A stretch of 54,503 nt of DNA from an uncultured Ruminococcus sp. GTDB taxonomy: Bacteria; Bacillota; Clostridia; Oscillospirales; Acutalibacteraceae. The stretch lies in the NCBI GenBank assembly GCA_902798365.1, contig CADBWP010000025.1:1-54503 (forward strand). The letters run 5' to 3'. This document shows positions 1 to 54,503 of this stretch, one piece after another. Each line of letters begins with the position of its first letter. The stretch's first letter is position 1. The position numbers were made by a program, and so were the translations under genes. Below the pieces are notes generated by a model. That model had not been told where the DNA came from and made no database searches. It worked only from the letters and a program-made list of their open reading frames with translations.

Positions 1-95
1 TCGAGGTAAGGCTGACGCCTTGCCGAGATTTTTTGGGCAAGCTGACGGAATAATATTCAAGCAAGCCGTGCGCCTTGATTTGTGCGGTGTTGCCT
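1..95. mobile_element. MITE-like element R1, copy 1 (truncated by window start)
   Basis: This is the right-hand part of a small dispersed element whose full form is seen at 46678 and 51883. It ends in GGTGTTGCCT, the terminal inverted repeat shared by all copies, and is followed by TT. It lies directly behind the stop codon of the leftward rqcH gene. No coding capacity is supported. Confidence 0.75.
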
Positions 96-1835
96 TTATT
101 GTCCATCGGGCTTTTTCGGATCGACATAAACCGTTTTATTGTTCACATATATAACCATGCCGGGCTTTGCGCCTGCGGGCTTGCTCACGTGCTTTACAAG
201 GGTGTAATCGACGGGCACGTTGCTGCTTTCTCTCGCCTTGCTGTGATAAGCCGCAAGCTGCGCCGCCTCGATTATCGTCGTTTCGGCGGGCTGCCTGCCC
301 TCGCAGCTTATTATGACGTGCGAGCCGTGAATGTCCTTGGTGTGCAGCCACACGTCGGTTTTTGCGGCGGTCTTAAGGGTGAGCCTGTCGTTTTGGCGGT
401 TGTTTCTGCCCACGTATATATCAAACCCGTCGGAGGACGTAAAGTGCAGCGGCGGAAGCGCCGCCTGCCCGGGCTGCCTGCCCTTGGGCGGCTTAAGATA
501 GCCCTGCTCGGTAAGCTCCTCCCTGAGCTGCGCCAGCTCGCGCTCGGTCTCGGCGCGGCTGACCATATCCGCCACCGATTCAAGGTACTCAAGCTCTGCC
601 GCGCCCTTTTTCAGCTGCCCGGCAAGCACGGTCTCGGCGGTCTTTGCCTTTTGATAATCCTTGTAATACTTTTGGGCGTTGGCAGCCGGTGAGATGGCGG
701 GATTCAGCCTTATCCTGACGGTTTTGCCCTCGGGGTCGTAAAAGTTCTCCACCTCGGCAAGCTCCGCTCCGCGCGGTATCCTGTACAGGTTTGCGTGAAG
801 CAGGTCGCCGCATATCCTCAGCTGCTCGCGGTCGCCGCAAAGCTTTAGCTCGGTCTGCTGCTTTTGCAGCTTGCGCGCGGTGCGGTCAATAAGGTTTGTC
901 AGCAGCTTTTGCAGGCTGTGGCTCTTAACCCTCATTCTCTCGCGCGAGTCGCGCTCCTCATAAAAGGCTTCCACGGCGCGCGAAAAGCCCTCTGCGCGCA
1001 CGGTCTTTAAAAAGCCGCCGTACTGCAATATGGGCATGAACGCGACGTCCATGGGCTTGCCGTCCTCACGATAGACAAGGCAGGGTTCGCCGGTGCAGTC
1101 CTGTGCAAGCTGTTTCAGCGACGCAAGGCAGTCGGTCAGCCTGTCATACAACGCCCCGTCAAGGCGGTTTGTCGCGCCCTCTGCAACGCGGTATTCAAGC
1201 TCGCGGCAGATTATGGGCGACACGCCCTGAATAACCGACAGCAGCGCCTTTGAAAGCGGCATTTCGGCTTCGAGGCTCCTCACGGCCACGGCAATATCCG
1301 CGGGAGAGGCGGTCAGGATATTGAGCTTGTCCTGCGCCTCGGGCAGCTCGTATTTTATGTTTGGCAGCACAAGCCGCCTGCTGCTCACGGTCAGGTCAAC
1401 GCGCTTAAGGGCGTCGAGTATAACGCCCGTGCCGCGGTTTATAACTATCACGTTGCTGTGCATACCCATTATCTCGCACACTACGGAAAGCGGCAGCGGG
1501 TCGCCCAGCTCGTCTATGCAGTCAAAGTCGAGAAACAGCACGCGGTCGCAGTCCTGCTGGCGCACCGCCGCAAGCCTGCCGCCGCCCAGCCGCTTGCGAA
1601 GCAGCATACAGAACATGGGCGGCTGCGCCGGGTTTTCGGGCGTTGAGTCGCAAAAATTGACGCGCGGCGAGTTGGCGCGCGCCGACAGCAGCAGCCTTTG
1701 CGTGCCGCTTTGAGTGCGCAGCACCAAAACAAGCTCGTCGCGGTTGGGCTGACATACACGGTTGACCCGTGCGCCGATAGCGGTCTGCTCTATTTCGTTT
1801 TTTATATGTCTTAAATAAATTCCGTCTAAAGCCAT
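96..1835 (-). CDS. rqcH: RqcH / NFACT-family ribosome quality control protein
   Basis: The 579-residue product matches the bacterial NFACT family (Rqc2/RqcH, formerly called fibronectin-binding protein A). In that family it binds stalled 50S subunits carrying peptidyl-tRNA and adds C-terminal alanine tails that mark nascent chains for degradation. The N-terminal NFACT-N region begins MALDGIYLRHI and covers roughly residues 1-210. A charged helical, probably coiled-coil, middle follows (about 290-430). The C-terminal NFACT-R domain (about 450-560) carries the typical DVWLHTKDIHGSHVII stretch. The length is normal for the family. The ATG has AACGGAG upstream. It is last in an apparent operon with the MBL hydrolase and rlmH, 12 bases behind rlmH. 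A repeat element abuts the stop codon. Confidence 0.93.
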   Translation of the reverse strand: MALDGIYLRHIKNEIEQTAIGARVNRVCQPNRDELVLVLRTQSGTQRLLLSARANSPRVNFCDSTPENPAQPPMFCMLLRKRLGGGRLAAVRQQDCDRVLFLDFDCIDELGDPLPLSVVCEIMGMHSNVIVINRGTGVILDALKRVDLTVSSRRLVLPNIKYELPEAQDKLNILTASPADIAVAVRSLEAEMPLSKALLSVIQGVSPIICRELEYRVAEGATNRLDGALYDRLTDCLASLKQLAQDCTGEPCLVYREDGKPMDVAFMPILQYGGFLKTVRAEGFSRAVEAFYEERDSRERMRVKSHSLQKLLTNLIDRTARKLQKQQTELKLCGDREQLRICGDLLHANLYRIPRGAELAEVENFYDPEGKTVRIRLNPAISPAANAQKYYKDYQKAKTAETVLAGQLKKGAAELEYLESVADMVSRAETERELAQLREELTEQGYLKPPKGRQPGQAALPPLHFTSSDGFDIYVGRNNRQNDRLTLKTAAKTDVWLHTKDIHGSHVIISCEGRQPAETTIIEAAQLAAYHSKARESSNVPVDYTLVKHVSKPAGAKPGMVIYVNNKTVYVDPKKPDGQ

Positions 1836-1847
1836 TTTTACTCCGTT

Positions 1848-2333
1848 TTACTTGTGATACTTTCCGCCCGAGGAGATCTCAAAGGCGCGGTAAAGCTGCT
1901 CGGTCAGCACGACCCTCGCCAGCTGATGCGGAAAGGTCATGCGGCTCATCGAAAGGCGCAGGTCGGCTCGCGCCTTTACCTCGCCGCTCAGACCGTAGCT
2001 GCCGCCTATGATAAAGTCGATGGTGCTTTTGCCGTTCACGGCGGCATTGCCGATGGCGGCTGCAAGCTCCTCGCTCGACATCATTTTGCCCTCTATGCAC
2101 ATGGCGACGACATAGTCCGACGCGCCGATCTTTTGCATTATCCGACTGCCCTCGGCGGCTATGACCTCGTCTGTCTGCGCCCGGTTGGGCGTGTTGCTGC
2201 GTATCCGCTCCTCGGCAAGCTCGATGATGCCGAGCCTGCAAAACGCCGACAAGCGCTTTGAATACTCGGCTATCGCGTCCGAAAAGTATTTTTCCTTGAT
2301 TTTTCCTATACAGATGATGTTTATTCTAAGCAT
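1848..2333 (-). CDS. rlmH: 23S rRNA (pseudouridine1915-N3)-methyltransferase RlmH
   Basis: The 161-residue protein is a SPOUT-class methyltransferase that methylates pseudouridine 1915 in helix 69 of 23S rRNA with S-adenosylmethionine. The start MLRINIICIGKIKEKY and the C-terminal knot are characteristic: IIGGSYGLS, then LSMSRMTFPHQLARV, EQLYRAFEI and the terminal GGKYHK. The length is that of the family. Its ATG overlaps the stop of the upstream MBL hydrolase gene by one base (TAATG), so translation is probably coupled. rqcH follows 12 bases downstream, placing two ribosome-related functions in one transcript. Confidence 0.95.
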   Translation of the reverse strand: MLRINIICIGKIKEKYFSDAIAEYSKRLSAFCRLGIIELAEERIRSNTPNRAQTDEVIAAEGSRIMQKIGASDYVVAMCIEGKMMSSEELAAAIGNAAVNGKSTIDFIIGGSYGLSGEVKARADLRLSMSRMTFPHQLARVVLTEQLYRAFEISSGGKYHK

Positions 2334-3121
2334 TAAAAGATCACGCTCTTAACTTCGATTTGAGCCGGCGCCACATCCAGCGTAAAGTCGCTTTTGTACT
2401 TCATGCCGACGCGCGAAAGCTCGCCCACGGCTGTCCTGAGTGCAACGCCGGGGGTGTTGTTCTGCTCGCTGAGGTGCCCCAGCATAAGCCTGAGGGTGCC
2501 GCCGCGCACAAGCTGAACAAGCTCTGCGGCGCAGGCGTCGTTTGAAAGATGTCCTCTGTCCGACAGTATCCTCCGCTTAAGCGGATACGGATACGGCCCC
2601 GTTTTGAGCATTTCGACGTCGTGGTTTGACTCAAGCACCACAAAGTCGCTTTTTGCCGCAGCCTGCCTCACGTCCTCGGTCATTATGCCCATGTCGGTGG
2701 CTATCAGCGCCGACTTTCCGTCGCGGGTCTGCACGCGGTAGCAGCAGCTTTCAGCCGCGTCGTGGGGGGTATTTATGCGCTCGACGCACATGTCGCCCAC
2801 CGCCTCCGATCCGTTTATAACAGCGGTTTTTATCTCGGGGCAGAGCTTGCCGCTCATTTCAAGGGCGCGCAGGGTGCCGGCGCTTGCAAAAACGGGCAGG
2901 CGGTATTTTTTTGCCAGCACACGCAGCGCGGCGCAATGATCAATATGCTCGTGAGTGATAAACAACGCCCTTACGCTTCCCATGTCAAGCCCGTTTGCCT
3001 GCATTGCAAGCTCTATCTGCTTGCAGTTTTTGCCGGCGTCGATAAGCACACCCTCGCCGCCCGAGCCTATGTAGTAGCTGTTTCCCTTACTGCCGCTGAA
3101 CAGCGCGACCGCCTTAGCCAA
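2333..3121 (-). CDS. MBL-fold metallo-hydrolase (YycJ/WalJ-like)
   Basis: The 262-residue protein has a metallo-beta-lactamase fold. The metal-binding motif HEHIDH lies near residue 57, after FSGSKGNSYYIG at the N-terminus, which is typical of the YycJ/WalJ group. Further conserved parts are a TDMG segment and LSNDA and LGHLSEQNN near the C-terminus. WalJ-type proteins are exonuclease-like enzymes linked to DNA repair and cell-wall signalling, but here no WalKR genes are adjacent, so the role is inferred from family only. No ATG is in place; the start is TTG with GGGGGA eight bases upstream. It is first in the leftward hydrolase-rlmH-rqcH operon, behind a good promoter at 3154-3182. Confidence 0.85.
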   Translation of the reverse strand: MAKAVALFSGSKGNSYYIGSGGEGVLIDAGKNCKQIELAMQANGLDMGSVRALFITHEHIDHCAALRVLAKKYRLPVFASAGTLRALEMSGKLCPEIKTAVINGSEAVGDMCVERINTPHDAAESCCYRVQTRDGKSALIATDMGIMTEDVRQAAAKSDFVVLESNHDVEMLKTGPYPYPLKRRILSDRGHLSNDACAAELVQLVRGGTLRLMLGHLSEQNNTPGVALRTAVGELSRVGMKYKSDFTLDVAPAQIEVKSVIF

Positions 3122-3153
3122 ATGAATCGTCCCCCGTCGTAATTTTCCAATGT

Positions 3154-3182
3154 ATTATATCATAGTTTTTATTAACGCGCAA
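3154..3182 (-). promoter_or_regulatory. Sigma-A type promoter of the MBL hydrolase-rlmH-rqcH operon
   Basis: Read leftward, TTGCGC, 17 bases, TATAAT. The -10 box is preceded by TGA (extended -10). It sits about 33 bases upstream of the TTG start of the hydrolase gene. Confidence 0.7.
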
Positions 3183-3227
3183 CCTGCACGGTAACGACAT
3201 TTTAATAAATAAATCGGCAAAAAAGCA

Positions 3228-3256
3228 TGGACAAAATAACGATTATGTGCTATACT
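3228..3256 (+). promoter_or_regulatory. Promoter of the interrupted zinc-ribbon gene
   Basis: TGGACA, 17 bases, TATACT. It lies 57 bases upstream of the ATG at 3313; GGGAG precedes that start. It is divergent from the promoter at 3154-3182. Confidence 0.6.
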
Positions 3257-3312
3257 CAGGTAGAAATATTGTAAAATATTTTATAAAATGATTTATCTGA
3301 AAGGGAGATAGT

Positions 3313-3831
3313 ATGATTTGTAACAAATGCGGAACCGAAAACCCTGACAACGCAAAATTCTGCGCGGTATGCGGCAACCCGATGAACGCCGAAAGCGCCA
3401 TGGGTGACAGCCCCAATTCGCAGGCGGCTTATGACCAGTCTATGTTCGGCGATACGGAGGTTCTCAGCGAAAACTTCCGCGGCAATGCGCCCGGCGGCTT
3501 CCGCCCCGACGGTCCTGCTCCTCAGCAGCCTCAGCAGCCCCAGTATCCCGTTCCTGTTCAGCCCCAGACGCCGGCTCAGCCCCAGCAGTACGGGTTCCAG
3601 CCCCAGCAGTACGGCACACAGACAATGACGGCGCCCGCTCCCAAAAAAGGCCCCGCCAAGCTTATTATAATAATTGCCATTGCGGTTGTAGCGGTCGCAG
3701 GCATCGTGGTCGGCATCATCTTCGGTCTTAAGGGCTGCTCCGGCGGCGCCACAGGCAGCTATAAGGACGCCGTGACCGACCTGGCAAGCATGTTCAGCAA
3801 CGGCAAGTATATCGAAGCGATGGAAAAGTAA
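3313..3831 (+). CDS. Zinc-ribbon membrane protein, 5' part, interrupted by a stop codon
   Basis: The 172-residue reading frame starts with a zinc ribbon (MICNKCGTENPD, then FCAVCG: two CxxC pairs in the first 20 residues). A Pro/Gln-rich low-complexity stretch (about 55-115) and one hydrophobic segment (IIIIAIAVVAVAGIVVGIIF, about 120-140) follow. The frame ends at TAA (3829-3831) just after EAMEK and continues without a shift to 4155, so the original protein was probably 280 residues with an extracytoplasmic C-terminal domain. As it stands, the product would lack most of that domain. A single substitution (for instance TAC to TAA) or a sequencing error would explain it. The function is unknown; zinc-ribbon plus one-TM proteins of this kind are common in Clostridia. 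Confidence 0.7.
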   Translation: MICNKCGTENPDNAKFCAVCGNPMNAESAMGDSPNSQAAYDQSMFGDTEVLSENFRGNAPGGFRPDGPAPQQPQQPQYPVPVQPQTPAQPQQYGFQPQQYGTQTMTAPAPKKGPAKLIIIIAIAVVAVAGIVVGIIFGLKGCSGGATGSYKDAVTDLASMFSNGKYIEAMEK

Positions 3832-4155
3832 TCGGTCGAGGGCAAGGCTCCCGACATGGGCGGCATGGAATCATACCTCTCCCTGCTCAGCGGCGTTAAG
3901 TGGGAGATCAACGTTGACGAGGCGGCGAGCAAGGTTTATCAGAAGGGCGATCCCGAGTTTGAGAGCAACCTTAAAAAAGTTACCACCAACGACACCTACG
4001 CTTCAAAGGCTACAGAGGTAGCAGTTGTAAAGGCTCACGTCAAGATGAGCGGCAACGTTATGGGTCAGGATATCAATCAGGAAAGCGACACCACGTTCTA
4101 TATGGCGCGCATAGACGGCGCATGGAAGCTTGACGCTTCGGGCGCACTCAGCTAA
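3832..4155 (+). pseudogene. Continuation of the interrupted zinc-ribbon protein (in frame after TAA)
   Basis: In the same frame as the preceding gene, 107 further codons read as a compact domain: SVEGKAPDMGGMES, then VKWEINVDEAASKVY, and FYMARIDGAWKLDASGALS at the end. The last part resembles the end of small extracytoplasmic beta-rich domains (a statement about likely fold, not a family match). No ribosome binding site precedes the in-frame ATG codons at 3856 or 3865, so independent translation is unlikely. A terminator follows at 4175-4209. Confidence 0.65.
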
Positions 4156-4174
4156 ACAAACACAGGCATTGTTC

Positions 4175-4209
4175 AAAAGCCGGCTTTTGCAGTCGGCTTT
4201 TGCTTTTTT
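4175..4209 (+). terminator. Rho-independent terminator behind the zinc-ribbon gene
   Basis: The stem AAAAGCCG / CGGCTTTT with an 11-base loop is followed by GCTTTTTT. Confidence 0.75.
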
Positions 4210-4241
4210 AACAGAAAGGAAGAACAGAAAGGAAGGTCAAA

Positions 4242-4991
4242 ATGATTTGCAGTAAATGCGGCTCGCAAAATGCCGAAGGCAACATATTCTGCGAGGTTTG
4301 CGGCCAGCCCTTTGTGGGCGCGTCGCAGGGACAGGGTCAGCATTTTGAGCCCGAGCCCGTCCAAAGCGTTCCCCAAAACGATTACCCCGATTATCCTCAG
4401 GCGTACTACGGCGACAGCTATCAGGCTTATCCGCAGTATCAGACGCAGGACGTTCCCCCGGGATATGACCCGGGCTATCCGCAGGAATATCCTCAGGGCT
4501 GCGGGCAGGATATGTATTACCGTCAGGACGGCTGCGCCGCGCCAAAGAAGCCGAGGATCACAGCCGGCATGTATGCGCTCATGCTTGTTAACGCGGGCTT
4601 TTTGCTTGTTAACCTTGCGCTTTTGTTTTTGCCGCTGTTAGACCTCGGATATATGAAGGTGAATTTGATACAGCTTATCACCGAGGGCTTCAAAAACAAC
4701 TCTCCGGGCGTTTCAATACCCCTCATTGCCGCGTTCGGCGTCGTATCGGTCATGGCGCTGATAACGCTGATCCTGGCGATATGCAGAAAAAAATCCTCGG
4801 GCGGCGTAGGTCTTGCCGCGGCGATATTCATGCAGGACTACTCGCTGGCGCTGTCGGTCACGGCGCTTGTAACGCAAATCAACACCCACAGCTCGGGCAG
4901 CTTTTTGATAACGGTTTATTTTATGTTCGCGGCATCCGTCGTAAGCATAGTGCTGTCGGCGCTTGTGCTCGCCAAAACAAGAAAAAAATAA
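4242..4991 (+). CDS. Zinc-ribbon protein with four membrane segments
   Basis: The 249-residue protein has an N-terminal zinc ribbon (CSKCGSQNAEGNIFCEVCG; cysteines at about 3, 6, 17, 20). A Pro/Gln/Tyr-rich linker follows (about 25-100) with repeated YPQ and YQ units. Then come four predicted transmembrane helices, roughly residues 110-135, 155-178, 185-208 and 215-243, and a short KTRKK tail, which suggests a cytoplasmic C-terminus. GGAAGG precedes the ATG. I do not recognise a named family. The layout mirrors the protein at 40805-41566, where the order is reversed. It is probably a regulatory or scaffolding membrane protein, but that is inference. A terminator follows at once. Confidence 0.75.
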   Translation: MICSKCGSQNAEGNIFCEVCGQPFVGASQGQGQHFEPEPVQSVPQNDYPDYPQAYYGDSYQAYPQYQTQDVPPGYDPGYPQEYPQGCGQDMYYRQDGCAAPKKPRITAGMYALMLVNAGFLLVNLALLFLPLLDLGYMKVNLIQLITEGFKNNSPGVSIPLIAAFGVVSVMALITLILAICRKKSSGGVGLAAAIFMQDYSLALSVTALVTQINTHSSGSFLITVYFMFAASVVSIVLSALVLAKTRKK

Positions 4992-4999
4992 CCTTTCAA

Positions 5000-5029
5000 G
5001 CCGCCGGGTCGCAGCCCGGCGGTTTTGTT
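5000..5029 (+). terminator. Rho-independent terminator between the zinc-ribbon gene and valS
   Basis: The GC-rich stem CCGCCGGG / CCCGGCGG with a six-base loop is followed by TTTTGTT. Confidence 0.85.
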
Positions 5030-5040
5030 ATGTTAAAATA

Positions 5041-5069
5041 TTGACAAAACCACATTTTAATGCGATAAT
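5041..5069 (+). promoter_or_regulatory. Promoter of valS
   Basis: Consensus TTGACA, 17 bases, GATAAT, with the valS start 37 bases further on. The leader is too short for a T-box, so valS appears not to be under T-box control here. Confidence 0.75.
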
Positions 5070-5106
5070 ATCAGGGTATATAATCAACACGTTAAGGAGC
5101 GATTTT

Positions 5107-7800
5107 ATGGCACAGGAAATGGAAAAATCCTACAATCCCTCGGGCTTTGAGGATGAGATCTATAAATTTTGGCTTGACGGCGGCTACTTCCGCGCCGAGC
5201 CCGACCCCGACAAAAAGCCCTACACCATCGTTATGCCGCCGCCCAACATCACGGGTCAGCTGCACATAGGTCACGCGCTTGACGAGACGCTTCAGGATAT
5301 TCTTATCCGCTACAAGCGCATGTCGGGCTACTGCGCGCTTTGGCTGCCCGGCACCGACCACGCGTCCATTGCCACCGAGGCAAAGATAGTTGAGGCTATG
5401 CGAAAAGAGGGCGTTACCAAGGAGGATCTGGGACGCGAAAAATTCCTTGAACGCGCATGGGAATGGAAGCGCGAGTACGGCGGAAGAATAACCAAGCAGC
5501 TGAGAAAGCTTGGCGTAAGCTGCGACTGGGAGCGCGAGCGCTTCACCATGGACGAGGGCTGCTCGGAGGCAGTTAAGGAGGTTTTTGTAAAGCTTTACAA
5601 CAAGGGGCTTATTTACCGCGGAAACCGCATGGTCAACTGGTGCCCCCATTGCCGCACCTCTATCTCGGACGCAGAGGTCGAGTATGAGGAGCAGCAGGGT
5701 CACTTCTGGCACCTGCTTTACAAGGTTAAGGAAACGGGCGAATACCTTGAAATAGCCACCACACGTCCCGAAACAATGCTGGGCGATACCGCCGTGGCGA
5801 TAAACAAGGATGACGAAAGATACGCTCACCTGCACGGCTGCCACGTTATTCTGCCCCTGCTTAACAAGGAGCTGCCCATCGTATGCGACGAGCACGCCGA
5901 CATGGAAAAGGGCACCGGCGTTGTAAAGATAACCCCTGCCCACGACCCCAACGACTTTGAGGTAGGTCTGCGCCACTCGCTGCCCATCGTGCGCTGCTTC
6001 ACCTATGACGGTCACATGACAGGCGCCGCCGACGTTGCCGCCTACAACGAGCTTGCCGCCAAGGGCAACCTTGCCGAGAACGAGCCCGAGGTGCTTGACT
6101 GCGGCAAATACGCCGGCATGGACACCATGCAGGCGCGCGAGGCCATACTTGAAGACCTTAAGGCTATAGGCGCTCTTAAGGAGGTCAAGGCTCACACCCA
6201 CGACGTGGGCACCTGCTACCGCTGCCACACCAACATAGAGCCTATGGTCAGCAAGCAATGGTTTGTAAAGATGAAGCCGCTTGCCGAGCCCGCTATTGAG
6301 GCTGTGCGCCAAAAGAGGACGCAGTTTATTCCCGAGCGTTTTGAAAAGGTTTATTTCCATTGGCTTGAAAACATAAAGGACTGGTGCATTTCGCGCCAGC
6401 TTTGGTGGGGTCACAGGATCCCCGTATATTACTGCGACGACTGCGGCGAGGTAATCGTCGGCAAAACCGCTCCCGACGCCTGCCCCAAGTGCGGCGGAAA
6501 GCGCCTTACCCCCGACGAGGACACCCTCGACACCTGGTTCAGCTCGGCCTTGTGGCCGTTCTCGACCCTTGGCTGGCCGGAGCAGACCGAGGACTTCAAA
6601 TACTTCTATCCCACCAGCACCCTTGTCACGGGCTATGACATCATCTTCTTCTGGGTTGTAAGAATGATATTCTCCGCCCTTGAGCAAACGGGCGACGTTC
6701 CGTTTGACACCGTGTTTATTCACGGAATAGTGCGCGACGAGCTGGGCAGAAAAATGTCAAAGTCGCTTGGCAACGGCGTCGATCCGCTCGAGGTCATAGA
6801 AAAATACGGCGCCGACGCTCTGCGCTTTCTGCTTGTCACCGGCAACTCGCCCGGAAACGACATCCGCTACTCCGAAAAGCGCATAGAGGCATGCTCGGGC
6901 TTTGCCAACAAGCTGTGGAACGCCTCGCGCTTTGTTCACATGAACATAGACGACCACGACGTTAAAAACGAGCTTCCCCAAACCCTCACCACCGAGGACA
7001 AGTGGATACTCTCGACCCTTAACACCGTGAGCAGGGAGGTCAACGAAAACCTCAACAAGTTCGAGCTGGGCATAGCCGTTCAAAAGGTTTATGAGTTTAT
7101 CTGGGACTGCTACTGCGACTGGTACATCGAGCTTGTAAAGGCTCGCCTGCAAAGCGAGGGCGACGACGCGCAAAACGCCCGTCAGGTGCTTGTATATGTG
7201 CTTGACCGTATTCTGCGCCTGCTTCATCCGTTTATGCCCTACATCACCGAGAGGATATGGCAGACCATTCCCCACGAGGGCGAGACCGTAATGCTTGCAG
7301 AGTACCCGACCTATGACGAGGCGCTGAACTTCCCCGAGGCGGCGGACGAGATGAGACGCATTATGGACGCCATCCGCGCCGTTCGCAACCGCAGAAGCGA
7401 GATGAACGTGCCTCCGTCGCGCAAGGCAAAAATATATATCGCCACCAAATTCACCAAAACCTTTGAGGACGGCAAGTCGTTTATGCAGAAGCTCGCCTCG
7501 GCAAGCAAGATCGAGGTTGCCGACAGCTTTGACATTGAGGGCGCGGTAACTGTTGTCACCGCCGACGCAAAGCTTTATATCCCGCTTGACGAGCTTGTGG
7601 ATAAGGAAGCCGAGCTAAAGCGCCTCACAAAGGAGCTGGAGCAGGTAGAGAAGCGCCTGGCTCAGTCCGAGGGCAAGCTGAACAATCAGGGCTTTGTGTC
7701 CAAGGCTCCCGCCGCCGTGGTTGAGGGCGTAAAGGCTCAGGCACAAAAGGAAAGAGAAAAAATCGCGCTTATCAAAGCCGCGATCGAGGCGTTTAAATAA
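5107..7800 (+). CDS. valS: Valyl-tRNA synthetase
   Basis: The 897-residue class I aminoacyl-tRNA synthetase charges tRNA-Val. The class I signatures are complete: HIGH within QLHIGHALDETLQD near residue 47 and KMSKSLGNGVDP near residue 540. Other family marks are MPPPNITG, the editing-domain stretch ATTRPETMLGDTAV, and a cysteine pair region around residues 440-465 (YYCDDCGE, CPKCGG) that probably binds zinc. The C-terminal 65 residues form the tRNA-binding coiled coil typical of ValS. The chosen ATG has AAGGAGCG seven bases upstream; a longer upstream frame would run through the terminator and promoter and is rejected. It is monocistronic, with its own promoter and terminator. Confidence 0.97.
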   Translation: MAQEMEKSYNPSGFEDEIYKFWLDGGYFRAEPDPDKKPYTIVMPPPNITGQLHIGHALDETLQDILIRYKRMSGYCALWLPGTDHASIATEAKIVEAMRKEGVTKEDLGREKFLERAWEWKREYGGRITKQLRKLGVSCDWERERFTMDEGCSEAVKEVFVKLYNKGLIYRGNRMVNWCPHCRTSISDAEVEYEEQQGHFWHLLYKVKETGEYLEIATTRPETMLGDTAVAINKDDERYAHLHGCHVILPLLNKELPIVCDEHADMEKGTGVVKITPAHDPNDFEVGLRHSLPIVRCFTYDGHMTGAADVAAYNELAAKGNLAENEPEVLDCGKYAGMDTMQAREAILEDLKAIGALKEVKAHTHDVGTCYRCHTNIEPMVSKQWFVKMKPLAEPAIEAVRQKRTQFIPERFEKVYFHWLENIKDWCISRQLWWGHRIPVYYCDDCGEVIVGKTAPDACPKCGGKRLTPDEDTLDTWFSSALWPFSTLGWPEQTEDFKYFYPTSTLVTGYDIIFFWVVRMIFSALEQTGDVPFDTVFIHGIVRDELGRKMSKSLGNGVDPLEVIEKYGADALRFLLVTGNSPGNDIRYSEKRIEACSGFANKLWNASRFVHMNIDDHDVKNELPQTLTTEDKWILSTLNTVSREVNENLNKFELGIAVQKVYEFIWDCYCDWYIELVKARLQSEGDDAQNARQVLVYVLDRILRLLHPFMPYITERIWQTIPHEGETVMLAEYPTYDEALNFPEAADEMRRIMDAIRAVRNRRSEMNVPPSRKAKIYIATKFTKTFEDGKSFMQKLASASKIEVADSFDIEGAVTVVTADAKLYIPLDELVDKEAELKRLTKELEQVEKRLAQSEGKLNNQGFVSKAPAAVVEGVKAQAQKEREKIALIKAAIEAFK

Positions 7801-7818
7801 TACTTACAATATAACATG

Positions 7819-7859
7819 ACGGTCGGAATGACAGCTATGCTGTCGCTCCGACCGTTTTT
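7819..7859 (+). terminator. Rho-independent terminator of valS
   Basis: Stem ACGGTCGGA / TCCGACCGT, with an inner GACAGC hairpin in the loop, followed by TTTTG. Confidence 0.85.
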
Positions 7860-7882
7860 GTTCGGAAATCTGTGAAATATCA

Positions 7883-7911
7883 TAGACAAGACCATATCGG
7901 CATGGTACAAT
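7883..7911 (+). promoter_or_regulatory. Promoter of the large LRR-dockerin gene
   Basis: TAGACA, 17 bases, TACAAT, with TGG before the -10 box. GGGAGG lies eight bases before the ATG at 7956. Confidence 0.65.
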
Positions 7912-7955
7912 TGTTTTGTAGAGTACTATAAAGCAGCAGGACGGGAGGATACACT

Positions 7956-10900
7956 ATGAAAAAGGTTTTATCCGTTATTTTGTCTTTGCTCACGGCTGTG
8001 AGCGCGTTTGCGGCAGCGCCTGTTTATGCCGGCGCGGCAGACATGCATTCCGTTCGGGAGCCTGACAGCGATCTTGCCGTGGAATCCGAAAGCTCGGTCG
8101 GCGCCATTTTGGGCGCGGCGGTCGAAGAAAACGAGAGCGCCGATATTCCGTCGGAAAGCATAACCGGCATAACTGTCGAAGGCAGGACGGCATTTGTAAC
8201 GCTTATGCACACCAAGCCGTGCATGGTCGCGGTGGGAATATATGATGAAACCAGCGATGAGCTGATTCAGACAGCAGTGATGCGCGATATTTCGGCGGAT
8301 GATGAAGCAGCCGCGCTCACGTTTGAAAACGGTCTCCCCGAGTATTTTTATTTGCGCGCGTTCATCCTTGACGAAAACTGCGCTCCGTTGGGAAAGCAAT
8401 ACGAAACAAGCCGCTACACCAAGGCTTATGAAGAATTTCTTGAAAAGACTGCCGCCGACTTTCCGCAGGAGAACGTGATAAACTTTGACGACAGCCAAAG
8501 CAACAATTTCGCGGTGTTTGACGGCAGTGTTAAAGAGGTATCGGCGGGCGGCGGTCAGATCACCGAAACCGACTGCGGCTGCGTATTTTCAAACGCGGAC
8601 GAAAGCGTAAAAAATCTCAGAGAGGGCGACATCTTTTACTACGATAACAACGGCGAGACCGAGATAGTCAAGGTCGGCGCGATCACCGTAAGCGGCGATA
8701 CCGTCACGATAACTTCAGCCGACGCGGAGATGGAGGAGGTCTTTGATTACGTAAAAATCGACGTGACCGCCTACGAAGCCGAACCCGATATGAGCGAAGC
8801 CGACGAGGGAGTGACGCTTGTCGAAAGCGATGAGGAGAACGAGCCGGTCGGCGCGTATGAGATGGACTGCGAGCTCTCGCGCAATTTCACCTTTGACATC
8901 GCAAGGGCGATGAAGGTCGGAGGCATCGAAATAAACGGTGCTAAGGCAGAGCTTGATATCACTACGACAATGCACTTCAGGCTGTACTACAGCGACAGCG
9001 TGCTGGAAACCGAGCTGTCGGACGGGATCGAGGGCGAGCTGGACGTTGAGCTGGGCGTTTCCGCAAAATTCACCATAAACCTTCCCAGGCTGACCTTCCC
9101 CACTCCCGTGGCAGGACTGACCATTGCGGTAAAACCCGCGTTTGAGACGGAGATATCGGCGGCGTTCCACGGCAAGGTGGATTTTGACGCGAAGCTCGGC
9201 TTCAAATACAACTCCGAAAACGGATTTACAAACACCTCTCAAAAGCCGCGGCTGGACGCTGAGGTGAACTTTGAGGGCAAGATATACGTCGGCTTCAAGC
9301 TGACCCCGAGTATTCAGGCGGCGTTCGGCGTGGTTGAGATCGGCGTTGAGATAAGCGTGGGAGCCGAGGGAACAGGTACGCGCGCGCTCACCTCCACCGA
9401 CACCAAGGATTCCGAACACATGTGCCGTTGGTGCATTGACGGCGTGATTAACGGCAAGGTGACGATCGAGGCGGAGCTGGCGGCAGGTCTGTGGAAGAAG
9501 TTCAGCTGGACAGCCTCGTCAAAGCTGCTCGACTGGGAAAAGGAGCTGTTTGATTTTTACTGTTCGTCTGACCTGGGCTTCGGCAAGGGACTTTGCCCCA
9601 ACCGTCAGGGAACGGAACCGCCTGCCGGCGACGAACCGTACAAACGCATGGATCTGGAATACAACGAAAAAGCGTATAACGCGAATTATGTGGTTAGCGG
9701 CGACAGAAAGCATATAGACGTATATATTACGGGCAGCGGGAACGTGTCAGACTCGAATTACTTCGGTTTGGGTAATTTTGTTGACGATTTTAACGCCGAA
9801 GTAAGTCAAAAAGCGGAAAGTCTGTATCCGTACGATTGGGAAAAACAGCGTGAATACTTTTACGCTCACGGAATTTGGGGCAATTACACCAATTCTCTTT
9901 ATATCAGCGGATTCAACGCCGTCAGCGCCACCACGTCGGAAGAAACGGACGTGCATATTTCGGGTCCGACAAAGGTCGTAAGCCTTGACAAATGCAAATC
10001 CATCAGCCTTCCCGATTCGGTAGAGGAACTGTACATATTTTCTATACAGGACACATCCTCGTTCCGCCTTCCGCCCAACATCAGGTACATAGGAGGCTTT
10101 TACAGCTGCGATTTCACACAGCTTACCATACCCTCATCGGCGGAGTATGTTGAAGGCTTCGGCAGCTGCCCCATAAGCAGGCTGACCATTATGCCGCCGG
10201 AAAAGCATCTGACGCTCAGCGGATTTTGGCAATGCCCGATAGAGGATCTCGTTATTCCTCAGGGCGTCAGTCTTTATCACTTCATGCCGGAACGATCCGC
10301 GATGAGCAGCATTGCGATACAGACGGATACATATGCCCTGCTGCGGTTTTGCAGCGAGCTGGAGGAGGCGCGGTTTATCAGCCCGCTGGAAACGGTAGGA
10401 GCCGAATGCTGCAACAACTGCAAAAATCTGAAAAGGGTGAGCTTTGAGCCGTCCGTAACGCGCATCGGAAATATGGCGTTCTATGACTCGGGCTTGGAGA
10501 GCGTCACCGTTCCCGGGAGCGTTAAAGAAATCGGATCGAGCGCGTTTTACAATTGCGATGAGCTGCGCGAGATAATCATTGAGGACGGCGTAAAGCAGAT
10601 CGATTATCAGGCATTTGCCGAATGTCACAACCTGGAGCGCGTCGTTCTGCCCGCGAGCCTGTCTTATCTTGACAGCACCGCTTTTGCCGGCTGCCCTCAG
10701 GGTATTGAGCTGGACTTTTGCGGCGAACCGTGGCAGTGGTGGAACATTACAGCGAAATACAAATTTATAGACGGCAGTTACGCTCCGTGGAGAATGCTTG
10801 ACCTCGAATTCGATTCTTCCATATTTATGAACTGTGTGATCTATCTCAACTCCGACGGCACAAGGCGGATTCCGCGCACGGACGATAACGGCCCGGTAGG

Positions 10901-11396
10901 CTCAGGCGCCGCGAACGGATACGCAAACGCGGAGTACCTTATAGCCGTTGAGGGCGACGAGAACGGACAGCTCGGCGGCGCGGTCACGGCTTTGGCGCAG
11001 GTGACCGCCGACGAAAACGGCAATATCGAGATACCCGACAGCATACAGGCAGGCGACGGCGAATTTCTCAATCTTTACGGAGCCTGCCGCCATCCATCGG
11101 CGCACCTGACCGGAGACGGACAGTATGTCTGCAACATTTGCGGCGAAAGCCTGCCCGCTGTTATCGACCTCGGAAGCAAATCAGAGGCGGCGATCGGCGA
11201 CGTAAACCTTGACGGGATCATTTCAATAACGGATGTGACCCTCATACAGCGATATATCGCGGAGTTTGAAATATTCACGGACGGGCAGCTTGCGGCGGCG
11301 GATACCGACGGCAGCGGCGAAGTGGATATCGACGACGTCACCCGCCTGCAAATGTATATTATGGAATATGGCGTTGCGCTTGAAAATCAGGAATAA
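7956..11396 (+). CDS. Large secreted protein with BspA-like leucine-rich repeats and C-terminal dockerin
   Basis: The 1146-residue protein starts with a signal peptide (MKKVLSVILSLLTAVSAF, cleavage probably near APVYA-GA). Residues about 40-300 are an acidic region of unknown fold, including an FDYVKIDVTAYEAEP segment. About 300-540 is a series of long alternating polar/nonpolar stretches, suggesting a beta-rich domain. About 650-925 holds irregular BspA/LRR_5-type repeats such as ESVTVPGSVKEIGSSAFYNC. A small CxxC motif (YVCNICGE, about 1060) precedes a type I dockerin (about 1077-1142) with two calcium loops, DVNLDGIISITD and DTDGSGEVDIDD, followed by VTLIQRYI and VTRLQMYI. The dockerin should anchor the protein to a cohesin on the cell surface. 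The LRR part suggests adhesion. It has its own promoter and terminator. Confidence 0.85.
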   Translation: MKKVLSVILSLLTAVSAFAAAPVYAGAADMHSVREPDSDLAVESESSVGAILGAAVEENESADIPSESITGITVEGRTAFVTLMHTKPCMVAVGIYDETSDELIQTAVMRDISADDEAAALTFENGLPEYFYLRAFILDENCAPLGKQYETSRYTKAYEEFLEKTAADFPQENVINFDDSQSNNFAVFDGSVKEVSAGGGQITETDCGCVFSNADESVKNLREGDIFYYDNNGETEIVKVGAITVSGDTVTITSADAEMEEVFDYVKIDVTAYEAEPDMSEADEGVTLVESDEENEPVGAYEMDCELSRNFTFDIARAMKVGGIEINGAKAELDITTTMHFRLYYSDSVLETELSDGIEGELDVELGVSAKFTINLPRLTFPTPVAGLTIAVKPAFETEISAAFHGKVDFDAKLGFKYNSENGFTNTSQKPRLDAEVNFEGKIYVGFKLTPSIQAAFGVVEIGVEISVGAEGTGTRALTSTDTKDSEHMCRWCIDGVINGKVTIEAELAAGLWKKFSWTASSKLLDWEKELFDFYCSSDLGFGKGLCPNRQGTEPPAGDEPYKRMDLEYNEKAYNANYVVSGDRKHIDVYITGSGNVSDSNYFGLGNFVDDFNAEVSQKAESLYPYDWEKQREYFYAHGIWGNYTNSLYISGFNAVSATTSEETDVHISGPTKVVSLDKCKSISLPDSVEELYIFSIQDTSSFRLPPNIRYIGGFYSCDFTQLTIPSSAEYVEGFGSCPISRLTIMPPEKHLTLSGFWQCPIEDLVIPQGVSLYHFMPERSAMSSIAIQTDTYALLRFCSELEEARFISPLETVGAECCNNCKNLKRVSFEPSVTRIGNMAFYDSGLESVTVPGSVKEIGSSAFYNCDELREIIIEDGVKQIDYQAFAECHNLERVVLPASLSYLDSTAFAGCPQGIELDFCGEPWQWWNITAKYKFIDGSYAPWRMLDLEFDSSIFMNCVIYLNSDGTRRIPRTDDNGPVGSGAANGYANAEYLIAVEGDENGQLGGAVTALAQVTADENGNIEIPDSIQAGDGEFLNLYGACRHPSAHLTGDGQYVCNICGESLPAVIDLGSKSEAAIGDVNLDGIISITDVTLIQRYIAEFEIFTDGQLAAADTDGSGEVDIDDVTRLQMYIMEYGVALENQE

Positions 11397-11402
11397 AATC
11401 GA

Positions 11403-11437
11403 CCCCTCCGGCACCTTTGAGTTTGCCGGAGGGGTTT
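11403..11437. terminator. Bidirectional terminator between the LRR-dockerin and GH31 genes
   Basis: Eleven-base stem CCCCTCCGGCA / TGCCGGAGGGG with a ten-base loop and TTT to the right. The two flanking genes converge on it. Confidence 0.8.
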
Positions 11438-11469
11438 GCCGTATTATATAAACTTCGGAGAGGTTAGTG

Positions 11470-13374
11470 TTACCCTATCCACTCAAGCTCCTTTGTGTCA
11501 AGCCTTGCGGTTCTGAGAGCCGGCATGCACAGGGGTATTTTTTTGCCCTTCTTTATGAACAGCGGCACCTCGTTGAGCGCCGTATCGACATAGTGCAGAC
11601 CCTTTGAAAGCTCCTGCTTTTTTACCCTTGTGCCGCTCAGGCGCACAAATGTCATGTCCTCGGGCAGATACACGGTTCTGCCGCCTGCGTTTTGCTCATA
11701 AACCGGGGCTATCATGCACTCGTCGCCCAGCATAAGCTGGGTTTCGCACTCGCGGGCTATCTTGTCATGCGGATAGTCAAACGACAGCGGACGGAACATC
11801 ATATCGCCCTGCTCCGCCGCGCTGCGGAAGGTGTTGTACAAATACGGAATGAGGCGGTAGCGAACCTCGATGATGTCGCGGAAGTCCTGCGGGTCTTCAA
11901 AGCTGTAGCACTCCTGGTCGCGCGTGCCCAGCGCCGAATGATTGCGCATAAGCGGAGTGAACACCCCCAGCGCCAGAAAACGCAGAACAAGGTCGCGCGT
12001 GGCGTTTTCGTTGAAGCCGCCCAGGTCCGCTCCGCAGTAAAGAAAGCCGCACATGTTTGCCGCAGGCAGCATTTTAAGGTTGAGCAGAATGTGCGACCAC
12101 CAGGAGTGATTGTCGCCGAACCATATGCCGGCGCAGCGGTGGGCGCCTATGTAAGACGCGCGCGAGAACATAAGAATCTTCTCGCTGCCGCAACTTTTGG
12201 CAAAATACTCCCCTGCCGCAATGGTCATATTCGCGCCGTACAGGTTGTGAACGCGCTGATGATTAACGGGCTCGCCGTTTATGATATGGTAAATGCTCTC
12301 ATAGTCCTCGCGGCGGTTGCCGAGCCCTGCAAAGGCGTCCTTGAGCCCGAAAAATTTGCCGAGGTCAAGGTTTTGCCCCTTAAGCTCTGCCGCCTTGTCA
12401 AGCGCCTGCTCAATGCCCCGGGCGGAGTAAAACAGCGCAGGCTCGTTCATGTCGTTCCAAAAGCCGTCTATGCCCATGTCGAGCAGCCCCCTGTACTTGG
12501 AGCCGAACCACTCGCGCACCTCGGGGCGCAGAAAATCGGGAAAACAGCATACGCCCGGCCAGACGCCGCCCTCAAAGTCCGTGCCGTCGGCGCATTTGCA
12601 AAAATAGCCCTTTTCCCTGCCCTCTTCAAAAACGGAATAGCCATCCTCTTTTTTAACGCCTGCGTCGATGATGGGGATAAGATGGATGTCCTGCCTGCGC
12701 TTGTCGGCGACGTATTCCTCAAAGCGCGGAAATGCCGCTTCGGACACGGTAAAGTCCTTGTAGGCATCCATGTAGTCTATGTCGAGATAAACGCAGTCGA
12801 GCGGAATGTTTTCGCGGTCATAACTCTCGATTACGCGATCCACCGCGGCGCTGTTGTGATAGCTCCAGCGGCTTTGCTGAAAGCCGAACGCCCAGAACGG
12901 CGGAATGTAGCTTTTGCCGATGGCGGCGCGGAACCGGCGCACCACCTCGCGCGGAGAACCGCCGGTTATGAGATAGATGTCAAGGTCTGTACCCTCTGCG
13001 GTTATTTTTATTTCGTCCCGACGGGTGTAGCCGATGTCCCAGGTTATTTTGGCAGGAAAGTCAACAAATATTCCCGTATTCGTTTCGCCCGAGATGATTA
13101 TAAAATTGTGAGCCGCGTACAGCGAACGCTTTGTTTCGGTGTGAAACGGGTCGTCGCTGCAATAGCTTTCGTATATCCACCCGCGCTTGTTTATGCCGCG
13201 CACGGTCTCGCCCAGACCATACACTATATCGTCCCTACTCATGGGAACTGTGATCTCAAATCTGCCGTCCGCAATGCGGGAGCTGAGCGGAAGCCTGTCG
13301 GCAGGAAGCGCAGGAAGCTCTGACACAACAGCTCCGGTAAAGACCGGGCTGCCGCTTGAATACTTTTGAATCAT
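11470..13374 (-). CDS. Glycoside hydrolase family 31 alpha-glucosidase
   Basis: The 634-residue protein is a GH31 enzyme that hydrolyses alpha-glucosidic bonds at the nonreducing end. The (beta/alpha)8 barrel begins near residue 150. LDIDYMDAYKDFTV (about 195) contributes to substrate binding. The catalytic nucleophile is the Asp of GFWNDMNEPA (about 310). The acid/base Asp lies in WFGDNHSWW (about 420). The N-terminal beta-sandwich is short (about 140 residues), and the C-terminal beta domains end in KELEWIG. No signal peptide is present, so it is cytoplasmic and probably acts on imported malto- or isomalto-oligosaccharides. GGAGG precedes the ATG. It is a single gene, divergent from asnB, with its own promoter at 13404-13432. 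Confidence 0.92.
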   Translation of the reverse strand: MIQKYSSGSPVFTGAVVSELPALPADRLPLSSRIADGRFEITVPMSRDDIVYGLGETVRGINKRGWIYESYCSDDPFHTETKRSLYAAHNFIIISGETNTGIFVDFPAKITWDIGYTRRDEIKITAEGTDLDIYLITGGSPREVVRRFRAAIGKSYIPPFWAFGFQQSRWSYHNSAAVDRVIESYDRENIPLDCVYLDIDYMDAYKDFTVSEAAFPRFEEYVADKRRQDIHLIPIIDAGVKKEDGYSVFEEGREKGYFCKCADGTDFEGGVWPGVCCFPDFLRPEVREWFGSKYRGLLDMGIDGFWNDMNEPALFYSARGIEQALDKAAELKGQNLDLGKFFGLKDAFAGLGNRREDYESIYHIINGEPVNHQRVHNLYGANMTIAAGEYFAKSCGSEKILMFSRASYIGAHRCAGIWFGDNHSWWSHILLNLKMLPAANMCGFLYCGADLGGFNENATRDLVLRFLALGVFTPLMRNHSALGTRDQECYSFEDPQDFRDIIEVRYRLIPYLYNTFRSAAEQGDMMFRPLSFDYPHDKIARECETQLMLGDECMIAPVYEQNAGGRTVYLPEDMTFVRLSGTRVKKQELSKGLHYVDTALNEVPLFIKKGKKIPLCMPALRTARLDTKELEWIG

Positions 13375-13403
13375 AGGTTCGCCCTCCGTTTGTTGTTACC
13401 TAC

Positions 13404-13432
13404 AGTATAATGCTTTTTGCTGCAATAATCAA
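13404..13432 (-). promoter_or_regulatory. Promoter of the GH31 gene
   Basis: Read leftward, TTGATT, 17 bases, TATACT, 29 bases from the ATG. It stands back to back with the asnB promoter, with 34 bases between the two -35 boxes. No obvious operator was seen. Confidence 0.7.
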
Positions 13433-13466
13433 TCACCCGGCAAAAGAAAAATCCTTTTCCTTATGG

Positions 13467-13495
13467 TTGAATTTGTCGCGGGAATATGATATAAT
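13467..13495 (+). promoter_or_regulatory. Promoter of asnB
   Basis: TTGAAT, 17 bases, TATAAT, with TGA directly before the -10 box (extended -10). The gene start is 45 bases downstream. Confidence 0.75.
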
Positions 13496-13540
13496 AAAAC
13501 AGTATATAATGATATTGACTCACGAAAGGGGTTTTTCAGT

Positions 13541-15841
13541 ATGTGTGGTATCTGCGGCTTTACGGGCAAGCTTGAAAACCGCGGGGAAGTCATCCGCAAA
13601 ATGACCGAGGTCATTACTCACCGCGGACCCGACTCCGACGGCTTTTTCAGCGACGACACGATTTCGATGGGCTTTCGCCGCCTGTCTATAATTGACCTTG
13701 AGGCGGGCGATCAGCCTATTTTTAACGAGGACAAAACCCTTGTGCTCACCTTTAACGGCGAGATCTACAACTACAAGGAGCTTAAAAAGGAGCTGACGGA
13801 AAAGGGTCACAAATTTTCCACCGAATCCGACAGCGAGGTGCTTGTGCACGGCTTTGAGGAATGGCAGGAGGATCTGCTCGACAGGCTTCGCGGCATGTTC
13901 GCCTTTGCCATATACAACACAAAGGACGGCTCGGTTTTTCTTGCGCGCGACTTTTTCGGCATAAAGCCCCTGCACTACACCATGATCGGCAACGACTTTG
14001 TGTATGCCAGCGAGATAAAAAGCATTTTGGAGCACCCCAAGTTTGTAAAGCGCTTCAACACCCGCGCGCTCGACTCTTATCTTTCGTTCCAGTACGCGGT
14101 GCCGCCTCAGACCTTTTTTGAGGACGTGTATTGCCTGCTGCCGGGTCACTATCTATGGTTTAAGGACGGCGTGCCCGAAACCACGCGCTACTTCGAGCCG
14201 AAATTCAGACCCGACGAGGGCATAACCGAGGAGGAAGCGGTAGATAGGATAGAAAAGGTGTTTGAAAACTCGGTAAATGCCCACAAGATAGCCGATGTTG
14301 AGGTTGGCTGCTTCCTGTCGTCGGGCGTTGATTCAAGCTATGTTTCCACCTACTTTGCCGACCAAAAAACCTTTACCGTGGGCTTTGACTTCGGCGAAAA
14401 ATACAACGAGATAAGCTGGGCCGAGGGGCTCAGCAAGCAGATAGGCGTTGAACACCACACCCACCTTATATCGAGCGAGGAGTTCTGGGACGCCGTGCCC
14501 ACCGTGCAGTACCACATGGATCAGCCGCTTGCCGACCCGTCGTGCGTGGCGCTGTACTTTGTGTCGCGTCTGGCGTCGCAGTATGTAAAGGTCGTGCTTT
14601 CGGGCGAGGGCGCCGACGAGCTGTTCGGCGGCTACACCTGCTACAACGACCCGCGCGTGTTCAGGGTATATCAAAGAATAGTTCCGCATTTTATTCGCAA
14701 GGCGCTGAGAGCCCTTGCGCGCAAGCTGCCCGACATAAAGGGACGCGACTATCTTATTCGCGCCTGCGATCCGCTTGAGCAGCGCTATATCGGCAACGCG
14801 TTTATGTACGACCTCAAGCAGAAGCAGAGCATTCTGAAGGATCCGTCCATTGCAACGGCTCCGCAAAACCTTGCAAGAAAGCATTACTACCGTTGCCGCA
14901 GGTATGACGACGTGACCAAAATGCAGTACCTCGACATCAACATGTGGCTTACGGGCGACATCCTGCTTAAGGCAGACCGCATGAGCATGGCAAACTCGCT
15001 TGAGCTGCGCGTGCCCTTCCTTGACAAAGAGGTGTTTGCGGTGGCGTCATCTCTGCCCACCGGGCTGCGCGTAAACAAGCACAACACCAAATACGCAATG
15101 CGCAAGGCGGCGGCAAGGCATTTGCCCGAGGAGACCGCCGAAAAGGAGAAGCTCGGCTTCCCCGTTCCCACCAGGGTATGGCTGCGCGACGAAAAATATT
15201 ATGAGATAGTAAAGAAAAAATTCCTCGGAAAAACCGCCGAAAAATTCTTTAACACCGACGCTCTTGTAGGCTGGCTCGACGAGCATTTCAGCGGCAAGGA
15301 GGACAACAGCCGCCGCGTGTGGACGGTGTATGTGTTCCTTGTATGGTACGACATTTACTTTGACGACGAAAGCAGCGCCGTCAAAAAGCCCGTCAACCAC
15401 CTTGACGAGCTGCACGCCATTGCCGAGGCAAGGCGCGAAAAGCAGATAGACGCTCCCGGAGAGGTTATAATGGCGGCTGCCGAGGCGATAGACGAGGAGT
15501 ACGACGCGCCCGGCTTCGGCGTTGACAAAAGCGCGAACGGTGCGCCTGCCGCAGAGCCCGCGCCCGACGACGGCAGCGAGCCCGCTATAGTTGAAAACGA
15601 GGACGAGCCCGCGCAGGAGGCAGCGGCAGCTCCGGCAGAGGAGTATGTGAACATCTCAAATCCTCACGACGACCAGGTGTATGCGGCTCCCAACCGCCCG
15701 TCAACTCCGCAGGAAAAGATGCAGATGGCGATTGACAGCATCGAAAAGCGCTCCAAGTACCTCGACGAGCCTAACGTCATCTCGGACGAGGCGATCGACG
15801 ACATAGTAAGCCAGATAAGCTTCTTCGGCGAGGACGACTGA
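13541..15841 (+). CDS. asnB: Glutamine-hydrolysing asparagine synthetase with acidic C-terminal extension
   Basis: The 766-residue enzyme makes asparagine from aspartate, glutamine and ATP. The start MCGICGFTG gives the nucleophilic Cys2 of the class II glutaminase domain (about 1-200), which also has ITHRGPDSDG and FNGEIYNY. The synthetase domain (about 225-600) shows the pyrophosphate loop SSGVDSSY and GEGADELFGGY. Ordinary AsnB proteins end near residue 610-620. Here about 145 extra residues follow, rich in Ala, Pro, Glu and Asp, ending in a possibly helical segment and ISFFGEDD. The codon use of the tail resembles the rest and the frame is open, so it is probably real. Its role is unknown. 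AAAGGGG precedes the ATG. It is a single gene with its own promoter and terminator. Confidence 0.93.
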   Translation: MCGICGFTGKLENRGEVIRKMTEVITHRGPDSDGFFSDDTISMGFRRLSIIDLEAGDQPIFNEDKTLVLTFNGEIYNYKELKKELTEKGHKFSTESDSEVLVHGFEEWQEDLLDRLRGMFAFAIYNTKDGSVFLARDFFGIKPLHYTMIGNDFVYASEIKSILEHPKFVKRFNTRALDSYLSFQYAVPPQTFFEDVYCLLPGHYLWFKDGVPETTRYFEPKFRPDEGITEEEAVDRIEKVFENSVNAHKIADVEVGCFLSSGVDSSYVSTYFADQKTFTVGFDFGEKYNEISWAEGLSKQIGVEHHTHLISSEEFWDAVPTVQYHMDQPLADPSCVALYFVSRLASQYVKVVLSGEGADELFGGYTCYNDPRVFRVYQRIVPHFIRKALRALARKLPDIKGRDYLIRACDPLEQRYIGNAFMYDLKQKQSILKDPSIATAPQNLARKHYYRCRRYDDVTKMQYLDINMWLTGDILLKADRMSMANSLELRVPFLDKEVFAVASSLPTGLRVNKHNTKYAMRKAAARHLPEETAEKEKLGFPVPTRVWLRDEKYYEIVKKKFLGKTAEKFFNTDALVGWLDEHFSGKEDNSRRVWTVYVFLVWYDIYFDDESSAVKKPVNHLDELHAIAEARREKQIDAPGEVIMAAAEAIDEEYDAPGFGVDKSANGAPAAEPAPDDGSEPAIVENEDEPAQEAAAAPAEEYVNISNPHDDQVYAAPNRPSTPQEKMQMAIDSIEKRSKYLDEPNVISDEAIDDIVSQISFFGEDD

Positions 15842-15872
15842 TCACAATTCGGAATTTTCCATATTATAAAAC

Positions 15873-15899
15873 AAAAGGGCTGTGAAAACAGCCTTTTTG
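15873..15899. terminator. Bidirectional terminator between asnB and the M14 peptidase gene
   Basis: Stem AAAAGGGCTGT / ACAGCCTTTTT around GAAA, with T runs on both strands. Both flanking genes end here. Confidence 0.8.
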
Positions 15900-16718
15900 T
15901 CAGATTATTCGCAGATCATTTTCGCCGACAAACACATTTAAAATATTCCTTACGCGCGGATACTCCGCTTCAAGGTCGGACAACGGCAGCGGATTTTTGC
16001 CAAGACCCATCTCAACGGTGTAGCCGCAGCGGTGAAACTCGCTTATAAACCAGTCCTTAAAGCCGCCGCCCAAAGCCATAGGCTCGGGGGTCGCAACGGC
16101 ATAACCGCCTGCCTCTGCCATTTTTTCAGCCAGTTCCCTACAGCAGGGCGGCGTGCATTTGCCGAAGTCCCAATATATCTCGCGCCCCTGGCTGTGCAGG
16201 GCGAGCACGCGGTCAAACCGCACACGGCGGCAAAGGTCTGTAAGGGCGCGGGTCTCGGGCTCGCTTTCGGGGCTGCTGCCGCCGAAACGGGTGGGACCCG
16301 GCGAGGTTATCCCCGCCGCAATCTCTCTTTGCCTGACGCCCTGCCAATTCGCGTCAAAGTTGTGGTTTATATCAACTCCGCGCGCGTTTGCCTGCCACCG
16401 TTTTCCCGTTGTTACGGCTATCTGAGTGCCGTCGGGGTTTACACAGGGCGCCACCGCCACGCTGCCGCGCAGCCTTTTGCCGACTGCGGCAAGCTCGGCG
16501 GCATAGCGCAGGGCTGCGGCAACGGTGATGTATTCCATGCCGTGAAAGCCTGCAGCGATAAGCCTGCGCGGCTCTCCGTGCCCTATGCGCACAACATAAA
16601 TGCACCGTCCGCACAGGCTTTTGCCGACCGCGGAGACGGCAACGCGCGGATAACCTGCAAGCCGTTTTACAGCGCGAACCTGATACGAATAATCGGGCTT
16701 GTTTTCAATACTAAGCAT
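15900..16718 (-). CDS. M14-family zinc carboxypeptidase
   Basis: The 272-residue protein is a metallocarboxypeptidase of the M14 family, group close to gamma-D-glutamyl-diamino acid peptidases that trim cell-wall peptides. The zinc-binding HxxE is in AAGFHGMEYIT (about residue 60), the third zinc ligand is the His of LALHSQG (about 175), and the catalytic Glu lies in GYTVEMGLGKNPLP (about 240). The substrate-binding region CVNPDGTQIA and GVDINHNFDANW are also typical. No signal peptide or LysM domain is visible, so it is probably cytoplasmic and may act in muropeptide recycling. TAGGAGC precedes the ATG. Its start codon is only 25 bases from that of the divergent nudix gene, and their ribosome binding sites share one palindrome. 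Confidence 0.87.
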   Translation of the reverse strand: MLSIENKPDYSYQVRAVKRLAGYPRVAVSAVGKSLCGRCIYVVRIGHGEPRRLIAAGFHGMEYITVAAALRYAAELAAVGKRLRGSVAVAPCVNPDGTQIAVTTGKRWQANARGVDINHNFDANWQGVRQREIAAGITSPGPTRFGGSSPESEPETRALTDLCRRVRFDRVLALHSQGREIYWDFGKCTPPCCRELAEKMAEAGGYAVATPEPMALGGGFKDWFISEFHRCGYTVEMGLGKNPLPLSDLEAEYPRVRNILNVFVGENDLRII

Positions 16719-16743
16719 ATTATCAGCTCCTACGGAGGTTATT

Positions 16744-17289
16744 ATGGATCTATCGGAAAAAACATTGTCAAGCCAAACGGTTTTTGACGGGCGGATACTT
16801 CATGTGACAAACGACACGGTAAAACTGCCCGACGGCACCACATCCATGCGCGAGGTGGTGCGGCATCCCGGAGGCGTTTGCGTTGCCGCGCTTGACAACG
16901 ACAACAACCTGCTGTTTGTGCGGCAGTTCCGCTATCCCTACGGCGAGGTCGTGCTTGAGCTGCCTGCGGGCAAGCTTGAGCCGAACGGCACTCCGCTCGA
17001 AAACGGCAAGCGCGAGCTGCTTGAAGAAACCGGCGCGGTGGGATATTCCTACATCACGCTTGGTCAGCTTTATCCCTCGCCCGGCTACACCGACGAAATA
17101 ATCCACCTGTACGCCTGCCGCATAAAGGAACAGCGCGAGGCTCAGCCCGACAGCGGCGAGTTTTTGAACGTTGAAAAAATCAATATAATAAAGGCGGCGG
17201 AAATGGTGCTGAACAACCGCATTGCAGACGCAAAGACCCAGGTGGCGGTGCTCAAAACCGCCGCTCTGCTGCAAAGCGGAAAAATATAG
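16744..17289 (+). CDS. Nudix hydrolase, ADP-ribose pyrophosphatase type
   Basis: The 181-residue protein has the ADPRase-type Nudix fold and probably splits ADP-ribose into AMP and ribose 5-phosphate. FVRQFRYPYGEVVLELPAGK (about 58-80) precedes the Nudix box, in which RELLEETG is normal. The upstream Glu of the consensus (seventh position from the first Gly) is Gly here, within GKLEPNGTPLENG. ADPRase-type YPSPGYTDE follows at about 112. The chosen ATG has GGAGG four bases upstream; a longer frame from 16699 lacks a binding site and runs into the divergent gene. It is first in a rightward operon with ribF (12 bases) and htpG. Confidence 0.88.
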   Translation: MDLSEKTLSSQTVFDGRILHVTNDTVKLPDGTTSMREVVRHPGGVCVAALDNDNNLLFVRQFRYPYGEVVLELPAGKLEPNGTPLENGKRELLEETGAVGYSYITLGQLYPSPGYTDEIIHLYACRIKEQREAQPDSGEFLNVEKINIIKAAEMVLNNRIADAKTQVAVLKTAALLQSGKI

Positions 17290-17301
17290 GTATAATATTG
17301 T

Positions 17302-18231
17302 ATGCAGACCTTTTACAGTTTATCCACCGAACAACAGAATACAGCGGTCGCGCTGGGCTATTTTGACGGGGTTCACAGAGGTCACAGGCGAGTGCTGGGC
17401 GCAGCGGCAGAGCAGCGCAAAAACGGCCTGCTGCCCGTGTGCCTCACCTTCTCGGAAAGCCCCAAAAGCATTACGGCAGGCATCCGCCCCCACGAGCTGA
17501 TGACCCGCGCCGACAAGCTGCGCGCCCTTGAGCAGACGGGCATGGAGCACGTGTATTTTCAAAGCTTCCGCCCGGTGATGAACCTGAGCGCGCGTGAGTT
17601 TTTTGACAGCGTGCTGCTAAAAGCCCTTAACGCCAAATGGCTGTTTTGCGGCTTTAACTACCGCTTCGGCAAAAACGCCGAGGGCAACACCGAAACGCTC
17701 GCGGGCTTTTGCCGCCAAAGCGGCGTTGAGCTGACCGTTATTCCGCCCGAGACCGACGGCGGCGAAGTGATATGCTCGACGCTGATAAAAAATCTGATAG
17801 CGCGCGGCGACATAGAACGCGCAAACCGCCTGCTGGGAGCCCGCTTCGGCTTTGCCGCCGAGGTGACCCACGGCAAAAAGCTGGGCAGAGAGCTTGGCGC
17901 GCCCACCATAAACCAGGGGCTTGCCGAGGGTCTGGCTGTGCCGCGGTTTGGGGTGTATGCCTCACGCGTCACCCTTGAGGACGGCAGGGCGTACTGCGGC
18001 GTTACCAACGTGGGCATAAAGCCCACCGTGGGCGGCACGGTTCCGCTTTGGGAGACCTGGATGCCGCAATACACGGGCGGCGAGCTGTACGGACAGACCG
18101 CCGACGTGCGACTGCTCAAATATATCCGCCCCGAAAAAAAGTTTGACAGCCTTGACGCGCTTAAGGCAGAGATAAAACAAAACGGACAAACCGCTCTGGC
18201 CGTGTTTGCCGGAGATTTGCAAAATACATAA
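17302..18231 (+). CDS. ribF: Bifunctional riboflavin kinase / FMN adenylyltransferase
   Basis: The 309-residue enzyme converts riboflavin to FMN and FAD. The N-terminal adenylyltransferase domain (about 10-160) has GYFDGVHRGHRRVL with the HxGH-like motif, GFNYRFGKNAEGN, and STLIKNLIARGDIERAN. The C-terminal riboflavin kinase domain (about 180-305) has GRELGAPTINQ, which keeps the PT of the PTAN motif but has Ile for Ala, and FGVYASRV. The length is usual for the family. No clear ribosome binding site is present beyond AGG overlapping the nudix stop, so expression may depend on coupling. It lies 12 bases behind the nudix gene and 19 bases before htpG. No FMN riboswitch was found upstream. Confidence 0.93.
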   Translation: MQTFYSLSTEQQNTAVALGYFDGVHRGHRRVLGAAAEQRKNGLLPVCLTFSESPKSITAGIRPHELMTRADKLRALEQTGMEHVYFQSFRPVMNLSAREFFDSVLLKALNAKWLFCGFNYRFGKNAEGNTETLAGFCRQSGVELTVIPPETDGGEVICSTLIKNLIARGDIERANRLLGARFGFAAEVTHGKKLGRELGAPTINQGLAEGLAVPRFGVYASRVTLEDGRAYCGVTNVGIKPTVGGTVPLWETWMPQYTGGELYGQTADVRLLKYIRPEKKFDSLDALKAEIKQNGQTALAVFAGDLQNT

Positions 18232-18250
18232 ACAAAAAGGAAGTAATCAA

Positions 18251-20134
18251 ATGGCAAAAATGGAATTCAAGTCGGAATCAAAGCGTCTGCTTGACCTTAT
18301 GATCAATTCGATCTACACGCATAAGGAGATTTTCCTGCGCGAGATAATCTCGAACGCAAGCGACGCCATCGACAAGCTGTGCTTTATAGCCCTTACCGAC
18401 GACAAGCTCAACATGACGCGCTCGGACTTTAAAATAGAGATAAAGCCCGACAAGGAAAACCGCACCCTGACCGTAACCGACAACGGCATTGGCATGGACA
18501 GGGACGACCTTGAAAACAACCTGGGCACCATAGCGTCCTCGGGCTCCTACAAGTTCAAGCAGGACATGGAGGAAAAGCAGGACGACATCGACATCATCGG
18601 TCAGTTCGGCGTGGGCTTTTACTCCGCCTTTATGGTGGCAAAGCAGATCACCGTCATAACCAAAAAATACGGCAGCGACACAGCCTACAAGTGGCAGTCG
18701 AGCGGCGCCGACGGCTACACCATAGACGAGTGTGAGCGCGACGGCATAGGCACCGACATCATTATGGTGATGAAGGACAACACCGAGGACGAGACCTATG
18801 ACGAGTTTTGCGAGCAGTACCGCCTGCAGCAGCTTGTAAAGCGCTATTCCGACTACATCCGCTATCCCATTGTGATGGAGATGCAGCGCAGCCGCGTAAA
18901 GGAAGAAACCAAGGACAGCGACAAGCCCGAGTATGAGGACTACACCGAAACCGAGACCCTCAACAGCATGGTGCCCATTTGGCAGCGCCCCAAAAAGGAC
19001 GTCACACAGGAGGAGTACGACAAGTTTTACAGCGACAAGTTTATGACCATGGACAAGCCCATAAAGACCATAGTGACCTCGGTAGAGGGCGTGGTCACCT
19101 ACAAGGCGCTGCTGTTCATTCCGTCCTCCACTCCCTATGACTACTACACCAAGGAGTACAAAAAGGGGTTGCAGCTTTATTCCAGCGGCGTGCTTATCAC
19201 CGACAGCTGCGAGGAGCTTGTGCCCGAGCACTTCCGCTTTGTAAAGGGCGTTGTTGATACCGCCGACCTGTCGCTGAACATCTCGCGCGAGATGCTGCAG
19301 CACGACCGCCACCTGCTCACCATTGCCCAGAATCTTGAAAAGAAGGTTCAGCGCGAGCTTACGTCCATGCTCAAATCCGACCGCGAAAGCTACGAAAAGT
19401 TCTTTGCCGCGTTCGGCCGTCAGCTCAAATACGGCGTTGTTGCCGACTATGGCATTCACAAGGACGAGCTTCAGGATCTGCTGCTGTTCTATTCCTCAAC
19501 CGAGAAAAAGCCCGTCACCCTCGCCGAATACGTCGAGAGGATGAAGGACGACCAAAAGTTTATTTACTTTGCGACCGGCGAAAACACCGCCGCCATAGAC
19601 GCTCTGCCCCAGACCGAGCTGCTCCGCTCAAAGGGCTACGAGATACTCTACTGCACCGAGGACGTTGACGAGTTTACCCTGCAAAGCCTTATGCAGTACA
19701 AGGAAAAGCGCTTTTGCTCGGCGACCAACGACGATCTTGGCATTGAGGCGGACGAAAAGACAGACGACGACAAAAAGGACAGCGCCGCGCTGCTCACCTT
19801 TGTAAAGGAAACCCTGGGCGACAGCGTAAGCGAAGTAACGGCGTCCAAAAAGCTTGTTTCTCACCCCGTTTGCCTCACCGCAAAGGGCGGCATCTCCTTT
19901 GAGATGGAAAAATACTTCAACTCGGTTCAGCCCGATTCAGGCATGAAGGCAGAGCGCGTGCTCGAGCTCAACATGGGTCACAAGGCTGTAAAAACGATGG
20001 AGGCTTTGATAGAAACAGACATTGAAAAGGCGAAAAAATACGCCCGTGTGCTTTATTCCCAGGCGCTGCTCATAGCGGGTCTGCCGCTTGAGAATCCCTC
20101 GGAATACACGGATCTTGTCTGCGAGCTGATCTGA
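18251..20134 (+). CDS. htpG: Molecular chaperone HtpG (Hsp90)
   Basis: The 627-residue cytoplasmic chaperone has the GHKL ATPase domain at the N-terminus (residues 1-215), with REIISNASDAIDKL, DNGIGMDRDDL and GQFGVGFYSAF for ATP binding. The middle domain is at about 225-490, including NISREMLQHDR. The C-terminal dimerisation domain reaches PLENPSEYTDLVCELI. The length is typical of HtpG. The ATG at this position has AAAGGAAG nine bases before it; a frame opening 45 bases earlier overlaps ribF and is not supported. It is last in the nudix-ribF-htpG operon, with a terminator directly behind. No CIRCE-like operator was seen nearby. Confidence 0.96.
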   Translation: MAKMEFKSESKRLLDLMINSIYTHKEIFLREIISNASDAIDKLCFIALTDDKLNMTRSDFKIEIKPDKENRTLTVTDNGIGMDRDDLENNLGTIASSGSYKFKQDMEEKQDDIDIIGQFGVGFYSAFMVAKQITVITKKYGSDTAYKWQSSGADGYTIDECERDGIGTDIIMVMKDNTEDETYDEFCEQYRLQQLVKRYSDYIRYPIVMEMQRSRVKEETKDSDKPEYEDYTETETLNSMVPIWQRPKKDVTQEEYDKFYSDKFMTMDKPIKTIVTSVEGVVTYKALLFIPSSTPYDYYTKEYKKGLQLYSSGVLITDSCEELVPEHFRFVKGVVDTADLSLNISREMLQHDRHLLTIAQNLEKKVQRELTSMLKSDRESYEKFFAAFGRQLKYGVVADYGIHKDELQDLLLFYSSTEKKPVTLAEYVERMKDDQKFIYFATGENTAAIDALPQTELLRSKGYEILYCTEDVDEFTLQSLMQYKEKRFCSATNDDLGIEADEKTDDDKKDSAALLTFVKETLGDSVSEVTASKKLVSHPVCLTAKGGISFEMEKYFNSVQPDSGMKAERVLELNMGHKAVKTMEALIETDIEKAKKYARVLYSQALLIAGLPLENPSEYTDLVCELI

Positions 20135-20149
20135 CTTTATAAACTAAAA

Positions 20150-20197
20150 CGGTCGGGAACGACGCGCTTTATGCCGCCGTTCCCGACCTTGTTATTT
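20150..20197. terminator. Terminator between htpG and the giant dockerin locus
   Basis: Eleven-base stem GGTCGGGAACG / CGTTCCCGACC with a 16-base loop, then TTGTTATTT. The flanking genes converge. Confidence 0.8.
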
Positions 20198-20217
20198 ATG
20201 CGTTTTTACTTTTTGCT

Positions 20218-23200
20218 TTATGCCCTGAACTCAAAGATATACTCCGCAAGGTAACGCTGGATCTCGGTAGCGTCGCGGATGTCTATCTTTCCGTCGCCGT
20301 TGACGTCCGCCTGTTCAAACACCTTGGGATCGTTTATGTCGAACAGCGGCTCGCCGTCGTTGTCAAAGCCTGCAATGTACTGCTGCAGCAAGGTAACGTC
20401 CTTAACGGTCACGACGCCGTCGTTGTTTACGTCGCCTATCAGGAAGTCTATCTCAAGCTTTTCGATTACCTGAGGCTCAATAAGCCATTCGCCGCATACC
20501 GAGCAGCGCACGCCCATGGTAAGGCCTGTCTCGCGGTAGGTCGCGGGAACCTCGGGCGTTATCTCGTAGGTGTGATCCACGGTCGGGATAACCTCCTGAG
20601 CCACGATAACCTCGCCGCATACCGAGCAATGGCTGCCCTCGGTAAGTCCCGTTTCGGAGCAGGTCGCGGGACGACCCTCGTCAACAACGGGTGTGTGAGG
20701 AATGGTCGGGATTATCTCCTGAGCCACGATAACCTCGCCGCAAACCGAGCAATGGCTGCCCTCGGTAAGTCCGGTCTCGGAGCAGGTCGCGGGACGACCC
20801 TCGTCAATAACGGGTGTGTGGTCTGTTTTGGGAGCCGTGATAACGGGCTCTACAAATACAATTCCGCAGTATTCGCATACGGAATATGCGCTGTGACCCT
20901 CGTGCTGACAGTTGGCGTCCTCTGCAGGCACAATAACGGGCTTGTGGCCTGTTGCCGGAATAACCTGCTGTTCCTCGATTATCTCGCCGCAGATCGCGCA
21001 ATGCGAGCCTTGGGTATAGCCGTTTTCGGTGCAGGTGGCAGGATAACCCTCGTCGATCACAACATCATGCTCATGTGTGATGGTAACGGTAAAGGTCGCG
21101 CCCTGCTTGGTCACATAGTTAAAGTTCCTGAGGTCGAGCTGCAGCCTTACGGTCTGATAATCATCTTCCGTGTCAAAGGTGATGCTGTCGCCGTTGTAAT
21201 CCGCAGGCGAAACCACGCCGCTGCCCTCGAACGTGCCGCCGAAGTTGTGCGTCCACGCGCCGTCTATGGCAAATTTGACCTCAAGCCCATCTGTTTCGGG
21301 AACGTTAGTGTATTCTATTTCCCAAACGTCCTCGGCAACCTCGGTCATCAGGTTATCATCGGCGAAAGGTTTCCAATTAACGCCGTGGAGCCAGTTGCCG
21401 TCGCCGCTGCCGCCGTTGCCTACCGCATATACACTTTCGTACTCGAGCTCGGTTTTAAATGATACAAAGTCGCCGCTTACGGATACTATTGTAGTACTCG
21501 GATCAAAGATTACCGTAAAGTAGCCCGGAGCGGTAATGTCAAAGGGCACGTTGTTACCGGTTGCGCCGCCGTACCAGTCGCTGAAATCTACAACTACCTT
21601 GAGCTGTACATCCTCATACGCACTTGAAGCGTAATAGGTCTTGGTATATAATGCGCTGCCGTCCCAGTTCATCGAGTTGGCTTCATTGTTGCAATCCCAT
21701 GCCGTTCCGAACAGTTCTGCGTAGTTACCTGCTACGATAACAGAATCACAAGGTCCGGGAGCGGGTTCCGAGAACGGCTCTTCGGTAGTGGGCTCCACAG
21801 GCTCCATGGTGGGCTCCTCGGTAGTGGGCTCCACGGGCTCCATGGTGGGCTCCTCTGTAGGCTCTATGATGGGCTCGGTAGTTTCTTCTACGGGCGGTTC
21901 CGTTATAGGCTCGTCCTCGTCGATTATGGTGACGGTAAAGGTCGCGCCTGTTTTGCTTTCAAAGTCAAAGCCTCTCAGGTCGAGCTGCAATCTTACGGTC
22001 GGCGAATAATAATCGTAGGTGTCAAACGTGATGTTGTCGCCGTTATAAACCGCGGACGAAACAACGCCGTTGCCCCTGAACACGCCGCCGAAGTTGTCTG
22101 TCCATGCGCCGTCTATGGCAAATTTGACCTCAAGCCCGGCTGTTTCGGGAACGTTAGTGTATTCTATCTCCCAAACGTTGTCGGCTACCTCGGTCATCAG
22201 GTTGTCTTCATATGCGGGATCCCAGCTTACGCCGTTGATCCAGCTGCCGTTGCCCTCGCCGTTGCCGACAGCATAGACCTCGGAGTAATGGAAATCGGAT
22301 CTGTATGCCACATAGCTGCCGCTTACAGACACGATACCCGTGTCAGGATTAAAGATAACGGTAAAGTAGCCCGGAGCGGTAACATCAAAGGTGACGTTGT
22401 TGCCGTCCTTGTCGCCGAACCATTCATCTCCGTTTGCCACCGCCTTGAGCTGAATATCTCTGTATGCACGCGAGGCGAAGTACATCTTGGAATATACGCT
22501 GCCGTTCCACATCATTTGGTTGTCAATGTTTGTGCTGTCCCATGCCGTTCCGAACAGCTCCGCAGGATCGCCTGCCACTACAACATAGCTGTACGGTCCG
22601 TATCCGGGTCCCTCTGTTGCCGGCTCCGTGGGCTCCATGGTGGGTTCCTCGGTGGGCTCCCATGTTGACGGTTCTCCGTTTTCGATAATGGTAACGGTAA
22701 AGGTCGCGCCCTCCTTGGTTTCCAGATCAAAGTTTCTCAGGTCGAGCTGCAATATTAATGTCGCCGACTCATAATTATTGTAAAATGAAATGTTTTCGCC
22801 GTTATAAACCGCAGGCGAGGTAACGCCGCTGCCCTCGAACGTGCCGCCGAAGTTGTGCTTCCACGTACCGTCTATGGTGAATTTAACCTGAAAATTAAAC
22901 AGCTCGGGAGCCATTACATCTGTGTATTCTATCTCCCAAACATCCTCGGCAACCTCATGCATCAGGTTGTCCTCATAGTCGGTTACCCAGTTTGCACCCC
23001 AAAGCCAGTCGCCCTCGCCGTTGCCGACCGCATAGACCTCGAAGTAATCAAGCTCGCTCTTGAACATTACATAGTCGCCTTCTACACTTACTATGCCTGT
23101 TTTGGGGTCAAAAATTACCGTGAAGTCGCTGCTCTCTGTGACATCAAACATAACGTTATAGCCTTTTTCGTCGCCGAACCATTCATAATCGTTTGTCACC

Positions 23201-23634
23201 GCCATAAGCGATATATCCTCATACGAATGTGCTGCGAAGTAGGTTCTGGAATATACGCTGCCATTCCAGGTCATTTGGTTGAAATAGTAGCTGCCGTCCC
23301 ATATTTCACCGAACAGCTCTTCCGAATCACCTGCCACGATAACATAACTGTAGGGTTCGTTTTCGGGCTCTGCGGAAGCAGGCACCGTGGTTTCTTCTAC
23401 GGGCGGCTCGGTTTCCGGTTCGCCCTCATCGATTATTGTAACGGTAAAGGTAGCTCCCTCTTTGGTTGTATAGTCAAAGTTTCTCAGGTCGAGCTGAAGC
23501 CTTACGGTCTGATAATCATATTCCGTGTCAAAGGCGATGTCGTCGCCGTTATAAACTGCGGGCGATACAACGCCGCTGCCCTCGAACACGCCGCCGAAGT
23601 TGTGCGTCCACGCGCCGTCGATGCAGAATTTCAC
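20218..23634 (-). pseudogene. 3' segment of the giant X25-like/dockerin surface protein gene (frameshifted)
   Basis: The open frame has 1138 codons but no proper start: it opens on an internal GTG in the middle of a repeat module. It holds the end of a disrupted module, then three intact modules of about 270 residues. Each has an IVAG....ELFG..WD part followed by a YAVGN..WEIEYT..VKF part ending TFTVTI. The first half resembles X25 modules of pullulanases and ruminococcal starch-adherence proteins (from memory, not searched). Thr/Glu/Pro linkers separate modules. Four CxxC repeats of the type ATCSETGLTEGSHCSVCGE follow. The C-terminal dockerin has DVNNDGVVTVKD and DVNGDGKIDIRD loops, then DATEIQRYLAEY and FEFRA. 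With the frameshifts at 23631 and 24293 the dockerin is cut off from the signal peptide. Confidence 0.85.
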
Positions 23635-24296
23635 CTGACGTTCCGATTCCCTTGGGAGCTCGTTGTGTTGCCGACCGCATAGACCTCGGAATACTCCATA
23701 GCGGATCTGAACACAACATGGTCGCCTGTTACGGTCACCTTGCCTGTTTCGGGGTCAAAATATACGTTAAAGAAGCTTGGCTCGGTAACGTCAAATGTGA
23801 TGTTGTTGCCGGTTTGGTCGCCGTACCACTCTAATCCGTTTACCACGACCTTAAGCGATATGTTTTCATACGCCTGTGAAGCATAGAAGGCGTGTGCATA
23901 TCCGTCTTCTCCGCCGTACCACTCCAATTCATTACTCGTATTTGTGGAATCCCATGTCGTACCGAACAGCTCTGCCGGAGAGCCTGCCACGATGACGCTT
24001 TCAAAGGGTCCGGGCTCCATGGTGGAATCCTCTGTCGGCTCTATCGTAGGCTCTGCAAAGGTAACGGGCTCTGTGGGCTCCGCGTTCTCATCAATGATGG
24101 TAACGGTAAAGGTCGCGCCCTCTTTGGTTGTATAGTCAAAGTATCTCAGGTCGAGCTGGAGCTTTACGGTCTGAGAATCATATTCCGTGTCAAAAACGAT
24201 GTCGTCGCCGTTATAAACCGCGGGCGAAGCAACGCCGCTGCCCTCGAACACGCCGCCGAAGTTGTGCGTCCACGCGCCGTCGATGCAGAATTTCAC
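23631..24296 (-). pseudogene. Middle segment of the giant surface protein gene (frameshifted)
   Basis: The open frame of 221 codons begins on an internal GTG that overlaps the stop of the 5' segment (GTGA) and ends in the same way before the 3' segment. It contains the end of module 1 (VKFCIDGAWTHNFGG onward), a Glu/Pro/Thr linker and the first part of module 2 up to SEVYAVGN. There the frame runs into TTSSQGNRNVR and stops. Read in the next frame, the DNA at this point encodes NELPRESERQVKF, which matches the second half of the intact modules. About 30 residues of the module are missing at the junction. Independent translation is unlikely, although AAGGGA stands 13 bases before the GTG. Confidence 0.8.
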
Positions 24297-26140
24297 CTGA
24301 CGTTCCGATTCCCTTGGGAGCTCGTTGTGTCGCCCTCGCCGTTGCCGACTGCATAAACCTCGGAATAATCAAAATCGGTTCTGACCCTTACATAGTCGCC
24401 CTGTACTTCCACACCGCCTGTTTCCGGATCGAAATACACGTAAAAATAGCTCGGAGCGGTAACATCAAAGTTGATGTTGTTGCCGTATTCGTCGCCGTAC
24501 CAATCTAATCCGTTTACCACGACCTTAAGCGATATGTTTTCACGCGCAGAAGTGTAGTAGGACGCGGCGTATCCGTAGTATCCGCCGTACCATCCCATCT
24601 TATTATTCGTGTTCTCGGGATCCCATGTCGTGCCAAACAGCTCTGCCGGATAGCCTGCCACGATTACACTTTCAAAAGGCTCGGGATCCATGGTGGAATC
24701 CTCTGTCGGCTCTATCGTGGGTTCTGCAATGGTAACGGGCTCCGTGGGCTCCGCCTCGGTAGCAGGCTCCGTGGGCTCCGCTACGGTAGCAGGCTCCGTG
24801 GGCTCCGCTTCGGTAGCGGGCTCTGTGAACGGAGCTATGGTTTCATCCATGGGCTCTGTAGCAGGCTCCGTGGGCTCCGCTTCGGTAGCAGGCTCCGTGG
24901 GCTCAACGGTGGGCACAACGGTGGTCTCCTGTACAGGCTCTGCCTCGGTATAGTCTATTACCGTGAACGGATCTGCCGAACCGATGTAGCTTTCGCTTAC
25001 AGTATCCCTATATATTACGGGATACTGTGCATAGGGCTGCTCAATATCCTCGTCGCAGAAGGACAGGGATCTAACGTTGCAGCCGATAGTGGTATCGCCT
25101 GCGTCAGCGTCAAGCACCCTGAACCTTGCCTGAACAACGGTAACGGGCTCGCCGTTCTCGCCGTAGGCATAAGCGGCGGGGTCAACGGACGAGAAGTTGC
25201 CCACAATTCGTCCGGCGCCGTCGGGCATATTGACTGTGCCCGAGCCCAGACCCTGCTCTACCACGACCGGGAAGAAGTTGAGCGCTCCGCCTGCGGTTCT
25301 GTTGTAGTCTGCGTCCCACTCCAAAACCTCGGGGTCATAGGCGAGAGCGTTGATCTCGCAGTTGACAAGATACAAGCCGGGAGCGTTCAACAGGTATTTT
25401 ACGGTGACAAAGGAGTCGCCGTTTTCGTCCTGCTCAAGGTTTGTGCAGAACGCCTCGCCTGTTGCAAAATAGTTTGACTCGGCGGTGATGTGCAGCCCCT
25501 CAAAGGGCTCTGCGGAGTCATCCCACGCCTTGCCGAGACTGATGTTATTTTCCACGTCTATATCCGCATCGGCGCGAAGCTCGCCATCACTAAAAACAAT
25601 GAAATCCTCGTTTTCGTCGGCAAGTCCGTCTTCTCCGAGCCTTGAAACCTTAAGGCTTGAAAAGTCGATATCGACATTTGCCACGCCTTTGCCTAATGCC
25701 TTAAAGGTAACAACGATAAGCGCAACGGGGTCGCCGTCATCTGACAAGGGCGCAAGACCCAAATCGGAATAAGTGCCCTTTATGCCGTATTCGACACTTG
25801 TGAGATTCGTGTTTATCATTGCGCCCGGTGTGTTGGGCATAATGCCCAGCCTGCCGTTCTTCATGTTGTACGAATCGCTGTACTCCAAAAGGTCGCCGTC
25901 ATAGGTAAGCGTCCATTCGGTGTTAAGCAAGTCGCGGTCACAGTTGACATCTACCTCAACCGTGACAAAATTGTCGTTCGCCTCAAGCTCGTCGCTGTCG
26001 TAGTGAACGGTCGCGCCAAAACCGCTCGCATTTACGTTCAGCGTTAAGCCGCCCGCCGCCGAAGCGGTGATGGGCACCGCCGAGATCAGCAAAACGGCTG
26101 ACAGCAATACTGCCAGGGCTGATTTGATGAGTTTTTTCAT
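24293..26140 (-). CDS. 5' segment of the giant cohesin-like/X25-like surface protein
   Basis: The 615-residue frame starts with a signal peptide (MKKLIKSALAVLLSAVLL, cleavage near ITASA-AG). Two cohesin-like beta-sandwich domains follow, about 28-200 (FVTVEVDVNCDRDLLNTEW, then VALIVVTFKALG) and 205-385 (SFVTVKYLLNAPGLYLVN, then VTVVQARFRVLD). The second is closely similar to the domain of the protein at 53183-54100. A linker with five EPTEPAT-type units (about 400-490) leads into X25-like module 1, which breaks off at the frameshift with GNGEGD-TTSSQGNRNVR. AAGGAGG precedes the ATG. If the frameshift is real, a secreted protein with two cohesin-like domains but no dockerin would be made. Confidence 0.8.
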   Translation of the reverse strand: MKKLIKSALAVLLSAVLLISAVPITASAAGGLTLNVNASGFGATVHYDSDELEANDNFVTVEVDVNCDRDLLNTEWTLTYDGDLLEYSDSYNMKNGRLGIMPNTPGAMINTNLTSVEYGIKGTYSDLGLAPLSDDGDPVALIVVTFKALGKGVANVDIDFSSLKVSRLGEDGLADENEDFIVFSDGELRADADIDVENNISLGKAWDDSAEPFEGLHITAESNYFATGEAFCTNLEQDENGDSFVTVKYLLNAPGLYLVNCEINALAYDPEVLEWDADYNRTAGGALNFFPVVVEQGLGSGTVNMPDGAGRIVGNFSSVDPAAYAYGENGEPVTVVQARFRVLDADAGDTTIGCNVRSLSFCDEDIEQPYAQYPVIYRDTVSESYIGSADPFTVIDYTEAEPVQETTVVPTVEPTEPATEAEPTEPATEPMDETIAPFTEPATEAEPTEPATVAEPTEPATEAEPTEPVTIAEPTIEPTEDSTMDPEPFESVIVAGYPAELFGTTWDPENTNNKMGWYGGYYGYAASYYTSARENISLKVVVNGLDWYGDEYGNNINFDVTAPSYFYVYFDPETGGVEVQGDYVRVRTDFDYSEVYAVGNGEGDTTSSQGNRNVR

Positions 26141-26185
26141 GTTTCGACCTCCTTAGATTATAAGTGAGTATTATTACACAACTAT

Positions 26186-26214
26186 ATTTTAACATAGAAA
26201 AACAATGTCCGCAA
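26186..26214 (-). promoter_or_regulatory. Promoter of the giant surface-protein gene
   Basis: Read leftward, TTGCGG, 17 bases, TAAAAT, with TGT before the -10. The sequence TTTTTGGATTGCGG at and above the -35 box recurs in the promoter at 48422-48450. Confidence 0.6.
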
Positions 26215-26236
26215 TCCAAAAAAATACCAAAAACTT

Positions 26237-26251
26237 TGTGCAATTTGCACA
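26237..26251. promoter_or_regulatory. Palindromic operator-like site upstream of the giant surface-protein gene
   Basis: TGTGCAATTTGCACA is a perfect dyad with seven-base arms. A degenerate version with the TTGCACA arm conserved stands at exactly the same distance from the -35 box at 48473-48487. The regulator is unknown. Confidence 0.5.
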
Positions 26252-26305
26252 TTAAAAAACTTTTACTATGAAAAAACAAGACATAAATCTTCCCATAAAA
26301 ACATA

Positions 26306-26334
26306 TTGACAAGCAGAAATACATGTGATATAAT
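26306..26334 (+). promoter_or_regulatory. Consensus promoter of the metal-resistance operon
   Basis: TTGACA, 17 bases, TATAAT with TGA before the -10 box: all elements match the sigma-A consensus. Such a promoter would be strong without a repressor; an SmtB-like operator begins 12 bases downstream. Confidence 0.9.
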
Positions 26335-26345
26335 CATATCATCAG

Positions 26346-26361
26346 ATGAACAGTTATTCAT
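26346..26361. promoter_or_regulatory. SmtB/ArsR-type operator
   Basis: ATGAACA-GT-TATTCAT is a near-perfect dyad of the 12-2-12 class known for SmtB, ZiaR and related metal sensors. It covers the expected transcription start of the arsR-type gene, so bound repressor would block RNA polymerase until metal releases it. Confidence 0.85.
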
Positions 26362-26387
26362 ATGTTCGTTTAACAGGAGTGATTTGT

Positions 26388-26696
26388 ATGGAAAACAAAT
26401 ATTTCAGCGAGCTTCCCGGCGAAGAGGTGCTGTACGACCTTGCCGATCTGTTCAAGGTTTTCGGCGATTCCACCCGTCTGCGCATAATGACGGCGCTGTC
26501 GCAAAGCGAGCTGTCGGTCATGCAGATAGCCGAGGCGCTGGGCATGGAGCAAAGCACCATATCGCACCAGCTGAGGGTGCTCAGGCAAAACAAGCTTGTG
26601 CGCGCACGCCGCGACGGCAAGCAGATGTATTACAGCCTTGACGACGACCATGTTAAAAAGATAATTGAAATGGGTCTTGACCACATTTTGGAGTAA
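26388..26696 (+). CDS. ArsR/SmtB-family metal-responsive repressor
   Basis: The 102-residue winged-helix protein belongs to the ArsR/SmtB family. The recognition region reads MQIAEALGMEQSTISHQLRV, preceded by LADLFKVFGDSTRLRIM, a classic ArsR start. The wing is RRDGKQMYYSL. The C-terminal helix has DDDHVKKIIEMGLDHI, with Asp and His placed as in the alpha-5 Zn-sensing site of SmtB and CzrA. A cysteine-based alpha-3 site (ELCVCDL type) is absent: the stretch reads LSVMQIAE. Zinc sensing at alpha-5 is therefore more likely than Cd/Pb sensing; this is inference. The ATG has AGGAG eight bases upstream; the ATG 42 bases earlier lies inside the operator. The P-type ATPase gene starts four bases behind the stop. 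Confidence 0.92.
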   Translation: MENKYFSELPGEEVLYDLADLFKVFGDSTRLRIMTALSQSELSVMQIAEALGMEQSTISHQLRVLRQNKLVRARRDGKQMYYSLDDDHVKKIIEMGLDHILE

Positions 26697-26700
26697 AGCA

Positions 26701-28869
26701 ATGAAACACATATATACGCTTGAAAATCTTAACTGCGCCAACTGCGCGGCAAAAATAGAGGCTAAGATAGCCGCGACCCCGGGCTTTGACAAGGTATCGT
26801 TCAATTTTGCCACCAAGACCCTGCGGCTTGAAAGCGAAGCGGAGGATCCGCGCGCAGAGGTTCAGCAGATCTGCGACAGCATAGAGGACGGCGTAAGGGT
26901 GACGAAGCACAGCGAGCACCGGCACGAGCATCATGATCATCACGAGCACAACGGCGACTGCTGCGGTCACGATCACGACCATGAACACGGACACGGGCAC
27001 GACCATTCACACGGGCACAGCCACGGTGAGCACGGCACGGCAAAAAAGCTTTTGCTTGCCGCGGGAATCGCGCTGCTGGCGGCGGCGCTTGTATGCCACC
27101 TTACGCTTGAGGGCGACGCAGAGTTTTTCTCAACAATGATACTCAGCGCAGGTGCCGCACTTGCCGCAGGCTATGAGGTTTTGCTCGGCGGCTTTAAAAA
27201 TCTGATACGGCTTAGAATAGACGAAACCGTGCTGATGACCGTTGCGGTGATAGCGGCGTTTTGTATAGGCGAGTTTACCGAGGCGGCTATGGTCGCGGTG
27301 CTGTTTGCCGTAGGCGAGATGATAGAGGATCTTGCCGTGGGCAGATCGCGCAGAGATATTGAAAAGCTGTCCGCCATCCGCCCCGACACGGCCGTTGTGC
27401 TTGAAAACGGCGCGGAAAAAACCGTTGACGCACAATCGGTAAAAATCGGCTCAACGATAATCGTAAAGCCCCACGAGCGTGTTCCGCTCGACGGCGAGGT
27501 GCTGGAGGGCGAATCGTCGCTTGATGTTTCGGCGCTTACGGGCGAAAGCCTTCCGCAGACCGCCCTGCCCGGCGGCAAGGCGCTAAGCGGCTCGGTGAAC
27601 GGCGACGGACTGCTCAAGATAAAAACCGAAAAGGAGTTTGGCGACAGCACAGCCACGCGTATTCTGCGGCTTGTTGAGGACGCGGCGGCGCAAAAGGGCA
27701 AACGCGAAAAGCTTATTACCCGCTTTGCCGCCGTATATACTCCCATAGTGATAGCTATAGCCGTTTTGGCGGCGGTCGTTCCGCCCCTTGCCGGGCTCGG
27801 CGACTTTTCCGTGTGGCTTTACCGCGCGCTTACGGTGCTTGTGGCGGGCTGCCCCTGCGCCATAGTCATCTCGGTGCCTCTCGCCTACTATTCGGGAATA
27901 GGCGCAGGCTCGCGCATGGGCGTGCTGATAAAGGGCGGCAAGTACCTTGAGGCTCTCGCCCGCGCCGACACCTTCGCCTTTGACAAAACCGGAACCCTAA
28001 CCACGGGCAGGCTGTCGGTGGGCAGGGTCACAGCCTGCGAGGGCTATACGGCAGACGAGGTGCTCGATCTGGCGGCGGCGTGCGAAAAGTATTCCTCGCA
28101 CCCCATTGCCCTTGCCATAAAGGACAGCGCGAAAAACGCGGACGCGTACGACTTGTCCGATTACCGCGAAACCGCCGCAAACGGAGTTTTCGCGTCATAT
28201 AAAAACAAAACCCTCGCCTGCGGCGGCGAGAGGATATTAAAAAGCCCGTTTCCGGGCAAGCTGCCCGGCGGCAAGCTTGTTTATCTTGCGCTTGACGGCT
28301 CTCCCGTCGGCGCGATAGAAATAACCGACACCGTGCGCAGCGAGGCGAGGTCGGTAATAAGCAGCCTTAAAAGGCTCGGCGTAAGGCGGCTTGTGATGCT
28401 TACGGGCGATTCGCGCGGCAACGCCGATGCCGTGGGCGCGGAGCTTGGCATGAGCGAATGTAAGGCAGAGCTGCTGCCGGAGGAAAAGCTGAGCGAAACG
28501 GAAAGACTGAAAGCCCAAAGCAAGGCTGTGTGCTTTGTGGGCGACGGAATAAACGACGCTCCCGTTTTGGGCGTGTCGGATTGCGGCATAGCCATGGGGC
28601 TGGGCAGCGAGGCGGCCATAGAGGCGTCGGACGCGGTGCTCTCCTCGGGAAATCTGACCGCGTTGCCCAAGGCGGTAAAAATCTCGCGCAAAACCCTCAG
28701 CATAATCCGCTTCAACCTTATTTTCTCCCTGTGCGTAAAGGCTGCTGTCATTGTTCTGGCGTGCTTCGGACTCGCCGCAATGTGGATGTCGGTGGCAGCC
28801 GACACGGGCGTGTGCGTGCTGTGCGTGCTTATAGCCACTCTGCCGCTTGCAAAAATAAAACAGAAATAG
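26701..28869 (+). CDS. Heavy-metal P1B-type ATPase (Zn/Cd/Pb exporter)
   Basis: The 722-residue membrane pump exports divalent soft metals. The N-terminal heavy-metal-associated domain has NCANCAAKIEAKI (CxxC, about 11-14). A linker extremely rich in His (about 75-115, HEHHDHHEH and similar runs) probably binds metal. The transmembrane CPC motif is in VAGCPCAIVIS. The phosphorylation site is DKTGTLTTG. SHPIALAI has the conserved His-Pro, and GDGINDAPVL is the hinge. The late helices show FSLCVKAA (Lys) and AADTGVCV (DxG), the signature of the P1B-2 group (ZntA, CadA). GGAG lies in the end of the repressor gene, eight bases before the ATG. It is co-transcribed with the ArsR-type gene, and a terminator follows. 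Confidence 0.93.
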   Translation: MKHIYTLENLNCANCAAKIEAKIAATPGFDKVSFNFATKTLRLESEAEDPRAEVQQICDSIEDGVRVTKHSEHRHEHHDHHEHNGDCCGHDHDHEHGHGHDHSHGHSHGEHGTAKKLLLAAGIALLAAALVCHLTLEGDAEFFSTMILSAGAALAAGYEVLLGGFKNLIRLRIDETVLMTVAVIAAFCIGEFTEAAMVAVLFAVGEMIEDLAVGRSRRDIEKLSAIRPDTAVVLENGAEKTVDAQSVKIGSTIIVKPHERVPLDGEVLEGESSLDVSALTGESLPQTALPGGKALSGSVNGDGLLKIKTEKEFGDSTATRILRLVEDAAAQKGKREKLITRFAAVYTPIVIAIAVLAAVVPPLAGLGDFSVWLYRALTVLVAGCPCAIVISVPLAYYSGIGAGSRMGVLIKGGKYLEALARADTFAFDKTGTLTTGRLSVGRVTACEGYTADEVLDLAAACEKYSSHPIALAIKDSAKNADAYDLSDYRETAANGVFASYKNKTLACGGERILKSPFPGKLPGGKLVYLALDGSPVGAIEITDTVRSEARSVISSLKRLGVRRLVMLTGDSRGNADAVGAELGMSECKAELLPEEKLSETERLKAQSKAVCFVGDGINDAPVLGVSDCGIAMGLGSEAAIEASDAVLSSGNLTALPKAVKISRKTLSIIRFNLIFSLCVKAAVIVLACFGLAAMWMSVAADTGVCVLCVLIATLPLAKIKQK

Positions 28870-28873
28870 CAAT

Positions 28874-28915
28874 CGGGAACGACGAGCTAAACACCGTCGT
28901 TCCCGTAATTTTTTA
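28874..28915 (+). terminator. Terminator of the metal-resistance operon
   Basis: Stem CGGGAACGAC / GTCGTTCCCG followed by TAATTTTTT. It also stands behind the leftward dockerin gene. Confidence 0.8.
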
Positions 28916-28934
28916 TGCAGCGTCCGCCGACGCC

Positions 28935-29921
28935 TTATGCTCTGAATGAGGTGATGTATAATGAGAGATAACGCTGTATTTCCGTGGCGTCGCGGACGTC
29001 GATCACTCCGTTTCCGTCAACATCAGCCTGCTCAAACACCTTCAGATCGGTGACGTCAAGCACCGGAGCTCCGTTGTTTTCAAAACCTGCGACATACCGC
29101 TGCAGCATGGTAACATCCATTATGTTGATTCTGTTGTCACTAAATACATCGCCGATAAGAAAGTCGATCGCAAGTTTTTCAAGCACCTGCGGCTCAACCA
29201 GCCAGTCGCCGCAGCGCGTGCATTGCGTGCCCTCGCTAAGTCCCGTCTCGCGGTAGGTCGCGGGAACCGCAGGGACTGTGGCATAGTTGTGACCCTTTGC
29301 CGGAATGACCTGCTGCGCCGTAAGTATCTCGCCGCATATACCGCAATGGGAGCCTTCGGTCAGTCCGCTCTCCGTGCAGGTAGCAGCGTGGCCGGCGTCG
29401 GTAACGGCGCTGTGATTTGTGCAGGCATAGGTTATGCTGCCTGCGGTAAACTCAAATTCAACGTCGTCAAGATCCATGTCGTAGCACTCGACAGACCCTT
29501 CGCGCAGCGAAACGGCATAACTGCCCGGCGCGGCGTTGTCCCTTACCCTGAACTTCATCACGGCAAGAGCGCCCGTGCCCGTCATTTCGGTGGTGCTTGA
29601 GCTGTTGTCCCAGGTAAAGTGGAAGGGAGATTTGCAGTTATCCTGAAACGTGGGCTTGCTGAGCGTTCCGCCGTCGGTCACAGACAGAAGCTCCAGGGCA
29701 TTGGCGTCAAACGTTACTTCAAAATCGAGCGAAACAATGCCCGGGTTTTCCGTTGCGGTCAAGGTCAGCTCAGCTTCCTCGCCGGGAGCTGCCGCTGCGC
29801 TGCCTACAGTTACCCTGAACGCTCCGTTCTCCGACAGCGCGAAGCCCGTAAAAGCGAACTGCGTGATTACAAGAGAAAGTGCAAGCGCCGATACAATTAC
29901 AGTCAAAAGCTTCTTTTTCAT
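28935..29921 (-). CDS. Secreted cohesin-dockerin protein with CxxC repeats
   Basis: The 328-residue protein starts with a signal peptide (MKKKLLTVIVSALALSLVI). A cohesin domain follows (about 30-165): FRVTVGSAAAAPGEEAELTL, then VSLDFEVTFDANALELLSV, and ALAVMKFRVRDNA, a typical cohesin beta-sandwich. Two repeats with CxxC (ATCTESGLTEGSHCGICGE and TYRETGLSEGTQCTRCGDW) lead to a dockerin (about 255-325). Its first calcium loop is degenerate (DVFSDNRINIMD) and the second normal (DVDGNGVIDVRD), followed by DATEIQRYL. Having both cohesin and dockerin, it could act as an adaptor or chain-forming scaffoldin. The ATG chosen has AAGGAG eight bases upstream. No own promoter was found; a MITE-like element lies between it and the dockerin gene upstream, so both may share one transcript. 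Confidence 0.85.
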   Translation of the reverse strand: MKKKLLTVIVSALALSLVITQFAFTGFALSENGAFRVTVGSAAAAPGEEAELTLTATENPGIVSLDFEVTFDANALELLSVTDGGTLSKPTFQDNCKSPFHFTWDNSSSTTEMTGTGALAVMKFRVRDNAAPGSYAVSLREGSVECYDMDLDDVEFEFTAGSITYACTNHSAVTDAGHAATCTESGLTEGSHCGICGEILTAQQVIPAKGHNYATVPAVPATYRETGLSEGTQCTRCGDWLVEPQVLEKLAIDFLIGDVFSDNRINIMDVTMLQRYVAGFENNGAPVLDVTDLKVFEQADVDGNGVIDVRDATEIQRYLSLYITSFRA

Positions 29922-29936
29922 AGTCAGTCTCCTTTT

Positions 29937-30060
29937 AGGCAATACCGCATAATTCAGGTGTGCGGATTGCACAGTAAGATTTTTCGTCAGGTTGTACAAA
30001 TAAATCGAGGTAAGGCTGTCGCCTTGCCGACCGTGCGCCTTGAATTGTGCGGTGTTGCCT
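29937..30060. mobile_element. MITE-like element R1, copy 2 (internal deletion)
   Basis: The element runs from AGGCAATACC to GGTGTTGCCT, 124 bp, shorter than the 160-163 bp of copies 3 and 4 because the part after GCCTTGCCGA is missing. TT flanks both ends. It sits between two leftward dockerin genes: directly behind the stop of one and six bases before the AAGGAG of the other. Confidence 0.8.
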
Positions 30061-32193
30061 TTATTTTCCCGTAACGGGAAGAGTTTCGTAGCCCTTCCAC
30101 TTAGCTATGTATCTTGTAAGAGTTATTCTGTCCTTGGCGTTTACGGCTCCGTCGGCGTTGACGTCCAAAGCCGAGGTGTCTATATCCTGATAATCCGCCC
30201 ACTTTGCCAGATAACGTGTGAGGATTATCCTGTCCTTTGCATTGACGGTGCCGTTACCGTCGGCGTCGCCCACAACAAGCGGCTTGGGAGTGTGGTTATA
30301 TTCGGGCAGCGCGTAATTGTATATGATCCGCTCCGACTCAACCACCGTGCTGTAATATTCCAGATCGTCGTAATCAACATCATAGGCAACGGAAAGATTC
30401 TCGTAGTATTTTTTTCCGAGGATCTCAACCGCTTTGTCTTCATCAATACGGTAGATACGGGATTCTCTCCATATCGCATACTTGTTCCCCTCGGAATCAA
30501 CGAAAACAGATGCCCATTGCGATCCGGGCTGTACAAACGGAAGATTATCCTCATGGGTAACATAGCTGAAGCCTGCCGCCTCAAACTCCTCCGGAGTATA
30601 GTATAAGGTGTCGGTCTCCACGTAATTATCCAAATCATCATTGTAGGTCAGCTGATGAACACAGTAGGGATAGCCCCACTCTTCTATATAATCGTCAACA
30701 GCATATACGCCGTCGGGATCGTCCGCCTTTTTTATCATATAGTCGTAAGTAGTGTATAAACAATCCTTTACCATGTCGATCGGGAACCTGACACGGACGG
30801 TTTCATCCCCCATTCTTGTGATATATGAAAACTTTTCGTTAAACTCGTCCTCGGAAAGATAATAGGTTTCTCCGCCCTCGGTGCTGTAGTAGGAATCCTC
30901 TCCCTCACCCTTTACAAAAAGCTGACGGACGGTATAGCTGATACCGGGTTCATCCCCCCACGGCATATTGGTCAAAACATAAATACCATCGGGGTCGTCG
31001 GCGTTCCTGACCAAGGAATCAATAACATCATACCCCTTGTCCTCATCTATATACCAGCAGGATTCCCGATGCGGCTGTGTGTAATGCCAGAGCGAATCGG
31101 GATCGTCCAAAGGATAGCTGTAATCTATTTCCGTTATCTCGCCGCCTATCAGACGATAACCCTCATAAGGTATATCCCACTCGTCAAACGTAGCGTCATA
31201 AGCCTCGTCGAGCGTAGCCTCAAAGATCTTGGCTTTTTCCCAATCATCCCAAGACTGAACGGCAATGTAAGTCTTGTCGTCGTCATCCCGTTCGACAAGC
31301 TGAGCGTATCTTACTGTTTCTTCATCTATTTGTGTTTTTGATATATATTCTATGTTTTTGTTGACTTCACCCTTAACAAGGGTGTAGCCCGCTGCTTCTG
31401 CTTCGGCAAGCGTCATAAGCTCCGGTTTAAATCCGGCATCTTCAAGATACGCCTGATATTTGTCAAAATACTGATATCTCACCAGTTGATACAACAGCGT
31501 TCCGTCATCAATTGAATCTATCCACCTCACCGAGTAAACCGCACCCGGATCAGTCGCGGTAACAGCCGCAAATTGACCCCACGTCTGACCGTTTTGGGTC
31601 GGGTCTTCAAAAATCAAATCAACCTTTTCATACTGATCATAGGTACTTTTGTGACCCTCCATATTCTGCATGGGCTTTCCGTCCTCAATAAAAGAACCGT
31701 CGCCGTAGCACTCCGCGTTGATTTCATCAAAATGCAGAGTCGTTTCTCTATCGACCTCAAGCCTCACCGTTGTATCGGTATAGTGAGAATATGCAAAAAG
31801 CCGGTTTGCCGACAACGAACCGGTTCCGGCGAAATGAATAGCGGCGTCTGTCTTTTGGGAAGAGCTTCCGATAAAACGAACCTCGTTTTCTCCCACGAGC
31901 TTAACGGTAAAGTCAGACCCCATGTCGATTATCGAAATACCGTAATCCGACTTGTGGTTTTCAAGCGTGAGCGTGTTTGTGTCCGCGTCGTAGGTCGCGC
32001 CCTCAACAGCGTCGTTGTAGGCGGCGCCGTTTTCAAACAAGCGGATGATCCTCTCGCCGTATTCAAACAGAATGTACCTTTGGCTGAGAGAACCTCCCGC
32101 CGCCCGAGCGTCCGCTTCGGCGGCGTTGGCGTTTAAAGGCACAAGGCAGGCGAACATGACCATTGCCATGAACAATGCAAGCATTTTTTTCAT
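30061..32193 (-). CDS. Secreted dockerin protein with internal repeats of unknown function
   Basis: The 710-residue protein has a signal peptide (MKKMLALFMAMVMFACLVPL, cleavage near NANA-AE). Residues about 30-180 form a beta-rich region (VKLVGENEVRFIGSSS, then LFAYSHYTDTTVRLEVD). The centre is very rich in Tyr, Asp and Glu and holds at least two related units of about 95 residues. One begins ADDPDGIYVLTNMPWG and contains SYTVRQLF; the other begins ADDPDGVYAVDDYIEEWG and contains YCVHQLTY. The C-terminal dockerin is of the AKDRI class (DADGNGTVNAKDRIILTRYL, then DVNADGAVNAKDRITLTRYI), unlike the DATEIQ class of its neighbour. I do not recognise the repeat unit. AAGGAGA precedes the chosen ATG. 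Confidence 0.8.
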   Translation of the reverse strand: MKKMLALFMAMVMFACLVPLNANAAEADARAAGGSLSQRYILFEYGERIIRLFENGAAYNDAVEGATYDADTNTLTLENHKSDYGISIIDMGSDFTVKLVGENEVRFIGSSSQKTDAAIHFAGTGSLSANRLFAYSHYTDTTVRLEVDRETTLHFDEINAECYGDGSFIEDGKPMQNMEGHKSTYDQYEKVDLIFEDPTQNGQTWGQFAAVTATDPGAVYSVRWIDSIDDGTLLYQLVRYQYFDKYQAYLEDAGFKPELMTLAEAEAAGYTLVKGEVNKNIEYISKTQIDEETVRYAQLVERDDDDKTYIAVQSWDDWEKAKIFEATLDEAYDATFDEWDIPYEGYRLIGGEITEIDYSYPLDDPDSLWHYTQPHRESCWYIDEDKGYDVIDSLVRNADDPDGIYVLTNMPWGDEPGISYTVRQLFVKGEGEDSYYSTEGGETYYLSEDEFNEKFSYITRMGDETVRVRFPIDMVKDCLYTTYDYMIKKADDPDGVYAVDDYIEEWGYPYCVHQLTYNDDLDNYVETDTLYYTPEEFEAAGFSYVTHEDNLPFVQPGSQWASVFVDSEGNKYAIWRESRIYRIDEDKAVEILGKKYYENLSVAYDVDYDDLEYYSTVVESERIIYNYALPEYNHTPKPLVVGDADGNGTVNAKDRIILTRYLAKWADYQDIDTSALDVNADGAVNAKDRITLTRYIAKWKGYETLPVTGK

Positions 32194-32234
32194 AATCAAC
32201 TCTCCTTTTGCTTTTGTACAAAAGATACAGTATG

Positions 32235-32263
32235 ATTGTACCATATTAACGCAAATATGTAAA
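32235..32263 (-). promoter_or_regulatory. Promoter of the dockerin gene pair
   Basis: Read leftward, TTTACA, 17 bases, TACAAT, with TGG before the -10 box, 41 bases upstream of the ATG. Confidence 0.7.
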
Positions 32264-32297
32264 GGATTTTTGGGCAGATAATCGAGATTTTTGGTTG

Positions 32298-32395
32298 GGA
32301 AGAAACGTCCTCGCCTAAGCGAAGCTGTCTTCCCGACTTAAAAATCAGTCGGGAAAACAAGTCCTTGCCTAAGCAATTCTATCTTACCGACCTGA
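32298..32395. repeat. Degenerate GTCGGG...CCGAC repeats (R5 family)
   Basis: Two short units, each with complementary ends (GTTGGGAAG to CTTCCCGAC, and AGTCGGGAAA to TACCGACCT) and sharing AAGTCCTNGCCTAAGC-like cores. They resemble the 50-bp repeats at 40624 and 40701. No gene was seen in this 236-base gap. Confidence 0.5.
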
Positions 32396-32403
32396 AACTC
32401 TCA

Positions 32404-32444
32404 ACTAAAAAATGATGTGCCGCAACACATCATTTCTTTTTTTT
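32404..32444. terminator. Hairpin at the end of the DUF896 gene
   Basis: The stem AAATGATGTG / CACATCATTT flanks a six-base loop, with A/T tracts on both sides, so it can act leftward for the DUF896 gene. The stop codon of that gene lies inside it. Confidence 0.65.
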
Positions 32445-32645
32445 GTATGCTTCTTTAAACGGAACCACGGTGCCGTCGTTTTCCTCTACGCTCACGTTGT
32501 CGAGCGTTGCGCTGAACTGGGCGCGGATCTCGCCGAGATAGACCTTGTACAACTGCTTTTGCTCCTGCTGCTCGGCAGGCGTCAAGCCCTCGGCTTTTTT
32601 CTTTTTGGCGAGCGCGTTTATGCGCTCAAGCATTTTTTTGTCCAT
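32430..32645 (-). CDS. DUF896 family protein (YnzC-like)
   Basis: The 71-residue protein matches the DUF896 family of Firmicutes, small helical cytoplasmic proteins related to B. subtilis YnzC and of uncertain role. Visible are the helical hairpin KKMLERINALAKKKKAEGLT and PAEQQEQKQLYKVYLGEIRA, then VPFKEAYKKKK. The start was placed at MDKKMLERIN because family members begin there; an ATG 18 bases upstream (MIMVQF) is possible. Neither has a strong ribosome binding site. It lies behind the ilv operon, separated by a hairpin. Confidence 0.85.
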   Translation of the reverse strand: MDKKMLERINALAKKKKAEGLTPAEQQEQKQLYKVYLGEIRAQFSATLDNVSVEENDGTVVPFKEAYKKKK

Positions 32646-32661
32646 AAATTGCACCATAATC

Positions 32662-32695
32662 AAAGGGGCGCACGCGCTGTACGCCCCTTTTTTTT
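32662..32695. terminator. Hairpin between ilvC and the DUF896 gene
   Basis: The stem AAAGGGGCG / CGCCCCTTT has a long T run on the plus strand and only TTTG on the minus strand. Since ilvC is leftward, it probably ends or weakens ilv transcription, partly allowing read-through into the DUF896 gene. Confidence 0.6.
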
Positions 32696-32700
32696 AGTAA

Positions 32701-33774
<1,074 letters not shown>

Positions 33775-33789
33775 TTATTTCTGTGGGAT

Positions 33790-34281
33790 TCAGACAGACA
33801 CAGAAGCTGTGCCCTTGTCAATAGCAACAGTACCTGTTCTTACAATCTCACGGATTCCATAAGGCTTGAGTAATTCTATAAGCATGTTGACGCGGTTGGC
33901 GCACTCGCAATACTCAACGGTAACGCAGCTGGGCGCAACGTCAACAATTTTTGCCTGCATTATTTCGGCGGTCTTTATTATTTCGGCGCGCTTTGAGGCG
34001 GGACAATGCACCTTTATAAGAATAAGCTCGCGGCTGATGAACTCGCCCTCGCTCAGGCGCTTTACCTTTATTACGGGTATCACCTTGTTAAGCTGCTTTT
34101 CAAGCTGCTCCACAACATATTCGTCGCCGTTTGCCACAACGGTTATGCGCGACACGTCCGGACGATTGGTGACGCCCACCGCTAAAGAGTCGATGTTGAA
34201 GCCGCGGCGCGAGAACAGCCCCGATATTTTTGAGAGCACGCCCGCCTGGTTTTCAACAAGTATTGACAATGTGTATTGCAT
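33790..34281 (-). CDS. ilvH: Acetolactate synthase small (regulatory) subunit
   Basis: The 163-residue protein is the regulatory subunit of acetolactate synthase, which raises activity of the large subunit and confers valine feedback inhibition in the family. The N-terminal ACT domain reads YTLSILVENQAGVLSKISGL and FSRRGFNIDSLAVG. The second half has ELILIKVHCPASKRAEI and ends in VRTGTVAIDKG. The length is normal. AGAGGTGA precedes the ATG. It lies 12 bases behind ilvB and before ilvC. Confidence 0.95.
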   Translation of the reverse strand: MQYTLSILVENQAGVLSKISGLFSRRGFNIDSLAVGVTNRPDVSRITVVANGDEYVVEQLEKQLNKVIPVIKVKRLSEGEFISRELILIKVHCPASKRAEIIKTAEIMQAKIVDVAPSCVTVEYCECANRVNMLIELLKPYGIREIVRTGTVAIDKGTASVSV

Positions 34282-34293
34282 AAGCTCACCTCT

Positions 34294-35916
34294 TTAAATG
34301 GACGGTGTGTCGGGATAAACGTTGCACACAAGAATGAACGGCTTGTCCGACTTTACCACACCCTGCAGGATCCTCTCGGCTTCCTCGTTAGAGCTCGCCT
34401 CGGCGTGGTCTATGCCGTAAGCCTCGGCAATTTTGAGAAAATCGGGATCGCCCTCGAGTATGGTGGCGGAGTGCCTGCAATCGTAGTTGACATCCTGAAG
34501 CTCGCGCACCATGCCCAGCCTGTGGTTGCGCATGATTATGATTTTGATGGCGAGCCCGTTGCCGGCTATGGTGGCAAGCTCGTTCATGCTCATCTGAAAG
34601 CTTCCGTCGCCGCACACAACCACAACGTCGCGCGTGGGTCTGGCAAACTTTGCGCCCACCGCCGCGGGAATTGAGTAGCCCATTGTGCCCATGCCGCCCG
34701 TGGTTAGGAACCTGCCGTCGCGGATGCGGAAGTTGTTGGCGCACCAAATCTGGTTTTGCCCAACGTCGGCGACAAGTATCGCCTTTGAGCGCAGCATTCC
34801 GCTTAAGTGAGCCACAAGCATTCTGGGCTCTACAAAGCCCTCAAACACCGGGGGCACGCGCAAAAAGTCTTTTTTCCAGGTGCGGATGGTCTCCTGCCAT
34901 TGGTTGGGCACAACATAGTCGCCGATCTCGTCGAGCATCATGTTCATAACGTTTTTCATGTCGCCCACTATGGGGATCTCGGTTTTAACGTTTTTGCCTA
35001 TTTCGGCAGGGTCTATGTCTATGTGGATAACAGTTGTGTTTTCGCTCATCTGGTGAGGCGCCGCAACTGCGCGGTCTCCCAGCCTTGCGCCGCATACAAT
35101 TACAAGATCGGCGTCGTGCAGGGCGCGGTTTGCAACCACCTTGCCGTGGGTGCCCAACATTCCCAGATACATTTCGTGGTCGCTGGGCATAACGCCTATG
35201 CCCATCATTGTGGAGATCACGGGTATCTTTGTTTTGTCGGCAAACGCCTGAAACTTGGGCTTTATACCCGAGCTAAGCACGCCGCCGCCCGCAACGATAA
35301 GCGGTCTGCGGCTGCTTTTTATGGTTTCAAGGGCGCGGCGAACCTGCACCGCATGACCCTTGGTGTTGGGCTTGTAGCCTATGATGTTGACCGAATCGGG
35401 ATATGTAAAGTCCTCGATCTCTATCTGCTGAATGTCCATAGGTATGTCGATCAGCACGGGACCCTTTCTGCCGGTGGAAGCGATGTGGAACGCCTCCTTG
35501 AACACGCGCGGCAGGTCTTCGGTTTTGCTGACAAGATAGCTGTGCTTTACAAAGGGCTCGCAGGCGCCGGTGATGTCCGCCTCCTGAAACACATCGCGTC
35601 CCAAAAGATCGCTGCGCACCTGACCGGTGATGGCAACCATGGGCACCGAGTCGGCATAAGCCGTGGCTATGCCCGTGATGAGGTTTGTGGCACCGGGACC
35701 CGAGGTCGCTATGCAAACGCCCGGACGTCCGCTGCAGCGCGCGTAGCCGCTTGCCATGTGAGCCGCGTTTTGCTCCTGACGAACAAGTATATGCTTTATC
35801 GACGAATCGTAAAGCTTGTCGTAAAACGGACAAATGGTCGCGCCGGGATAGCCGAAGACTATCTTTACGCCCTCCGCTTCCAGACATTTTACCATGATTT
35901 CAGCGCCGCTTATCAT
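34294..35916 (-). CDS. ilvB: Acetolactate synthase large subunit
   Basis: The 540-residue thiamine-diphosphate enzyme condenses pyruvate with pyruvate or 2-oxobutyrate, the first step of branched-chain amino acid synthesis. The catalytic Glu is in VRQEQNAAHMASGYAR (about 48). TSGPGATNLITGIATA, then FQEADITG and VKHSYLV are typical. The ThDP motif is GDGSFQMSMNELATI (about 430-460). Two start codons nine bases apart were weighed: the downstream one (MISGAEIMVK) stands ten bases behind GGGAGG, whereas the upstream one (MNTMIS) is directly next to it, so the downstream ATG was chosen. It is first of the ilv operon; a 270-base leader with a palindromic repeat element precedes it. Confidence 0.95.
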   Translation of the reverse strand: MISGAEIMVKCLEAEGVKIVFGYPGATICPFYDKLYDSSIKHILVRQEQNAAHMASGYARCSGRPGVCIATSGPGATNLITGIATAYADSVPMVAITGQVRSDLLGRDVFQEADITGACEPFVKHSYLVSKTEDLPRVFKEAFHIASTGRKGPVLIDIPMDIQQIEIEDFTYPDSVNIIGYKPNTKGHAVQVRRALETIKSSRRPLIVAGGGVLSSGIKPKFQAFADKTKIPVISTMMGIGVMPSDHEMYLGMLGTHGKVVANRALHDADLVIVCGARLGDRAVAAPHQMSENTTVIHIDIDPAEIGKNVKTEIPIVGDMKNVMNMMLDEIGDYVVPNQWQETIRTWKKDFLRVPPVFEGFVEPRMLVAHLSGMLRSKAILVADVGQNQIWCANNFRIRDGRFLTTGGMGTMGYSIPAAVGAKFARPTRDVVVVCGDGSFQMSMNELATIAGNGLAIKIIIMRNHRLGMVRELQDVNYDCRHSATILEGDPDFLKIAEAYGIDHAEASSNEEAERILQGVVKSDKPFILVCNVYPDTPSI

Positions 35917-35982
35917 TGTGTTCATCCCTCCCGGCACAGTAGGTTTTTCTGTAGGCAACTTAATGTTTTCGATAGCACATCA

Positions 35983-36129
35983 GGCTCCCCTGCGCTAAGA
36001 GGAGCTGTCGCCGTAAGGCGACTGAGGGGTCGGAAACGTTTGGCAATCATCAAGAACCGACCAATAACAAAAAGGCTTTCGACCCTTCCGTCAGCTATCG
36101 CTGACACTTCCCCTTATCGCAGGGGAGGC
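35983..36129. mobile_element. Palindromic repeat element (R2) inside the ilv operon leader
   Basis: The 147-bp element has imperfect inverted repeats of about 50 bp at both ends: GGCTCCCCTGCGCTAAGAGG on the left and, read from the right, GCCTCCCCTGCGATAAGGGG. Each arm holds a small hairpin (GTCGCCGTAAGGCGAC; GTCAGCGATAGCTGAC) and ends in GGGTCG. Elements of this build are common between genes in gut Clostridia (from memory). Because the ilv promoter lies outside it, it is transcribed as part of the leader and would fold into a large structure. Confidence 0.75.
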
Positions 36130-36191
36130 TTTTGCGCAGGCATATATGTTTGTGCTCAATTTGACAAAAATGCCCATGATCCGTAAAGTAC

Positions 36192-36220
36192 ATTATACAA
36201 CAAACACGGGGAATTGTAAA
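36192..36220 (-). promoter_or_regulatory. Promoter of the ilvBHC operon
   Basis: Read leftward, TTTACA, 17 bases, TATAAT. The start would lie near 36185, giving a leader of about 270 bases. No T-box sequence and no leader peptide with repeated Leu/Val/Ile codons was found. Confidence 0.75.
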
Positions 36221-36272
36221 GTGTTATTTTTTAAGTTAGAATCGTCGGATATTTGATATTTGAGAAAACGTA

Positions 36273-36465
36273 TGACAGAGAATTGCAACCTCACCAACCA
36301 CACCCAACATAACTGTCGGGACACCGCGTAATATTCCAAATCCGACCTATCCGTCCCGACTTAAAAGACCTGACAGAGAATTGCAACTTAACCAACCACA
36401 CCCGACATAACTGTCGGGACACCGAGTAAGCTGCTAAATCCGACCTATCCGTCTCGAATTAAAAA
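36273..36465. repeat. Tandem pair of 98-bp repeats (R3)
   Basis: TGACAGAGAATTGCAAC starts at 36273 and again at 36371. Both units contain ACCAACCACACCC, then AACTGTCGGGACACCG, then AATCCGACCTATCCGTC. Inverted relatives lie at 46411 and 46553. Each unit can form a GTCGGG/CCCGAC hairpin. No gene was seen between 36221 and 36554. Confidence 0.75.
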
Positions 36466-36490
36466 AGTCGCTTGGCAGGCGACCATTTTT
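36463..36490. other. Short hairpin upstream of the vWA gene
   Basis: GTCGC-TTGGCAG-GCGAC is flanked by AAAAAA on the left and ATTTTT on the right, a small bidirectional terminator-like structure. A TATAAT at 36505-36510 follows and may be the -10 box of the vWA gene, but no clear -35 box was found. Confidence 0.4.
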
Positions 36491-36554
36491 ATATTTCCGC
36501 GCGCTATAATATGACCGTAAGCTGAACAAACCGAAAACTTAAGGAGGAATCAAC

Positions 36555-37205
36555 ATGACAAAGACAAACAACAACATAACCGAGCTGGTGTTTATTCTCG
36601 ACCGCAGCGGCTCTATGGGCGGACTGGAAAGCGACACCGTCGGCGGCTTTAACGCAATGCTCGAAAAGCAAAAGAAGCAGGACGGCAGGGCATATGTTTC
36701 AACCGTGCTGTTCGACCACGAAAGCGAGACGCTCCATGACCGGATCGAGATAGATAAGGTTCCGCCTATGACCGACAGAGATTATACGGTGCGCGGCTGC
36801 ACCGCCTTGCTCGACGCCGTTGGCGACACGATAAAGCACATAGGAAACATTCACAAGTATGCAAGACCCGAGGACGTGCCCGCGCATACAATGTTCGTTA
36901 TTACCACCGACGGCATGGAAAACGCCAGCCGCCGCTACAGCGCCAATGACATTAAAAAGCTTATTGAAAAGCAGAAGAAAAAGTACGGTTGGGAGTTTTT
37001 GTTTATCGGCGCAAATATCGACGCCGTGACAACGGCGCGCAGCTACGGAATAAGCGAGGACAAAGCTGTTAACTATCACGCCGATAAAAAGGGCACCGGC
37101 GCTGTTTATGAGTCTGTGTGCGGAGCCGTCAGCGCGATGAGAAGCAAGGGCAGGGTCGCCCCCTGCTGGAGCGCAAGGATCGACGAGGACTACGCGTCAA
37201 GATAA
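36555..37205 (+). CDS. von Willebrand factor A domain protein
   Basis: The 216-residue cytoplasmic protein is almost entirely one vWA domain. The metal-ion-dependent adhesion site is complete: FILDRSGSMGG (DxSxS, about 15), the Thr of RGCTALLDAV (about 82), and VITTDGMENAS (Asp, about 118). The C-terminal part has GWEFLFIGANIDAV and AVNYHADKKGTGAVYESV. AAGGAGG lies eight bases before the ATG. It stands alone, with no partner AAA ATPase or stress (Ter) genes nearby, so the role cannot be given from context. A strong terminator follows. Confidence 0.88.
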   Translation: MTKTNNNITELVFILDRSGSMGGLESDTVGGFNAMLEKQKKQDGRAYVSTVLFDHESETLHDRIEIDKVPPMTDRDYTVRGCTALLDAVGDTIKHIGNIHKYARPEDVPAHTMFVITTDGMENASRRYSANDIKKLIEKQKKKYGWEFLFIGANIDAVTTARSYGISEDKAVNYHADKKGTGAVYESVCGAVSAMRSKGRVAPCWSARIDEDYASR

Positions 37206-37236
37206 TAACAGTCACATTAAAAACAGATAAACGCAA

Positions 37237-37277
37237 CCGGGAGGCAGAACCTTAAGCTCTGCCTCCCGTGTGTTTTT
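37237..37277. terminator. Terminator between the vWA and NSS transporter genes
   Basis: Eleven-base stem CGGGAGGCAGA / TCTGCCTCCCG, then TGTGTTTTTTATTT. The genes converge on it. Confidence 0.85.
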
Positions 37278-37284
37278 TATTTGA

Positions 37285-38808
37285 TTAGTCCTCCCAGGTT
37301 ATTTCGTCCTCGGTATAACCTGTTTTCTTCATTTTTGCAACGATCGCCTTTGCAATGAAGCCGCTGGCAAATACCAGCACCGAAACCGCCCAGCCTGCGA
37401 CTATCTGCGCCCATATGGGATAGCCGCCGTAGCTTCCGGCGTTGTCGAAGAACAGAGTCTTCATGTTCCAGACGAACATTCCCGCAAGCAGAACGGGTGA
37501 TACAAACCTGACGGAAGCGGCAAACCACCAGTAGGGAGCCTTGAACCGCTTGGCGTTGCGGTTGATCTCGTCAAGCACCTTTCTGAGGTTGAACGTCCAG
37601 CCCACGGCAACACATTCAAGCACGCCTATGAGGATAAGATTGATCTGGTTTGTCCAGTTATCAACGATGTCGAGCCAGGCAAGACCCGCCTGCGTGATGA
37701 ACACCAGAGAGATAAGACCCGAAACAATGCAAACGCCCAGAGTGACCGTGCGCGGCTTAAGGTGGAACTTGTCCGAGATGGCGGCAGATACGCCCTCTAC
37801 GATAGAGAACGCCGAGTCGATGGCAAGCGTGATGAGCATAAGGTAGAATATAGCGCCGAACAGGGCGTTGAGCCAGCCTATGCTTGTAAGGTTTACAATA
37901 GCCATGGGATAAACAAAGAACGCCGTGCCGATGCCGCTTGCGGTTATGTTGTCGAGCATTCCCGTGCCGCCCATGGTCGAGAACATTACAATTCCCGAAA
38001 GCACGCTTACCGCCATGTCGGAGAACGCGATTATCATTGCGTCCGCCGCAACGTTTGCGTCGTCGCCCACATATGAGCCGTAGGCGAACATTATTGCCAT
38101 CATTATGGACAGGCTGTAGAACACCTGACCGATAGCGTCAACCCAGAGCGTTGAATCCGAGAACGCGTTAAGGTCCGGCACAAAGAACATTTTAAGGCCT
38201 TCCATCGCGCCGGGCATGGTGCAGCCCTTTACCGCCATGATGATGAGCAGCACAACGGGAGCGAACACGGTAAATTTTACTACCTTGCCCACCGACTTTG
38301 CGCCGTTGCGGATGCAGTAAAAGATAAGTCCCCAGGCCGCAAGCAGGCAGAGCAGCAGCTCGCCCGGAATGGAGCTTCCCTCTATTGCAAGGGTGGTCTG
38401 ACTGAGGTTTACAAACAGTCCCGACGCCGCCTCGTTGTCGCCTGTCATGCCGGCAAACTGCCACGAGTTGACAAACATCAGGATAACCCATGCAAACACT
38501 ACCGAATAGTAGCACACTATAACAAAGGCGTTTGAGGTGGCAGCCCAGCCTACGGGCTCCCATTTTTTGCCTATACCGCGCATACTTTCAATCGCGCCGC
38601 GTCTGAACTTTCTTGAGATGGAAATTTCCATCATAAGCAGCGGCACACCCATCACCAGCATAGCGACGAGATATACCACCAAAAATGTTCCGCCGCCGTG
38701 CTTGGCAGCGAGTCCGGGGAATCGCCACGCGTTGCCCAGTCCCACCGCGGAGCCGACCGCGGCGAGGATGAACGTAAGGCGCGAGCCCCATTGTCCTCTT
38801 TTTTCCAT
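37285..38808 (-). CDS. Neurotransmitter:sodium symporter (NSS/SLC6) family transporter
   Basis: The 507-residue integral membrane protein belongs to the sodium-dependent NSS family (LeuT, TnaT, MhsT type), which imports amino acids with sodium. The start WGSRLTFILAAVGSAVGLGN and AWRFPGLAAKHGGGTFLVVY are the TM1/TM2 signature, including the unwound substrate and sodium site. About 11-12 hydrophobic helices can be counted. TM6-8 includes YSLSIMMAIMFAYGSYV, and FYLMLITLAIDSAFSIVEG. The substrate cannot be told from sequence; no biosynthetic or catabolic partner genes are adjacent. AAGGAGG precedes the ATG. It has its own promoter. Confidence 0.92.
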   Translation of the reverse strand: MEKRGQWGSRLTFILAAVGSAVGLGNAWRFPGLAAKHGGGTFLVVYLVAMLVMGVPLLMMEISISRKFRRGAIESMRGIGKKWEPVGWAATSNAFVIVCYYSVVFAWVILMFVNSWQFAGMTGDNEAASGLFVNLSQTTLAIEGSSIPGELLLCLLAAWGLIFYCIRNGAKSVGKVVKFTVFAPVVLLIIMAVKGCTMPGAMEGLKMFFVPDLNAFSDSTLWVDAIGQVFYSLSIMMAIMFAYGSYVGDDANVAADAMIIAFSDMAVSVLSGIVMFSTMGGTGMLDNITASGIGTAFFVYPMAIVNLTSIGWLNALFGAIFYLMLITLAIDSAFSIVEGVSAAISDKFHLKPRTVTLGVCIVSGLISLVFITQAGLAWLDIVDNWTNQINLILIGVLECVAVGWTFNLRKVLDEINRNAKRFKAPYWWFAASVRFVSPVLLAGMFVWNMKTLFFDNAGSYGGYPIWAQIVAGWAVSVLVFASGFIAKAIVAKMKKTGYTEDEITWED

Positions 38809-38849
38809 AAATATCCTCCTTGTTCGGCTTTTATGCCGATATTGTACCT

Positions 38850-38878
38850 ATTATAATACTATTTATGATAAAGTTCAA
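38850..38878 (-). promoter_or_regulatory. Promoter of the NSS transporter gene
   Basis: Read leftward, TTGAAC, 17 bases, TATAAT, 41 bases from the ATG. Confidence 0.75.
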
Positions 38879-38942
38879 TATTGTTTTTTGGTTAAATTGT
38901 CGCAATATTGTAATAATTGCAGTCCAAATCATAAAATCACAC

Positions 38943-38971
38943 TTGAAAACAGCGCAAAAGCATGGTATTAT
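38943..38971 (+). promoter_or_regulatory. Promoter of the CotH-dockerin gene
   Basis: TTGAAA, 17 bases, TATTAT, with TGG before the -10 box. CGGAG lies before the ATG at 39008. Confidence 0.65.
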
Positions 38972-39007
38972 ACTAATTATCATATTATTAAGAAACGGAG
39001 AATTGCA

Positions 39008-40534
39008 ATGAAGCTATCATCACTTAAAAAGCCTCTGTCGCTTTTGCTTTGCGCTGCTCTTATGTTTTCGCTGCTGTGCGGCGCGGGCTTTGCCGCAGGC
39101 GCGGAGGAAACCACGGACGCTCCCGATGTTCCGCAGATTCGCGTGACCACCGAGGACGGCAACGGCACATCGCTGCAAAAGGCAGACGGATATGTTTCGG
39201 CAAGCATTAGCATAACCGATACCGACGGCTCAACGCTTGAGGACGCGGTTCAGTTTAAGGTTCGCGGCAACACCACCGCCGCAACAGGAGTGCTGAAAAA
39301 GCCTTATACCTTTAAGTTTTCAAAGAAGAAGAACGTGCTCGGGCTGGGCAGCGGCAAAAAGTGGGCGCTGCTGGCAAACGCCTTTGACCCCACCCTGCTG
39401 CGCAACCGCCTCGCCTTTGACATAGCCTATGAGCTGGGGCTTGAATACACCTCCAACCAAAGGTTTGCAGAGCTGTGGGTTGACGACAGCTACCGCGGCT
39501 GCTACGCGGTGTATGAGCCCGTTGAAGAGGGCAAGGACAGGGTGAATATCGACATAGAGTCCAACGGCGGCAAGCAGGACTTTTTGATAGAGTACGAAAA
39601 GTCGCGCGAGGAGGAGGACGAAACCTACTTCACCGTTGACGGCAACCGCTTTATCGCCCAGGAGCCCGAGGATCCCGACGAGGAGCAGCTCGCTTATATT
39701 ACCGACTGCATGACCGAGGTGGTCGATGCGCTTAAGACGCGCGACCGCGCGATTATCGAGCAAAAGATAGATTTGGAATCCTTTGTAAAGTTTTATCTGA
39801 TGAACGACTTCATCAAAAACTTTGACTTTGACATGAGCTCGGTTTATTTTTACTATAAGAACGGCAAGCTGTACGCGGGTCCCGCGTGGGACTACGACCT
39901 CTCGACGGGCAACGAAAAAACCAACGACCAGGTCGCCAACACGCGCGGTAACCTCGCGTCCAGAACAGACGGTATCTTCGCCACCAAAAATCTGTACGCC
40001 TATCTTTCAAAGTGCGCGTGGTTCTTTGACGAGGTCATAGCCATGTACGACGAACACATGGAATATTTTGACAACATAGCAGCCGACGGAGGCCTGCTCG
40101 ACACCCTGCTCGCACAAAACTCCGACCTGTTCGCACGCAACTTTGACACCGCAAACGGCGGCTGGCGCGTAAGCAAGTGGTGGATGTCGCACGTTAAGCA
40201 GCCCCTGCCCACATACGAGGAGAATTACGACTTCCTCAAAAACTGGGTGGCGGAGCGTCACGCATGGCTAAAGGGCTATTATGACGAGCACACGACAAAG
40301 ACTTATCTGGGCGACGCCGATCAAAACAGCTCCATAAGCATTGACGACGTTACCGAGGTGCAAAAGGTGCTTGCCGAGTATATTGAGAACGACGGCAGCA
40401 TGACGCCCTTCTGCGACATCAACGGCGACGGCGTTGTCAACATTTATGACGCCACCGCAATTCAGCGGCACGTTGCGGAGTTTGACGACGAATACCCCGT
40501 GGGCTCGGTGATCGCAAAGCACTTCTTTGCGTAG
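39008..40534 (+). CDS. Secreted CotH-family protein with C-terminal dockerin
   Basis: The 508-residue protein has a signal peptide (MKLSSLKKPLSLLLCAALMF, cleavage near GFAAG-AE). A CotH kinase-like domain spans about 50-410. It shows FKVRGNTTAATGVLKKPYTF, KWALLANAFDPTLLRN, and the putative catalytic/metal region GPAWDYDLSTGNE (about 300) after MSSVYFYYKNGKL. CotH proteins are atypical protein kinases in spore coats. In ruminococcal and clostridial cellulosomes CotH-dockerin proteins are known, with unclear role. The dockerin (about 435-495) has loops DADQNSSISIDD, a weakened one, and DINGDGVVNIYD, followed by VTEVQKVLAEY and DATAIQRHVAEF. The ATG follows CGGAGAA; a longer upstream frame lacks these signals. 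Confidence 0.88.
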   Translation: MKLSSLKKPLSLLLCAALMFSLLCGAGFAAGAEETTDAPDVPQIRVTTEDGNGTSLQKADGYVSASISITDTDGSTLEDAVQFKVRGNTTAATGVLKKPYTFKFSKKKNVLGLGSGKKWALLANAFDPTLLRNRLAFDIAYELGLEYTSNQRFAELWVDDSYRGCYAVYEPVEEGKDRVNIDIESNGGKQDFLIEYEKSREEEDETYFTVDGNRFIAQEPEDPDEEQLAYITDCMTEVVDALKTRDRAIIEQKIDLESFVKFYLMNDFIKNFDFDMSSVYFYYKNGKLYAGPAWDYDLSTGNEKTNDQVANTRGNLASRTDGIFATKNLYAYLSKCAWFFDEVIAMYDEHMEYFDNIAADGGLLDTLLAQNSDLFARNFDTANGGWRVSKWWMSHVKQPLPTYEENYDFLKNWVAERHAWLKGYYDEHTTKTYLGDADQNSSISIDDVTEVQKVLAEYIENDGSMTPFCDINGDGVVNIYDATAIQRHVAEFDDEYPVGSVIAKHFFA

Positions 40535-40623
40535 GATTATTATTAGTTGAAGGCGCCGGTGGGCGCTCCCCTACAGTTGAACCCCAAACATGTGCTAAAA
40601 AACCAAAAACGCACAATAGTGAT

Positions 40624-40750
40624 ACAGTCGGGCACAAAACGTTTCTCCCAAGATAAACTCTTCTTCCCGACCTGCAACCGTCTCTCCTTAATAAAACACA
40701 ACAGTCGGGCACAAAACGTTTCTCCCAAGAAAAACCTTTCTTCCCGACCT
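40624..40750. repeat. Pair of 50-bp direct repeats (R5)
   Basis: Units 40624-40673 and 40701-40750 both begin ACAGTCGGGCACAAAACG, continue with TTTCTCCCAAGA and end CTTCCCGACCT, so each has inverted GTCGGG/CCCGAC ends. A short GGCGCCGGTGGGCGC stretch just before (40555-40569) belongs to the family seen at the window end. No gene was seen in 40535-40804. Confidence 0.75.
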
Positions 40751-40756
40751 AAAGAA

Positions 40757-40800
40757 ATCGGCTCACCACATCGCTGTAGTGAGCCGATAACTTTTGCTTT
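40757..40800 (-). terminator. Terminator of the zinc-ribbon/GYQPQ protein gene
   Basis: Ten-base stem ATCGGCTCAC / GTGAGCCGAT with a 12-base loop; read leftward it is followed by TTCTTT. Confidence 0.7.
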
Positions 40801-40804
40801 ATGA

Positions 40805-41566
40805 TCAAAACAATCTTGTGCCGCATCTTTCGCAGAACTGAGCGCCGGCAACCTGAGTGGTGCCGCACGCGGGGCAAACCACCTGCTGAGCCTGCTGCTG
40901 AGGCTGCTGATAGTGAGCGCCCGAGTAGCCCTGATCGTAGGGCTGCTGATATTGCTGGGGCTGATAGCCCTGCTGAGGCTGCTGATACTGCCGGGGCTGG
41001 TAGCCCTGCTGAGGCTGGTAGCCCTGCTGAGGCTGGTAGCCCTGTTGGGGCTGATAACCCTGCTGCTGATAGCCGAAGCCGTTGGGAGCGTCGGGAACGG
41101 CAAACTTTTTTGCCTCCGATTTATACATAGCCACCAAAACAATGAGAGCGATCCTGATAAGAATGATCACGCTGAAAACGATTATGTTCAGAACGGGATT
41201 CAGCCTGAGCGCGCTTTCCTCGTTGCCAACCTGAGTGGCAAGCGACCACACAAGATAGACCGCCGAGATCGACGCGAAAACTATAATGAGAACTCCCGCC
41301 TTAAGCTGTTTTGCGCGGGCATTGACAATACCGACAATAAGGAACACAAGCTCCCAGATGACGATGAGCGAAAGAGCTATAATGATCACCGTAATCGCCA
41401 TGCTTCTCGCTCCGACGTAGCCGTAGCCGTAGCCGCCCATTGCAAGGTTGATCGCCTGAATGGCTACTATCATCGTATAGACCATCAAAATGATCATAAG
41501 CGCCGAGGGTACGATACACAGCGTGGTGACCGCCCACCTCAGGCCGTTCAGTTTTTTGGGTACCAT
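40805..41566 (-). CDS. Membrane protein with GYQPQQ repeats and C-terminal zinc ribbon
   Basis: The 253-residue protein has four predicted membrane segments (about 10-35, 55-85, 88-110 and 122-145). Then comes a low-complexity region (about 160-225) made of QQGYQPQ heptads, five or six in tandem and then degenerating. It ends in a zinc ribbon (VVCPACGTTQVAGAQFCERCG, written here as two CxxC pairs at about 230-250). It is the mirror image of the protein at 4242-4991, which has its ribbon at the N-terminus. The function is unknown. AAGGAGG lies before the ATG and a consensus promoter stands upstream. Confidence 0.8.
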   Translation of the reverse strand: MVPKKLNGLRWAVTTLCIVPSALMIILMVYTMIVAIQAINLAMGGYGYGYVGARSMAITVIIIALSLIVIWELVFLIVGIVNARAKQLKAGVLIIVFASISAVYLVWSLATQVGNEESALRLNPVLNIIVFSVIILIRIALIVLVAMYKSEAKKFAVPDAPNGFGYQQQGYQPQQGYQPQQGYQPQQGYQPRQYQQPQQGYQPQQYQQPYDQGYSGAHYQQPQQQAQQVVCPACGTTQVAGAQFCERCGTRLF

Positions 41567-41631
41567 ATTAATCCTCCTTTTTTGTAACCCTTGCCCCTAT
41601 TTGAATATAAATATACATAGGGCATAGTTTG

Positions 41632-41660
41632 ATTATACAGTCCGCCGTGAATTTTGTCAA
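41632..41660 (-). promoter_or_regulatory. Consensus promoter of the zinc-ribbon/GYQPQ protein gene
   Basis: Read leftward, TTGACA, 17 bases, TATAAT: a perfect match to the sigma-A consensus. The leader is about 60 bases. Confidence 0.85.
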
Positions 41661-41820
41661 TATATTATAATAATTTACCCACATGAATATGTTATAAAAC
41701 AGTTATAACAGCGCTGTCATCCCGAGCGGTGCCCGATAGGGCGTCGGTTACGCAATATTGCATAAAAAATTCAGGCAATTTTTTGTTGTTTTCACACTAT
41801 ACTCTGCCGCAAAAATGGTG

Positions 41821-41826
41821 TATAAT
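41821..41826 (+). promoter_or_regulatory. Probable -10 box of the APH-like kinase gene
   Basis: TATAAT with only weak -35 matches (TATACT 17 bases upstream). In the same 323-base gap, 41700-41750 holds CTGTCATCCCGAGCGG, a fragment also seen near 46535; nothing else was recognised there. Confidence 0.45.
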
Positions 41827-41889
41827 TAACAGAGGCGCCGTACAGGCTGCCTGTCATAACGTAATTATCAATCCGAAAGGAGATTTGTC

Positions 41890-42639
41890 ATGAAGCTTGA
41901 CAATATACTTGCAAAAAGAACCCACAAGGTGATATACAAAGACGGCGACCTCGCCATCAAGGTGTTTGACGAGACCTTTCCCAAGTCCGACATTCTTAAC
42001 GAGGCTTGCAACCACGCGCGCGTGGAGGAAACCGGTCTGAACATTCCCAAGCTTGAGGAAGTTACCAAGATCGACGGCAAGTGGGCTATTATCACCGACT
42101 ATATCGAGGGCAAGACCCTTAAGGAGCTTATGGAGGAAAACCCCGACAAGCTCGACGAGTATCTTGACCTGTTTGTGGATATCCAGCTTGAGATACTCAG
42201 CAAAAAATCTCCGCTGCTCAAGCGCCTGCACGACAAAATGCAAAGCAAGATCAGCAGCACCGACCTTGACGCCACCACACGTTACGAGCTTCACACACGC
42301 CTTGCCAGCATGAAGCGACACGACAAGGTGTGCCACGGCGACTACACCCCCAGCAACGTGATAATCACCCCCGACGGAACACACTATATCCTCGACTGGT
42401 CGCACGCCACCCAGGGCAACGGCGCGGCGGACGCTGCGCGCACCTACCTCACCTTCTGCCTTAAGGATCAAAAGGACATAGGCGAAAAGTATCTTGCCAA
42501 GTACTGCAAAAAGGCGGACACCGCGCGCCAGTACATAAACAACTGGCTGCCCATAGTCGCCGCCTCGCAGACCGTTAAGGGCAAGCCCGAGGAGAGAGAG
42601 TTCCTCCTTTCATGGGCCAGCGTCTGCGATTATCAATAA
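41890..42639 (+). CDS. APH/choline-kinase-fold phosphotransferase
   Basis: The 249-residue cytoplasmic protein has the aminoglycoside phosphotransferase/choline kinase fold. An N-lobe Lys lies in GDLAIKVFDE. The catalytic loop is CHGDYTPSNVII (Brenner motif, about 150-162) and the metal-binding Asp is in HYILDWSHATQG (about 172). The hinge-like IITDYIEGKTLKEL resembles the TIGR02172 group of clostridial phosphotransferases. The substrate is unknown and nothing suggests antibiotic resistance specifically. GAAAGGAG precedes the ATG. It is a single gene with a terminator behind. Confidence 0.85.
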   Translation: MKLDNILAKRTHKVIYKDGDLAIKVFDETFPKSDILNEACNHARVEETGLNIPKLEEVTKIDGKWAIITDYIEGKTLKELMEENPDKLDEYLDLFVDIQLEILSKKSPLLKRLHDKMQSKISSTDLDATTRYELHTRLASMKRHDKVCHGDYTPSNVIITPDGTHYILDWSHATQGNGAADAARTYLTFCLKDQKDIGEKYLAKYCKKADTARQYINNWLPIVAASQTVKGKPEEREFLLSWASVCDYQ

Positions 42640-42661
42640 TACCGACTTTACCGAAAATTTT

Positions 42662-42701
42662 AACGGACAGACTGCCGTATGGCGATCTGTCCGTTTTGTT
42701 T
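42662..42701. terminator. Terminator between the kinase and L,D-transpeptidase genes
   Basis: Ten-base stem AACGGACAGA / TCTGTCCGTT then TTGTTT. The genes converge. Confidence 0.8.
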
Positions 42702-42708
42702 GCGTATT

Positions 42709-43959
42709 TTACTCGACCGTTACCGTCACCGTCTGTTCCGCCGAGCGGTTAAGCGCGTCGGTATAGCGGTACGTCAGCTTATACACGCCTGCGCGGGAGG
42801 TCACTACGTTTCCCGTTATCTCAACGCCGGCGGTCACGTCGTTGCCGCAGCTGTCAACAGCCGAAAAGCCGTCTGTCGGCGAAAAAGCTCCGCCGAGCGG
42901 TACCGCCTTGTCGCTCAGACCCGAAAATTTCGGATAACAGGTGTTGTACGGGTTAAGCTCGTTATAGTCGGTAGGGTCCCAGCCGTTTTGCAGGTCGGCA
43001 ACTCGCATTGCCGGCGGACAGCCGAGAGGTCCTTCGTCGTCGCTGTCAAATATTTTTATCACCGTGCCTACGGCGCAGTTGTCGTATATCCACTTGCTGT
43101 CCGACACAGAAAGCCGCACGCAGCCCATCGACGCGGGCTCGCCCAGCTTGTTGAACTCGTCGGTCTCAAGCTTGTCAAAGGCGTAGTCGAGGTACGGTAC
43201 GCTGTGAAACAGAAAATCGCCGTCTATACCGCTGACATATCTGCCATAAACATCGTTTACCAGATAGTGCCACTCCGCCTTAAAATACAAGTTGAACTCG
43301 CCCGTTATGGTTTCGTTGCCCTCCTTGCCGCAGGAGCAGATCATGGCGCGCACGGGCACGGTGTATTCGCCCTTGTCGTCATAGGTATATACCGTTACGC
43401 AGCTTTTTTTGCGGTTGACCCAAATCTCAAACGGAAGCCTTGCCGCCTCCGTGTCGGGCTCGGTAAAGGGGTCGTAAATCTCCGACATATCGACCTCTTC
43501 GGCTGCGAGAAGGTTCTTTTGCATTACTTCCTCGTTGGCGGTGTAGGCTGTGGAGAAGTGATCGCGCTCCTGCTTTGGCTCCGCCTGAGTTACCGTGACA
43601 AGGTAGGTGTAGGCGTGGCCGTCGTTGAAGGCGGCGGTCACCGCGGCGCTGCCGGGGCTTATGCCGTCGATCCTTCCGCCGCTGTCAACCGTGACAACGG
43701 ACGCGTCGGCGGTGCTCCAGCCCGTTACAAACTCCTCTGCTCCGCTGTCGATCTTTAACAGGGCACATTCGCCCGCAGGCAAAGAAAACTCAAACTGTCC
43801 GTCCTCGGGAACAAACGTGACCACGGGCGCGGTGTCGGCTGTGGCGTCGCCCGCAGGGGAGAATATTTCGCCGCGCGCAAAAACAATGCCCAATACCGCG
43901 CCGACTGCCACGGCAAGGCAAACAAGCCCGAGATACACCCTGCCTTTTCTGCGCAACAC
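42709..43959 (-). CDS. L,D-transpeptidase (YkuD domain) with Ig-like domains
   Basis: The 416-residue protein is anchored by an N-terminal membrane helix (VYLGLVCLAVAVGAVLGIVF, about 8-27). A BIG2-like Ig domain follows (about 48-130, with STADASVVTVDSGGRIDGIS). The YkuD domain (about 185-325) has FLFHSVPY and the catalytic Cys in PASMGCVRLSVSD, the usual SHGC motif having Met for His. A C-terminal Ig-like domain (about 345-416) ends in QTVTVTVE. Such enzymes form 3-3 peptidoglycan cross-links or attach proteins outside the membrane. No ATG fits: the start is GTG (this position) or TTG three bases later, which has better spacing to AGGGGG. Confidence 0.88.
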   Translation of the reverse strand: MLRRKGRVYLGLVCLAVAVGAVLGIVFARGEIFSPAGDATADTAPVVTFVPEDGQFEFSLPAGECALLKIDSGAEEFVTGWSTADASVVTVDSGGRIDGISPGSAAVTAAFNDGHAYTYLVTVTQAEPKQERDHFSTAYTANEEVMQKNLLAAEEVDMSEIYDPFTEPDTEAARLPFEIWVNRKKSCVTVYTYDDKGEYTVPVRAMICSCGKEGNETITGEFNLYFKAEWHYLVNDVYGRYVSGIDGDFLFHSVPYLDYAFDKLETDEFNKLGEPASMGCVRLSVSDSKWIYDNCAVGTVIKIFDSDDEGPLGCPPAMRVADLQNGWDPTDYNELNPYNTCYPKFSGLSDKAVPLGGAFSPTDGFSAVDSCGNDVTAGVEITGNVVTSRAGVYKLTYRYTDALNRSAEQTVTVTVE

Positions 43960-44006
43960 TATTCCCCCTCTCTTTAAAAGTTACAATTTTTTAACCATTA
44001 CGCCTT

Positions 44007-44035
44007 ATTGTAACACTTTTTTAAGGATTGCGCAA
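44007..44035 (-). promoter_or_regulatory. Promoter of the L,D-transpeptidase gene
   Basis: Read leftward, TTGCGC, 17 bases, TACAAT. Confidence 0.65.
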
Positions 44036-44063
44036 TAGATTTTTTAAAAATTACTCAATAAAA

Positions 44064-44093
44064 TTGGCAAATCCGTGTGTTTTATGATATACT
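44064..44093 (+). promoter_or_regulatory. Promoter of the 2-hydroxyacid dehydrogenase gene
   Basis: TTGGCA, 18 bases, TATACT with TGA before the -10 box (extended -10). Confidence 0.7.
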
Positions 44094-44128
44094 ACACACA
44101 TATAAAACAATCAAAAGAGGGTAAAAGC

Positions 44129-45076
44129 ATGAAGATAGTACTTACAGACGCGCAGACAGTCGTTGATGATTTGGTGGGAACCGACCTGCTCCGGGAGCTC
44201 GGCGACGTGACGGAGCACGGCCTGCTCGCATATGAGGAGGTGGCAGAGGCTATCGCCGACGCCGACGTGGTGGTGTGCAACAAGACCCTGCTCGACAGCC
44301 ACACCCTGCGTCTTGCAAAAAAGCTGAAATACATCGGGCTGTTTGCCACGGGGTATAACAACATCGACACGGCGTACTGCCGCTCGCGCGGAATTGCCGT
44401 ATGCAACGCAGGCTCCTACTCGACAAACGCGGTGGCTCAGCACACCTTTGCGCTTATTTTAGAGGCGTTCAACAACACCGCGCGCTACAACAGCTATGTT
44501 CACGAGGGCCGGTGGAAGCGCAGCCCGACCTTTTCGCCGTTTGTTTATCCCCTGAACGAGCTTGCAGGCAAAACGCTGGGCATAGTGGGGCTCGGCGCCA
44601 TTGGAAAAGCTGTGGCAAAAATAGCCGACGCCTTTGAAATGCGCGTGATAGCCTACAGCCGCAGCAAAAAGGACGTTGCGGGAGTTGAGCAGATGAGCCT
44701 TGACGAGCTTCTTGCGCAAAGCGACATCGTTACCGTGCATTGTCCGCTCAACGACGATTCAAAGGAAATGTTTGACGCGGCGGCTTTTGCCAAAATGAAA
44801 AAAACCGCGTTGTTTGTCAACACGGCTCGCGGCGGCGTTATGGTCGAGCATGACCTGTACAGCGCGCTTGAGGGCGGCGTTATCGGCGGCGCATGCATAG
44901 ATGTGCTGAGCGTTGAACCGATGGAGGAGGACTGCATACTGATGAGCGCCAAAAACTGCATTATGACTCCGCACATAGCGTGGGCGCCCGTAGAGACCCG
45001 TCAGCGCCTAATGGGCATTGTGGCGGACAATATCAAGAGCTTTTTTGAGGGGCGCCCTAAGAATATGGTGAATTAA
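44129..45076 (+). CDS. D-isomer-specific 2-hydroxyacid dehydrogenase
   Basis: The 315-residue NAD-dependent enzyme belongs to the D-2-hydroxyacid dehydrogenase family, near glycerate/hydroxypyruvate reductases. The substrate loop is IGLFATGYNNIDTAYCR. The Rossmann motif is TLGIVGLGAIGKAVAK (about 145-160). The catalytic Arg is in FVNTARGGVM, the Glu about 30 residues later in DVLSVEPM, and the His in MTPHIAWAPVETRQR (about 285). The exact substrate (glycerate, lactate or other) cannot be told. GAGGG precedes the chosen ATG; an in-frame ATG 54 bases earlier is upstream of the binding site and next to the promoter. Confidence 0.92.
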   Translation: MKIVLTDAQTVVDDLVGTDLLRELGDVTEHGLLAYEEVAEAIADADVVVCNKTLLDSHTLRLAKKLKYIGLFATGYNNIDTAYCRSRGIAVCNAGSYSTNAVAQHTFALILEAFNNTARYNSYVHEGRWKRSPTFSPFVYPLNELAGKTLGIVGLGAIGKAVAKIADAFEMRVIAYSRSKKDVAGVEQMSLDELLAQSDIVTVHCPLNDDSKEMFDAAAFAKMKKTALFVNTARGGVMVEHDLYSALEGGVIGGACIDVLSVEPMEEDCILMSAKNCIMTPHIAWAPVETRQRLMGIVADNIKSFFEGRPKNMVN

Positions 45077-45141
45077 TAATACGGTAAATAATGATTAATC
45101 CAATGTTTAATCCAAAGATTTCATTTACAATGTAATGATAT

Positions 45142-46335
45142 TTATTGCACTATTGCCTTTTTCTGTTTTTCCTCTCTTGCGTAAATAAGCTTCAAAATAA
45201 TCGGCGTGGCTATGCTGGAAACGATTATCAGCAAAATGACCGACGTAAAATACGCCGAGCCTATAAGCCCTTCGCTCAGTCCGCGCTGCGCCACGATAAG
45301 CGCAACCTCGCCGCGGGTCATCATTCCTATGCCTATTTTCAGCGCGTCAAAGCCTTTGAAGCCGCACAGCCTTGAAGCCGCGCCGCAGCCTGCCACCTTG
45401 GTGATCATGGCTACCGCGACAAACGCCGCCGAAAACAGGACTATCTGCCATGTTATGCCCTCTATCTGCGTTTTAAGACCAATACTTGCAAAGAATATGG
45501 GGCCGAAGATCATATAGCTGTTTATGTCGAGCTTTTCTTCAATATAGTCCGAATCATGCAGGCGGCAGAGCACTATGCCTGCGACATAAGCTCCGGTTAT
45601 GTCGGCGATGCCGAAGTATCTTTCCGCAATAAAAGAAAACGAAAAGCAAAGCCCGAGCGCCAAAATGGGAATCCTGCGTGTGTGAGGCCAGCGCTTGTCT
45701 ATCTGCTTAAAGATCTTATAGATGACGAAGCCCACCGCAACGGCAAGCGCAAAAAACGCCACGGTGCCCAACGCCACCCTGGCAGGGTTGCTGTCGGGGT
45801 TTTTAAAGCCGATAACAAATGTCAGCACCAAAATGCCGATGATGTCGTCTATTATGGCGGCGCTCAGTATGGTGGTGCCGACCTCGCTTTTCAGCTTTCC
45901 CAGCTCCTTAAGCGTCTCTACGGTTATGCTTACGCTGGTTGCGGTCATTATAACGCCGATAAACACAGCTGTAAAAAACTCGGGCGTTCCTATTTGTGAA
46001 AAGCCGTAAAAGCACATATAAAGCAGAGTTCCGCCCGCAAGCGGCAGCAGCACGCCCGCGCAGGCAATGGCAAGCGCCTTGGGACCCGTCTTAAGCAGCT
46101 CCTTAAGGTTGGTGCCCAGGCCTGCCGAGAACATGAGCAGCACAACGCCTATGCCGGAGCATATGCTCAAAAAATCATTCAGCTCCACCAAATTCAAAAG
46201 ACCGGGGCCTATTATCAGTCCCGCGACGATCTCGCCCACGACCTGCGGCGCGTGAAGCTTGCGCGCCACAAGCCCGAACGCCTTGGCAACCACAATTATT
46301 ATCGCCAGATCCTTCAACATATAAAGCGTATCCAA
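45142..46335 (-). CDS. CPA2-type cation:proton antiporter
   Basis: The 397-residue membrane protein is a monovalent cation:proton antiporter (Na+/H+ exchanger, KefB-like membrane domain). It shows about 12 hydrophobic helices: LHAPQVVGEIVAGLIIGPGL near the N-terminus, TATSVSITVETLKELGKL and AAIIDDIIGILVLTFVIGF (the Asp-Asp pair of the ion site, about 170) in the middle, and GMMTRGEVALIVAQRGL near the C-terminus. No TrkA-N or TrkA-C regulatory domain is attached. The start is TTG with GAAGGA five bases before it; the next ATG, five codons later, has no binding site. It has its own promoter at 46371-46399. Confidence 0.92.
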   Translation of the reverse strand: MDTLYMLKDLAIIIVVAKAFGLVARKLHAPQVVGEIVAGLIIGPGLLNLVELNDFLSICSGIGVVLLMFSAGLGTNLKELLKTGPKALAIACAGVLLPLAGGTLLYMCFYGFSQIGTPEFFTAVFIGVIMTATSVSITVETLKELGKLKSEVGTTILSAAIIDDIIGILVLTFVIGFKNPDSNPARVALGTVAFFALAVAVGFVIYKIFKQIDKRWPHTRRIPILALGLCFSFSFIAERYFGIADITGAYVAGIVLCRLHDSDYIEEKLDINSYMIFGPIFFASIGLKTQIEGITWQIVLFSAAFVAVAMITKVAGCGAASRLCGFKGFDALKIGIGMMTRGEVALIVAQRGLSEGLIGSAYFTSVILLIIVSSIATPIILKLIYAREEKQKKAIVQ

Positions 46336-46370
46336 TTGTATCCTTCCCCGTCATAAATTTTCCGCATTAT

Positions 46371-46399
46371 ATAATATACCCTTAACCCCAAAAAGTCAA
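46371..46399 (-). promoter_or_regulatory. Promoter of the cation antiporter gene
   Basis: Read leftward, TTGACT, 17 bases, TATTAT. Confidence 0.7.
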
Positions 46400-46410
46400 T
46401 TATTTTTAGA

Positions 46411-46640
46411 TCGAGACGGATAAGTCGGATTAGGAATAACACGCGGTGTCCCGACAGTAATGTCGGGCATGGTTGGTTAAGTTGGCAACTGTTTTCCCTG
46501 CGTTTTGCTTTGCCTGCAACGAACATAACAACGCTGTCATCCCGTTTTTTAGTTCGGGACGTTTTTTAGTTCGGGACGGATAAGTCGGTTTGAGCCAAAC
46601 GTCGGTGTCCCGACTGTATTGTCGCCGCTATAGGTTATGC
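46411..46640. repeat. Inverted copies of the 98-bp repeat family R3
   Basis: GAGACGGATAAGTCGGATTA followed by GGTGTCCCGACAG and ATGGTTGGTTAAGTTG is the reverse complement of the unit at 36371. A second, more degenerate copy starts near 46553 (TTCGGGACGGATAAGTCGG, then CGGTGTCCCGAC). CTGTCATCCCG between them also occurs near 41715. Confidence 0.7.
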
Positions 46641-46677
46641 TTGGCATTTTTTATTTCAGGATGGGTAGGTCGATTTA

Positions 46678-46840
46678 AGGCAATACCGCATAATTCAGGT
46701 GTGCGGATTGCACAGCCAGATTTTTCGTCAGGTTGTACAAATAAATTGAGGTAAGGCTGTCGCCTTGCCGAGATTTTTTGGGCAAACTGACGGAATAATA
46801 TGCAAGCAAGCCGTGCGCTTTGAATTGTGCGGTGTTGCCT
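46678..46840. mobile_element. MITE-like element R1, copy 3 (full length, 163 bp)
   Basis: AGGCAATACCGCATAATTCA at the left and TGAATTGTGCGGTGTTGCCT at the right are inverted repeats (two mismatches in the outer 20 bases). TA flanks both ends, as expected for a two-base target duplication. The inside has AAGGCTGTCGCCTT and no plausible gene. Confidence 0.85.
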
Positions 46841-46904
46841 TAAGCCGCACAAGAAATTATTGCACCGTGCCGCAAAAAATTCGTGCGGCAACACAATTCA
46901 CCTC

Positions 46905-46950
46905 AAAACCCGCGCCCCGCGACACTTAACCTTGTGCCGCGGGGCGCTTT
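46905..46950 (-). terminator. Terminator of the second LRR-dockerin gene
   Basis: Ten-base GC-rich stem GCGCCCCGCG / CGCGGGGCGC; read leftward it is followed by GGTTTTG. Confidence 0.65.
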
Positions 46951-46978
46951 ATCTGCTTTCTTCGTGAAAAGCTTATTA

Positions 46979-48388
46979 TCAGTCCGGCTTGGGCAGAGTC
47001 TTGTAGTCTGTCCAGTTTGCCAGATGTCTTGTCAAAATTATCCTGTCCTTTGCTCCAACTCTGCCGTCGCAGTTAAGATCGGCTGCGTCCTTGTCTATCT
47101 CGGCGTAATCCGTCCAGTTTGCCAGATGCCGTGTAAGATATATCCTGTCCTTTGCCTTAAGCTCGCCGTCGCCGTCAACGTCACCGTATATTATCGTTTT
47201 GGGAACCACTAAAACATACGGAATACCGTTATACTGTGCATAGGCTTCGGCGTAAGAGTCCTTATACAACGAAAGGGTGAGGTTGTCGCAGTCGGAAAAA
47301 GCATAACCACCTATTAACGTTACGCCTTCGGGTATCACAAGGCTTGTAAGTCCCTTACAACCGTAAAACACAGCATTCTCTATACCGGTAACGCTGTCCG
47401 GGATAGTTATCTCAGTCAGTTCCGTGCAATTATAAAACGCGCGGGCGCATATATATATTATGCTGTCGGGCAGCGTTACGCTTGTAAGACTTGCACAATC
47501 AGAAAACATATCAACGCCTATTACTTCATATCCGTCGCAAATCGTTACATTTGAAAGAGCAGTACATTCCGAGAACGCATTATAGCCTATTTCCGTTACG
47601 CTTCCAGGTATCGTTATGCTTTCAAGCCCCGTGCAGCGTGAAAACGCATAACTGCCAATGATCGTTATACTGTCGGGCAATGTTATACCCGAAAAACCCG
47701 TGCAGCCGAAAAACGCATAATCGCCTATGCTTGTTATGTTGTCGGATATAGTTAAACTCGTAATTTTTGTACAACCCGAAAAAGCCCCGCCGCCTATGCT
47801 TGTAACGCTGTTAGGAATGACTGTTGTGTTGCACGCCTTGATTAGTTCATTTCTTGAAGTATCAATAATACCGTTACAGTCATTTCGGCTGTCATATACC
47901 GTATTCCGCTTATCCACCGTTATGGATTCTAAGCCTGTGCATCCGGAAAACACCGTATTGCCCACGATCTTTGTAACGCCGGCGGGGATGGTTATGCTTT
48001 TAAGCTTTGAGCAACCGTCAAACGCGGATACTCCTATGGTTGTTACGCTGTCGGCAAGTGTAAAGCAGGAAAGGTTCTCGCAACCGTTAAATGCATGGGC
48101 TCCTACATTGGTAACACCGTTTGATATAATGACCTGAATAATATCGGTACCCCACGGTGCCTTTGAATCGGAAAAATAATTATAATCCTCCATCCTACCG
48201 TTACCGCTGATTGTCAGCACACCGTTATCAAGCGTCCATGTACAGTCGCCGGTAGCGCCGCTTGAAGCGCCGACGGATTGCGTGTCAGTTTCCGCCGCCT
48301 GAGCGCTTACAGGCAACGCCGTGATTGCTGTTACTATTATCATCAATGATAATAGCAGCGATATGATCTTGCCGATTCTGTTCTTCAC
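46979..48388 (-). CDS. Secreted BspA-like leucine-rich repeat protein with dockerin
   Basis: The 469-residue protein starts with a signal peptide (KIISLLLSLMIIVTAITALP, cleavage near AQA-AE). Residues about 45-385 contain some twelve BspA/LRR_5 repeats of 22-24 residues, with forms such as LPDSITIIGSYAFSRCTGLE and IPGSVTEIGYNAFSECTAL. The dockerin (about 400-465) is of the AKDRI class (DVDGDGELKAKDRIYLTRHL, then DLNCDGRVGAKDRIILTRHL), like that of the protein at 30061-32193. It is probably an adhesin-like surface protein held by a cohesin partner different from that of the DATEIQ class. The start is GTG, eight bases behind GGGAGG; no ATG is near. Confidence 0.88.
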   Translation of the reverse strand: MKNRIGKIISLLLSLMIIVTAITALPVSAQAAETDTQSVGASSGATGDCTWTLDNGVLTISGNGRMEDYNYFSDSKAPWGTDIIQVIISNGVTNVGAHAFNGCENLSCFTLADSVTTIGVSAFDGCSKLKSITIPAGVTKIVGNTVFSGCTGLESITVDKRNTVYDSRNDCNGIIDTSRNELIKACNTTVIPNSVTSIGGGAFSGCTKITSLTISDNITSIGDYAFFGCTGFSGITLPDSITIIGSYAFSRCTGLESITIPGSVTEIGYNAFSECTALSNVTICDGYEVIGVDMFSDCASLTSVTLPDSIIYICARAFYNCTELTEITIPDSVTGIENAVFYGCKGLTSLVIPEGVTLIGGYAFSDCDNLTLSLYKDSYAEAYAQYNGIPYVLVVPKTIIYGDVDGDGELKAKDRIYLTRHLANWTDYAEIDKDAADLNCDGRVGAKDRIILTRHLANWTDYKTLPKPD

Positions 48389-48421
48389 AAAAATCCCTCC
48401 CGGTTGCTTTTTTATACTCTA

Positions 48422-48450
48422 ATCGTACCACATCACAGCAAAAACCGCAA
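48422..48450 (-). promoter_or_regulatory. Promoter of the second LRR-dockerin gene
   Basis: Read leftward, TTGCGG, 17 bases, TACGAT. TTTTTGGATTGCGG and, 36 bases above, TTGCACAT are shared with the giant surface-protein promoter at 26186-26251. Confidence 0.6.
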
Positions 48451-48472
48451 TCCAAAAATCGCCCTATAGTTT

Positions 48473-48487
48473 TGGTGATTTTGCACA
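48473..48487. promoter_or_regulatory. Half-conserved operator-like site upstream of the LRR-dockerin gene
   Basis: TGGTGATTTTGCACA matches the right arm of the palindrome at 26237-26251 and stands at the same distance from the -35 box. Confidence 0.4.
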
Positions 48488-48494
48488 TAACAAT

Positions 48495-48540
48495 CCCCCG
48501 GACGCACACGCGAACGGGGGAAGCATTTTATTATTTATTC
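48495..48540. terminator. Hairpin behind the DUF6472 gene
   Basis: Stem CCCCCG / CGGGGG with a 14-base loop and an A/T-rich T-run side on the plus strand; read leftward the tail is weak (ATTGTTATG). Confidence 0.45.
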
Positions 48541-48566
48541 CGCTGTCAGTTTATTCCGCTGTCAGT
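48535..48566. repeat. 16-bp tandem duplication at the end of the DUF6472 gene
   Basis: TTATTCCGCTGTCAGT occurs twice in direct succession. The stop codon and last codon of the small gene lie in the second copy. Confidence 0.8.
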
Positions 48567-48732
48567 TTTGCTTTTTTACTATTTTGTACTCGTCATAAAG
48601 CTGAAAGTAATGGCAGCCCTTAACGCTTTGGGTCAGAAATTTTTCCATCTCGTCCTCGTCAAGGCTTACCGAGCAGTAGTCGCCGTACTCCTCGTCGGTG
48701 ACATAATGCGCGCACATTTCGCAGTTGTCCAT
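48562..48732 (-). CDS. Small cysteine-containing protein, DUF6472-like
   Basis: This 56-residue gene reads MDNCEMCAHYVTDEEYGDYC near its start, then LDEDEMEKFL, KGCHYFQLYDEYKIVKKQ. The CxxC near the N-terminus, a later Cys and the acidic DEDEM stretch resemble the small clostridial family annotated as DUF6472 (from memory). The cysteine pairs suggest metal binding; the function is unknown. GGGGGCGG lies five bases before the ATG. It is nine bases behind the LOG-family gene and so last in a lexA-LOG-DUF6472 transcript. Confidence 0.8.
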   Translation of the reverse strand: MDNCEMCAHYVTDEEYGDYCSVSLDEDEMEKFLTQSVKGCHYFQLYDEYKIVKKQN

Positions 48733-48741
48733 AGCCGCCCC

Positions 48742-49308
48742 CTAATCGTACTTGTTGTAGCCGAACGCCACATAGTTGTCAAGCTGCTCAAACACCTGCT
48801 GCTCGGTGGCTGCAATGCTGTACAGGCGGTGAACCGCGTCGGACATAAAGCTTTGCTCAACGCCCGTTTCCATCATGCTTATCATGGGGTCGTAGTAGCC
48901 GTTGAGATTATAGATGATGATGGGCTTTTGGTGCCTGCCCAGCTGCTTTAGGGTTATCACCTCAAAAAACTCCTCATAGGTGCCTATGCCGCCCGGGCAG
49001 ATGATGAAAGCGTCCGCCTTGTCCTCCATAACCGCCTTGCGCTCGCGCATGGTGGGCATGGTTATCAGCTCGCCGTAGTTCATAAGCAGCACGCCCGTGT
49101 TGAGGAAGAACTCGGGGCTTACGCCCACAAGCGCGCCGTTTTCGGCAATTACGCCGCGCGCCACCGCGCCCATTACGCCGTATTTGCCTGCGCCGAACAC
49201 CACCGTGCAGCCCCTTTTGGCAAGGGACGAGCCAAGGTGAGTTGCGGCGTCAAGATATGCTTTGTCGATTTTTTCGCTGGATGAACCAAAAACACAGATA
49301 TTTTGCAT
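48742..49308 (-). CDS. LOG-family protein (TIGR00730 Rossmann-fold, nucleoside monophosphate phosphoribohydrolase type)
   Basis: The 188-residue protein belongs to the LOG (Lonely guy) family, which in characterised members cleaves cytokinin or AMP-type nucleotides to base and ribose 5-phosphate. The N-terminus CVFGSSSEKIDKAYLDAA, GAGKYGVMGAVA, the MRERKA motif (Arg and Lys) and CPGGIGTYEEFFEV (PGGxGTxxE) form the complete active-site set. The true bacterial substrate is uncertain. AGAGGCG precedes the ATG. It lies 17 bases behind lexA, and the small DUF6472 gene follows, so the three are probably co-transcribed. Confidence 0.92.
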   Translation of the reverse strand: MQNICVFGSSSEKIDKAYLDAATHLGSSLAKRGCTVVFGAGKYGVMGAVARGVIAENGALVGVSPEFFLNTGVLLMNYGELITMPTMRERKAVMEDKADAFIICPGGIGTYEEFFEVITLKQLGRHQKPIIIYNLNGYYDPMISMMETGVEQSFMSDAVHRLYSIAATEQQVFEQLDNYVAFGYNKYD

Positions 49309-49325
49309 GGAATACGCCTCTTTGC

Positions 49326-49916
49326 TTAATCGTAATTTCTTACAAGTGATATTACCTTGCCGAGCAGCACGACCTCGCCCACTATTATGGGCTCGTAATC
49401 GTCGTTTTCGGGCTGCAAACGGAAGTGACCGTCCTCCTTGTAAAACCTTTTGACAGTTGCGCTGTCCTCCACAAGAGCCACGACGATCTCGCCGTTCTCG
49501 GCAACGGGGGTGCGGTTTACAATGACAATGTCGCCGTCAAAGATTCCTGCGTTTATCATGCTCTCGCCCTGGATCCTCAGCGCGAAAAGCTCGCGTCCGC
49601 GGTTGAGCCGCTCGGGAACCGGCACATAACATTCTATGTCCTCCACCGCCAAAATAGGATTGCCTGCCGCGACCCTGCCCATTACGGGAACGTTGACCGT
49701 CTTTTCCTCGCCCACTATCTGAATGCAGCGGTTTACGCCGTGCTCGCGCTGAATAAAGCCCTTGTCCTCAAGCGCCTTAAGGTGGTGATGAACCGTTGAG
49801 GTCGAGCTGAGCCCCACCTCGTCGCATATTTCACGCACCGAGGGAACCCTGCCTGCGGCAGAGCATTTCATAAGATAATCCAAAATCTTTTGCTGACTTT
49901 TACTTAACGGTTTCAT
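49326..49916 (-). CDS. lexA: SOS response repressor LexA
   Basis: The 196-residue repressor controls DNA-damage genes and is cut when RecA is activated. The N-terminal winged helix (about 1-65) has PSVREICDEVGLSSTSTVHH. The autocleavage site is Ala-Gly in GRVAAGNPI (about 88-89). The catalytic Ser is in IQGESMINAGIFDGD (about 122) and the Lys in VEDSATVKRFY (about 160). The length is typical. The chosen ATG has AGGAG eight bases upstream; GTG and TTG codons just before it lie too near the site. The promoter carries a LexA-type box, so it is probably autoregulated. Confidence 0.96.
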   Translation of the reverse strand: MKPLSKSQQKILDYLMKCSAAGRVPSVREICDEVGLSSTSTVHHHLKALEDKGFIQREHGVNRCIQIVGEEKTVNVPVMGRVAAGNPILAVEDIECYVPVPERLNRGRELFALRIQGESMINAGIFDGDIVIVNRTPVAENGEIVVALVEDSATVKRFYKEDGHFRLQPENDDYEPIIVGEVVLLGKVISLVRNYD

Positions 49917-49936
49917 GCGCAACACTCCTTTACAGT

Positions 49937-49975
49937 ATTATAGCACACTCTTTTCAAAAAATCAAACATTTGTTT
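49937..49975 (-). promoter_or_regulatory. lexA promoter with overlapping LexA box
   Basis: Read leftward, TTGATT, 17 bases, TATAAT (49937-49942). The -35 box overlaps AAACAAATGTTTG (49963-49975), which differs at one place from the Firmicutes LexA box form AACATATGTTTG over 12 bases. Binding there would block polymerase. Confidence 0.75.
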
Positions 49976-50094
49976 TTTAATTTTTCAAGGCAATCCTCTT
50001 TAATACAAGGGAGCCTAACCCCAACAAAACCCCAAAAAATTCATTATTATTTCAAATTGACTTCACACAGTTTTCATAATGGCGTGGTTTAATA

Positions 50095-50240
50095 TAGGCG
50101 TACTCAAAAGACGGGACCGCAACCGTCGAGTACGATTGTTCTACCCTCCTCAATGTGAGCCGACGCAGAGGCTCATATTTGTACCCCTCATTTTTTACAG
50201 ACAAAGGAAGACGCCGGGCACCGCAGCCCGGCGTTTTTCT
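50095..50240 (+). ncRNA. Candidate structured RNA between lexA and the AsnB-like gene
   Basis: On the plus strand a compound hairpin (50099-50134: CGTACTC / GAGTACG outside, GACGG / CCGTC inside), a C-rich single strand with ACCCTCCTC, a second hairpin (50156-50175: TGAGCC / GGCTCA), a GTACCCCTC stretch and a strong terminator (50212-50239) follow one another. No rightward gene lies before that terminator, so it could end a small RNA. The CCUCC stretches are complementary to ribosome binding sites. A promoter is unclear (TTTAATATA near 50088-50096). The family was not recognised. Confidence 0.45.
50212..50239 (+). terminator. Strong rightward terminator
   Basis: Stem CGCCGGGC / GCCCGGCG with a six-base loop followed by TTTTTCTTTT on the plus strand. 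Leftward it has no T run (TCTTCC), though it also lies behind the leftward AsnB-like gene. Confidence 0.85.
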
Positions 50241-50256
50241 TTTATTTTTCAGGCTC

Positions 50257-51792
50257 TTAAAACTTTAAGTCATACCAGACAATAAAGGCGTAAACGGCAT
50301 AAATGCGGTTCCACAGCAGCGCCTCGCCGTCAAGATATCGCCGCCACATGTCGCCCAGCACGTCTTGGTCAAAGAATTTCTTTGAGGTGTCGCCCAGCAG
50401 CCTGTCCCCGATCACACGGGTAAAGCGTTCGTCCGACAGCCACTTGCGCACGGGCACGGGAAAGCCGACCTTTTTGCGGAAGGCGACCTCGTCGGGCAGC
50501 CTTGAGGCAGCCGCCTTGCGAAAGGCATATTTGTTCTGCTCGTCCGTAAGCAGATACTCGGCAGGGATCTTTTTTGCCGCGTTGAACAGTCTGAGGTCGC
50601 TGAAAGGCGTGTGAAGCTCTATGCCGCAGGCCGTGCTTGTGCGGTCGGTGTTCAGGTAGATGTCGCCCTCGAGCCACAGCGAAATATCCACGGTGAGCTT
50701 TTGCGCCAGCGGTTCGCTGTCCTGCACCTCGCTCCAGATCTGCGCTACAGGCTCGACAGCCCTTACGGTTTCGTCATAGTCCTTCATAAGCGATTTTACC
50801 ACTTCCTCGGACATTATGTGCGAGCAGGTGAGGTACGTCCACTCCTTGGGCAGCTCGCGCCTGTGGGCGTTGTAGCCGCCGAAGAACTCGTCTATGCCCT
50901 CGCCCGAATACACCACGTCGGCGTGCTCCTTTACGGCGGCACAGCCGATAGAGAACGCCACAGCGGACGCGTCGCCGAGGGGCTGACCCATTTTGTCGAT
51001 GACGGTTGGGATACGGTCAAAAAACTCCTGCGCGGTGATTATTTTTTTGTTGAAGCCCTTGCCCAGAACTTCGGCGGTGTGACGCGCCTGCTCGGACTCG
51101 TCAAAGCCTGCCTCCTCATAGCCCACGGTGTTTGCCGCACGGGCGTCGCTTGCCGCCAAAAGGTAGGACGAATCCACACCGCCCGACAAAAACGACTCCT
51201 TATAGGGCACCTCGCTGTCGCCGCTCTCCTCCGAGAGGATCTCCTCAACCACGCTTTTAAGCTCGTCGGCGTACTCGTCAAGGGTCTTGCTGCGGTCGGG
51301 CTCAAACTCGGGCTTCCAATAGCGCACTATCCTTGCCTCGCTGCCGTCCCACTCGATATAACGGCCGGGCTGCAGCTTATACACGCCCTCGTAAAAGGTC
51401 TCTGCTCCGATGGGATAGCCGTAAAACAGATATTGCTGCAGCATGCGCAGGTTGAGCCGCTTTTCAACGCGCGGATCGGCAGCTATTTCGTTGATATCGC
51501 CCGAATATATCAGCTCACCGCCGCATACGGTGTAAAACATCTGCTTCTGACCCACCTGGTCGCGGAACACGAAGAGCTTATTAAGCTCGCTGTCCCACAA
51601 GCCTATGGCAAACATGCCGTAAATATGCGAGGTCATGTCTGTGCCCCAGCGCGCATAGGCGTTTTTGAGTATTTCGTTCTCCCTTTCGGCGCGTGAGAGC
51701 GAAGGCGAAACGCCCAGCTCGCCGCAAAGCTTTTTATAGTTGCGGATGTAGCCGCTGAAATAGCGTATCTCCGCCGCGTTTGTATTTTTCAT
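50257..51792 (-). CDS. Asparagine synthetase-like protein lacking the glutaminase nucleophile
   Basis: The 511-residue protein resembles AsnB but starts about 75 residues later: there is no MCGI start, so the catalytic Cys2 and the HRGPD segment are missing. The remnant of the class II amidotransferase fold (about 8-175) has YFSGYIRNYKKL where active enzymes have FNGEIYNYKEL. The synthetase domain (about 190-500) keeps the pyrophosphate loop FLSGGVDSSYLLA and GEGIDEFFGGYNA, ending as in AsnB with YAVYAFIVWYDL. It may use ammonia, or another amine, in an ATP-dependent amidation; that is inference. The chosen ATG is seven bases behind GGAGG; one six bases earlier touches the binding site. It has its own promoter. 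Confidence 0.85.
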   Translation of the reverse strand: MKNTNAAEIRYFSGYIRNYKKLCGELGVSPSLSRAERENEILKNAYARWGTDMTSHIYGMFAIGLWDSELNKLFVFRDQVGQKQMFYTVCGGELIYSGDINEIAADPRVEKRLNLRMLQQYLFYGYPIGAETFYEGVYKLQPGRYIEWDGSEARIVRYWKPEFEPDRSKTLDEYADELKSVVEEILSEESGDSEVPYKESFLSGGVDSSYLLAASDARAANTVGYEEAGFDESEQARHTAEVLGKGFNKKIITAQEFFDRIPTVIDKMGQPLGDASAVAFSIGCAAVKEHADVVYSGEGIDEFFGGYNAHRRELPKEWTYLTCSHIMSEEVVKSLMKDYDETVRAVEPVAQIWSEVQDSEPLAQKLTVDISLWLEGDIYLNTDRTSTACGIELHTPFSDLRLFNAAKKIPAEYLLTDEQNKYAFRKAAASRLPDEVAFRKKVGFPVPVRKWLSDERFTRVIGDRLLGDTSKKFFDQDVLGDMWRRYLDGEALLWNRIYAVYAFIVWYDLKF

Positions 51793-51824
51793 GGTCATTC
51801 CTCCGTAATAATGTTCCGTACAAA

Positions 51825-51853
51825 ATTATACCATTTCGGCGCTTTGCAGTCAA
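51825..51853 (-). promoter_or_regulatory. Promoter of the AsnB-like gene
   Basis: Read leftward, TTGACT, 17 bases, TATAAT, with TGG before the -10 box. Confidence 0.75.
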
Positions 51854-51882
51854 TGCCGACTTTTGGATCAATAGCGGGTTTA

Positions 51883-52042
51883 AGGCAATACCGCATAATT
51901 CAGGTGTGCGGATTGCACAGTAAGATTTTTCGTCAGGTTGTACAAATAAATCGAGGTAAGGCTGTCGCCTTGCCGATTTTTGGGCAAGCTGACGGAACAA
52001 TATTCAAGCAAGCCGTGCGCCTTGAATTGTGCGGTGTTGCCT
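51883..52042. mobile_element. MITE-like element R1, copy 4 (160 bp)
   Basis: The same ends as copy 3 (AGGCAATACCGCATAATTCA and TGAATTGTGCGGTGTTGCCT) with TA on both sides. Its right end is three bases from the -35 box of the glycosyltransferase promoter and its left end 29 bases from the -35 box of the AsnB-like gene. Confidence 0.85.
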
Positions 52043-52045
52043 TAA

Positions 52046-52074
52046 TTGACATTGCAGGTCAAGTGTGGTATAAT
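52046..52074 (+). promoter_or_regulatory. Consensus promoter of the glycosyltransferase gene
   Basis: TTGACA, 17 bases, TATAAT with TGG before the -10 box: a perfect consensus. It begins just behind the MITE-like element, the duplicated TA being at 52043-52044. Confidence 0.85.
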
Positions 52075-52110
52075 TACACCTGCGATTATTTATTGAAAGG
52101 ATCTGACCCG

Positions 52111-52899
52111 ATGTCCGTGTTAGTCAGCGTGGTAATGCCGACCTACAACTGCGCCAAGTATATTGCGCAGTCGATCGATTCGGTCATTCACCAAACGCTT
52201 ACCGACTGGGAGTTGTGTATCGTGGACGACGCAAGCACCGACAACACGCGTCAGGTAGTGAAGAAATATCTGATGGTCCACCCGAACATCCACTACAAAA
52301 GGCTGCAGAAAAACTCAGGTCCCGCCGCAGCCAGAAACAAGGCTATCAGCATGGCTAAGGGCAAGTATATCGCTTTTTTGGATTCGGATGATCTGTGGGA
52401 TTCCCAAAAACTGGAAAAACAAGTAGAGTTCATGCGCAATAACAACGCGGCGTTCAGCTGCACCGGCTACCGGCTTATTTCGGAAAAGGGCGGCGACCTG
52501 AACACAGCGTTTATCCCGCCGAAAAACATAGACTACCGCCGCTGCGTTTCACTGTCAAATCCTATCGGCAATCTTACGGCGATGTATGACCGCGAGCTGC
52601 TGGGCACGGTGATGGTTCCGCAAATAAAAAAGCGCAATGATTTTGCGCTGTGGCTGCAAATACTCAAAAAGACCCCCGTGTGCTACGGCATGGACGACGT
52701 GCTCGGAAGCTATCGCACGGGACGCGACGATTCGGTAAGCAAAAACAAGCTGAAACAAATGAAGTACCACTGGCAGCTTTACCGCAGGATAGAAAAGCAC
52801 AACGTTTTGCGCAGCACATATGAGATGGGCTGCTGGGCGTTTGTTAAGGGCACGGGCGTCGGCCTTAAAAAAATAAGACCCCACTCACGCCGCGAGTGA
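52111..52899 (+). CDS. Family 2 glycosyltransferase
   Basis: The 262-residue protein is a GT-A fold inverting glycosyltransferase of family GT2. It shows SVVMPTYNCAKYIAQSIDSV at the start, then WELCIVDDASTDNT for nucleotide binding, GPAAARNKAISMAKGKYIAF, and the metal-binding FLDSDDLW (DxD-like, about 90-97). Later, KKRNDFALWLQILK supplies the acceptor-side Asp and W typical of polysaccharide-type GT2 enzymes. No membrane anchor is seen. It probably adds a sugar to a surface glycan or glycolipid; acceptor and donor are unknown and no glycan cluster is adjacent. GAAAGG precedes the ATG. A frame opening 300 bases earlier runs through the repeat element and is rejected. Confidence 0.9.
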   Translation: MSVLVSVVMPTYNCAKYIAQSIDSVIHQTLTDWELCIVDDASTDNTRQVVKKYLMVHPNIHYKRLQKNSGPAAARNKAISMAKGKYIAFLDSDDLWDSQKLEKQVEFMRNNNAAFSCTGYRLISEKGGDLNTAFIPPKNIDYRRCVSLSNPIGNLTAMYDRELLGTVMVPQIKKRNDFALWLQILKKTPVCYGMDDVLGSYRTGRDDSVSKNKLKQMKYHWQLYRRIEKHNVLRSTYEMGCWAFVKGTGVGLKKIRPHSRRE

Positions 52900-52924
52900 T
52901 AAGCGGCACGCATCTAAAAAAATC

Positions 52925-52956
52925 AGGCGGCTCGCAAATGAGCCGCCTTTAATTAT
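52925..52956 (+). terminator. Terminator of the glycosyltransferase gene
   Basis: Nine-base stem AGGCGGCTC / GAGCCGCCT with a six-base loop, then TTAATTATT. Confidence 0.75.
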
Positions 52957-52997
52957 TGCATTGGATTCTAATATTGTAAAATAGATTGACGCTCAAC

Positions 52998-53182
52998 CTG
53001 CGACCCGCCGTTGCAGGAAGGTTTTGTCAATGCCTACCTTTCAAAAGGCGGAGAAAGCGTCCACCGACGCAGGCGGAGAAAGCGTCCACCGACGCAGGCG
53101 GAGAAAGCGTCCACCGACGCAGGCGGAGAAAGCGTCCACCGACGGCGTCCACCGACGCAGGCGGAGAAAGCGTCCACTGACG
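52998..53182. repeat. 25-bp minisatellite and flanking module (R4)
   Basis: After CGACCCGCCGTTGCAGGAAG and TTTCAAAAGGC comes a unit GGCGGAGAAAGCGTCCACCG plus ACGCA, 25 bp, starting at 53047, 53072, 53097 and 53122; the fourth is cut short and a fifth ends at 53182. It stops one base before the stop codon of the leftward dockerin gene. The same module lies in reverse orientation behind 54228. Confidence 0.85.
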
Positions 53183-54100
53183 CTATTCCATAAACTCAGA
53201 TATGAACTCTGCAATGAAGCGCTGGATCTCGGTCACGTCGCGGATATTGATGATTCCGTCACGATAAACGTCCATAATATCAAACACCTTGGGATCCTCA
53301 AGGTCGTAAAGCGGATTGCCGTCAGCGTCGGTGAACTCCGTGATAACCTTCTGGATCTCGGTGGCGTCGTTTATGTCGATGTCGCTGTCGCCGTTTACGT
53401 CGCCTCTTTCGGACTCGCCGATGGGCAGCGTCTGGCCTTCGGGCTCAATAACGGTATAGGCGGTGATCGAGTCGAGCACCTCCTGATTTATGATCTGGTT
53501 GCGAATGGGGCCGTATTCAACAAGCGGCGGATCGGTGTTTTCGTTGCACATGCCTATGGATTCCATGCGGCAGTTGATGACTGTCTCGCCTGCGTTTTTG
53601 TCAAGCACCTTGAACCTCACCGTAATAAAGGTGACGGGTGTGTTGTCGGCATAGTAGGCGTACATGGGCGAGCTGATGTTTGTAAAGTTGCCTATAACTC
53701 TGCCCGGTGCCGTTATGTTCGTCATGCCCGCGCCTGCCATCTGCTCAACGGAGCCCGAAAACAGGTTGAACATATTGGTGCGGCCTATCTTTACCATGTT
53801 GTATTCCTTTTTCATTTCGAGCACCGCGGGATCCCAGGTGATCTCGTCGATGTCACAGTTTACCACGCGGCTGCCCTCGGCGTAAAGCATGTACTTCACC
53901 GTGATGAAGCTGTCGCCGTTATCGTCCTCTTCAAGCGTGTAGTAGTTTGCCTTGGCGCTGCCGAAGATGTTAGAGGTGGTGACAATGCGCAGGGCAGGCT
54001 GAGTTTTGGCGGAAGCGACAAACGGCACGGCTGCCATAGCGGCGCAGAGCACGGCAACGGTCAACAGGGCTGCAAGCGATTTTTTAAATAACTTTTTCAT
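53183..54100 (-). CDS. Secreted cohesin-like/dockerin protein
   Basis: The 305-residue protein has a signal peptide (MKKLFKKSLAALLTVAVLCA, cleavage near VASA-KT). A cohesin-like domain follows (about 32-215): SFITVKYMLYAEGSRVVNCD, then TWDPAVLEMKKEYNMV, and FITVRFKVLDKNAGETVINC. It is closely related to the second cohesin-like domain of the giant protein at 24293-26140. The dockerin (about 230-300) has DVNGDSDIDIND with ATEIQKVI and a second loop DVYRDGIINIRD with VTEIQRFIAEF. It is thus a compact adaptor-type protein. GGAGG precedes the ATG; the stop TAG touches a minisatellite. Confidence 0.85.
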   Translation of the reverse strand: MKKLFKKSLAALLTVAVLCAAMAAVPFVASAKTQPALRIVTTSNIFGSAKANYYTLEEDDNGDSFITVKYMLYAEGSRVVNCDIDEITWDPAVLEMKKEYNMVKIGRTNMFNLFSGSVEQMAGAGMTNITAPGRVIGNFTNISSPMYAYYADNTPVTFITVRFKVLDKNAGETVINCRMESIGMCNENTDPPLVEYGPIRNQIINQEVLDSITAYTVIEPEGQTLPIGESERGDVNGDSDIDINDATEIQKVITEFTDADGNPLYDLEDPKVFDIMDVYRDGIINIRDVTEIQRFIAEFISEFME

Positions 54101-54176
54101 GGTATCCTCCGCGACAGAGCAGGCAGATTTTCGCCGCGTCTGTCCAATAAAAGATTTGATGTATCGGTATGATTTG

Positions 54177-54205
54177 ATTATACCACATCACGGCCGCATT
54201 TGCAA
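54177..54205 (-). promoter_or_regulatory. Promoter of the cohesin-like/dockerin gene
   Basis: Read leftward, TTGCAA, 17 bases, TATAAT with TGG before the -10 box. The TTTTTTCGGGTTGC above it recalls TTTTTGGATTGC in two other dockerin-family promoters. Confidence 0.75.
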
Positions 54206-54227
54206 CCCGAAAAAAGCAAAAAAATCA

Positions 54228-54503
54228 CACCGGTGGGGCGCCGGTGGACGCTTTCTCCGCCTTTTGAAAGGTCGGCATTAACAAAGCCTTCCTGCAACGG
54301 CGGGTCGGAACGCGGGCGAACGTTTCCGATAATCGTAGTGACAGCCCCTGCGGCTGCGCCGGTGGGCGCTTTCTCCGCCTGCGCCGGTGGGCGCTTTCTC
54401 CGCCTTTGGAAAGGTTAGTATTAACAAAGCCTTTCTGCAACGGCGGGGCGCCGGTGGGCGCTTTTTCCGCCTTTGGAAAGGTTAGTATTAACAAAGCTTT
54501 TTC
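54228..54503. repeat. Inverted, multiplied copies of module R4 at the window end
   Basis: Three copies of a unit that reads GCGCCGGTGGGCGCTTTCTC, CGCCTTTGGAAAGG, ATTAACAAAGCC, CTGCAACGGCGGG start near 54236, 54375 and 54448; the last runs off the window. They are the reverse complement of 52998-53060. No gene was seen here. Confidence 0.8.

Follow-up and report, generated by a model that had tools for sequence, protein, structure and literature searches.

The closest described counterpart of the protein considered here is the tandem X25 module of the Ruminococcus bromii amylosome (Sca5X25-2/Sas20d2; PDB 7rpy), which in the relevant passages of PMC9112005 is a clamshell-type structure holding one maltotriose between its two lobes. 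The window, by which we mean the whole stretch of 54,503 nt analysed here, from an uncultured Ruminococcus sp., encodes a protein in which each intact module is likewise a pair of such domains, X25a and X25b. The architecture differs: in the same passages of PMC9112005 Sca5 has two X25 modules, two cohesins and a sortase sequence, whereas the window protein consists of five pairs in a row and a dockerin at the C-terminus. By its likeness to the Sca5/Sas20 modules it looks like a putative starch-binding protein. Its gene lies on the minus strand, from 26140 to 20218, and appears in three frames, with cuts at 24293 and 23631:

24293..26140, minus strand: first frame (615 aa) with a start that resembles a signal peptide (by eye), two weakly cohesin-like domains, a Thr/Pro/Glu linker and X25a of module 1
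24383..24670, minus strand: X25a of module 1, intact (profile)
23631..24296, minus strand: second frame (221 aa) with the truncated X25b of module 1, a linker and the X25a of module 2
24090..24323, minus strand: X25b of module 1, profile positions 45-123 only (profile)
23706..23999, minus strand: X25a of module 2, intact (profile)
20218..23634, minus strand: third frame (1138 aa) with the truncated X25b of module 2, followed by the intact modules 3-5, a Cys-rich repeat region and the dockerin
23428..23661, minus strand: X25b of module 2, profile positions 45-123 only (profile)
22681..23349, minus strand: module 3, X25a + X25b, intact (profile)
21919..22590, minus strand: module 4, X25a + X25b, intact (profile)
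21073..21747, minus strand: module 5, X25a + X25b, intact; matches PDB 7rpy (profile and PDB sequence match)

The five modules, each a pair of X25-type domains, were recognised by profile search, with a Pfam score of 31.7 bits for X25 (X25_BaPul_like; cut-off 27). With modules 4-5 as query, module 5 matches residues 13-251 of 7rpy, that is both lobes, at E 1.8e-28. The C-terminal type I dockerin is clear (Pfam Dockerin_1, 46.6 bits, cut-off 22.9). For the two N-terminal domains the label "cohesin-like" of the initial annotation is a weak one: they stay below the Pfam Cohesin cut-off (15.5 versus 24.1 bits), and a sequence search of the PDB with them gave no match at E 0.1. Contig C17 of the same draft genome (positions 6000-13500) holds an open frame of 1406 residues, several domains of which resemble those at the beginning of the window protein; its C-terminus we take, from the motif, to be of the sortase type. 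Short tandem repeats with a GGCGGAGAAAGCG-type unit occupy positions 53045-54503 of the window, and related stretches occur in contig C30.

As the initial annotation had it, the frames stop at 24293 and 23631, each time after TTSSQGNRNVR, and the following frame carries NELPRESERQVKF. The distance from the GN codon to the QV/EV codon is 41 bases in module 1 and 29 in module 2, compared with 129, 129 and 132 in modules 3-5. This amounts to 88-91 missing bases in module 1 and 100-103 in module 2, or about 29-34 residues of X25b each, in good agreement with the loss of about 30 residues stated before; the X25b profile, 123 positions long, is matched only from position 45 onwards in each broken module. 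The absence of the 12 bases coding for GEGD from one copy was likewise reproduced and concerns the second copy. A 37-base pattern of the junction, allowing up to 3 mismatches, matches twice in the window, where 0.00 matches are expected; chance as the source of two such similar junctions is excluded.

Each downstream frame opens with a GTG that overlaps the upstream TGA (overlap GTGA), an arrangement that could be read as a designed coupling or a frameshift site giving separate products. However, the downstream products would have no signal peptide, either frame leaves the fold short by about 30 residues, no classical slippery heptamer is seen in the overlap when read by eye, and the arrangement occurs in none of 49 pairs examined in relatives. 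On these four points we rejected a programmed frameshift or coupled reading, which we regard as next to impossible.

The breaks stand in a peculiar relation to a stretch of exactly 101 identical bases (23568-23668 and 24230-24330, spacing 662). Some 100 identical bases had been described as lying around the breaks; length and spacing hold, but the block in fact starts at the breaks, with 2 of its 101 bases upstream of the joint as placed in our analysis:

24230..24328, minus strand: 99-base block, first copy, from the joint (24329/24328) to the divergence of modules 1 and 2; 24329-24330 are 2 further matching bases
23568..23666, minus strand: 99-base block, second copy, from the joint (23667/23666); 23667-23668 are 2 further matching bases

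In gene orientation GGCG precedes in one copy and GGCA in the other, followed by the shared AC; starting at the joint behind this AC, modules 1 and 2 stay identical for 99 bases and then diverge. The spacing of 662 bases could suggest that a whole broken unit was duplicated in tandem, the more so as modules 1 and 2 are mutually closest of all five in X25a (78.5% DNA identity). Yet an identity of 78.5% in X25a and of 100% in the block cannot be fitted by a single date, and the X25a domains of these two modules diverged while still coding (dN/dS 0.38). Such a duplication is therefore very improbable. The idea that recombination between the blocks could switch forms of the protein also fails, as a 662-base deletion leaves one joint and a stop codon: 662 bases are 220 codons plus 2 bases and one joint is left, therefore recombination cannot restore the frame.

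Gene conversion, another of the causes proposed initially, deserves closer attention. Here the breaks would be real: about 90 bases were lost out of frame in one module and a short tract with the lesion was converted into its neighbour, leaving a recent pseudogene or a truncated secreted protein. The X25b tails are indeed more alike between modules than the X25a domains (dS 0.34-0.59 versus 0.51-1.44), as would be seen under ongoing conversion, and the block looks recently copied, with 0 of 22 codons changed in its coding part compared with 12 of 47 just behind it (Fisher p 0.007). These unchanged codons can be explained by recent conversion, but also by the sharing of an assembly node, since a branch node needs at least 99 identical bases. 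The ends of a converted tract should be independent of assembly parameters; here, conversion would need to have begun at the lesion in each of the two copies and stopped 99 bases further on, which is the node length of this assembly.

The window comprises the whole of C25, one of the 74 contigs of a draft with a total length of 2.03 Mb and a completeness of 86%. We infer that this draft is a metagenome bin, and any statement on the identity of its assembler is likewise indirect. Among the contigs and contig ends examined, fifteen exact matches of exactly 99 bases touch at least one contig end (13 in a slightly different set), four of the 15 being plain end-to-end overlaps; therefore we read 99 as the length of the de Bruijn node (k-mer). 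Contig ends are also touched by repeats of other lengths, 29 with 82-98 bases and a single one with 100, and there are eight end overlaps of 28-33 bases, in a count from which 36 "overlaps" of 300 between fully masked contigs were left out. Within the 689,537 bases of the draft that were compared, including 9,839 N, exact repeats do not go beyond 102 bases. This set covers contigs 26-74 (whole or their first 20 kb), the window and parts of C20 and C17, out of 2,032,059 bases, and 9,677 of its N lie within four fully masked contigs. The repeats of at least 100 bases in it measure 102, 101, 100, 100 and 100, that is 99 plus 1-3. In 800 kb of a complete, single-contig genome of the same genus we counted 39 exact repeats of at least 99 bases, 36 of them above 102. 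The relative thus has many repeats beyond 102 bases and the examined part of the draft none, therefore the sharp ceiling is a property of this assembly. That no more than three of the 39 fall at 99-102 also speaks against conversion.

Errors of a related kind have been described for short-read metagenome-assembled genomes. The passages of Chen et al. 2020 (PMC7111523) that bear on this name perfect overlaps of scaffold ends set by the k-mer, more precisely by the largest k-mer, N's inserted despite an overlap (an error described for IDBA-UD and CLC), wrong repeat numbers, and local errors, which are suspected to feature prominently in IDBA-UD. The present case differs from those passages in that a 99-base node is printed twice, at joints without N's, within one gene. 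Five short N runs are found in the contigs examined (5, 20, 42, 60 and 35 bases), two of which have duplicated flanks (8 and 25 bases, the latter in C61 and inside a dispersed repeat); since N's can also stand for masked stretches, these are no more than suggestive of scaffolding.

We are thus highly confident that both breaks are false joints, made in the scaffolding of a short-read assembly, where a 99-base node was glued to a preceding piece without N's. Of the three causes considered initially, the assembly fault is retained, although as ends glued at a node and not as a plain collapse of the array, while gene conversion and duplication are not. The length of the repeat equals the k-mer overlap of the assembly, 99 plus 2 bases. 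Modules 1 and 2 would truly share at least 99 identical bases, which would form a branch node in the de Bruijn graph. The pieces leaving this node would each begin with the same 99 bases, a contig starting one node length before the paths differ. If the scaffolder then ordered the pieces and set the start of the node directly against the preceding piece with no N's between them, about 88-103 bases would be lost and the frame shifted. The outcome would be a 99-base block plus a chance match, here of 2 bases, once per joint, with the preceding sequence gone. Presumably no read spans either joint. A pure de Bruijn path needs a read for each junction k-mer, therefore the fault must sit in a later joining step, whose working we can only deduce. 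The last 21 and 22 bases of the two upstream pieces in the window recur elsewhere in the examined sequence. A rule by which such ends reflect the smallest k was considered and dropped, as the corresponding values are 21 and 22 in C25 but 11 in C40 and 33-38 in C50.

The same shape of misjoin is seen at two further places. Three coding repeats of at least 100 bases within one contig were found (in C25, C50 and C40), and each is edged by a non-homologous joint in a repeat-array gene. The block in C50 has 102 bases (99 + 3) and ends at a joint, near 12586, that lacks 75 bases present in the other copy. The block in C40 (region 546-646) has 100 bases (99 + 1) and at the same time makes up the contig's own end; it begins at a joint, near 646, where the frame of the array gene, putatively leucine-rich-repeat-like by its motif, breaks. 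Under gene conversion, a like geometry at these two other coding repeats would have to be due to chance. The gene concerned in C50 (11703-14602) is a dockerin gene of Cys-rich, TCTE-type repeats; besides the joint at the 102-base repeat it carries a frame break near 12350. The two remaining 100-base repeats are copies of a dispersed repeat, about 95-100 bases long, which occurs several times in the draft, at 29932-30031 and 51878-51975 of the window and in other contigs, some of which end inside it.

Another gene with an X25 pair, at C20:79700-80168, is broken in frame near 79910, not far from where its contig ends. C20 and the end of C44 have an overlap of exactly 99 bases, and this gene is split over both contigs. 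At the lesion near 79910 and at the frame break near 12350 in C50, the 99-base sign is absent. These further breaks in an X25 gene and in a Cys-rich repeat gene of the same draft are a point in favour of real lesions. The joints would then be real DNA, with an out-of-frame deletion copied by conversion in an array of starch-binding modules and several array genes of this lineage breaking down together. Taking the geometry of the joints into account, we consider this unlikely. False joining at the node gives no account of the lesions in C20 and near 12350 in C50, and perhaps none of two possible frame changes in ordinary-looking genes, C36:834 and C71:501. Some of these lesions may be real.

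Frame changes are rare in ordinary genes of this draft. By tblastn with the proteins of the complete genome of the same genus, no frame change was found in 92 usable proteins, and in the reverse direction, with the draft's own proteins against that genome, none in 82. General sequencing error was therefore set aside as an explanation, its rate being low, though not zero. A looser scan of the draft against itself listed 22 candidate sites, several of them short repeats; among them C35:18615 lies at the edge of a 100-base dispersed repeat and C40:18513 is an N gap. Starting from the relative's proteins the looser scan gave five sites, including the breaks in C25 and C20 as well as C36:834 and C71:501. 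The complete genome against itself gave no site and the draft's proteins against the complete genome gave one.

No parallel to the junctions was found among the relatives examined. A 33-base pattern of the junction with up to 3 mismatches occurs in one of 161 genomes of the genus, namely twice in the own genome. Among distinct X25a-X25b pairs, none of the 49 in relatives changes frame, compared with three of eight here (Fisher p 0.0019), which speaks against real breaks, the third being the pair in C20, without the 99-base sign. The 49 pairs were drawn from 117 loci, which are best hits or stretches of the genome G013 and of one complete genome, a choice that does not span all modules of the 161 genomes. 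The count of three in eight was entered by hand from the profile result and omits an X25b that lies at the beginning of C65 as well as the half of the C20 gene located on C44. A scan of genome contigs that used the 615-aa protein yielded 14 matches to the pattern, none of them a relative, in a set possibly without the own genome; a DNA search in 59 genomes (the own one and 58 relatives) gave matches in ten, the own included.

The modules themselves carry the marks of selection. Between modules dN/dS is 0.18-0.45, for modules 1 and 2 in particular 0.38 in X25a and 0.28 in the X25b tail, and the frame stays open for 1138 residues beyond the second break. Therefore, selection has acted on this gene for most of its history. 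These values and the long open frame fit a gene whose frame was whole until recently and count in favour of false joints. A truncated secreted form of the protein, as suggested in the initial annotation, finds no support here, since it presumes that the break is real.

If the breaks were real, they would represent a lesion spread by conversion in a protein of the amylosome type. The false joints favoured here point to a general test: where a lesion is duplicated and the tract has the length of the contig-end overlap, a glued k-mer node should be the first suspect. In drafts of this kind, caution is needed with pseudogenes, phase variation and gene conversion in surface proteins made of repeat arrays. 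In its true form the gene probably codes for five complete Sca5/Sas20-type X25 pairs and a dockerin, and judged from its domains the protein looks like an ordinary relative of the amylosome starch-binding proteins.
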